Part shown: positions 1 through 36,851 of the stretch, piece by piece
Position numbering within the stretch: the stretch's first letter is position 1
How the letters are laid out: the number at the start of each line of letters is the position of its first letter
Source of the DNA: Lachnospiraceae bacterium
Lineage (GTDB): Bacteria; Bacillota_A; Clostridia; Lachnospirales; Lachnospiraceae
DNA length: 36,851 nucleotides
Assembly (NCBI GenBank): GCA_024689605.1
Contig: JAILDD010000058.1
Coordinates: 1 to 36,851, forward strand
Direction of reading: 5' to 3'
Notes under the pieces: generated by a model
Told to the model about the DNA's origin: nothing
What the model saw: only the letters and a program-made list of their open reading frames with translations
The model's database searches: none
Program-made: the position numbers and the translations under genes

Positions 1-997
1 GCACAAAAGGTTCTTCCGTGGCCTGATCATCAGGATTCATCTGATTAATAAGCGGATTCCATTCCACTTCTACTTCCTTATCATCTGCATAACCTGACAA
101 CGTGAACCACGCCAGGCCCGAGCCTACCGCCGTAAACATAACCGCCAATATAAGCATGCCGACAAAGCTTCCGGTTGACCCTGTTGTCGGTGAAAATACA
201 TTCGAAGGGTTCTTCGAATCTACCTTTATCGTAGTAACAGCACCGTATGAAACATCTGCCGCCGGTCCGATAAGAAAAGAATCATATAATGACTCATATT
301 TCACACCACCGTAGGAATACTCAAAAACAGGTGATGTATATATGTATGCTACCCTTCCGTGATGGCCTCCATCTGCTGAAGCACTGGAATCAAAATTGAC
401 AAAACGGACATACCCCATGCATCTGGCAGAAACCTCTTCCCTATAAATCAGCCAACCTGACAGTTTGTCGACAAGAGCTGTCGCCATTAGCCAAAGCCCT
501 GACATGCCAAAAGCAACAGACATAATCCATACAAAAAGCTCCGCACCGAAAAACCTGTCACGCATGGCGATCAGCGATATTATGGAAGCAGAAGTACAAA
601 ACAGATACACACCCGTTATCTTTGTCTTAATACCGGCATTTGCAGTATTAAAAGGCATCGATGCCTGACCGATCAGCATAAGGATTCCCGTCAGTAAAAA
701 CAGCCCTGCGAAAACATACCCCAGAAGCACAAGGTACTTCATTACGGCACAGGCGACCACTGTAAGCATTCCGCCTACATAAATCACTCCCAAGATTACT
801 CCAAATATCTTCTTTCCTATAGAATCTTCCTCCTCTACCGGAGTTCCATTCATCATATTGTTCAGATTCTTTATGTCGGCCGTAAGTGCAGAAAGTGAAA
901 AAGATTCATGCTCCTGGATAATCCTGTCACATGTCGCACTATCGATTTCCTGGTCTGTGCTGAATTTAAGTCTCTCGAAATCCCGGTTATAACGCAT
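1..997 (-). CDS. DUF3592-like multi-pass membrane protein (partial, C-terminus off window)
   Basis: This reading frame stays open for 332 codons from an ATG at 997 to the window edge, so its C-terminus is missing. A strong purine-rich Shine-Dalgarno site (AGGGGGAAGG) ends three bases before the ATG. The first 60 residues are hydrophilic. Hydrophobic segments follow at about 64-86, 90-110, 128-146 and 152-174. An extracytoplasmic-looking beta-rich stretch (about 195-275) contains VFEYSYGGVKYES and KVDSKNPSNVF, which resemble the 'Y-x-Y-x-V-x-G-x-x-Y' and 'Y-x-P-x-N-P' pattern of DUF3592 proteins. Another membrane segment lies at about 282-303, followed by an acidic tail. The function of DUF3592 proteins is unknown. 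It lies 62 nt downstream of mntP and has its own promoter-like box, so joint regulation by manganese is possible but not shown. The DUF3592 assignment is by pattern only. Confidence 0.8.
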   Translation of the reverse strand, partial: MRYNRDFERLKFSTDQEIDSATCDRIIQEHESFSLSALTADIKNLNNMMNGTPVEEEDSIGKKIFGVILGVIYVGGMLTVVACAVMKYLVLLGYVFAGLFLLTGILMLIGQASMPFNTANAGIKTKITGVYLFCTSASIISLIAMRDRFFGAELFVWIMSVAFGMSGLWLMATALVDKLSGWLIYREEVSARCMGYVRFVNFDSSASADGGHHGRVAYIYTSPVFEYSYGGVKYESLYDSFLIGPAADVSYGAVTTIKVDSKNPSNVFSPTTGSTGSFVGMLILAVMFTAVGSGLAWFTLSGYADDKEVEVEWNPLINQMNPDDQATEEPFV

Positions 998-1027
998 AGA
1001 CCTTCCCCCTTTCAGAACTCTGTTAGT

Positions 1028-1036
1028 ATTATAGCA
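1028..1036 (-). promoter_or_regulatory. Extended -10 promoter box before the DUF3592-like gene
   Basis: The minus strand reads TGCTATAAT here: a perfect -10 hexamer at 1028-1033 preceded by the extended -10 TG. No good -35 is seen at 17-18 nt. The predicted start is near 1021, giving a leader of about 24 nt before the ATG at 997. Confidence 0.55.
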
Positions 1037-1059
1037 AACTAGATTTATAATTTCGTCTG

Positions 1060-1647
1060 CTATAAAATACCATAATGTTCCAGTAAAATCTTTATGCTGA
1101 TCAGAATCAGAACAATTCCTCCGGCAATTTCCGCACCGGATTTATATTTTGCTCCAAATACTGCCCCTATACGGACACCCGATGCCGAAAAAAGGAAAGT
1201 AGTCAGCATGATAAGAATACAGGCGGCTGCCGTATTTATAAATCCCGATGCATTCATAATATTTACAGGAACAGCTACAAATGTAATACCGACAGCCAGT
1301 GCATCTATTGAAGTAGCAACAGCCATCATGAACATGGTCTTTATGCCAAAGCCGGCTTCCGTCTCCTCCTCTTCTTTTGAGAGTACCTCCTTAAGCATAT
1401 TTATACCGATGACCGCCAGAAGGAAAAATGCCAGCCAGGGTGCGATCCTGTTTATAATAAACTCAAAACGGCTGCCCACCAGGAATCCTATGAACGGCAT
1501 AAGTCCCTGGAAACCGCCAAACCAGACGCCGCAAATAGCACATTCCTTCATCGTGATCTTTTTTGTCGAAAGTCCTTTGCAGATTGATACCGCAAAAGCA
1601 TCCATGGAAAGGCCTACTGCAAGCATGATAAGTTCTATTAAGCCCAT
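1060..1647 (-). CDS. mntP: Manganese efflux pump MntP (DUF204/YtaF type)
   Basis: This is a 195-residue, six-helix membrane protein exporting Mn2+ across the cytoplasmic membrane. It has the two half-repeats of the MntP family, with the signatures LSMDAFAVSICKGL near the N-terminus and TSIDALAVGITF in the second half; the paired Asp residues are the family's metal-site acids. The start at 1647 is chosen because it begins the canonical MGLIEL helix and has an AAAAGGAG ribosome site seven bases upstream. A longer in-frame start at 1848 would read through the structured leader and adds 67 residues with no family match. The length fits the family (about 185-195). A yybP-ykoY element and terminator lie upstream on the same strand, as expected for a Mn2+-induced exporter. 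Confidence 0.95.
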   Translation of the reverse strand: MGLIELIMLAVGLSMDAFAVSICKGLSTKKITMKECAICGVWFGGFQGLMPFIGFLVGSRFEFIINRIAPWLAFFLLAVIGINMLKEVLSKEEEETEAGFGIKTMFMMAVATSIDALAVGITFVAVPVNIMNASGFINTAAACILIMLTTFLFSASGVRIGAVFGAKYKSGAEIAGGIVLILISIKILLEHYGIL

Positions 1648-1667
1648 TTTTTCTCCTTTTATCGCAA

Positions 1668-1918
1668 CAGCTCGCAGCTTTGCTGCTCGATGCCGCGTTG
1701 GTCTTCGAATGCATACGTCTTCAAGCGCCTTCATGCTCGCCGGCAGCTCGCAGCAAAGCTGCGAGCTGCCGCGTTGACGGTCAAATGTCTGACCGTGTAA
1801 ACACGGCAGACATTTCGAACATAGCTTTTCTTCCCTCGGTCCATGCAAGCATGGCCCGTCGTCCGAAAAGCTATGTTCAAGCGGCTAACCGTGCAAGCAC
1901 GTTCATCCGCTTGACCGT
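1668..1918 (-). repeat. Array of nested inverted repeats in the mntP leader
   Basis: About 250 nt between the riboswitch terminator and the mntP ribosome site is almost entirely made of perfect inverted repeats (+ coordinates). CAGCTCGCAGCTTTGCTGC at 1668-1686 is exactly complementary to 1750-1768. 1741-1754 pairs with 1758-1771 around AAA. 1783-1791 pairs with 1807-1815, and inside it 1793-1797 with 1802-1806. A 14/14 arm at 1817-1830 pairs with 1865-1878, with an inner hairpin at 1841-1854. 1879-1884 pairs with 1907-1912, with an inner hairpin at 1890-1901. ACGGTCAA at 1777-1784 also pairs with 1911-1918. TGCCGCGTTG occurs twice (1691-1700, 1767-1776). Three modules share the design of an outer arm plus a small apical hairpin with a CAAG or TAAA loop. 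I do not recognise it as a named element. Confidence 0.8.
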
Positions 1919-1930
1919 TTTATCGCGCAC

Positions 1931-1951
1931 AAAAAAACCGCTCATAAGCGG
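1931..1951 (-). terminator. Intrinsic terminator, riboswitch expression platform
   Basis: On the minus strand the stem CCGCT-TATG-AGCGG (1938-1951) is followed by seven T (1931-1937). It lies about 50 nt after the aptamer and before mntP, so it is the likely regulated terminator. GGCGGC at 1981-1986 (minus reading) could pair with GCCGCU at the base of the stem and act as an antiterminator. Confidence 0.8.
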
Positions 1952-1999
1952 CGTACATCGATAATATTTCCCCACGCACAGCCGCCTACCGGTTGCACA

Positions 2000-2080
2000 T
2001 GAGTCTCGCATTTTAAAGTAAGCCAGGTTCTTATAACCATGATGTTGACTTACTGCGCAGGCGCTTGCTACTCCCTCACT
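2000..2080 (-). ncRNA. yybP-ykoY manganese riboswitch aptamer
   Basis: Read on the minus strand, the element opens with UGAGGGAGUAGC (2078-2067) and closes with GCGAGACUCA (2009-2000), the two conserved internal-loop strands of the yybP-ykoY class; UGAG and CUCA form the base of P1. Between them is a hairpin arm AGUAAG...CUUACU (2054-2049 with 2022-2017) carrying an inner GGUU...AACC. Riboswitches of this class bind Mn2+ and typically control Mn exporters, which matches mntP downstream. The terminator at 1931-1951 is the likely output, so Mn2+ binding is expected to allow read-through. Confidence 0.88.
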
Positions 2081-2089
2081 GCATTTTCA

Positions 2090-2119
2090 ATGCTATCATT
2101 GCGCCGTCCAATTAGTCAA
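2090..2119 (-). promoter_or_regulatory. Candidate promoter of the riboswitch-mntP transcript
   Basis: The minus strand has TTGACT (2119-2114), an 18-nt spacer and TAGCAT (2095-2090). The expected start, near 2083, is a few bases before the aptamer P1, which fits a riboswitch promoter. The -10 is only 4/6. Confidence 0.5.
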
Positions 2120-2168
2120 CTTGGACGTTCGGTAGGCGCTTCTAACTAGTAAAACCGGAAGAACCATA

Positions 2169-2202
2169 TTAATGCCCAATATCATAGTAAATATGATAAA
2201 AT
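2169..2202 (+). promoter_or_regulatory. Promoter of the asparaginase-like gene, nearly leaderless
   Basis: TATGAT at 2192-2197 overlaps TAAAAT at 2197-2202. A weak TTAATG at 2169-2174 sits 17 nt before the first. Only six bases separate TAAAAT from the ATG at 2209, and there is no Shine-Dalgarno site, so the transcript would have little or no 5' leader. Confidence 0.45.
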
Positions 2203-2208
2203 AATCTT

Positions 2209-3168
2209 ATGAACATATTATTTATCTTCACAGGCGGTACTATCGGAAGCCGCACAAAAGGCGATATCATTTCCACTGATCCGGACATCCCCTACATGCT
2301 TATAGACCACTATAGGTCTGTGTACGGTATTGACTTCTCTTTTGATACAATATCCCCCTATACAATACTCAGCGAAAACAGTGACGGTCATCATTTAAAA
2401 CTTCTGGCCGATACCGTAAATAATGCTCTTTCCAACGGCAGCTATGACGGTATCGTGATTGCCCACGGAACAGATACTCTTTTGTTTTCTGCAGACATTG
2501 TTTCGCTCCTAACTCCAGCAGAAAGTCTTCCCATATGCTTCGTATCATCCGCATATCCGCCGGAAGACCCAAGAGCAAATGCACTTGACAACCTGCATGC
2601 TGCATTAAACATCATAAAATCCGGAAAATTCTCCGGTACCGTTGTGCCTTACAGAAATCATGATAACAGAGTTTATGTACACAGACCCCTATACCTTCTT
2701 GAAGCACATCCTTTTAACGATGAACTATTTTCATTGCTGGCAAGATATATAGCAGCTTTTGAGAATGGTCATTTAATATTTAACCATGATTATGATTCGG
2801 ATCATTATACACAAGACATGGCAGCCTTGAAATCTCTGACCGGTAAAGCAATCGATTCATCCATGCTTTCAAAAAACTGTGGGCAGATACTCCACATCAA
2901 GCCTTTTCCTGGCATGACTTATCCTGATATCGGGGACCACATCAGATACATACTTCATGAAAGCTTCCACTCTGGAACTATCAATACCAAATCCGAAAAT
3001 GCCGAAGCATTTTTTCAGGAAGCTTTTCGAAAAAAAATACCTGTATACCTGACGGGAGTATACGGAGGCGCATCTTATGAAAGCACATTGGAATTTGACA
3101 GACTTCACTTGATCACAGTCAATGAAATATCCCCTGTCGCTGTATGCAGCAGACTTATGCTCGGCTGA
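2209..3168 (+). CDS. Asparaginase-like protein (divergent)
   Basis: The 319-residue protein has the asparaginase fold signatures TGGTIGS (residues 8-14) and HGTDT (86-90), which carry the nucleophile Thr and the second catalytic Thr-Asp pair of L-asparaginases. Family members hydrolyse asparagine to aspartate and ammonia. There is no signal peptide, so it is cytoplasmic. The second signature is usually followed by MEET-like residues but here reads LLFSA. In the stretch where the catalytic Lys normally precedes 'AF-S', the sequence is YVHRPLYLLEAHPFND with no lysine, so activity is uncertain. It stands alone, divergent from mntP; pncB follows with its own promoter. The ATG at 2209 lacks a ribosome site and may be read from a leaderless mRNA. 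Confidence 0.78.
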   Translation: MNILFIFTGGTIGSRTKGDIISTDPDIPYMLIDHYRSVYGIDFSFDTISPYTILSENSDGHHLKLLADTVNNALSNGSYDGIVIAHGTDTLLFSADIVSLLTPAESLPICFVSSAYPPEDPRANALDNLHAALNIIKSGKFSGTVVPYRNHDNRVYVHRPLYLLEAHPFNDELFSLLARYIAAFENGHLIFNHDYDSDHYTQDMAALKSLTGKAIDSSMLSKNCGQILHIKPFPGMTYPDIGDHIRYILHESFHSGTINTKSENAEAFFQEAFRKKIPVYLTGVYGGASYESTLEFDRLHLITVNEISPVAVCSRLMLG

Positions 3169-3217
3169 CCCGATACGACAAGTCATTTGCAAATTTAAAG
3201 ATAGTTTTCATCTGTGA

Positions 3218-3247
3218 ATAACAGATACTATAAAATTATGCTATAAT
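3218..3247 (+). promoter_or_regulatory. Promoter of pncB
   Basis: A perfect TATAAT (3242-3247) is preceded by the extended -10 TG and by ATAACA (3218-3223, 4/6) with an 18-nt spacer. The leader would be about 100 nt. I found no recognisable riboswitch in it. Confidence 0.6.
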
Positions 3248-3353
3248 ATAATTTGCGCATCCAAAAAGGGGCCTGGCTGTCTCCCAAAAGATGCACGAAT
3301 GATACAGGAAAATGCTTTATATCCAATATAATCAATAAAGGAGAATAACGTTC

Positions 3354-4574
3354 ATGAAAGAACAGATAATCACAAGTCTTTTGGACAACGATTTGTATAA
3401 ATTCAATATGGGACAATGCCTGCTCCACCAGTATGCCGACGCAAACGTTGTCTGGCAGTACAAGAACAGGGATGCAGCCGACCGCAGATTCACTGCTGAA
3501 ATGGTTGACGAGATCAAAGAACAGGTTCAGGCTTTCTGTAACCTTTGCTTTACACCTGATGAACTGGAATACCTTTCCAGTTCATGTCCCTGGCTGTCAT
3601 CCGACTATATCTCATTCTTAAGCATTTATCATCCCCAGCTTAACTGGTTTGATATAAGGCTTGATGATGATTACCAGCTTTATCTTACCATCACCGGGCC
3701 TCAGTTCCTTACCACTTACTGCGAGACGCCCGTAATGAGCATCATATCCGAGACCTGGTTTAAGATGGAGCTTGCCCCCGATGCTTATGAGTCTGCAAAA
3801 GCCGAACTCTATAAACGTACCGATGAAAAGATCGAAAAGCTCATTTCAGGCGAATGGGAGCTGGGAGGCTTCTCCGATTTCGGAACCAGAAGACGTTTCA
3901 GCAAAGAGACTTTCGATGTCATCATAAAGAAATTTACAGAAGCAAGAGACTCCTTTAAGGGAAGCAATTTTGTCGGCACCAGCAACGTTGAATTCGCAAA
4001 GAAATACAACATCCGTCCCATAGGAACGATAGCACACGAACTTATACAGACTATCGGTCAAGGATATCCTGAACGCAATCCTGCCTACTCAAACAAGTTT
4101 GTTATGGATGCATGGCATCAGGAATATGGCACAGAGAACGGAACCTACCTTACCGACTGCATAGGCACCGATGTATTCCTCAAGGATTTCGACAAGATAA
4201 ATGCAAAGCTCTTTGACGGCGTGCGCCACGATTCCGGAGATCCCTACGAATGGGGTGAAAAGATCCTTGGGCATTATAAAGACCTGGGAATTGACGCACA
4301 TGAAAAGACACTGCTGTTTAGCGACAGCCTGAATTTTGAGAAAGCCCACTCTATCCGCCGTGCCTTTGCAGACCGCGCAAAAGTAGCTTTCGGAATAGGC
4401 ACTTACATCGTAGCAGATACTAACGTAAGATATATGAACCAGGTTATAAAGGTTGTGGAAGTCAACGGCAGACCAGTTGCAAAACTTTCGGATGTAGCCG
4501 GAAAAAACATGTGCCGTGATCCCAAATACATTGACTATCTTCAGAGAGCAATCAAATGGAGAATGGAGCACTGA
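3354..4574 (+). CDS. pncB: Nicotinate phosphoribosyltransferase
   Basis: PncB converts nicotinate, PRPP and ATP to nicotinate mononucleotide, the first step of NAD salvage (Preiss-Handler route), in the cytosol. The 406-residue protein is full length for the short bacterial form. It has DNDLYKFNMGQ near the N-terminus, FGTRRRFS (about 176-183), GTSNVEFA and GTIAHE with His228 as the phosphorylated histidine, and GVRHDSGDP for PRPP and phosphate binding. The AAAGGAG ribosome site lies 9 nt before the ATG. It is monocistronic, with an extended -10 promoter upstream and a strong terminator directly after it. The next gene is convergent. Confidence 0.95.
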   Translation: MKEQIITSLLDNDLYKFNMGQCLLHQYADANVVWQYKNRDAADRRFTAEMVDEIKEQVQAFCNLCFTPDELEYLSSSCPWLSSDYISFLSIYHPQLNWFDIRLDDDYQLYLTITGPQFLTTYCETPVMSIISETWFKMELAPDAYESAKAELYKRTDEKIEKLISGEWELGGFSDFGTRRRFSKETFDVIIKKFTEARDSFKGSNFVGTSNVEFAKKYNIRPIGTIAHELIQTIGQGYPERNPAYSNKFVMDAWHQEYGTENGTYLTDCIGTDVFLKDFDKINAKLFDGVRHDSGDPYEWGEKILGHYKDLGIDAHEKTLLFSDSLNFEKAHSIRRAFADRAKVAFGIGTYIVADTNVRYMNQVIKVVEVNGRPVAKLSDVAGKNMCRDPKYIDYLQRAIKWRMEH

Positions 4575-4594
4575 CTTTCAGTCAATAAAGCATA

Positions 4595-4627
4595 AAAAAG
4601 CCCGGGATACTCAATACCCGGGCTTTT
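4595..4627. terminator. Bidirectional terminator between pncB and marR
   Basis: AAAAGCCCGGG (4596-4606) is complementary to CCCGGGCTTTT (4617-4627), with a 10-nt loop. A and T runs on the two sides let it work for both convergent genes. Confidence 0.9.
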
Positions 4628-4649
4628 ATATTTAAAGAATGCTTTATCC

Positions 4650-5093
4650 TTATTTTTTTTCCCTGCTCTTACGTGCTATTTCGGAAATCTTGCTGACTGT
4701 CGCCATTGTGGTTTCCAGCTCATCCGCCGGTATAGCCCTTCTGATCTTTGAAAAAAGCTCACGCATGTAATCGCGTTCCTGTTTTATCTTGTTTTTCGCC
4801 CTGTTTGTAAGCTGTACATAAGTTCCTGACTTTGTCTCACTGGTCTTCCAGGAAACATACCCCTTGTCCTGCATGGATGTGATCATTTTTGAAAGAACCG
4901 ACATTGTGACATCCATTTCTTTTGCCAGATCTCTCAGATATACCCTTCCGTCCTCACTGTTTTCACAGAGGCGCTCGATATATATCAATAGCATAAAGTC
5001 TGCTCTTTCCAGATACCTGAATACTTTTTCAGCTCCCATTTCATCCAGAAAGAAGCCCTCGATAGTTTCAATACCTATTCTTTTTCCTGTCAT
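4650..5093 (-). CDS. MarR-family winged-helix regulator
   Basis: This is a 147-residue protein with the MarR layout: an N-terminal dimerisation helix, a winged helix-turn-helix at about 45-105 (YLRDLAKEMDVTMSVLSKMI then the wing KSGTYVQLTNRAK), and a long C-terminal helix. MarR proteins are usually dimeric repressors responding to small ligands. The start is the second of two overlapping ATGs: the one at 5097 is out of frame, and 5093 has a GGGGG ribosome site at good spacing. It lies 66 nt downstream of the radical-SAM homologue and ends at the shared terminator. Nothing in the sequence identifies its target; pncB is convergent. Confidence 0.85.
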   Translation of the reverse strand: MTGKRIGIETIEGFFLDEMGAEKVFRYLERADFMLLIYIERLCENSEDGRVYLRDLAKEMDVTMSVLSKMITSMQDKGYVSWKTSETKSGTYVQLTNRAKNKIKQERDYMRELFSKIRRAIPADELETTMATVSKISEIARKSREKK

Positions 5094-5159
5094 TCATTGT
5101 CCCCCTTTTTGTTTTATTTTTATGACAATAATTTTGTTTTATATCCGGCTGTTTTGCCG

Positions 5160-5942
5160 TTACAGCATCAGATTCTCCATAGCCCTTTCTATATCTTCAC
5201 TCACAGATGCAGGTACATCTCCGGATTCATACAGAAGACACTGGGATTTGCACGGAATAATTCCCACTTTATTAATGTTTCCAAGGGAATGTATGAGACT
5301 TCCCGTTTTCCTCAGCATATCATCCCTGTCAGTCATTCCCGGCACCAGATAATAGCGAAGCCAGATCTTTTTTCTGTTCTCTGAAAGATATTCTAAACAA
5401 TCCCTGACACTATCCCTGAGACTGTCCGTACCTGGTTCAAAACTGTCCTGATCCATATGGACCAGCATCATATCTGTAAGCTGCATCAGTACTGCAAACT
5501 TGGTAAAAAAAGGTTCCTCCCGGGTAAACCGGGTGAGGTCGGTTTCTATGCAGGTACTGATCTCACGCCCCTTAGCCTGGCGAAAAAGCTCCAGCAGAAA
5601 ATCAAGCTGTAAAAGAGGTTCTCCGCCGCTGACGGTAATGCCCCCTCCATTTCGCCAATTGCTATGATACCGCTCTGCGATATCAAGCATCTCTTCAGCA
5701 GACCTCTGACTTTCCCTTTCGGAATAAATGATGTCAGGATGGATCTTCCTGCACCATTTTCGATCATCCTCCTGCAGAAAAACCACCCATCTCACTCCCG
5801 GACCTTCTGCAGAACAAAACGCCTTAACAGAGTCTATATGACCTTTTATTTCATTAGGCTGTTCAGGTGCAGGCTCACTGACTATATCTTCAAGCCTTTT
5901 TGTATTTCTTTTTTTATAAATATATGAACTTGATGTTTCCAT
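5160..5942 (-). CDS. Degenerate PflA-like radical-SAM homologue without cluster cysteines
   Basis: The 260-residue protein aligns end to end with pyruvate-formate-lyase activating enzymes: GHIDS...EGPGVRWVVFLQ (34-57), SGGEPLLQ (105-112), a CIETD stretch where the family has LDTSG, and LRYYLVPGMTDRDD near 195-208. The CxxxCxxC motif that binds the 4Fe-4S cluster should follow FLQG; here residues 58-68 read EDDRKWCRKIH, with one stray Cys64, so all three ligands are lost. It should therefore be unable to do radical-SAM chemistry, although the S-adenosylmethionine-binding GGEP motif remains. It starts 12 nt after dnaB, with a poor ribosome site, and probably shares its transcript. The first 30 residues are an extension beyond the usual PflA start. 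Role unknown. Confidence 0.8.
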   Translation of the reverse strand: METSSSYIYKKRNTKRLEDIVSEPAPEQPNEIKGHIDSVKAFCSAEGPGVRWVVFLQEDDRKWCRKIHPDIIYSERESQRSAEEMLDIAERYHSNWRNGGGITVSGGEPLLQLDFLLELFRQAKGREISTCIETDLTRFTREEPFFTKFAVLMQLTDMMLVHMDQDSFEPGTDSLRDSVRDCLEYLSENRKKIWLRYYLVPGMTDRDDMLRKTGSLIHSLGNINKVGIIPCKSQCLLYESGDVPASVSEDIERAMENLML

Positions 5943-5954
5943 ATAAAATCAATA

Positions 5955-7298
5955 TCATATCACTTCATGTGTGAGATTCTTAAACTGTGTAAGCTCTGCC
6001 ATCCAGTACAGTCTGACAGTGCCGGTGCTTCCGCTTCGCTGCTTCTTTATAAGTATCTCCGCTACACCTTTATTGTCTTCCCCTCCAGGATTGTATACCT
6101 CGTCCCTGTATATGAACATTACCAGGTCGGCATCCTGCTCTATGGCACCGGATTCACGAAGGTCTGAAAGCTCAGGTCTCTTATCACTTCTTTTTTCCAC
6201 CTCACGGGAAAGCTGCGAAAGTGCCATTACGGGTATTTTCAGTTCTTTAGCAAGAAGCTTAAGACTTCTTGATATTTCCGATATCTGCTGCTCACGGCTT
6301 AAGTTCTTGGCATTTTCCACATTTACCAGCTGGAGATAATCCACCACTATCATTTCTATGTCTCTTTCAGCCTTTAATCGTCTAGAAAGTGATCGTATTT
6401 CTCCAAGCCTGAATACATCATCCCGGACTATAAGCCCCGACGATGCAACATTGCCCGCACTGTCAAGAAGGCATTCCATCTCACCTTCATCCAATTCGCC
6501 GCTCTTGTACTTCATGGAATCCACACCTGACTCCATTGAAAGGATACGTTTTACAAGTTCGGCGCCGCTCATTTCCAGAGAAAAGACCAGTACCGGTTTC
6601 TTGTTTTTTACCGAAATATTCTCTGCTATACTGAGTGCTAACGCCGTCTTACCCATAGCAGGTCTTGCTGCCAGGATCACAAGATTACCCGGAAGAAAAC
6701 CTGATGTCATATTGTCAAGATCTGTAAATCCGGTAGCAAGTCCGGAAATCTTTCCTTCTCGCTTTGATGCCTCGTTGATCTGATTGAGTGCTTCCGACAC
6801 ATATGTCTTTATGGGAACATAGGCATCTGAAAGCTGGTTCTGAACTATATCAACAATCTTCTTTTCAGCTATGGAAAGGATCTCCGATACATCATCATCC
6901 GATTCATAGCAGTTATCCCTGATCTCATTCGTAGCCTTTATAAGTTCCCTGAGAGAATACTTATTGTATACCACCCGGGCATAGTCGGTTACATTTCCTA
7001 TAAAATCCACGCTCTTGACTGCATCTATAAGAAACTCGGCACTTGCGATCTCAGGTGCAGCATTCATTTCCGTCAGCTGTGCCTGAAGCGTAACCATATC
7101 TATCTTCATGTTCTTGGCATGAAGAGCCAGCATTGCCTCGTAGATAGTCCTGTAATAGCTATTGTAAAACGCATCACCGCTGGGCAGCAGATCCTTCACG
7201 TCCACAATAGCTTTATTATTCATATAAATACCACCGAGGACTGCTCGTTCCGCACCTTCGTCCCGGGGCATTACCCTTACTCTTTCGTTCTCAGCCAA
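5955..7298 (-). CDS. dnaB: Replicative DNA helicase DnaB (DnaC in Bacillus naming)
   Basis: This hexameric 5'-3' helicase unwinds DNA at the replication fork and binds primase. The 447-residue protein has the N-terminal DnaB domain (about 10-115), a linker, and the RecA-like C-terminal ATPase with Walker A ARPAMGKTA (211-219), Walker B MIVVDYLQLV and the arginine-finger region near SDLRESGAIEQDAD. Length is typical and there is no intein. The start is a TTG at 7298 with AGG-rich sequence upstream, 11 nt after rplI. The next ATG, at codon 10, would remove little and cannot be excluded. It sits in the gdpP-rplI-dnaB operon common in Firmicutes. Confidence 0.96.
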   Translation of the reverse strand: MAENERVRVMPRDEGAERAVLGGIYMNNKAIVDVKDLLPSGDAFYNSYYRTIYEAMLALHAKNMKIDMVTLQAQLTEMNAAPEIASAEFLIDAVKSVDFIGNVTDYARVVYNKYSLRELIKATNEIRDNCYESDDDVSEILSIAEKKIVDIVQNQLSDAYVPIKTYVSEALNQINEASKREGKISGLATGFTDLDNMTSGFLPGNLVILAARPAMGKTALALSIAENISVKNKKPVLVFSLEMSGAELVKRILSMESGVDSMKYKSGELDEGEMECLLDSAGNVASSGLIVRDDVFRLGEIRSLSRRLKAERDIEMIVVDYLQLVNVENAKNLSREQQISEISRSLKLLAKELKIPVMALSQLSREVEKRSDKRPELSDLRESGAIEQDADLVMFIYRDEVYNPGGEDNKGVAEILIKKQRSGSTGTVRLYWMAELTQFKNLTHEVI

Positions 7299-7309
7299 AA
7301 CCTAACACC

Positions 7310-7759
7310 TCAGCCTTCTTCAAGAACATTAACTTTCAGCTCGGCAGTAACCTGAGGATGAAGCTTCACCGGCACTTTATACTCACCAACGGTCTTTATC
7401 GGATCCTTTAAAACAATCTTCTTCTTATCAAGCTCAAGTCCGCACTGACTTGCTGCCGCAGCTGCTATTTCCTTTGAAGAGACCGAACCGAAAGTCTTTC
7501 CGCCCTCTCCGGTCTTAATCTTTAAAGATACTTCTTTCTGAGAAATAACATCTGCGAGGCGCTTTGCTTCTTCCAGATTTTCCTTTGCAACTTTTTCATC
7601 ATTTGCATTCTTTAATTTCAGGTTATTGAGATTAGCGGCATTTGCTTCTACGCCTTTCTTTTTGGATATGAGAAAATTTCTCGCATATCCGTCGCTAACC
7701 TCCACTACATCTCCCTTTTTCCCGAGACTCTTTACATCTTCCGTTAAAATAACTTTCAT
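7310..7759 (-). CDS. rplI: 50S ribosomal protein L9
   Basis: L9 binds 23S rRNA at the base of the L1 stalk. The 149-residue protein has the N-terminal signature MKVILTEDVKSLGKKGDVVEVSDGYARNFL split over residues 1-30, the long connecting helix (about 45-75) and the C-terminal domain with TGEGGKTFGSVSSKEI. Its ATG shares one base with the gdpP stop codon (TGATG), and the ribosome site CAGGAGG lies inside the end of gdpP, so translation of the two is coupled. Confidence 0.97.
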   Translation of the reverse strand: MKVILTEDVKSLGKKGDVVEVSDGYARNFLISKKKGVEANAANLNNLKLKNANDEKVAKENLEEAKRLADVISQKEVSLKIKTGEGGKTFGSVSSKEIAAAAASQCGLELDKKKIVLKDPIKTVGEYKVPVKLHPQVTAELKVNVLEEG

Positions 7760-9807
7760 CAGATAGAACCCTCCTGTATCATGATATCCAATGTTTTCTT
7801 TACTTCAGCAACAGCATCATCCATTGACATATTCTCAAGCTGTGCCCCCGCTATGGTCATATGTCCTCCTCCTCCAAGTCTCTCCATAATAAGCTGGACG
7901 TTTACCTCATCAATGGATCTTGCAGATATATAGATTTTGTCCTGATAGTCGGTCATAACAAAACTTGCTTTTATCCCGCTGATGTTAAGCAGCTCATTTG
8001 CCGACTGTGCGGCTACGACTGTAGGACTCTTTATTCCGTCACTGGGGCATGTGGATATGGCATAGTATTTCTTATACACCTCCACATTGCCGTTTGCTTC
8101 AGCCTTGGCCCTGTAATCTACCGGATCATCACGGAAAAGTTTTCTTACCAGGGTAACATCTGCTCCGCCCCGTCTTAAGTAGGCAGCAGCCTCGAAGGTC
8201 CTCACGCCGGTCTTGGCAGTAAAGTTCTGGGTATCCATTACCAGTCCGCTGTAAAGGCAGTCTGCAACTACACCTTTGAATTTTACTCCGTCATGAATAT
8301 ACTGCAGTATTTCGGCAACCATCTCGCAGGCGCTGGATGCATAAGGCTCTATGTACGCCAACGTTGCATTTTCTATGGATTCCGTGCCTTGTCTGTGGTG
8401 ATCCAACACAATTATAGAGCTGCATTTCTTCAGAAGTTCAGGACATTCGGTGATGCTGGGCTTGTTTACATCCACAACAACAAGTACCGCATTATCCCCT
8501 GCCATATCCATTGCCTTCTGACCGGTTATAATAGTACCATCCTCATACCCGGGATCATTTTTATACAGATCAACAAGGGGCTGCAGAGACGTTGTAACAG
8601 AATCGAGTACTATGTGGCATTCTTTTTTCAGATTTACACATGCACACTTTATGCCCACAGTTGATCCAAAGCTGTCCGCATCACCATTACGGTGTCCCAT
8701 GACAAATACCTTGTCTCTTGCGGATATTATTTCCTCCATGGCCTGAGCCTTGACTCTGGCTTTTACTCTGGTCATGCTTTCCTTCTGCTGGCTCTTTCCA
8801 CCGTAATAGCTGATTCCCTTACGGTTCTTTACTATAGCCTGGTCTCCTCCGCGGCCCAGCGCAAGGTCGATGGCATTCCTTGCAAACTCACAGTTCTGTG
8901 CGTAAGTTAAACCATCCACTCCCACTCCGATACTTAATGTCACAGGGCTTGCATTGTTTCCGCTGGTCTTCTTGACATCCTCCAGCACCTGGAATCGCTC
9001 ATTCTCAAGGATTTTTAAAGCACTTTTTCTAAAGATGACCAGATACTTATCTTTTTCAGTCTTCCTGACTATACCGTCAAGGGCTGTGAAGCTTTTCTGG
9101 ATAGCGGTATCTGTATAAACAGCCAGCATGCTCCTTTTTTCAGGATCCTGAATATTTTCAATAGTCTCCTCATAGTTGTCGATATATGCAAGTCCTACAG
9201 CCAGGGACTGGTCATCAATTTCCTTCAATGCCATCTTAAGTGCAGTCCTGTCAAAAAGGTATACTGCGATCAGATATCCGTCATAGTCCCTTCCGTCCTT
9301 CATATCAGCAAGCAGCGCCATATCCTGTAAACTAATGCGTTTCATCCTTGCCTGAAAATCCCTGTCACCTATTATAACATCATGCTCAACAGTTCCTTCA
9401 TCTGAAGGAAACTTCTCTTTTGTAAGCTCAGGGATAATATTCGAAATCGGCTTTTTATAAAACTTATCATGTGACCCCATGGCTTCGAATGCCCTGTTCA
9501 TCCAGATGACACGGCCGTTTTCATCCAAAAGCGCATGAGGCAGCTCAAGTTCCTTTAAGAGCTGTTTCTGTATCTGACCATACTCCGTAGCAAAACCTAT
9601 GAGTTCAGCCTCAAGAGCAGGTCCTGAAAAGATCATCATGAGAATAATGGTTGTAAGATAAATAACAACAAATACCGTAAGCAGTATTCCCGCATCAGTA
9701 TTCAGCATATATACAACCACATTTATAAGTGCCAGCGCTATTCCTAAAAGCAGCGGCATCTGAAGATATGTTTTTAGTTTACCTTTTGTTTTTACCTTTG
9801 TCGCCAT
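7759..9807 (-). CDS. gdpP: Cyclic-di-AMP phosphodiesterase GdpP
   Basis: GdpP hydrolyses c-di-AMP to pApA and sets the level of this messenger, which controls potassium and osmotic balance. The 682-residue protein has two N-terminal membrane helices (about 15-57), a degenerate PAS region (about 75-160), a degenerate GGDEF domain (about 170-300, no GGDEF motif), and a DHH/DHHA1 domain. The metal-binding motifs are GHRNGDADSFGS, VVVDVNKP, DHH at 469-471, GLVMDTQNF and GGGGHMTIAGA near the C-terminus. Length and order match Bacillus GdpP/YybT. It heads the gdpP-rplI-dnaB operon. There is no Shine-Dalgarno before its ATG, and a good promoter ends 7 nt upstream, so the mRNA may be leaderless. Confidence 0.95.
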   Translation of the reverse strand: MATKVKTKGKLKTYLQMPLLLGIALALINVVVYMLNTDAGILLTVFVVIYLTTIILMMIFSGPALEAELIGFATEYGQIQKQLLKELELPHALLDENGRVIWMNRAFEAMGSHDKFYKKPISNIIPELTKEKFPSDEGTVEHDVIIGDRDFQARMKRISLQDMALLADMKDGRDYDGYLIAVYLFDRTALKMALKEIDDQSLAVGLAYIDNYEETIENIQDPEKRSMLAVYTDTAIQKSFTALDGIVRKTEKDKYLVIFRKSALKILENERFQVLEDVKKTSGNNASPVTLSIGVGVDGLTYAQNCEFARNAIDLALGRGGDQAIVKNRKGISYYGGKSQQKESMTRVKARVKAQAMEEIISARDKVFVMGHRNGDADSFGSTVGIKCACVNLKKECHIVLDSVTTSLQPLVDLYKNDPGYEDGTIITGQKAMDMAGDNAVLVVVDVNKPSITECPELLKKCSSIIVLDHHRQGTESIENATLAYIEPYASSACEMVAEILQYIHDGVKFKGVVADCLYSGLVMDTQNFTAKTGVRTFEAAAYLRRGGADVTLVRKLFRDDPVDYRAKAEANGNVEVYKKYYAISTCPSDGIKSPTVVAAQSANELLNISGIKASFVMTDYQDKIYISARSIDEVNVQLIMERLGGGGHMTIAGAQLENMSMDDAVAEVKKTLDIMIQEGSI

Positions 9808-9814
9808 AAGGTCT

Positions 9815-9843
9815 ATTTTACTAAATTTCTGTTATATTCTCAA
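9815..9843 (-). promoter_or_regulatory. Promoter of gdpP-rplI-dnaB, -10 adjacent to the ATG
   Basis: The minus strand has TTGAGA (9843-9838), a 17-nt spacer and TAAAAT (9820-9815), both 5/6. The ATG follows after AGACCTT, so the predicted start coincides with or barely precedes the start codon. It lies just downstream of the rpsR terminator. Confidence 0.65.
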
Positions 9844-9851
9844 CAGTTAGT

Positions 9852-9888
9852 AAAAAAAGGAATCGCCACACTGATAACAGTGTGGCGA
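9852..9888 (-). terminator. Terminator of the rpsF-ssb-rpsR operon
   Basis: TCGCCACACTG (9863-9873) pairs perfectly with CAGTGTGGCGA (9878-9888) around a 4-nt loop. On the minus strand seven T follow (9858-9852). Confidence 0.92.
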
Positions 9889-9925
9889 AAACTCGTGAAA
9901 AACCTTTTTTAATAAACTTGAAAAA

Positions 9926-10219
9926 TTACTCTGTTGTGTAGGGCATAAGAGCAACGTGACGTGCTCTCTTGATAGCTGTTGTAAGCTCTCTCTGATGCTT
10001 TGCACAACATCCTGTTACGCGTCTGGGAAGGATCTTGCCACGCTCTGAAACATACTTGCGAAGCTTATTAGTATCCTTATAGTCTATAACAACCTCGGGA
10101 TTCTCCTTGCCTTCCTTATTTACTGCCTTGCCACAGAATACGCAAACCTTTCTGCGGCGATGAACGCCACCCGGACGACGCTTGGGTGCTGTTCCTCTGT
10201 CTTCCTTATTAAATGCCAT
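9926..10219 (-). CDS. rpsR: 30S ribosomal protein S18
   Basis: S18 pairs with S6 on the platform of the small subunit. The 97-residue protein has the core [25 protein letters not shown] split at 46-70 and the basic tail [14 protein letters not shown]. It is a cysteine-containing (zinc-type) form: CVFC near residue 26 and CCAKH near 71. The N-terminus has a short basic extension. A GGAGG ribosome site precedes the ATG. It is the last gene of rpsF-ssb-rpsR, followed by a strong terminator. Confidence 0.97.
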
Positions 10220-10258
10220 GATAAAGCCTCCTGTTCATGTACACCATTAAAACTAAAC

Positions 10259-10711
10259 TCAGCTAAAAGGTATCTGATCATCTATACCACCGGGAATATT
10301 CATGAAATCCTCATCATTATCCGGTGCTGAAGGTGCTGAAGAGCCTCCGCTGTAGCTGCCACCGCCGCCATTTGCATTCTTGCTTTCAACAAACTCATGG
10401 TTTTCTACTACTACATCGGTAGTATAAACCTTCTGACCTTCCTTATTGGTATAGCTGCCTGTCTGGATCCTGCCGGTAACCGCAATCTTGGTTCCCTTGT
10501 GAAGATACTTTTCAGCAAACTCTCCGGTCTTGCCAAATGCCACACAGCTGATAAAATCTGCTGTAGGCTGGTCACCATTTGCATTGTTCCTTGTAAAGCC
10601 CCTGTCTACTGCAAGAGTATATCTTGCTATAGCTCTGGACTCTCCGTTAACCTGTGAGTATGTAACATTAGGATCCTTTGTCAGTCTTCCGATCAAAATA
10701 ACTTTGTTCAT
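10259..10711 (-). CDS. ssb: Single-stranded DNA-binding protein
   Basis: SSB coats single-stranded DNA as a tetramer during replication and repair. The 150-residue protein has the OB-fold N-terminus (MNKVILIGRLTKDP, about 1-105), a Gly/Ser-rich linker (about 112-130) and the acidic tail ending DDQIPFS, close to the DDDIPF partner-binding tip; the extra terminal Ser is a small variation. It lies between rpsF and rpsR, 18 nt after rpsF, as in most Firmicutes, so it shares the ribosomal-protein promoter. Confidence 0.97.
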   Translation of the reverse strand: MNKVILIGRLTKDPNVTYSQVNGESRAIARYTLAVDRGFTRNNANGDQPTADFISCVAFGKTGEFAEKYLHKGTKIAVTGRIQTGSYTNKEGQKVYTTDVVVENHEFVESKNANGGGGSYSGGSSAPSAPDNDEDFMNIPGGIDDQIPFS

Positions 10712-10729
10712 AATAAATTCTTCCTTTCT

Positions 10730-11026
10730 TTATGCTTCGTCAAGTCTGACGCATAAGAAACGGAGAAGATCTTCACGAAGTCTGATCCTGTTCTCAAGCT
10801 CGACCGGTGTCTCGCTGTCTTCAGACTCGAATTGGATGAATGAATAATAAGCTTCCTTCTGCTTCTGAATCTCATAAGCAAGCTTTCTGGGTGCTTCATC
10901 TGTCTTGACATCTGTAACTGTGCCGCCAAATCTGACAACATACTCCTTACACTTGTCAATGACAGCAACCCTTTCCTCTTCTCCGAGCTTAGCGCTGACT
11001 ACAACGGCTAATTCGTACTTGTTCAT
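10730..11026 (-). CDS. rpsF: 30S ribosomal protein S6
   Basis: S6 forms a heterodimer with S18 on the 30S platform. The 98-residue protein has the ferredoxin-like fold pattern MNKYELAVVVSAKLGEEE, PRKLAYEIQKQKEAYY and FESEDSETPVELENRIR. The start at 11026 is chosen because it begins the family sequence and has a GGAGG site 10 nt upstream. An in-frame ATG at 11077 would translate the leader. It heads the operon with ssb and rpsR. The 72-nt leader holds a stable hairpin that might be an S6:S18 feedback site. Confidence 0.97.
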   Translation of the reverse strand: MNKYELAVVVSAKLGEEERVAVIDKCKEYVVRFGGTVTDVKTDEAPRKLAYEIQKQKEAYYSFIQFESEDSETPVELENRIRLREDLLRFLCVRLDEA

Positions 11027-11056
11027 GCTGTCTTTACCTCCTTTTGGACTTATTGG

Positions 11057-11074
11057 CCTGTCCTTGCGGACAAG
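11057..11074 (-). promoter_or_regulatory. rpsF leader hairpin, possible S6:S18 autoregulatory site
   Basis: On the minus strand CTTGTCC-GCAA-GGACAGG folds as a 7-bp stem with a GNRA loop, about 30 nt before the rpsF ATG. Two CCG trinucleotides occur nearby (one in the hairpin, one just upstream). S6:S18 leaders in other bacteria use a CCG motif next to stems, so this is a candidate only. Confidence 0.35.
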
Positions 11075-11104
11075 CAAGGATATTTCACGGACTTTTATAC
11101 TAAC

Positions 11105-11132
11105 ATTTTATCGTGTAATATGCAAGTGTAAA
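11105..11132 (-). promoter_or_regulatory. Promoter of rpsF-ssb-rpsR
   Basis: TTTACA (11132-11127), a 16-nt spacer and TAAAAT (11110-11105) on the minus strand, both 5/6. It lies directly after the recO stop and gives a leader of about 72 nt. Confidence 0.65.
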
Positions 11133-11146
11133 TTTCATCAATTAAT

Positions 11147-11797
11147 TCACAACAGCATCTCAAGCATATCTTCGCTTTTGAACTTATGACCATCCCAGAC
11201 GCGTTGGCACTCATTCTTTGCTATCAAGGCCAATTCCTTTATAGCTTCTTCCTTTAGAGTAAAACTAAATAAAGACTTAGACTCTGTATTCATGATAAAG
11301 TTAATGGTATACCGTATAGTTTTGTCCCTGTCTTCATATCTGCCCGGGTCAAACTCTCCCTGCAGCATTATGGCTTTTATCTCAAAGACGCATTTCACAA
11401 GCCTCTTGTCATACGCAGGATGTATCAGTGCCCGGAGTGCCTGGTACAGAAGAATGAGCATTTCCTTTTCATCATTGTTTTCACGGGTGATGTAATCCGA
11501 GACCTCAAGAAAATACATACCATAAAGAGATGCATCAAAATCTTCCCTGAATTCCCCGAAATAATTTTTAACACTTGCTTCGGATATGGTATATGCACTC
11601 CTGCCGGCATAAAGCTTGAAATCCGCAAAAACAAAAAGATCGGTGCATGCCTGGAAGCGGTTTCCCTGTCTGCGTGCACCGTTTGCAAATGCCGAGATCT
11701 TACCTGTATTTCCCGTAAGTATCACGACTCGTCTGTCATATTCATTTACCGGTTCACTCTTTAAGATTATCCCCGGTGCATTAAACAATTCTGCCAT
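11147..11797 (-). CDS. recO: DNA repair protein RecO (no zinc finger)
   Basis: RecO helps RecR load RecA on SSB-coated DNA in gap repair. The 216-residue protein has the N-terminal OB fold (GIILKSEPVNEYDRRVVILT, GKISAFANGARR, about 8-80) and a helical C-terminal domain. Typical RecO proteins (about 240-260 aa) carry a four-cysteine zinc finger after the FELKLL..G..P segment; here FEIKAIMLQGEFDPG is followed by a charged linker without cysteines, so the finger is gone and the protein is shorter. It lies 4 nt after era, the usual Firmicute order, and ends just before the rpsF promoter. Confidence 0.92.
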   Translation of the reverse strand: MAELFNAPGIILKSEPVNEYDRRVVILTGNTGKISAFANGARRQGNRFQACTDLFVFADFKLYAGRSAYTISEASVKNYFGEFREDFDASLYGMYFLEVSDYITRENNDEKEMLILLYQALRALIHPAYDKRLVKCVFEIKAIMLQGEFDPGRYEDRDKTIRYTINFIMNTESKSLFSFTLKEEAIKELALIAKNECQRVWDGHKFKSEDMLEMLL

Positions 11798-11801
11798 CTA
11801 C

Positions 11802-12722
11802 CTAATCGTTTTTAAAGTCATTCTTGTTATAGCCGAAATTCGACACGAACAGGTCGCTGTCCCGCCAGTTTTCCTTTACTTTCACCCAGAGTTTCAGGTT
11901 GACCTTCATTTCAAGCAGCTTTTCTATCTCCGGACGAGCCTGTGAACCTATTGTTTTAAGCATCGCTCCGTTTTTGCCTATTATGATGCCCTTATGTGAA
12001 TTCTTCTCGCAGATGATAGTGGCATCAATATCACAGAGATTCTTTCCATCACGCTTTTTCATGCTATCGATCACTACGGCAATCCCATGGGGTATTTCCT
12101 TATCCAGAAGTCTTAATGTCTTCTCCCTGATAAGTTCCGAAACAATCTGTCTCATAGGCTGATCCGTCAGCTCATCCTCATCAAAATAGTACGGCCCCAC
12201 CGGAAGATACTCAAAAACACTCTTCATCAGGTCATCAAGACCTTCGCTCTTAAGGGCTGATACGGGAATGATCTCATTGAAATCAAGGAGCTTTCTGTAT
12301 GCCTCTATAACTTCAAGCAGTACAGGCTTTTTCACCGTATCAATCTTGTTAATAACAAGAAATACAGGAAGCTTCAGGTCTTTTATCTGACCTGCAATAT
12401 CCATATCCCTGTCATTAACCTGCTTGTCAGGTTCAATCAGCCACAGTACAATATCGGCCTCTTTTATTGAACGGTTAGCCGCAGCCATCATATAATCCCC
12501 CAGCTTATTTTTTGCCTTGTGAAGCCCCGGTGTATCCACAAAAATAACCTGTCCCCGGTCATCCGTATAAACCGTCTGAATACGGTTCCTGGTGGTCTGA
12601 GGCCTTGGGGATGTTATAGCGATCTTCTGGCCTATGAGATGGTTCATAAGCGTGGATTTACCCACATTAGGCCTGCCTATAAGCACCGCAAATCCTGATT
12701 TTTTTTCTGTATTATCCGACAT
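11802..12722 (-). CDS. era: GTPase Era
   Basis: Era binds the 3' end of 16S rRNA and acts in 30S assembly. The 306-residue protein has a Ras-like G domain with G1 GRPNVGKST (17-25), G2 in the TTRNRIQ loop, G3 DTPG, G4 NKID and SAL as G5. A C-terminal KH domain (about 210-295) contains GIIIGKNGAMLKTIG, the RNA-binding GxxG loop. Length is typical. It sits 26 nt after the M16C peptidase gene and 4 nt before recO, so the three are probably one transcript. Confidence 0.97.
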   Translation of the reverse strand: MSDNTEKKSGFAVLIGRPNVGKSTLMNHLIGQKIAITSPRPQTTRNRIQTVYTDDRGQVIFVDTPGLHKAKNKLGDYMMAAANRSIKEADIVLWLIEPDKQVNDRDMDIAGQIKDLKLPVFLVINKIDTVKKPVLLEVIEAYRKLLDFNEIIPVSALKSEGLDDLMKSVFEYLPVGPYYFDEDELTDQPMRQIVSELIREKTLRLLDKEIPHGIAVVIDSMKKRDGKNLCDIDATIICEKNSHKGIIIGKNGAMLKTIGSQARPEIEKLLEMKVNLKLWVKVKENWRDSDLFVSNFGYNKNDFKND

Positions 12723-12748
12723 ATAACTCTCTCTGCTCTCTTATGGTA

Positions 12749-15670
12749 TCAATGAAACATTGCCTCTACACGGTCAAAACAGTCTGCAGCGTCCTTTATC
12801 TTGCCCTCGTTTCCTACAACGCAGATAAGGGAATCTGACATAACAGCCCTTACATATTTTGCAAGTGCCCTTATATCCTCGGCATTTGCCCCCAGAACCA
12901 TATCCCGTTCCTCCTGGAGTTTTGCCTCGGTCAGTCCTGACAATTCAGAATACCTTGACCTGGCTGCACTTGCAAAAGGAGTAAGGGGAATATCAAGATC
13001 ACTCATAGTACCTATGATATATTTAGTCATCACAGCCTCATCCGCATCATAATTCTCAACAAAATCCGCAATACCATCAAATATATCCAGAGTTTCTTTA
13101 AGGTTCGGATCCCTGTATGATACAAAATAGCTTTCACCAGATCTCCTGAAAGAGTTCATACATCCATAGGCACCGCCCTTGACACGTACATTTGTCCAGA
13201 GATATTCATATGCCAGAATGGTATGCAGGATTCTCAGTCTCGAATCATAAGGAAGTCCTGCAGTCTTAAAGCTTCCGCCCTTGCATACATACTGTACCTG
13301 GGCAGAATTGCTGAAGCCCATATTCTCCCTCTTAAGTTCCACACTTCCTCTTTCCTCAGTGATATCACCGACAGGAAGAGCATCGGCTATAGGTCCGATC
13401 TGACCTTCAAGCGACTTAAGTTCCTCCCTCGATCCGGTCACATCAAGGGTAAGCATATCCCTTCTGTAAGCAACAGAAATAACCTCTTTAAGATTATTCT
13501 TTATTCCATCCCATCTTTCATCAAAGTTTTCCTCCCAGTCTTCCAGCAGGCGGTAAAACTCCAAACCACTCATCATGGCGTTAAGTCTTTCGGATTCCGA
13601 GATGCAGGCCATGATCTCCGAATATGCCACAAGGTGTCCCATGTAACTCATGGCTCCCTGCATGGAAGACCTGACCTCTGCAATTATCTCTTTCACACGC
13701 TTGGGATCATCAATTACCGATCCCAGCATAACCTCCTTTATCAGCTCCACAGCCTTTGATGCATTTGATCTGAGGCATCTGACAGATACTGTCGCACTCA
13801 TAACATAATCCGAACTGTCCTCGCCTTTTACCAGGGTGTCTGTAGAAAATGACAGCCTTCCGATATATTTATCAATCTCGTAGCCCAGCTGTTCATATGA
13901 ATGAGTATCCGTGTCCACGGTTTTAAACATATTGTTAAGAAGTCCCAGATAGGGGTAAAGCCTTATGGGCATCTTCTTAAGGTCAAAATACATCGTAAAG
14001 TACAGTATTCCGTTAGTATCTATTTCATGAAAAAGTGTCTTTATGCCGTCAATGTCGGTCCATTCATTATAAAGCGGCAGAATATTTTTCCTTATATCGC
14101 TTCTCTTAAGCACCGGCAGGCACTTTAATGCCTCTTCAGTATCCGGAGCAGCCTGGTATTCCTTAAGAGCCTTCGTATCAGCTGCTATCTTTTCCCTTTC
14201 TTCTTCTGAAAGGCCGTCCCTGTATGCTGCAAGCTTCTCGGCAAGTGCAGCCTCCTTCTTTGCGGTCATGCCTTTCTCCGGCTCCAGCCGAAGCACAGAA
14301 CGGTGTTCATTGCTTATCAGATACTTTTCAACCAGTTTTTCAAAGTAGTCCGTATCTATCTTTTCCCTGAGGAATGCAAATGTATCAAGCTCTTCGACAT
14401 GTATAAAAGGAAGAGCATCATCATATAGCCAGCTGTCCAGACATGTAAGACCAAGCAGCAGTCCCTTAGGGTAATGAGCAGAGTCAGCCTCCCTGTACTT
14501 AAATTCCTTTTTATTCAAGCAGGCTAAAAGCGCATTCTTATCAAAGCCTTCCTTCACAACTCTTGCAAACTCCGCCTCAATTATCTCAACAAACTTACCT
14601 TCATCCGAAGGGTCCGCATTCTTTGCAACTATGGAATAATAAGGCTGGCATATACCGTTTTCAAAGCTTGAGGTGATCTCTGTGCCGATGCCGGCTTCCA
14701 CAAGATTCTTCTTAAGCCTCGAGCCTTCTGTCGTGAGTGCATAATCGATAAGCTGGAAAGCAATGTAGAGTTCCCTGTCCGTGCTGCTTCCCAATACTAC
14801 GTTATATGAAAGGTATGTTGCCTTTTCCTCTTTTTCCTCTTCGGAAATCGGATAATGCTTTACAATATGCACCGGCTCCTTAAAGGCTTCCTGTATGCCG
14901 GGGTGCGAAGACAGCTCTATCCTTTCGTATTTGCTTAAGTATTCCTTATCCAGCCATTCGAGGCGTTCATTCCAGTCAGCGTTACCGTACATATAAATAT
15001 ACGAATTGACAGGGTGATAATATGCACCATGGAACTTAAGGAAATTCTCATATGTGAGGTCAGGGATAAAATCAGGGTCACCGCCGCTCTCCACGCCGTA
15101 GGCCGTATCTGGAAAAAGAGAATTCATTATCTCCCTGGAAAGCACATCGTCAGGTGAAGAAAAAGCCCCCTTCATCTCATTATAAACCACACCGTTAAGG
15201 GTCAGTTCAGAGTCCTTATCCTCCATTTCGTAGTGCCAGCCCTCCTGGCGGAATATCTTTTCCTCTGAATAGATATTAGGATGAAGCACCGCATCCATAT
15301 ACACATGCATAAGGTTCTTGAAATCCTGATCATTGCAGGAAGCTACCGGATATACGGTCTTGTCCGGGTAGGTCATGGCATTAAGGAAGGTATTAAGTGA
15401 TCCCTTAGCCAGTTCAACAAAAGGATCCTTTACCGGAAAAGCCTCCGAACCACAGAGCACTGAATGCTCCAGGATATGCGCCACACCAGTGGAATCCTTG
15501 GGCGGTGTGCGGAAGCCGATATAGAACACCTTATTTTCATCATCGTTATCCAGCAGGGCTACCCTTGCACCGCTCTTTATATGTTCAAGAAGATAGGCTT
15601 CACTCTTAAGATCTTCACTGTAGTGATGCTCTACCGGTCTGTATGCGTTTAATTTCTCTTTGTCAAACAT
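12749..15670 (-). CDS. M16C zinc metallopeptidase (PreP/Cym1-like)
   Basis: The 973-residue protein is a full-length M16C insulinase-type peptidase with two homologous halves forming an enclosed chamber. The inverted zinc motif HILEH is at 65-69, and the third ligand is likely the Glu in VVYNEMKGAFSSPDD. Relatives include mitochondrial presequence protease and bacterial insulinase-like peptidases that degrade short peptides. There is no signal peptide, so it should be cytosolic. The second half has the substrate-anchoring RVKGGAYG pattern near 855-862. The ribosome site AAGGAGG lies 5 nt before the ATG. Downstream are era and recO; upstream is the coupled 130-residue/sigma-like pair. Confidence 0.93.
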   Translation of the reverse strand: MFDKEKLNAYRPVEHHYSEDLKSEAYLLEHIKSGARVALLDNDDENKVFYIGFRTPPKDSTGVAHILEHSVLCGSEAFPVKDPFVELAKGSLNTFLNAMTYPDKTVYPVASCNDQDFKNLMHVYMDAVLHPNIYSEEKIFRQEGWHYEMEDKDSELTLNGVVYNEMKGAFSSPDDVLSREIMNSLFPDTAYGVESGGDPDFIPDLTYENFLKFHGAYYHPVNSYIYMYGNADWNERLEWLDKEYLSKYERIELSSHPGIQEAFKEPVHIVKHYPISEEEKEEKATYLSYNVVLGSSTDRELYIAFQLIDYALTTEGSRLKKNLVEAGIGTEITSSFENGICQPYYSIVAKNADPSDEGKFVEIIEAEFARVVKEGFDKNALLACLNKKEFKYREADSAHYPKGLLLGLTCLDSWLYDDALPFIHVEELDTFAFLREKIDTDYFEKLVEKYLISNEHRSVLRLEPEKGMTAKKEAALAEKLAAYRDGLSEEEREKIAADTKALKEYQAAPDTEEALKCLPVLKRSDIRKNILPLYNEWTDIDGIKTLFHEIDTNGILYFTMYFDLKKMPIRLYPYLGLLNNMFKTVDTDTHSYEQLGYEIDKYIGRLSFSTDTLVKGEDSSDYVMSATVSVRCLRSNASKAVELIKEVMLGSVIDDPKRVKEIIAEVRSSMQGAMSYMGHLVAYSEIMACISESERLNAMMSGLEFYRLLEDWEENFDERWDGIKNNLKEVISVAYRRDMLTLDVTGSREELKSLEGQIGPIADALPVGDITEERGSVELKRENMGFSNSAQVQYVCKGGSFKTAGLPYDSRLRILHTILAYEYLWTNVRVKGGAYGCMNSFRRSGESYFVSYRDPNLKETLDIFDGIADFVENYDADEAVMTKYIIGTMSDLDIPLTPFASAARSRYSELSGLTEAKLQEERDMVLGANAEDIRALAKYVRAVMSDSLICVVGNEGKIKDAADCFDRVEAMFH

Positions 15671-15712
15671 AATGCCTCCTTAGCAAAACAATATATTAAA
15701 ATAACTGAAAAT

Positions 15713-16105
15713 CTATAATTTGAATCCCATCAATGCCAGATTTGAAAAAGCGATTTCCTGAACCACAAGTGTATCCTTAACAGATTCTTCCAGCCCGGTG
15801 ATCTCGTTAATCCGAAAATCCTTCGTCTTATATCCATCACCGTCAGGGACACAGCACCTTATCTTTATTTTAAGGTTCTCGTAGATACGGTAATTCTTGT
15901 CATCCTTATCCATATTCAGTATATGGTCGCCGATCATCATATCCGGATCAGCATAGGGAAGTATAAGTCTGTCGATGATAGTCTGGAATTTAAAAGGCGC
16001 CCTTTCCGCAGCCATGATCTCAGAGTAAGTGTACCTTGCACCGATCATGGTCTTTGAGAATTCCTGCAGTATATACTTATAATCATTCTCACCGAATTCC
16101 ATCAT
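15713..16105 (-). CDS. Unknown 130-residue protein coupled to the sigma-like gene
   Basis: I do not recognise a family. The protein is soluble-looking with no membrane segment or signal peptide. It appears to be a small alpha/beta domain with an N-terminal helix (FGENDYKYILQEFSKTMIGA), a central KIKIRCCVPDGDGY strand, and a C-terminal segment ending in ALMGFKL. Its ATG lies inside the end of the upstream gene, with a 4-nt overlap (ATGA), which implies coupled translation and roughly equal amounts of the two proteins. That makes a physical or regulatory link to the sigma-like protein plausible, but this is inference only. Confidence 0.75.
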   Translation of the reverse strand: MMEFGENDYKYILQEFSKTMIGARYTYSEIMAAERAPFKFQTIIDRLILPYADPDMMIGDHILNMDKDDKNYRIYENLKIKIRCCVPDGDGYKTKDFRINEITGLEESVKDTLVVQEIAFSNLALMGFKL

Positions 16106-16851
16106 TCTTCACCGCCGTCTTCAGGCACATCGATATACTTTTTGCAGTCCGGCGCAAGACTTATGGCACTATAGATATCATTAAATGTGAAATTTCCTGC
16201 ATCCGCCAGTTCCTGAACGGAGCATTTCTGACCGAAGGTTTCATACATTTCCTTTGCCTTACCAAGCACCTTCATTATCATGGCCATAACCTTACGATCG
16301 GACTCATACTCTGAATTTTCCGCATTTATAAGTTCGTCCATGGTATTCATTACAGTACGCATAACCATTTCGTCGCAATCCGAAGGATCCTCTATGCTTT
16401 CAAGCATGGATATGGCAGTTATAAGCGCTATATTGCCTTCACCTATAAGGTCGCCTGTCTCTACTCCCTGGTTACTGTACAGTCTGGCAGTGTCCACCAC
16501 CGTCTTAAGGTAGCTGTTTATCAGCTGCTCCCTTGCGGCTTTGTCACCATTAAGGGCATTCATTATAAGGACACGTTTCATAGACTCATCAATCTCTCCG
16601 ATATCAGCTAAGTCCTCCATGTACATCTTTATGGTACGGCTGTCCTTTTCGTTCAGGAATTCCTCATCCTTTAACGGACTGCCTATGCCGATATTATTAT
16701 CCTTAAAATAATCCGTAAGAACCTTTTTCTGTACATCATTGATATCCGGAAAAGCCTCATCTACTTGATCTTGGGTTAGCATCCCACCCTGGATCATTGC
16801 TGTGTCTTTAAGTTCCGTTATCTTTTCTATAAATTTTTCTTCTGCTGTCAT
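16102..16851 (-). CDS. Sigma-70-like protein lacking region 4
   Basis: The 249-residue protein resembles the N-terminal two thirds of RpoD-type sigma factors. Residues 3-57 look like region 1.1 (GGMLTQDQVDEAFPDI, then DYFKDNNIGI). Residues 72-150 look like regions 1.2-2.2 (KMYMEDLADIG, GDKAAREQLINSYLKTVV, DLIGEGNIALITAI at 134-147), the part that binds RNA polymerase core. Regions 2.3-2.4, which normally melt and read the -10 element (FSTYATWWIRQAI), are not recognisable. Residues 190-234 resemble region 3 (GQKCSVQELADAGNFTFNDIYSAI). The protein ends there, with no region 4 for -35 contact. It could be a core-binding modulator or a specialised sigma. It is translationally coupled to a 130-residue partner. 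Confidence 0.75.
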   Translation of the reverse strand: MTAEEKFIEKITELKDTAMIQGGMLTQDQVDEAFPDINDVQKKVLTDYFKDNNIGIGSPLKDEEFLNEKDSRTIKMYMEDLADIGEIDESMKRVLIMNALNGDKAAREQLINSYLKTVVDTARLYSNQGVETGDLIGEGNIALITAISMLESIEDPSDCDEMVMRTVMNTMDELINAENSEYESDRKVMAMIMKVLGKAKEMYETFGQKCSVQELADAGNFTFNDIYSAISLAPDCKKYIDVPEDGGEE

Positions 16852-16967
16852 TTTCTCTCAACCTATCTTTGATACTACATGGCTCTACTCCCCCCGCTGA
16901 CAGTTCCCCTGCCGCGAGGTCATTCGCCAATCAGGCGAGTCTATAAGGTATTTGAAGTTTCACCACC

Positions 16968-17897
16968 CTACTTATCACTTCTCTTAAAATGCTTATGCGT
17001 AAACAGATGATCCTGGCAGAATTCATAATTTCCCTCGCACTTCGAGCAAAACCTGAATTCGAGATTCGGATACTCCTCTGCTGTACGTCCGCAGATAGCA
17101 CATTTATGCTTTGCTACCTGCCTTGCCTGTGCAGCAGCCGCAGTACGTTTCTTGAAATCCCTCTGTCTCGCCCGCATCTTCGGTGAGATCCGCAGGCTCT
17201 TTCTCGTCATTATGAAGAAGACGACAAAATTGAGAAGCGATGCCCCTATGACAAACAGTCCCATTATTCCCATTCCGAAAGCTTCAAGCACAAGGATTAT
17301 CGAATAGATTATGCCCAGATACTTAACCTTTACAGGGATAATGAACATGATCAGCACCTGCATATCAGGATATGTAGCTGCATATGCCAGGAAAATGGAC
17401 ATATTCACATAATAAGTTGAAAACAGCATTGAATATGTAGCATAAAACCATGATCCGCCGAAAACAGCCGGTATCTCACCATATGTCATCTGCATATTTG
17501 CATCCACAAAGGCCATTTTCTCCGTCATGAACAATTCACTGTAACCCAGCATACAGAAAGCACCAATTACTGTAAATATCAGTCCCATGAAGATATAAAG
17601 ATTAAAATAAAAAGATCCCCAGGTCTGCTCCAGTGTCCTGCTTATGGAAAAATAGAAAAAAAGCATTATGGCAGTGAATATGATATTACCGCTGTCAGGC
17701 GGTATCAGGATCCATGAAAAAAGCCTCCATACCTGGCCATGAAGTATGGCATAGGGATTAAGCGACAGAAAAAATGTCACATCCGAATTGATCAGCTGTA
17801 TGATATATCCTATGGCATAAGTAGCCAGCATATACATAGGCAGATTCTTTATTGCATATTTGCCTATCTTCTTTTCAAGCTTAACCAGAAAATTCAT
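16968..17897 (-). CDS. Rhomboid-like membrane protein with C-terminal Cys/His zinc motif
   Basis: The 309-residue protein has about six membrane helices (between 16 and 235) with the rhomboid-superfamily feel of WRLFSWILIPP, LEQTWGSFYFNLYIF and a YPDMQVLIMFIIPVKVKYLG loop seen in non-peptidase rhomboid-like/Derlin-like proteins. I see no GxSG catalytic serine, so it is probably not a protease. A basic linker is followed by a compact metal-binding tail: Cys266, Cys269, Cys284, Cys287, Cys294, His297, His301, His303. Upstream, its ATG overlaps the stop of the 86-residue gene by 4 nt, so the two are coupled. The sigma-like gene lies 116 nt downstream; that gap holds a TCGCC-GGCGA hairpin at 16931-16945 but no clear terminator. 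Confidence 0.8.
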   Translation of the reverse strand: MNFLVKLEKKIGKYAIKNLPMYMLATYAIGYIIQLINSDVTFFLSLNPYAILHGQVWRLFSWILIPPDSGNIIFTAIMLFFYFSISRTLEQTWGSFYFNLYIFMGLIFTVIGAFCMLGYSELFMTEKMAFVDANMQMTYGEIPAVFGGSWFYATYSMLFSTYYVNMSIFLAYAATYPDMQVLIMFIIPVKVKYLGIIYSIILVLEAFGMGIMGLFVIGASLLNFVVFFIMTRKSLRISPKMRARQRDFKKRTAAAAQARQVAKHKCAICGRTAEEYPNLEFRFCSKCEGNYEFCQDHLFTHKHFKRSDK

Positions 17898-18154
17898 CCG
17901 TGCAGCCCTCTTGCCTGACGATCCATGTCCTCCACTACGATATCATATATTTCTCCCAGGCTTCTGCAGTATTCCAGCACAAGCCATGGCTCATTTGTAT
18001 GGAAATGAATCTTTATGGGATCTCCGTCACCGCCTACTGCCAAAAGACAGTCTCCTTTGAAATGCTCCGTGATATACTCATTGATCTCATCCTCATCAAG
18101 ATCATCTCCGTCTATAAGCAGCTGCGTATCATATCTGAATTCAAGAGTGTCCAT
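17894..18154 (-). CDS. Stand-alone FakA/YloV middle-C-terminal domain-like protein
   Basis: This 86-residue protein matches one segment of the large DAK2-type fatty-acid kinase FakA (YloV): the pattern FRYDTQLLIDG...DLDED...GDCLLAVGGDGDPIKIHFHTNEPWLVLEYCRSLGEIYDIVVEDMDRQ corresponds to 'CTEFLI-G...GDSLVVVGDDDLVKVHVHTN.PG.VLEYA...G.L..I.I.NM..Q' (shown here in fragments). In full-length kinases this part follows the ATP-binding DAK2 domain and a linker. Here no kinase domain is encoded nearby, so it is a complete small gene rather than a remnant: it has a perfect AAAGGAG site, its own promoter and a 4-nt coupling overlap to the rhomboid-like gene. Function unknown. Confidence 0.78.
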   Translation of the reverse strand: MDTLEFRYDTQLLIDGDDLDEDEINEYITEHFKGDCLLAVGGDGDPIKIHFHTNEPWLVLEYCRSLGEIYDIVVEDMDRQARGLHG

Positions 18155-18249
18155 TTTTATCTCCTTTACTTTTCATATTCTGACGTCATGCACTCCATAC
18201 CTGCACATGCTGTGACAGCAGAATTTTCTCGTGTTTCATACAGTAACTA

Positions 18250-18278
18250 ATGATACCAGATTTTGTAAAAATCCTCAA
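18250..18278 (-). promoter_or_regulatory. Promoter of the 86-residue/rhomboid-like operon
   Basis: TTGAGG (18278-18273), a 17-nt spacer and TATCAT (18255-18250) with an extended -10 TG. The leader would be about 90 nt. It is divergent from the activase promoter. Confidence 0.55.
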
Positions 18279-18311
18279 TCATCAATAGGCTGTACCACAA
18301 CAGATTGATAC

Positions 18312-18340
18312 TTGAAATAAGCCCCCGCCACATTTATAAT
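18312..18340 (+). promoter_or_regulatory. Promoter of the activase-fusion gene
   Basis: TTGAAA (18312-18317), a 17-nt spacer and a perfect TATAAT (18335-18340). This is among the best sigma-A-type promoters in the window. The transcript start is expected near 18347, leaving a leader of about 115 nt. Confidence 0.8.
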
Positions 18341-18398
18341 ATTTTGATGTGTGACTTTTTTGTGGTGTGGGGGATTTTGGCGAAGTAAAGGGCTTGAT

Positions 18399-18450
18399 GA
18401 AATACCAAACGGTATTTCTTCCTGACAAACATAAAATGCCGCAAACGGCA
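18399..18450 (+). promoter_or_regulatory. Two hairpins in the activase-gene leader
   Basis: GAAATACC-AAAC-GGTATTTC (18399-18418) is a perfect 8-bp hairpin. TGCCG-CAAA-CGGCA (18437-18450) is a 5-bp hairpin just before the ribosome site. Neither is followed by a T-run. A role in mRNA stability or binding of a regulator is possible. Confidence 0.45.
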
Positions 18451-18462
18451 GAAAGAGGAATA

Positions 18463-21400
18463 ATGAACAGTTCCAGCATTACCACTGACGAGACCCTCCG
18501 TCTCGGTATAGATATAGGATCAACTACCGTAAAGGTTGCATTGATAGATTCAGAAAACAACATTCTTTTTTCTGATTATGAGAGGCACTTTGCCGACATA
18601 AGCAAAACCCTTCAGGGACTTACAGAAAAAGCCATGGAAAAGACCGGCGACAGGGCAGTATATCCCGTCATAACCGGATCCGGAGGCCTCACCCTTGCGA
18701 CACATCTTAATATCCCGTTTGTACAGGAAGTTATTGCGGTCAGCACTTCCCTTGAGACCTTTGCCCCTAAGACCGATGTAGCAATCGAGCTTGGCGGTGA
18801 GGATGCCAAGATAATCTATTTTGAAAACGGCAATGTGGAACAGCGTATGAACGGCATATGTGCCGGAGGCACAGGTTCTTTCATTGACCAGATGGCCTCC
18901 CTGATCCAGACTGACGCCGCCGGCCTTAATGAGTATGCCAAAGACTATAAATCACTATATACCATAGCTGCAAGATGCGGTGTCTTTGCAAAGACAGATA
19001 TACAGCCACTCATCAATGACGGTGCTACCAGAGAAGATCTTTCCGCCTCCATTTTCCAGGCTGTTGTTAACCAGACAATCTCAGGCCTTGCCTGCGGAAA
19101 ACCCATAAGAGGACATGTTGCTTTCCTTGGAGGTCCTCTCCACTTCCTTTCGGAGCTCAAAGCAGCTTTCATCAGAACACTAAAGCTTGATGAGGAACAT
19201 ACCATAGATGTAGAGAATTCACATCTTTTCGCGGCCATCGGTTCCGCGCTTAATTCAAAATGCGAGAATGCGACTACTCTTTCCGATATTGCCAACCGTC
19301 TGAAAAACGGTATCCGTATGGAATTCGAAGTTGAAAGAATGGAGCCTCTTTTCAAGGACCAGGCTGAATACGACGAATTCACTGCAAGACATGACAAAGC
19401 AAGAGTTGAAACAGCAGATATTGAAAGCTATTCCGGCAACTGTTTCCTGGGAATTGACGCAGGCTCCACCACCACCAAGATGGCTCTGGTATCCGAAAAA
19501 GGCGAACTGCTCTGGGCTTTTTATTCCAATAATAACGGTTCCCCTCTTGAGACCGCGCTTAAGGCTTTTGCCGAATTAAAATCCAAGCTGCCCTCTGATG
19601 CACACATTGTACGCGCCTGCTCCACCGGCTACGGTGAAGCACTTATGAAGGCCGCATTTTTGCTTGATGACGGTCAGGTTGAGACTGTTGCCCACTACTA
19701 TGCAGCTGCATTTTTCAATCCCAGCGTAGACTGCATACTGGATATCGGCGGTCAGGACATGAAATGCATACGCATAAAAAACGGCAATGTTGATTCCGTT
19801 ATGCTAAATGAGGCATGCTCTTCCGGCTGCGGATCATTCCTTGAGACTTTTGCAAAGTCACTTAATTTAAGCGTTCAGGATTTTGCTAAAGCCGCACTTT
19901 TTGCAGAACACCCCATAGACCTCGGTACCAGATGTACCGTATTCATGAATTCAAAGGTTAAGCAGGCTCAGAAAGAGGGCGCATCCGTTGCCGATATTTC
20001 TGCCGGTCTTGCCTACTCTGTCATAAAGAACGCACTCTTTAAGGTTATAAAGGTTTCCGATGCTTCCGCCCTTGGCAAAAATATCGTCGTACAGGGCGGC
20101 ACATTCTATAATGATGCAGTTCTTCGAAGTTTTGAAAATATCGCCGGCTGCAATGCAATAAGACCTGACATAGCCGGAATAATGGGTGCCTTTGGTGCTG
20201 CCCTGGTATCCAGAGAAAGATATGAGGAAGGCTATCAGACCACCATGCTCTCTTTTGCCGACATTGATAATTTCACTTTTACCACATCAATGTCTAAGTG
20301 CCGCGGATGTACCAACAACTGCCGCCTTACCATTAACAATTTCTCCGGCAATCGCAAGTACATTTCCGGCAACCGCTGTGAAAGAGGACTGGGCAAGCCC
20401 AAAAACGCAAACAATATCCCTAACCTTTTCGAATATAAACTAAAGAGATTCTTTGATTATGAGTCCCTTCCTGCTGATCAGGCACCAAGAGGCACCGTTG
20501 GAATTCCAAGAGTCCTCAATATATATGAAAACTTTCCTTTCTGGGCCACATTCTTTAAGGAACTGGGCTTCAGGGTAATGCTCTCCCCCTCTTCCACCAG
20601 AAAGATATACGAGCTTGGCATCGAGTCCATTCCCTCAGAGTCGGAATGTTATCCTGCCAAGCTGGCACATGGCCATGTACAGTGGCTCATAGAACAGAAG
20701 CCTGATTTCATCTTTTATCCTTCACTCTTCTATGAGCGAAATGAGACAAAGGATGCAAACAACCACTACAACTGCCCCATAGTATCTTCATATCCTGAAA
20801 ATATAAAAAATAATGTGGAAGATATTACGGACGGTAAAGTGATATTCAGGCACCCCTTCATGAATTTTGCAGGTGTTGACACCATAACATATGCCCTTAC
20901 AAAGGAATTTTCTGAAATAGATCCTGACAAAATCAGCGATGCTGTTGAAAAGGCATGGGATGAACTTGCCAAGGCCCATGACGACATGCAGCGTAAGGGT
21001 GAAGAAGTCCTTAAATGGATGGAACAGAATCATAAACGGGGTATAGTTCTTGCCGGACGCCCCTATCATATTGATCCTGAGATCAATCACGGAATTCCCG
21101 AGCTAATAAACAGCTATGATATTGCAGTCCTTACAGAGGATTCCGTTTCACACTTAGGTCACCCCGACCGTCCACTTATAGTTTCGGACCAGTGGATGTA
21201 CCATTCCAGGCTTTACCGCGCTGCAGCATTCGCCCGCACCAGGGAAGACCTGGATCTCATCCAGCTCAATTCCTTTGGCTGCGGTCTTGACGCCGTTACA
21301 ACAGACCAGGTAAATGATATACTTTCCGGTTCCGACAAAATATATACCTGCTTAAAGATCGACGAAGTAAACAATCTGGGCGCGGCAAGGATCCGCGTGC

Positions 21401-22740
21401 GTTCACTTATCGCAGCCCTGGAAGTAAAAGAAAGAAAAGCTGAAAAAAGGACCATACGTCCTACAAATATAAACCGTGTGCTTTTCACGGAAGAAATGAA
21501 GCAGACTTACACAATACTCTGCCCTCAGATGTCTCCTGTGCATTTTGATATGTTTGCCCCTGCTTTCAAAGCCTGCGGCTACAATCTCCATGTGCTGGAT
21601 AATGACAACAGGCATTCCGTGGATGTAGGTCTCAAATATGTAAATAACGACGCCTGCTACCCTTCACTCTGTACTATCGGCCAGCTCATAGAAGCCATAG
21701 AGACCGGCGAATACGACACCGATCATCTGGCACTTATGATGTCACAGACCGGCGGTGGCTGCAGGGCCACCAACTATGTAGGTTTCATAAGAAGAGCACT
21801 TGAAAAAGCGGGTTATCCCAATATCCCGGTTATATCACTTAACTTAAGCGGCCTTGAGTCCAATCCCGGTTTTAAGCTTGATGCTAATCTCCTTCTCAGG
21901 GGCATATGCGCTGCAGTATTCGGGGACATATTCATGAAGTGCATTTACAGGATGCGCCCTTATGAAAAAGAGCCCGGTGCTGTGGAAGCAGTCCACCAGA
22001 AATGGCTTAAGGAATGCCAGGCTTTTGTATCCGCAAAGCACCTTTCCATTGGAAAGTACAAAAAACTCTGCAAGGGAATAATAGAGGATTTTGATAATAT
22101 ACCGATTTATGAAGAACGCAAGCCAAGGGTCGGCGTTGTAGGTGAAATCCTTGTAAAATTCTCCCCTTCAGCCAATAACTACCTTGTAGATCTGCTTGAA
22201 AAAGAAGGTGCCGAGGCAGTAGTTCCGGATCTCCTGGATTTCATGTACTACTGTTTCTACAACCAGATATACAAAGCAGACGAGCTGGGAATGAGCAGAA
22301 AGAGTGCCAACAAGGCAAAGCTTGGCATGAAGGCAATGGACTGGGTACGTTCCTACCCTTCAAAGCTCTTCAGACGCAGCAGGCACTTTGACCCTCCTGC
22401 TGACATACATGATCTGGTAAATTATGCAAAGGATATCGTTTCCATAGGCAATCAGACAGGTGAAGGGTGGTTCCTTACCGGTGAGATGCTTGAGCTCATA
22501 CATTCCGGAACGGAAAACATTGTCTGCACCCAGCCTTTCGGATGCCTCCCTAACCATGTGGTGGGAAAAGGCGTTATTAAGGCTCTACGGAAAAAGTATC
22601 CTGCATCCAATATTGTCGCAATCGATTACGATCCCGGTGCCAGCGAAGTAAACCAGTTGAACAGAATAAAGCTAATGCTTTCCACTGCCAATAAGAACCT
22701 CGCAAAGAAAAAAGCACAGGAAAGTAACAAAGCTGTATAA
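18463..22740 (+). CDS. Acyl-CoA dehydratase activase fusion (2x BadF/HgdC ATPase + DUF2229 + HgdB-like)
   Basis: This 1425-residue protein joins parts that are separate in 2-hydroxyglutaryl-CoA dehydratase systems. Two ASKHA ATPase domains start with GIDIGSTTVK (15-24) and GIDAGSTTTK (about 329-338). Each has the two cysteines that hold the activator's shared 4Fe-4S cluster: GICAGGTGSF and ARCGVF in the first, EACSSGCGSF and TRCTVF in the second. A Cys cluster follows (about 613-640, KCRGCTNNC and GNRCERG), then a DUF2229-like region and an HgdB-like C-terminal part with GGGCRATNY near 1097. Such proteins are predicted ATP-driven electron donors, but the substrate of the fused family is unknown. 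The start at 18463 has a GAGGA site; an in-frame ATG at 18367 would lie inside the leader. Transcribed alone from a strong promoter. Confidence 0.92.
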   Translation: MNSSSITTDETLRLGIDIGSTTVKVALIDSENNILFSDYERHFADISKTLQGLTEKAMEKTGDRAVYPVITGSGGLTLATHLNIPFVQEVIAVSTSLETFAPKTDVAIELGGEDAKIIYFENGNVEQRMNGICAGGTGSFIDQMASLIQTDAAGLNEYAKDYKSLYTIAARCGVFAKTDIQPLINDGATREDLSASIFQAVVNQTISGLACGKPIRGHVAFLGGPLHFLSELKAAFIRTLKLDEEHTIDVENSHLFAAIGSALNSKCENATTLSDIANRLKNGIRMEFEVERMEPLFKDQAEYDEFTARHDKARVETADIESYSGNCFLGIDAGSTTTKMALVSEKGELLWAFYSNNNGSPLETALKAFAELKSKLPSDAHIVRACSTGYGEALMKAAFLLDDGQVETVAHYYAAAFFNPSVDCILDIGGQDMKCIRIKNGNVDSVMLNEACSSGCGSFLETFAKSLNLSVQDFAKAALFAEHPIDLGTRCTVFMNSKVKQAQKEGASVADISAGLAYSVIKNALFKVIKVSDASALGKNIVVQGGTFYNDAVLRSFENIAGCNAIRPDIAGIMGAFGAALVSRERYEEGYQTTMLSFADIDNFTFTTSMSKCRGCTNNCRLTINNFSGNRKYISGNRCERGLGKPKNANNIPNLFEYKLKRFFDYESLPADQAPRGTVGIPRVLNIYENFPFWATFFKELGFRVMLSPSSTRKIYELGIESIPSESECYPAKLAHGHVQWLIEQKPDFIFYPSLFYERNETKDANNHYNCPIVSSYPENIKNNVEDITDGKVIFRHPFMNFAGVDTITYALTKEFSEIDPDKISDAVEKAWDELAKAHDDMQRKGEEVLKWMEQNHKRGIVLAGRPYHIDPEINHGIPELINSYDIAVLTEDSVSHLGHPDRPLIVSDQWMYHSRLYRAAAFARTREDLDLIQLNSFGCGLDAVTTDQVNDILSGSDKIYTCLKIDEVNNLGAARIRVRSLIAALEVKERKAEKRTIRPTNINRVLFTEEMKQTYTILCPQMSPVHFDMFAPAFKACGYNLHVLDNDNRHSVDVGLKYVNNDACYPSLCTIGQLIEAIETGEYDTDHLALMMSQTGGGCRATNYVGFIRRALEKAGYPNIPVISLNLSGLESNPGFKLDANLLLRGICAAVFGDIFMKCIYRMRPYEKEPGAVEAVHQKWLKECQAFVSAKHLSIGKYKKLCKGIIEDFDNIPIYEERKPRVGVVGEILVKFSPSANNYLVDLLEKEGAEAVVPDLLDFMYYCFYNQIYKADELGMSRKSANKAKLGMKAMDWVRSYPSKLFRRSRHFDPPADIHDLVNYAKDIVSIGNQTGEGWFLTGEMLELIHSGTENIVCTQPFGCLPNHVVGKGVIKALRKKYPASNIVAIDYDPGASEVNQLNRIKLMLSTANKNLAKKKAQESNKAV

Positions 22741-22745
22741 ACATT

Positions 22746-22779
22746 AAAAAACACCATGCAGAATTGCATGGTGTTTTAA
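22746..22779. terminator. Bidirectional terminator after the activase gene
   Basis: AAAACACCATGCA (22748-22760) pairs perfectly with TGCATGGTGTTTT (22765-22777) around GAAT. It serves the convergent 127-residue gene as well. Confidence 0.92.
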
Positions 22780-22800
22780 TCTGTCAACTTTCAAATCCTG

Positions 22801-23184
22801 TTACGTCCCTGCAGCCACTTTGGCAGCTTCAATCTCAGCCTGTTTTGCAGCCTCATCAGCCGCTGCCTCAGCCATCAAACGGTTATATATTTCAAGAGCA
22901 TCGGGTGGAATATCACCCTGTGAGCTGAAGGGATCAGCCGCTACAGATGAAGCGTCAGCCTGCCGGCTCACATCCGTATTTCCCAAATCCTCCCCCAGAG
23001 CCTCCATAATAAGCTTTTCAGCTTCTGCGTCAGGATCATAATTATCATCCCCATCACCTTCAGTCGTCTCTTCTTCACTATCCGGTGTGACCATATTAAC
23101 ATTCCACCACTTTACCAGGTGGCAATGCATCTTGGAATAATAATTTATCCGGTCAAGTTTATCCAGACGGTCTATCCTAACCAA
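22801..23184 (-). CDS. Unknown acidic 127-residue protein
   Basis: I recognise no family. The first 30 residues are basic and aromatic (IDRLDKLDRINYYSKMHCHL then KWWNVNM). The middle is strongly acidic and low in complexity (about 35-60), and the end is an Ala/Glu-rich helix (about 95-127). There is no signal peptide or membrane helix. The reading frame begins with TTG at 23184, which has a GGGG ribosome site 8 nt upstream; an ATG at codon 19 is the alternative. It is the last gene of a minus-strand cluster (J-domain, 92-residue, GGDEF-like, this one) and ends at the terminator shared with the activase gene. Confidence 0.65.
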   Translation of the reverse strand: MVRIDRLDKLDRINYYSKMHCHLVKWWNVNMVTPDSEEETTEGDGDDNYDPDAEAEKLIMEALGEDLGNTDVSRQADASSVAADPFSSQGDIPPDALEIYNRLMAEAAADEAAKQAEIEAAKVAAGT

Positions 23185-23237
23185 ATGTAATCCCCTTATT
23201 TATCAAAACAGTACAACTATCGGTTATTAATTACCTA

Positions 23238-24158
23238 TTATTTATTACCTGCTATTTCCTTCTTTGCCACAGCAGTGTTACAGTAAAGCTCGGTATCGGC
23301 ATGCTTGTATATATCATCCACATCAAATATGCCTTCACCATAGGAACCGCCCCAGCTGAGACGGCATTCAAAATTATCTGAATTACGGTTAAGGCGGCCA
23401 ACTCTCTCTACCCATTTTGTTATTACGGATATTGCCTCTTCTTCAAGGTATCCGCAGAACACAACCATAAAGTGGTCTTCCTCAAGCCTGTATGTGTGGA
23501 TATTCTCGGATGAAAGGCGTCTTAATTCCCTTGCCACCTTTGAAATGATACCATCACCTGCCTCAGTGCTTATCTCATCATTTACCACATGCATATTTAT
23601 GACATTCAGGCAGGCAATATATATCGAATCTGCATAAGGATATACTTCCACTTTTCTTTTATCAAACTTTACCCTGTTTGACAGCATGGTCATGCTGTCA
23701 TGTTCTCTCTCCCAGCTGTCTTCACGTATGCTTAAAAGGTACTCAGCAGTATCCAGACGGAACTTCTGAAGCGCATGATAAAGCTCCTCGATCTCATCGC
23801 CTGAATCAATATCCAGATCTTTAAGCGTAAGAGCCTTTTCGCCGTCTTCACCTTCTGACATTCCGGCTTCACTATACGTTATGGATGCAATCGCCTTCGT
23901 CATATCCGTGACAGGTTTTATGAAATAAACCTCCAGCAGAATCGCAGTGATCACAACCAGTATTACCGCAAGTATGATCATGCTGCTGGTAAATATCACA
24001 AAAAACTGGCCTTTTGATTCTTCCTTGACAACTTCCCTCACATATCCATCCAGCGCATTTGTGTAAAATATGTAGCTGATAAGGGTGGAACACATTACCA
24101 GTACCGCAAGTGCGCCGGATACCAAAAGCAGTGCCTTCGTTTTAAGTGATTTCTTCAT
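23238..24158 (-). CDS. HAMP membrane protein with degenerate GGDEF domain
   Basis: The 306-residue protein has two membrane helices (about 7-32 and 54-78) with a very short outer loop, a HAMP-like linker (about 79-140) and a C-terminal domain with the GGDEF order: DSMTMLSNRVKFD (the 'D-x-LT-L-NR-xF' motif), AGDGII, and LEEDH (225-229) where active cyclases have GGDEF/GGEEF. Without the two glycines and the metal acid pattern it should not make c-di-GMP; a role as a binding or scaffold protein is more likely. A GGGGAG ribosome site precedes the ATG. It lies between two small unknown proteins, 36 nt after the 92-residue gene. Confidence 0.8.
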   Translation of the reverse strand: MKKSLKTKALLLVSGALAVLVMCSTLISYIFYTNALDGYVREVVKEESKGQFFVIFTSSMIILAVILVVITAILLEVYFIKPVTDMTKAIASITYSEAGMSEGEDGEKALTLKDLDIDSGDEIEELYHALQKFRLDTAEYLLSIREDSWEREHDSMTMLSNRVKFDKRKVEVYPYADSIYIACLNVINMHVVNDEISTEAGDGIISKVARELRRLSSENIHTYRLEEDHFMVVFCGYLEEEAISVITKWVERVGRLNRNSDNFECRLSWGGSYGEGIFDVDDIYKHADTELYCNTAVAKKEIAGNK

Positions 24159-24194
24159 ATAACTCTCCCCGCTTAATTAAACTTATAAAGCAAT

Positions 24195-24473
24195 TTACTG
24201 CTGTTTTCCTACTACTGCTTTCACAAAATTCCAGGCCTCATCCAGTCCTTCCTGTGAAAACTCATAAAAAGTATAGCTCTTCAGTTCTTCAGCAGTACTG
24301 TCGTAACCATAGGGCTCCGGCCATATACAAACTCTCAGCTGCGGATCTGCCTCTTCATTTTCCTTATACTTTTCAAAGAAAAATCTCTTGCCGTCGTTGC
24401 TGCCACTGTATCTTTCTGACTTAAGATAGGCGAGTGTCAGCTTATAAAGATCGTCATCAAAATCCATAGCCAT
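24195..24473 (-). CDS. Unknown 92-residue protein after the J-domain gene
   Basis: No family is recognised. The protein is acidic and aromatic-rich, soluble, with LYKLTLAYLKSERYSGSNDGKRFFFEKYKE near the N-terminus (given here as separate blocks LYKLTLAYLKSE and GKRFFFEKYKE), a VCIWPEPYGYDST centre and a helical end (EGLDEAWNFVKAVVG). It starts 2 nt after the stop of the J-domain gene, with GGGAA at the right distance, so it is very likely translated with it and may be its dedicated partner. A second in-frame ATG two codons in (24467) is also possible. Confidence 0.65.
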   Translation of the reverse strand: MAMDFDDDLYKLTLAYLKSERYSGSNDGKRFFFEKYKENEEADPQLRVCIWPEPYGYDSTAEELKSYTFYEFSQEGLDEAWNFVKAVVGKQQ

Positions 24474-24475
24474 CG

Positions 24476-24994
24476 TCAGATTCCCTCTTTTTTCTTTGTA
24501 TCTTCAGCAAGAACTTCATGTATGATATGCGCAAGCCTTATCATACGGATTTCATTAAGAATCTGTTTCTCTTTCTCACGCTGCTTTGCCAGGTCCTTCT
24601 GTCTTTTTTTAAGTTCTTCAGCTTCCTTAATGCGCCTCTCATCCCTGGACTGCTGCATCTGCTTTTCAAACTTTCTTCTGTCTGCAATGCTTTCTGCTGT
24701 TCCGGGATGCACAGAAGCCGTGCTCTTTCCTAAAACGCGTCCCCCGGTCGTTGACGCATGCACAACAGGCTTTCCTATTATGCGTCCCTGGGGCACAGGT
24801 GATGACATCATGCTTGCCCTGACTATTAGCTCATAGGCACTGACAACCTGCAGATATCTTTCATGATCTGCTTCCGTTGTCCCCGGGGTATCCGGATGAA
24901 GTTCCCTGCACAGCCTGTGGTATGTACTTTTTACAAGAGACGACGAGGCTCCATACTGCAGCCCCAGTATCCCGTAAGCCTGATAAATATCCAT
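24476..24994 (-). CDS. J-domain (DnaJ-like) protein with charged coiled-coil tail
   Basis: This is a 172-residue co-chaperone-type protein. The J domain (about 1-60) has the helix II-loop-helix III pattern with HPD at 33-35, the motif that stimulates DnaK ATPase. There is no Gly/Phe region or zinc finger, so it is a class C J protein. A Ser/Gly-rich linker leads to a long Arg/Glu/Lys-rich helix (about 105-155). The start at 24994 is preferred: it begins the J domain and sits 6 nt after an extended -10 box. The upstream in-frame ATG at 25030 would overlap the -35. There is no Shine-Dalgarno, so translation may be leaderless. It heads a four-gene minus-strand cluster. Confidence 0.8.
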   Translation of the reverse strand: MDIYQAYGILGLQYGASSSLVKSTYHRLCRELHPDTPGTTEADHERYLQVVSAYELIVRASMMSSPVPQGRIIGKPVVHASTTGGRVLGKSTASVHPGTAESIADRRKFEKQMQQSRDERRIKEAEELKKRQKDLAKQREKEKQILNEIRMIRLAHIIHEVLAEDTKKKEGI

Positions 24995-25000
24995 GGCTAA

Positions 25001-25030
25001 ATGATACCACAAATTCACTGTTTCTTTCAA
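25001..25030 (-). promoter_or_regulatory. Promoter of the J-domain gene, -10 adjacent to the ATG
   Basis: TTGAAA (25030-25025), an 18-nt spacer and TATCAT (25006-25001) with an extended -10 TG. TTAGCC then ATG follows, so transcription should begin at or next to the A of the start codon. Confidence 0.65.
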
Positions 25031-25072
25031 CGGACTGCATCATTATCCGTGTCGTCCGGCAGCTTGTTCGTA

Positions 25073-25984
25073 TCACTTATCAAGATCGTATGGAGTCACC
25101 TGATATACATAATAGTTAAGCCAGTTGCTGTAGAGAGCATTTGCATGGGCGCGCCACAAAAGCAGCGGTTTCTGTTCCGGATCATTATCCGGATAATAAT
25201 TGACCGGAAGGTGTATATCCAGCCCTTTACTGACATCCCTCTTGTACTCTTTGTCAAGAGTGTATCTGTCATACTCCGGATGCCCCATCACAAATATTCT
25301 TTTGTCATCATTTGACTTTACCAGCAGCACACCTGCCTCGTCGGAATTTGCCAGAACCGTAAGCTCGCTGCAGTTTTCTATATCTTCTGTCCTGTTAGTG
25401 GTATGTCTGGAATGAGGTGCATAAAATTCATCATCAAACCCTCTTACTAACGGGGTGCGCCTGTGCAAAACGCGGTGTCTGTATATGCCGAAAAGTTTTT
25501 CCGGAAGAGCCACTTTGTCAATACCGTAATAATGGTAAAGCCCTGCCTGGGCTCCCCAGCACAGATACATAGTTGATGTAACATTTGTATCTGTCCAGTC
25601 CATTATCCTGCACACTTCATCCCAGTAGTCCACTTCCTCAAAAGGCATCTGTTCAACAGGAGCCCCTGTTATTATCATTCCATCAAACTTCTGCTCTTTT
25701 ATCTCATCAAAAGAGGTATAAAAGCGGTTAAGATGGTTTGCCGATGTATTCTGCGGAATATGGCTTTTCACCATAAGAAAAGTCAGGTCGATCTGCAACG
25801 GGGTATTCGAAAAAGACCTCAGCAGCTGCAGTTCCGTATCCTCTTTAAGAGGCATAAGATTGAGTATGCATACCTTGAGAGGACGGATATCCTGGTGGAT
25901 AGCCCTGGTCTCATCCATTACAAATATGTTTTCATTTTCAAGCTGCTCCCTGGCCGGAAGATCGCTCTGAATCCTGATTGGCAT
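25073..25984 (-). CDS. metA: Homoserine O-acyltransferase MetA (predicted acetyltransferase)
   Basis: MetA activates the hydroxyl of homoserine for methionine synthesis in the cytosol. The 303-residue protein is full length, with the nucleophile Cys142 in LCWGAQAG, His235 and Glu237 in GHPEYD, and Arg249. Residue 111 is Glu (TGAPVEQMPF). In characterised MetA proteins, Gly at this position goes with succinyl-CoA use (E. coli) and Glu with acetyl-CoA use (Bacillus cereus type), so this enzyme is predicted to make O-acetylhomoserine despite the usual family name. An AAAGGA site lies 10 nt upstream of the ATG. It follows a 47-residue small gene by 26 nt and shares its promoter. I saw no SAM riboswitch or T-box before it. 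Confidence 0.95.
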   Translation of the reverse strand: MPIRIQSDLPAREQLENENIFVMDETRAIHQDIRPLKVCILNLMPLKEDTELQLLRSFSNTPLQIDLTFLMVKSHIPQNTSANHLNRFYTSFDEIKEQKFDGMIITGAPVEQMPFEEVDYWDEVCRIMDWTDTNVTSTMYLCWGAQAGLYHYYGIDKVALPEKLFGIYRHRVLHRRTPLVRGFDDEFYAPHSRHTTNRTEDIENCSELTVLANSDEAGVLLVKSNDDKRIFVMGHPEYDRYTLDKEYKRDVSKGLDIHLPVNYYPDNDPEQKPLLLWRAHANALYSNWLNYYVYQVTPYDLDK

Positions 25985-26010
25985 CTTGCCCGATTCCTTT
26001 CTATCAATTA

Positions 26011-26154
26011 TTATTTCCGGTTTCCCTCAGACTTTTTGCCTTTAGGAGGCAAGCCCGGTATTATCACACCCTTGCCCTTCTTCTGATCTTTTTCCTTATT
26101 CTCATCTGCATTTTCAGCTGTATTTACTGCAGCGTCTTTCTTCTGGTCACTCAT
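26011..26154 (-). CDS. 47-residue small protein upstream of metA
   Basis: This short frame has one of the strongest ribosome sites in the window (AAAGGAGGGGGG, 4 nt before the ATG at 26154) and ends at TAA 26 nt before metA. The product is highly hydrophilic: an Asp/Glu/Lys/Ala/Asn-rich first half and a Gly/Pro/Lys end containing GVIIPGLPPKGKK. It has no signal peptide, membrane helix, cysteine or internal Met run. It sits directly behind an extended -10 promoter, in the place of a leader peptide, but it lacks the Met-codon cluster of an attenuator. It may be a conserved small protein or a translational coupler for metA. No family recognised. Confidence 0.65.
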   Translation of the reverse strand: MSDQKKDAAVNTAENADENKEKDQKKGKGVIIPGLPPKGKKSEGNRK

Positions 26155-26194
26155 TGTCCCCCCTCCTTTACATAATTGTCATGATTAAAAGAAT

Positions 26195-26203
26195 ATTATA
26201 GCA
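26195..26203 (-). promoter_or_regulatory. Extended -10 promoter of the small gene-metA operon
   Basis: The minus strand reads TGCTATAAT, a perfect -10 (26200-26195) with TG extension. There is no convincing -35. The leader is about 34 nt to the ATG at 26154. Confidence 0.6.
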
Positions 26204-26280
26204 CAAAAACAATCATTTAATGAAATCTAAAGTTTACTCAGCAAAACCAAAACAATTCAAAAATCCTAACATTAATGCTA

Positions 26281-27405
26281 CTAAAAAAACACATTTCCAG
26301 CTTCGATATTCCTTCTATACTGGCAAGCTTTGGCGTATAGCATATTGGGATGTATGCATCTTTTTGAATCAGAACATAACTGATAACGTGAACAACATGC
26401 AAAACCAGTCGCTTTAGGAACATAATTATTTATACCATAATGTATGCACTCAATTAGACAATCTATTAATTCATCTGAATCCTGCTCAAAACGTTTTTTT
26501 TCATCCGATGATCCAAAACTCTTTGAATACACTTCAACAATATTTACATTAGATTTAAGAACATTCTCCTTTACTCTGGCCAATGTCGTATATTTACTGC
26601 TATCCCTTCCAGCTTCTACCAAATCTGGTTCATAGACTCTGATTGCATAGGATGATATACCATCCTTACCTTTGTTTGCCATAATTACAAACGATTGCTC
26701 CATCAAACCTAATTCTTTTTCGATATTTCCAAATTTAGCTGAAAGTTTTGCTCGCCAGCCTTCAGACAAATCCGCTTCAACAAGCTCCTCCTCAACAGAT
26801 AAAGCATCCGATGTAATATTAACCATGTCCGCATTGAAACCGTTAATAACACCCGTTGCAGATTCTTTACATAGTATGCGACCAAATGACAAATATTCAT
26901 AAACCAAGTGATTAATAACACAGTCTTCTATTGCTCTATGAGCCTTTGAATAATCAACATTAAATAATTTTGCTAAACAGCCCAATCTGTAACTCTGCAT
27001 TCCCGGCATAGTATTTCTTGCCAAATACATTGTATCAATATAATCATTGGTGAATGGCCTATTAATTGATCTAACATATGCATCTTCCAAAAACTTGCTG
27101 TCAAATGATGTAAAATTGTGCCCTACAAGAATACTCTCACCTACAAACCGGCTAAATTTCATTATCGCTTCTTTTTCCTCTATACCATCACGCTGAAGCA
27201 TATCGTTAGAAATCCCCGTCAATATCACAATTTTTTCAGACAAAGCCTTGTCTGTTTTTACAAGCACATTGAACCGATCCGTTTCCGCACCAGCCTCATA
27301 CTTGATTGCGCCGATTTCTATAATCGAATCACTAAAATGACTAAATCCAGTAGTTTCCAAATCAACAACGGTATAGTTGTCTGTAACGCACTCAATTCTT
27401 CCCAT
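26281..27405 (-). CDS. DEDDh 3'-5' exonuclease (DnaQ-like) with Cys-rich C-terminus
   Basis: The 374-residue protein has an N-terminal DnaQ-type exonuclease domain (about 8-175): Exo I YTVVDLETTG with Asp15 and Glu17, Exo II GHNFTSFDSKFLEDA, and Exo III HRAIEDC, the DEDDh set binding two metal ions. A middle part of unknown fold (about 190-330) follows. The C-terminus has a compact cysteine pattern, CC-x5-C-x5-C-x11-C (ending YRRNIEAGNVFF), likely a metal site. The start at 27405 is preferred over an ATG at 27447 because it has AAAGGGG upstream and begins the fold. It lies in an AT-rich block with a 95-residue gene and ligA. The family fits DNA proofreading or repair nucleases; substrate unknown. 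Confidence 0.88.
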   Translation of the reverse strand: MGRIECVTDNYTVVDLETTGFSHFSDSIIEIGAIKYEAGAETDRFNVLVKTDKALSEKIVILTGISNDMLQRDGIEEKEAIMKFSRFVGESILVGHNFTSFDSKFLEDAYVRSINRPFTNDYIDTMYLARNTMPGMQSYRLGCLAKLFNVDYSKAHRAIEDCVINHLVYEYLSFGRILCKESATGVINGFNADMVNITSDALSVEEELVEADLSEGWRAKLSAKFGNIEKELGLMEQSFVIMANKGKDGISSYAIRVYEPDLVEAGRDSSKYTTLARVKENVLKSNVNIVEVYSKSFGSSDEKKRFEQDSDELIDCLIECIHYGINNYVPKATGFACCSRYQLCSDSKRCIHPNMLYAKACQYRRNIEAGNVFF

Positions 27406-27421
27406 TCTATAAAAATCCCCT

Positions 27422-27709
27422 TTATTCAGATGCTTTACTAATATCACTTAGAAATGACGATTTTTGCATTTCGGAAAAATAATCACTCAGTATTCTAACC
27501 TTGTTTCCATCCGCAAGAGAAATCATAAGACTCATGCTCCCGCTCGGCTCATATGTTGCAATCACTTCGTAATCAACCACAGAAAAACTTCTCCATTCGC
27601 AATCTGAATCTTTTTTCCAATAAACCAGCTCTTTTGTAACCGGTAGTTTTAAACTGTTTCTTAATTCTTTTGTATCCTTATCACTTAATGCTACAAATTC
27701 CTTTGCCAT
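27422..27709 (-). CDS. Unknown 95-residue protein between ligA and the exonuclease
   Basis: No family is recognised. It reads as a small alpha/beta protein: a charged helix at the start (MAKEFVALSDKDTKELRNSL), a strand-rich middle (ELVYWKKDSDCEWRSFSVV, DYEVIATYEP) and a helical end. There is no signal or membrane segment. The start at 27709 is chosen for its GGAGG site 6 nt upstream; an in-frame ATG at 27724 adds five residues. It lies 31 nt after ligA and 16 nt before the exonuclease start, so the three are probably one operon. Confidence 0.7.
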   Translation of the reverse strand: MAKEFVALSDKDTKELRNSLKLPVTKELVYWKKDSDCEWRSFSVVDYEVIATYEPSGSMSLMISLADGNKVRILSDYFSEMQKSSFLSDISKASE

Positions 27710-27740
27710 ATAAACCTCCAGCATATCAAATTTTCATAAT

Positions 27741-29780
<2,040 letters not shown>

Positions 29781-29790
29781 CTATTCTTTC

Positions 29791-29824
29791 AAAATACAAA
29801 AGGGAACGTGATAACCACGTTCCC
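29791..29824 (-). terminator. Terminator after the CarD-like gene
   Basis: GGGAACGTG (29802-29810) pairs with CACGTTCCC (29816-29824) around a 5-nt loop. On the minus strand TTTTGTATTTT follows. It separates carD from ligA. Confidence 0.88.
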
Positions 29825-29846
29825 CAAGCCATCCATTTTATTAACA

Positions 29847-30338
29847 TTACGGATCCAGCTCCTCACTTATGCGCTCAACAGCCTCCGCCATGGTAATACC
29901 AAGCGCAGTGGCAACCTCGCTGAAAAAAATCCTTTCTGCACACTTAAGGATCTTCTCCTCTGCAATATTGAGATTCTTGTGATTCTTTCTGTTCTCAGCA
30001 CGAAGATGACGCAGCTGCCTTATCATATTGGAAATCTTGATATTATCCGCAGATCTTAATATCTCATCACAGACTTCCTTAGCCGGCACCGTTCCTTTAC
30101 GCTTTGAAGAAACGACCTCCCTGATCATCTCCTCCGCTTCCTTCTTGCCGATTACCTTCCTTGAAATGTCGCTTTCGCGATCAACTGAAACATAGATAGT
30201 GTCCCTGGAGTCATAAACAGGCTTCAGTGAATAATATATCTTATCCGGCCCCCCAAATGAAAGCGGTCCGATTTCCTCCACCTTGCAGGACCCGGACATT
30301 CCACACATAACAAAATCGCCGACCTTATATTTCTGCAT
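29847..30338 (-). CDS. CarD/CdnL-family transcriptional regulator
   Basis: The 163-residue protein has an N-terminal CarD/TRCF RNA-polymerase-interaction domain (about 1-62: KYKVGDFVMCGMSGSCKVEEIG, split after GDFVMC, then DKIYYSLKPVYDSRDTIYVSVD in similar pattern) and a helical C-terminal domain. CarD/CdnL proteins bind the beta subunit and stabilise open promoter complexes. The Trp wedge seen in mycobacterial CarD is not obvious here. The start at 30338 is chosen for the GGAGG site 5 nt upstream; an ATG at 30350 lies before that site. It is monocistronic with a near-consensus promoter and a strong terminator. Confidence 0.88.
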   Translation of the reverse strand: MQKYKVGDFVMCGMSGSCKVEEIGPLSFGGPDKIYYSLKPVYDSRDTIYVSVDRESDISRKVIGKKEAEEMIREVVSSKRKGTVPAKEVCDEILRSADNIKISNMIRQLRHLRAENRKNHKNLNIAEEKILKCAERIFFSEVATALGITMAEAVERISEELDP

Positions 30339-30364
30339 TGCAACCTCCATTTCAATATGCTACA

Positions 30365-30393
30365 ATTATAAATTTTTCCCCGTGTTTTTTCAA
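30365..30393 (-). promoter_or_regulatory. Promoter of the CarD-like gene
   Basis: TTGAAA (30393-30388), a 17-nt spacer and TATAAT (30370-30365) on the minus strand: 11 of 12 consensus bases. Confidence 0.82.
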
Positions 30394-30406
30394 GATAAAA
30401 ATTGTA

Positions 30407-30435
30407 TTTCCACAGATGCTTTTTTTTGCTATAAT
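30407..30435 (+). promoter_or_regulatory. Promoter of the MBOAT-DHHW operon
   Basis: TTTCCA (30407-30412), a 17-nt spacer and TATAAT (30430-30435) with an extended -10 TG. The leader is about 100 nt. It is divergent from the carD promoter, the two -35 boxes being 13 nt apart. Confidence 0.65.
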
Positions 30436-30540
30436 AACAATTTGTCTGACCGGTTAACAAAACTTGGACAGATTTTAACAGGATTGGCGTCGGCAGTCCG
30501 TAAACCGGCTGTTAACGATATTGCATAGATTTAGATTAAG

Positions 30541-32328
30541 ATGGTTTTCTCACACTTATTTTTTGTTTTTATATTTTTAACACTAAACCTGCTTCTCTAC
30601 AGCGTGCTGCCCGGCATCCGGCTAAAGAATGCCTGCATGCTTATTTTTTCGCTTGTATTCTATGCCTTTGCAGGTCCCAAGTATGTGATACTGCTGGTAT
30701 CCATGGTTTTGGTAAGCTTTCTTTTTGCGCTTGCTGAAGAGCACTTTCTGAAGAAAAACAATAAAAAAGGTGCCGTTGCAATGCTTGTACTGGATGTGGT
30801 CAGCATGCTGGGAACACTTGCCTATTTTAAATACGCTGTTTTCTTTCTCGAAAACGTCAAATACTTCTCCGGACTTGAATTCGATATTCCCGAAATAATA
30901 CTTCCCATCGGAATATCTTTTTATACTTTCCAGCTCATCAGCTATAACGCCGATGTTGCAAAAGGTGAAGTGTCCGCCCAGAAAAATTATTTCAGGCTTC
31001 TTCTCTATGCCGCAATGTTCCACCAGTGCATTGCCGGCCCCATAATACGATACAGCACTGTCGAAAGAGAAATAAATGAAAGGAAATTTTCAGTTTCCGA
31101 CTGCCGAAAGGGAATCCTCAGGTTCTGCACAGGCCTTGCCAAAAAGGCCTTCCTTGCAAACACCTGTGCATCTGTAGTTGACAATCTGGTTCCCGCCGGT
31201 GCGGATCAGATAGCTGTAACTTCCGCGCCTTCCCTTTGGGTAGGAATGTTCTTTTTTATGCTTCAGATATACCTCGATTTCTCTGCCTATTCGGACATGG
31301 CTATAGGCATGGGACTTATGATAGGCTTTCATTATGACGAGAACTTCAATTATCCTTATGTCGCAGTTTCCGCAACGGATTTCTGGCGCCGCTGGCATAT
31401 CTCCCTCAGTACGTTTTTCAGGGACTATGTCTATATCCCCCTGGGAGGAAACCGCTGCAGTGCCATCAGGAATATTTTCAACCTTCTCGTTGTTTGGGCC
31501 CTTACCGGCTTCTGGCACGGTGCCAGCTGGAATTTCATTATATGGGGACTATACTATTTCATACTTCTTGTCATAGAAAAATACATTATTTACAGAAAGC
31601 CCAAAGAAAAGAAAACCGTTGCCGCAGAACCGGAAAAAGCTGTCACAAAGGCCACTGAAAAGGAAAAGGAAAAGGAAGATGAAGATGAGACTGATAATGA
31701 AACAGATATCAGCATAATGAACCTCGACATGGTTCCCGATGACCAGGACCTGTCGGTAGATACAGTCAAGCTTTCCGACATAATAAAGGAACTCAATGCA
31801 CTTTCAATAGAAGAAAACAAGCCCGCGCCCAACAATGACGCAGCTGGGAAGGACGGCATTACAGCTCACAACGCTGCAAATTCAGCAAATGAAAAATCCG
31901 CTGACGACAAGCCAAAAAAATCAAGAAAACGTCACCTGTATTACATGCTCTATATCCCCCGCTGCATTCTAACAATGTGCCTTGTTCTTATCGGCTGGAC
32001 CATATTCTATTTTGATGATACATTAACCTTAAAAACTGCTCTTACCAGGATGTTTGCGCTTGATGGAGGTGCGGCATACTATGCCGACAGAGCAGCCCTG
32101 CTCGCCCTTAAGAATAATATGTTCTTCCTGGTGATTGCAGTGATTTCATGCCTTCCTGTATACAATAAGCTTCACAAAAAGCTTTACAGCCTGACACTTG
32201 AAGAACACCCCGTTTTATTCAGAACAAAATATTTACTTGATGCGCTGACAGTGATAGTATGTCTACTGTTGTCAGTAATGTGCCTGATAGGCAACAGTTA
32301 CAATCCTTTTATATATTTCAGGTTTTAG
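30541..32328 (+). CDS. MBOAT O-acyltransferase (AlgI/DltB-like) with charged insertion
   Basis: This polytopic membrane enzyme probably passes acetyl groups to an exported polymer. It has the MBOAT pattern: the N-terminal helix set, LPIGISFYTFQLISY, DFWRRWHISLSTFFRDYVYIPLGG (His286; quoted here only for its core FWRRWHIS) and the catalytic His326 in TGFWHGASWN. Relatives are about 460-500 residues; this one has 595, because residues 350-465 form a hydrophilic insertion rich in Glu, Asp, Lys and Ala between two membrane helices. The ribosome site is weak (ATTAAG). The DHHW gene follows after 33 nt, the usual AlgI-AlgJ-like pairing for exopolysaccharide or wall-polymer acetylation. Confidence 0.9.
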   Translation: MVFSHLFFVFIFLTLNLLLYSVLPGIRLKNACMLIFSLVFYAFAGPKYVILLVSMVLVSFLFALAEEHFLKKNNKKGAVAMLVLDVVSMLGTLAYFKYAVFFLENVKYFSGLEFDIPEIILPIGISFYTFQLISYNADVAKGEVSAQKNYFRLLLYAAMFHQCIAGPIIRYSTVEREINERKFSVSDCRKGILRFCTGLAKKAFLANTCASVVDNLVPAGADQIAVTSAPSLWVGMFFFMLQIYLDFSAYSDMAIGMGLMIGFHYDENFNYPYVAVSATDFWRRWHISLSTFFRDYVYIPLGGNRCSAIRNIFNLLVVWALTGFWHGASWNFIIWGLYYFILLVIEKYIIYRKPKEKKTVAAEPEKAVTKATEKEKEKEDEDETDNETDISIMNLDMVPDDQDLSVDTVKLSDIIKELNALSIEENKPAPNNDAAGKDGITAHNAANSANEKSADDKPKKSRKRHLYYMLYIPRCILTMCLVLIGWTIFYFDDTLTLKTALTRMFALDGGAAYYADRAALLALKNNMFFLVIAVISCLPVYNKLHKKLYSLTLEEHPVLFRTKYLLDALTVIVCLLLSVMCLIGNSYNPFIYFRF

Positions 32329-32361
32329 CAGAGAATCATACAGACAGAACAGGAATCAGAT

Positions 32362-33879
32362 ATGGCTGATAATAAAGAACAAAACACAACAAATGAAGAA
32401 ATAAAGAATGAATTATCAAAAGCAGAGCGTTCCGAAAAAAGATGGTCCTTCTTTATAATTACTGTATTCGGCCTGCTCATGGCCGGTGGCAGCATCATAG
32501 GGCTGATCCCCAATCTACGTCCACAGGTAAGCGAACTGGAGAAGAGAGAGCTGGAATCCTTCCCCGTATACTCTGACGAAAACTTTGTGTCGGGAGAATA
32601 TCTGGATGAACTCCAGAGCTGGTATGCCGACAGTTATCCGGGCCGTGAAGAAATACTGACAGCCTATGGTGATCTGAAAGATCACTACGGCATAAAAGAC
32701 GAAGAGATACATGGTGAGCTTTCATATGGTGATGAGATTCCCATTGTTGAAGACTATCCGTCCATAGAAGATGAAGACGAGTACCTTCTTGCTGATGAAG
32801 GTATGGATCCTCCCCTTCCTCCCACGCCGCCTTCAGACGATATGACATCAGCAGGCGGAAGTTCCGGTGAAGCAGATTCCAATACAGATGAAACAGCTTC
32901 TGAAGATGGAGATGCTACCGTATCAGACAACAAATACGACCCTGATGATTTTTCACCGATCCCTTCCGTAGCCTCCGATGCCGGAAGCGACGGTGAAAAG
33001 TTCGGTGCCTTATATATAAGTAACGGCGCAGCTTATTCCACTTATTATTTTTCACAGAAATGCGCGGATGAATATGCCGCAATGGCCAGTGATTACGCTG
33101 AAGAACTTGACGGTGTTAGCAACGTATATTCCATGCTGATCCCCCTCTCAGGGTATTTTTACCTGGGTTCAGACGTTAAGGAACAGCTGCATATGAGCGA
33201 TGAAAAAGCCGCATTTAACTACATCTACTCCGTCATGGATGAGAAGGTTACTCCCGTCCCCATCGTCGATGCCCTTGCAAGACACCGCAATGAATATATC
33301 TATTTCAGAACAGACCATCACTGGACTGCCCGTGGAGCATACTATGCTTACAGACAGTATGCAAAGATAAAGGGATTCACCCCTTATGAAATAACAGATT
33401 ACACCTGCATACAGTTTGACAATTTCCTTGGCAGCTTCTACTCCTCTACCGGCAGTTCATCACTGGCAGCCACTCCCGACACAGTAGAGGCCTTTGTTCC
33501 CCTGTCAACAAACACTATGTACATCACGCAGAAAAACGGCGTAACAATGGAATGGGACATAATAAAAGACGTTTCCGGATGGGGCCGCTACAGCAAGTTC
33601 AACACCTTCATAGGCGGTGACCAGCCCTATGCATACATAAAGAATCCCAACATAAATGACGGCACTGCCTGCCTTGTGATCAAGGAATCCTTCGGAAATG
33701 CTTTCGTTCCTTTCCTTGTAGACCATTATGATGAAGTTTATGTAGTAGACTACAGATACTACAAGCAGGGGGCTGTAACTCTTGCAAAAGAGCACGAGAT
33801 AGACGATGTTATATTCGTAAACAATGCCAGCGCATTAAGTACAGGAAAGATCAATCTTATGAAGGCAAGGATGTTCTAG
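32362..33879 (+). CDS. DHHW/AlgX-J-like exported protein, partner of the MBOAT enzyme
   Basis: The 505-residue protein has one N-terminal membrane anchor (about 28-50), an acidic low-complexity Asp/Glu/Ser/Pro linker (about 130-205) and an extracytoplasmic SGNH-like domain. RTDHHWTARGAYYAY contains the DHHW motif (318-321), and IKESFGNAF near 450 is the likely nucleophile Ser region of AlgJ/AlgX-type acetyltransferases. These proteins transfer acetyl from the MBOAT partner to the polymer outside the membrane. An AGGAA site precedes the ATG. Direct pairing with the upstream MBOAT gene and a terminator-like hairpin after it support a two-gene operon. The polymer cannot be named from the sequence. 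Confidence 0.88.
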   Translation: MADNKEQNTTNEEIKNELSKAERSEKRWSFFIITVFGLLMAGGSIIGLIPNLRPQVSELEKRELESFPVYSDENFVSGEYLDELQSWYADSYPGREEILTAYGDLKDHYGIKDEEIHGELSYGDEIPIVEDYPSIEDEDEYLLADEGMDPPLPPTPPSDDMTSAGGSSGEADSNTDETASEDGDATVSDNKYDPDDFSPIPSVASDAGSDGEKFGALYISNGAAYSTYYFSQKCADEYAAMASDYAEELDGVSNVYSMLIPLSGYFYLGSDVKEQLHMSDEKAAFNYIYSVMDEKVTPVPIVDALARHRNEYIYFRTDHHWTARGAYYAYRQYAKIKGFTPYEITDYTCIQFDNFLGSFYSSTGSSSLAATPDTVEAFVPLSTNTMYITQKNGVTMEWDIIKDVSGWGRYSKFNTFIGGDQPYAYIKNPNINDGTACLVIKESFGNAFVPFLVDHYDEVYVVDYRYYKQGAVTLAKEHEIDDVIFVNNASALSTGKINLMKARMF

Positions 33880-33909
33880 CCCAAAGAAAATCTTTTTACA
33901 TATGAATAC

Positions 33910-33946
33910 AAAAACGGCGGCACAGATATCACGAGTCGCCATTTTT
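33910..33946. terminator. Probable bidirectional terminator between DHHW gene and gpsA
   Basis: AAAAACGGCG (33910-33919) faces CGCCATTTTT (33937-33946) with one mismatch and a 17-nt loop. It could serve both convergent operons. The stem is weaker than the others in the window. Confidence 0.5.
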
Positions 33947-33996
33947 ATATTCTTATTTATAATTTTTAAAACCGATGCTCTGGCCGTCCGTTTGGC

Positions 33997-35010
33997 TTAC
34001 GCCTCCCAGGGCAGTGATGAGTGCTCAGACTTCTTATCCCTGGTCATAAGCTCCGCCAGTGCATCCGTAGCCTGCTTATCTTCAAACAGTATCTCGTTAA
34101 CCTTCTCAACAATAGGCATTTCAACATTATATTTTTTTGCCAGAGAGAGGGCAGCCTTTGCGGAATATACGCCCTCTACCACCATTTTAACCTCATCCAT
34201 GGCTTCCTTGGCTGTCTTGCCCTGCCCCATAAGGTATCCGGCCTTCCTGTTCCTGGAATGAACGCTTCCGCAGGTAACGATCAGGTCGCCTATACCGGTA
34301 AGCCCTGCAAAGGTTTCCGCCTTTCCACCCATTGCAGTACCCAGCCTTGTGATCTCAGCTATACCCCTGGTTATAAGGGCAGCCTTTGTATTGTCTCCAA
34401 ATCCCATTCCGTCCGCCATGCCGGCAGCCAGAGCTACCACATTCTTAAGTGCTGCTCCAAGCTCCATTCCCAGCATATCCGGGGATGTATAAACCCTGAA
34501 TACCTTCGAACTGAAGATATTCTGAACATATTCAGCATCAGCCTTCTTGTGTGCACCTGAAACAACCGTTGTAGGCAGTCCCTTTGCCACTTCTTCTGCA
34601 TGGGAAGGTCCGCAAAGCACGGTAACTACGGCCTGAGGGATCTCCTCCTCTATTATCTGTGAAAGCGTAAGCAGTGTATCCTCTTCCACGCCTTTAGCCA
34701 CATTGGTTATGATCTGGCCTTCCTTAACCAGATCCTTCATGCTCTTTGCAGTGCTTCTTGTGAAAATCGAAGGCACCGCAAGCACAAGAAGATCTTTATC
34801 CCTGCATGCATCTGCAAGATCCGTAGTAAACTCCATTGAATCCTGAAGCTTTACTCCCGGCAGCTTGTCCTTGTGTTCATGCTCTTTTTTAAGCATATCG
34901 ATTTCCGACTCAATAGCTGACCATACCTGTACCTCGTGACCGTTATTGATCAGCAGCCACGCAAGTGCAATACCCCAGCTTCCTGCTCCTATAACCCCTA
35001 TTTTTGCCAT
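33997..35010 (-). CDS. gpsA: Glycerol-3-phosphate dehydrogenase [NAD(P)+]
   Basis: GpsA reduces dihydroxyacetone phosphate to sn-glycerol-3-phosphate, the backbone for phospholipids. The 337-residue protein has the Rossmann motif VIGAGSWGIALAWLL near the N-terminus, the second nucleotide contact LVLAVPS, GPSHAEEVAKG, the catalytic Lys in ALKNVVALAAGMADG, and the substrate-site GIGDLIVTC...SRNRKAG. Length is typical. Its ATG overlaps the plsY stop by one base (TAATG), so translation is coupled. The product feeds PlsY directly, since PlsY acylates glycerol-3-phosphate. Confidence 0.97.
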   Translation of the reverse strand: MAKIGVIGAGSWGIALAWLLINNGHEVQVWSAIESEIDMLKKEHEHKDKLPGVKLQDSMEFTTDLADACRDKDLLVLAVPSIFTRSTAKSMKDLVKEGQIITNVAKGVEEDTLLTLSQIIEEEIPQAVVTVLCGPSHAEEVAKGLPTTVVSGAHKKADAEYVQNIFSSKVFRVYTSPDMLGMELGAALKNVVALAAGMADGMGFGDNTKAALITRGIAEITRLGTAMGGKAETFAGLTGIGDLIVTCGSVHSRNRKAGYLMGQGKTAKEAMDEVKMVVEGVYSAKAALSLAKKYNVEMPIVEKVNEILFEDKQATDALAELMTRDKKSEHSSLPWEA

Positions 35011-35696
35011 TATTTTATTTCCTCCTTATTCTTTTTGAATAGATAGGTTTTCCTTTCCTCACCACGGATAAGCTTTTTAATGTTTTCCGTATGACGGATA
35101 AAGCCCATTGCCATTATGATAAAGGTAAGTGCATACATCTCGTATAATACAGTACTTGGAATTTCCACTCCACCATAGCCCTTGAAAATTCCTAAGCAAC
35201 CCATTACCACAGTCTGTCCGAAGAAGCCCGCAGCCATTATGAGGGATCCCAGTGACACATAATTTGTAAGTGCAAAGGTAGCAAAGAAAAGCACGAATGC
35301 CACGGGAATGAACATCCAGTGAAATGACAGTATAAGCCCTGCCATGGATGCGATTCCTTTCCCCCCTTTGAATTTAAGATAGAAAGGGAAATTGTGGCCA
35401 AGTATGCTTCCTAAACCGGCATAGAGCTTAACAAGGTAGATTTTGTCGGGGAACTGCTCCCTGGATATAAAATAACATATGGTAACAGCAAATATCGTTT
35501 TAAAAATATCGCCAAGAAAAACCAGCAGCCCGGCCTTTTTACCAAGTACCCTCAGAGTATTGGTAGTTCCGGTATTGCCGGATCCCTTCTGCCTTATGTC
35601 TACGCCATAGGCTTTACCCACAAAATATGCAGTCTCGAACATGCCGAAAAGATAGCCGACAGCCAGGCATATAAGTCTAACGAAAATAAAGTTCAT
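35010..35696 (-). CDS. plsY: Acyl-phosphate:glycerol-3-phosphate acyltransferase PlsY
   Basis: PlsY is a multi-helix membrane enzyme that moves the acyl group from acyl-phosphate to glycerol-3-phosphate, giving lysophosphatidate. The 228-residue protein has the three cytoplasmic motifs: KGSGNTGTTNTLR, GHNFPFYLKFKGGKGIA and, near the end, a degenerate third loop before RHTENIKKLIRGEE. The start at 35696 has AGGGGTGAG upstream; an in-frame ATG at 35717 would overlap der. It sits in the der-plsY-gpsA order common in Firmicutes, coupling supply and use of glycerol-3-phosphate. Confidence 0.96.
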   Translation of the reverse strand: MNFIFVRLICLAVGYLFGMFETAYFVGKAYGVDIRQKGSGNTGTTNTLRVLGKKAGLLVFLGDIFKTIFAVTICYFISREQFPDKIYLVKLYAGLGSILGHNFPFYLKFKGGKGIASMAGLILSFHWMFIPVAFVLFFATFALTNYVSLGSLIMAAGFFGQTVVMGCLGIFKGYGGVEIPSTVLYEMYALTFIIMAMGFIRHTENIKKLIRGEERKTYLFKKNKEEIK

Positions 35697-35713
35697 CTGC
35701 TCACCCCTGCCGA

Positions 35714-36851
35714 TCAAAGCCCGGCATCTTTTTCCTTTCTCTCCCTTATTATAAACTTCAAAGGAGTTCCCTGGAAGCCGAAGTCATTCCTTATCTGGTT
35801 CTCAATATATCTGGTATATGAAAAATGCATAAGCTCCTTGTCATTGACAAATATCACGAAGGTAGGCGGCTTTACCGAAACCTGGGTGATATAAAAGAGC
35901 TTAAGCCTCTTCCCCTTGTCCGTAGGGGGCTGCTGCATTACAACAGCTTCACTCATTATCTCGTTAAGAACACCTGTCTGGACACGCAGGGCATTATTTT
36001 CAGCCACGGTGTCAATGGTATCATAAAGCTTTGTAAGCCTCTGTCCGGTAAGAGCGGATATGAAGATGATGACCGCATATGGCATAAAGGACAGAATGCT
36101 CTCAATTTTCTTTTTGAACTCATTCATGGTCTTGTCGTTCTTTTCAACGGCATCCCATTTGTTTACCGCAATTATCATACCTTTGCCCCTGTCATGGGCA
36201 ATACCGGCAATCTTGGCATCCTGCTCCGTTACACCCTCTGTGGCATCAATAACAAGAACCGTAACATCCGCCTTTTCTACAGCACCTATAGTCCTTATTA
36301 TCATATAATGCTCAAGGTCTTCTTTAATCTTGTTCTTTCGCCTGAGTCCCGCGGTATCCACAAAGACATATTCCTTGCCGTTGTGCTTCACACGGGTATC
36401 AACAGCATCCCGGGTAGTACCTGCGATATCCGAAACTATTACACGGTTCTCGCCGATAAGTTTATTTATAATGGAACTCTTACCCACATTGGGCTTGCCT
36501 ACAACAGCTACCCTGATACTGTCATCGTCTTCCTCTTCACTGTCAGTCCTTTCAGGAAAATAAGAGATGACCTTATCCAGAAGGTCTCCAAGTCCTGTTC
36601 TTTCAGCTGATGATATTGCAAAAGGTTCACCTAAGCCCAGGTTATAGAACTCATATACATCTGCCTGCATCTTCTGGAATGAATCCACTTTATTGACCGT
36701 AAGCACCACCGGTTTCTTGGATTTGCGAAGCATCAGTGCAACCTGCGAATCCGCATCCACAAGCCCCTGGCGTACATCCGTCATAAAGATTATGACATCC
36801 GCTGTATCAATGGCGATCTGCGCCTGCTCACGCATCTGTGACAGTATGATA
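35714..36851 (-). CDS. der: GTPase Der (EngA), 5' end off window
   Basis: Der has two tandem G domains and works in 50S ribosome assembly. The frame stays open past the ATG at 36835 to the window edge (…LSQ before MREQAQIAI), so the first G domain lacks its P-loop and G2 here. Visible are NKVD (G4 of domain 1) and SSAE, then the second domain with GKPNVGKSS, DTAGLRR and NKWD, and the C-terminal KH-like domain (about the last 100 residues, KPPTFVIFVNDKELMHFSY in fragments). 379 codons are inside the window out of about 440 expected. It is followed 17 nt later by plsY. Confidence 0.95.
   Translation of the reverse strand, partial: IILSQMREQAQIAIDTADVIIFMTDVRQGLVDADSQVALMLRKSKKPVVLTVNKVDSFQKMQADVYEFYNLGLGEPFAISSAERTGLGDLLDKVISYFPERTDSEEEDDDSIRVAVVGKPNVGKSSIINKLIGENRVIVSDIAGTTRDAVDTRVKHNGKEYVFVDTAGLRRKNKIKEDLEHYMIIRTIGAVEKADVTVLVIDATEGVTEQDAKIAGIAHDRGKGMIIAVNKWDAVEKNDKTMNEFKKKIESILSFMPYAVIIFISALTGQRLTKLYDTIDTVAENNALRVQTGVLNEIMSEAVVMQQPPTDKGKRLKLFYITQVSVKPPTFVIFVNDKELMHFSYTRYIENQIRNDFGFQGTPLKFIIRERKEKDAGL

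What the first reader, a model, noticed from the sequence alone, without database searches (positions are those of the whole stretch)
1648..1930. Nested hairpin array inserted between a Mn riboswitch terminator and the mntP start
Seen directly: about 250 nt built of perfect inverted repeats (arms of 19, 14, 14, 9, 8 and 6 bp), three of them with the same design of an outer arm capped by a small CNTG-CAAG-CANG-type hairpin, plus a 10-nt direct repeat (TGCCGCGTTG at 1691 and 1767). Several arms have alternative partners (1777-1784 with 1790-1796 or 1911-1918; 1750-1768 with 1668-1686 or itself), so the region can switch folds. It lies wholly in the mRNA leader, downstream of the intrinsic terminator, so it is transcribed only when the riboswitch lets polymerase through. 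It may be a mobile palindromic repeat family that landed here, or a second post-transcriptional control layer.
Basis: partly seen in the sequence, partly recalled or inferred. Interest (0 to 1): 0.74.

Follow-up and report, generated by a model that had tools for sequence, protein, structure and literature searches.

The report
Mobile cloverleaf repeat behind transcription terminators
The hairpin array between the manganese-switch terminator and the mntP gene is one copy of a family of small mobile DNA repeats of Lachnospiraceae gut bacteria that land just behind transcription terminators and fold into a cloverleaf, so it is best read as a structured genomic hitch-hiker in a regulated leader rather than as a dedicated second switch.

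Summary
In detail: 1930-1648 (mRNA = minus strand) is a dense hairpin array (fold z -8.8) that starts right after the T tract of the Mn-riboswitch terminator and ends at the mntP Shine-Dalgarno. It is one copy of a dispersed repeat family. Eight full copies at seven gene loci of the genus share one architecture: GUGCGAUAAG, closing stem, three long arms, CAACGC. Arms change sequence but keep pairing (39 of 60 pairs doubly changed; shuffled mean 20.4). In another Lachnospiraceae genus a related unit is recently mobile: 11 stretches identical over at least 117 nt in one genome, and empty orthologous sites; copies usually start 4-8 nt after an intrinsic-terminator stem (34 of 49 by a strict rule; background 0.8%). 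At mntP the block is seen in none of 21 relatives' loci, including the two closest, whose riboswitch and terminator are intact. So "mobile palindromic repeat that landed here" is supported; "second control layer" is neither needed nor excluded. The mobilising enzyme is unknown: no group II maturase and no Y1 transposase domain was found in nine genomes searched.

The parts
1931..1952 (-). intrinsic terminator (stem-loop 1952-1937, T tract to 1931) of the Mn-riboswitch-like leader; the element starts at the next base
   Evidence: terminator scan; sequence
1955..2150 (-). Mn-riboswitch-like leader (approximate limits)
   Evidence: alike in the leaders L148, L149, L151, L153, L160, L161, L163 by the strings GGGAGTAG and GAGACT; RF00080 on L161 and L153 below gathering score; not scored in the window
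1921..1930 (-). 5' core of the element, GTGCGCGATA (family consensus GTGCGATAAG)
1770..1927 (-). P1, closing pairs 1927-1924 with 1773-1770
   Evidence: alignment A2 and pair counts
1777..1918 (-). P2, 1918-1912 with 1783-1777 (ACGGTCA/TGACCGT)
1880..1911 (-). arm 1, cap CGTG-CTTG-CACG
1816..1879 (-). arm 2, 14-bp outer stem, cap CATG-CTTG-CATG
1784..1814 (-). arm 3, cap CGTG-TTTA-CACG
1767..1776 (-). first 3' core CAACGCGGCA
1741..1771 (-). 3' hairpin module (14-bp perfect stem, loop TTT)
1664..1693 (-). second 3' hairpin module (CATCGAGCAGC-AAA-GCTGCGAGCTG), resembling the 3' module of L100 and L145 by eye
1657..1665 (-). GCGATAAAA, a second 5'-core-like stretch; perhaps the start of a truncated tandem copy, as seen in other genomes, or a 9-bp duplication
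   Evidence: tandem copies; inference
1653..1657 (-). Shine-Dalgarno AGGAG of mntP
1063..1647 (-). mntP coding sequence

Best explanation
The block is one copy of a non-coding, mobile, modular repeat family of Lachnospiraceae. A copy inserts in one orientation at the end of an intrinsic terminator, about where transcription stops, giving [terminator stem]-[T tract]-GUGCGAUAAG... In the window's genus the unit folds as a four-way junction (P1, P2, three arms with CUUG/UUUA-type caps) followed by one or more 3' hairpin modules. Shown: dispersal, terminator adjacency, fixed orientation, structure kept by covariation, absence from the orthologous mntP leaders held; recent mobility and empty sites, the latter two in another genus. 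Inferred: that the window copy moved in the same way; that the fold, as single-stranded DNA or as RNA, is the substrate of mobility, which would explain why pairing outlives arm sequence; that at mntP the copy is a passenger, transcribed only when the riboswitch lets polymerase through, with at most a modest effect on mRNA stability or initiation.
For: Copies at other loci of relatives; in 13 of 14 window-genus copies a strict terminator precedes (some of these copies were found with a T-containing pattern). Eight full copies with one architecture, fold z -7.9 to -9.9; covariation 39 doubly changed pairs of 60 against 20.4 shuffled, 0 of 500, and at most 12 in slid versions. The model finds diverged members in other genomes. 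G168: 53 matching stretches, 11 identical over 117 nt or more, the query included. Terminator before 34 of 49 distinct copies, strict; background 0.8% of positions, 5.7% of T-rich positions; 46 of 49 permissive, background 10%; start 4-8 nt after the stem in 29 of 35 scorable. Empty sites: L255, L256, L235 against L253; L233, L234 against L231. Block absent from mntP leaders.
Against: No mobilising enzyme identified: GIIM 0 of 9, Y1_Tnp 0 of 9, RVT_1 absent from G168, G388, G003 and G002; other transposase families were not searched. No autonomous copy seen. No empty-site or near-identity evidence of mobility in the window's own genus apart from mntP itself. Orthologous sites stay occupied (pheS in three species, thiamine gene in three, trpD and ABC-F gene in two each), which a pure passenger need not do. 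The short G168-type element is not hit by the cloverleaf model (L131, L136, L140, L146), so that link rests on the shared core, the arm design and weak hits to long forms (L139, L201, L118; L202 and L207 not hit).
Confidence: 0.8

Rival explanations
1. The cloverleaf is a functional RNA module added behind conditional terminators: a second layer that tunes stability, read-through or initiation of riboswitch- and T-box-controlled mRNAs. At mntP, 1731-1740 could pair with coding 1619-1628 and hide the Shine-Dalgarno.
For: Strong covariation. In the window's genus 5 of 8 gene loci follow a Mn, T-box or TPP leader (Mn by orthology), against 1 of 20 in G168/G073/G388; one-sided Fisher 0.003, with unequal ways of finding the copies. 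Retention at orthologous loci. With coding bases included the Shine-Dalgarno is mostly paired (unpaired probability 0.12-0.20).
Against: No mntP relative held has it. With the fold ended at 1640 the Shine-Dalgarno is free. The pheS copy of G003 (L061) is rearranged and folds poorly (z -3.1). Arm number falls to one or none at the thiamine gene. In the other genus 13 of 23 copies have an opposite-strand nearest downstream ORF (rough ORF reading).
Confidence: 0.13
2. It is a miniature derivative of a group IIC intron, moved as RNA by a reverse transcriptase acting in trans.
For: Insertion right behind intrinsic terminators as for group IIC introns (PMC8919778, passages); ends GTGCG...AT in the G168 type, like the 5' GUGYG and 3' AY of group II introns (recalled).
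Against: No GIIM domain in 9 of 9 genomes; no RVT_1 hit in G168, which has the most copies. No Rfam group II match in the block or in the eight loci. Truncated copies lack the 3' end, not the 5' end, opposite to what incomplete target-primed reverse transcription of the sense RNA would leave.
Confidence: 0.05
3. Chance inverted repeats, or a stack of terminators or attenuators evolved in place.
For: Terminators and leaders are rich in hairpins.
Against: Fold z -8.84; copies at other loci; covariation; the scan finds one terminator-like site in 1600-2300, the one before the block.
Confidence: 0.02

Closest known systems
BOX elements of Streptococcus pneumoniae (PMC3049150; abstract and passages read)
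   Same: Dispersed, non-autonomous, modular repeat with conserved ends and a variable number of internal units; strongly folded when transcribed; one BOX lies between two T-box motifs before the trp operon, and both motifs appear to work still.
   Different: No BOX sequence was compared here. BOX is reported to have terminal inverted repeats and target duplications; here neither is clear. No terminator targeting was mentioned for BOX in the passages read. Here whole arms change sequence while staying paired.
Group IIC introns (PMC8919778 and PMC10190682; passages read)
   Same: Insert immediately behind rho-independent terminators, with recognition of a DNA stem-loop.
   Different: The element is about 120-270 nt, without coding sequence, without an Rfam group II match, and in genomes without a GIIM hit.
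Bacterial MITEs and palindromic repeats (RUP, SPRITE, REP; review PMC10969869, passages read)
   Same: Short dispersed non-coding repeats with strong folds that can lie in transcripts.
   Different: No clear terminal inverted repeats or target duplication; the target is a terminator rather than a base motif.

Membership tests
BOX element | sequence homology to boxA, boxB, boxC | not tested
   no BOX sequence was fetched; the resemblance is of design only
BOX element | conserved ends with a variable number of internal units | tested here: met
   arms number none to three between the 5' and 3' cores; a likeness of design, not homology
Group IIC intron | insertion directly behind an intrinsic terminator | tested here: met
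   34 of 49 strict, 46 of 49 permissive; start 4-8 nt after the stem in 29 of 35
Group IIC intron | intron RNA domains, domain V above all | tested here: not met
   no Rfam match to a group II family over the block up to E 5 nor in eight loci with copies up to E 0.1
Group IIC intron | maturase/reverse transcriptase in the host | tested here: not met
   PF08388 0 of 9 genomes; PF00078 in 5 of 9, not in G168, G388, G003, G002; completeness of these genomes not given
IS200/IS605-type non-autonomous element | Y1 transposase in the host | tested here: not met
   PF01797 0 of 9 genomes, rings in 5 of 14 control genomes
MITE | short, non-coding, dispersed in near-identical copies | tested here: met
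   (G168-type element); for the window's subfamily dispersal only
MITE | terminal inverted repeats and target duplication | tested here: inconclusive
   ends GTGCGATAAG and CTACTCGAT share little by eye; the T tract hides any short duplication
Riboswitch or other cis-regulatory RNA of mntP | conserved before the same gene in relatives | tested here: not met
   0 of 21 mntP loci of the genus
Structured RNA | covariation beyond shuffled and slid controls | tested here: met
   the structure was derived from the same alignment, which favours it

The most novel reading that the evidence does not exclude
A new class of minimal mobile element that recognises intrinsic terminators by structure and by the point where transcription ends rather than by sequence, and whose fold, not sequence, is the substrate of transposition, so that whole arms can be swapped or regenerated while pairing is kept; moved as single-stranded DNA or as RNA by an enzyme not yet known. 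It would be a group-IIC-like targeting strategy reached without an intron.
Probability: 0.3. Interest if true: 0.85.

Novelty: new variant of a known kind. Interest (0 to 1): 0.62.

Why it matters
Small interspersed repeats are common, but one that tails intrinsic terminators in a fixed orientation and keeps a cloverleaf by covariation while its arms change was not found in Rfam or in eight searches of an open-access library. It makes two questions testable: what besides group IIC introns uses a terminator as an insertion target, and whether riboswitch and T-box leaders keep working when a large structured passenger sits between terminator and gene.

Tried and rejected
Chance hairpins or stacked terminators: rejected. 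A known Rfam RNA over the block: only two plant/animal microRNA families far below their gathering scores. Group II intron and Y1 origin: domain searches empty; the RVT_1 proteins of five genomes were not studied. Phages and plasmids: no blastn match of the block or of the G168 element; nine viral contigs with the 16-base core show no element by eye and no model hit. Outside Lachnospiraceae: of 391 genomes of the class, G003 and three others have TTTTTGTGCGATAAG; the three show no element by eye; only this one exact core was tried there. Target duplication: GCGATAAAA at both ends of the window block was first taken for one; tandem copies elsewhere begin with the same core, so a truncated tandem copy is my preferred reading, unproven. 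Another BLAST of the block over all 35 genomes of the genus matched only G002 and G003 at E <= 0.001, because arm sequence turns over; the exact 14-base core occurs in 5 of 35.

What was left out of counts. Alignment A2 holds eight copies picked for the full architecture; rearranged L061, L083 (same sequence as L059), and the short or armless L050, L063, L065, L090 were left out; the counted structure comes from the same alignment. Alignment A1 (G168 type) gives weaker covariation: 5 of 40 pairs doubly changed. The family-wide core search gave 77 hits (my sum) in 30 of 397 genomes and 30 loci; of those 30 I judged by eye 7 full elements, 12 cores behind a terminator-like site without recognisable arms, and 11 chance hits. 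20 of the other 47 hits were fetched and 27 not seen there. Of 53 stretches in G168 not all were opened, and 40 of 44 candidates were scored. Five gene starts were used to look for empty sites; three (purC, pheS, aspartate-racemase-like) gave useful orthologues; at purC the relatives lack the element but show no clear matching terminator. Gene names such as pckA, galE, trpD, ABC-F, thiamine-binding protein, recG are my reading of the translations (recalled), from no family search.

Full report
What is there. mntP is on the minus strand with its start at 1647. On that strand a Mn-riboswitch-like leader is followed by an intrinsic terminator (stem-loop 1952-1937, T's to 1931), then the block (1930 to 1657), then AGGAG and the start codon. 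The block folds at -142.3 kcal/mol, z -8.84. RF00080 does not score the window leader but scores two of five orthologous or related leaders, L161 (E 8.4e-6) and L153 (E 0.051), below its gathering score; the riboswitch name therefore rests on orthology.

Not part of the mntP leader by descent. The closest mntP loci (L001 = L148, protein 90% identical; L003 = L149, Lachnospiraceae bacterium AB2028, 86%) have riboswitch, terminator, Shine-Dalgarno and start in direct succession. In the genus 21 of 35 genomes have mntP at E <= 1e-30. None of the 21 loci is hit by the structural model, and none has GTGYGATAA or CAACGC(A/G) in the upstream stretch held: 500 nt in 19, 369 and 68 nt in two.

Copies elsewhere in the genus. 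BLAST of the block matched two of three relatives, and the motif TTTGTGCGATAAG with up to one mismatch brought in more copies besides chance hits. By eye, copies lie behind the terminators of leaders of pheS (G001, G002, G003), trpD (G001, G002), an ABC transporter (G003), a thiamine-related gene (G002, G003, G008), an ABC-F gene (G002, G008), and behind terminators after pckA and near galE in G003. Rfam scores a T-box before L059, L061, L058, L065 and L072 (the last three below gathering score) and a TPP riboswitch before L063, L090 and L085 (the last below). No Rfam match stands before the copies in L048, L094, L052 and L054 up to E 0.01. A strict terminator test is met in 13 of 14 of these copies, the window's included; L049 fails it but has an imperfect stem with T's.

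Architecture. Eight full copies (window, L048, L049, L052, L054, L059, L072, L094; seven gene loci) are 147-161 nt from GTG to CGC(A/G) and fold with z from -7.9 to -9.9; seven of the eight single-sequence folds show P1, P2 and three arms, while L094 alone folds differently in its first and third arm. L061 is rearranged (201 nt, z -3.1). On a sequence-only MAFFT alignment (A2) with the RNAalifold structure, 91.9% of 468 cells pair (shuffled mean 74.4%), 39 of 60 pairs have a double change (20.4) and 87 cells do (28.2), each reached by 0 of 500 shuffles; slid structures give at most 12 such pairs and 16 such cells. Shuffles do not keep relatedness and the structure comes from this alignment, so the controls flatter it somewhat. 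In 14 copies, one a duplicate, 17 caps of the form CNTG-(CTTG, TTTA or GTTA)-CANG are on the mRNA strand and none on the other. The number of arms falls to one (L050) or none (L063, L090) at the thiamine gene.

The model. R1, built from A2, finds in 496,653 bases of the window and 38 relatives' loci only the window block, a training member, on both strands. Over 57 loci it finds its members and their duplicates, and beyond them L145 (E 3.5e-14; the locus has a run of N), L107 (3.3e-13), L061 (8.6e-11), L120 (4.9e-7), L100 (7e-7), L139 and L201 (4.3e-5), L050/L085 (6.3e-5), L143 (6.9e-5), L142 (1.8e-4), L118 (3.3e-4), and doubtful L117 (0.09) and L114 (0.96). It does not find the short G168-type copies L131, L136, L140, L146, L123, nor the long L202 and L207.

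A wider family and its mobility. TTTTTGTGYGATAAG has 77 hits (my sum) in 30 of 397 Lachnospiraceae genomes, against 2 for the reversed pattern; G073 has 20. Some are chance. In G168, G073 and G388 there is a homogeneous unit of about 123 nt, GTGCGATAAGC...CTACTCGAT, with weaker covariation (5 of 40 pairs doubly changed, 10 sequences). G168 has 53 matching stretches, 11 of them 100% identical over 117 nt or more, the query included. Eleven pairs of stretches are parted by about 90 nt: a long form with a further arm, of which three stem sequences are seen, each still paired, with tip CTTG in two and TTTA in one. Tandem copies (L210, L213) and copies cut at the 3' end (L199, L203, L204, L216) occur. 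Empty orthologous sites: an aspartate-racemase-like gene (filled L253; empty L255, L256, L235; L262 has another terminator, no element) and pheS (filled L231; empty L233, L234; a relic in L254).

Terminator targeting. Of 49 distinct copies in G168, G073 and G388, 46 follow a hairpin and T tail by a permissive rule (background 754 of 7486 positions; this rule also counts the hairpin of a preceding tandem copy) and 34 by a strict perfect-stem rule (background 190 of 24,400 positions; 250 of 4,377 T-rich positions; three of the 15 misses are second copies of tandems). Of 46 non-tandem copies 35 had a scorable stem and 29 of these start 4-8 nt after it. Of 20 such loci searched, one (L178, T-box) has a riboregulator at the copy. 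In a rough ORF reading of 23 loci the nearest upstream ORF runs with the element in 18, and the nearest downstream ORF runs against it in 13. The target is the terminator, not the leader as such.

How it most likely works. A copy enters where an intrinsic terminator releases its RNA, in the direction of transcription, so its sequence is made only on read-through and the insertion does little harm. That pairing survives the loss of arm sequence suggests that the fold is needed, by the mobility machinery or as RNA; the data do not say which. The enzyme is unknown: no GIIM and no Y1_Tnp hit in nine genomes, no RVT_1 hit in four of them, G168 included. Other transposases were not searched, and completeness of these genomes is not stated.

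At mntP. The block puts about 270 nt between terminator and gene. Folded to 1640, the Shine-Dalgarno is free; with more coding sequence it is mostly paired, apparently because 1731-1740 can pair with 1619-1628, and the long-range 1668-1686/1750-1768 pairing is then not in the best fold. One species and one predicted fold cannot decide; a role at mntP is possible but unsupported. In the window's genus 5 of 8 gene loci follow a Mn, T-box or TPP leader against 1 of 20 in the other genomes (one-sided Fisher 0.003), but the two sets were found in different ways.

Known relatives. By design the nearest described thing is BOX of pneumococcus, one of which lies between two T-boxes before trp (PMC3049150, abstract and passages); by target, group IIC introns (PMC8919778, passages; PMC10190682, passages). 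Membership in neither is claimed. Eight searches of the open-access library gave no description of this family; subscription papers are not held.

Noticed in passing
L088 1301-1520: A leader resembling the Mn riboswitch by eye (GGGAGTAATC...GTCATCA...GTGAGACTTGAG) before an ABC transporter gene in G004; its terminator is followed by GTGCGATAAG and then directly by the Shine-Dalgarno, without arms. No Rfam match in this locus up to E 0.01.
   Followed up: partly
L091 around 1501: A tRNA-like gene (leucine by eye) whose terminator is followed by GTGCGATAAG without a recognisable element.
   Followed up: no
L098, L099, L104, L106, L110, L113, L114, L115, L121, L122, L124, L125: The core GTGYGATAAG behind terminator-like sites without arms, 12 of 30 loci by eye: relics, minimal forms, or a post-terminator motif in its own right.
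   Followed up: partly
L059 1358-1510 and L083 904-1056: The pheS copies of G001 and G002, two different species by MntP identity, are the same sequence over the 213 nt printed: recent exchange, or a mis-binned contig.
   Followed up: no
window 1060-1848: The mntP frame stays open upstream through part of the block to a TTG at 1848 (262 aa); the copy in L048 is likewise open into the ABC-F frame. Probably chance, but it recalls the ORFs reported in BOX elements (PMC3049150, abstract).
   Followed up: no
window 22748-22777: A 13-bp perfect inverted repeat with a 4-nt loop (AAAACACCATGCA/TGCATGGTGTTTT), unrelated to the block.
   Followed up: no
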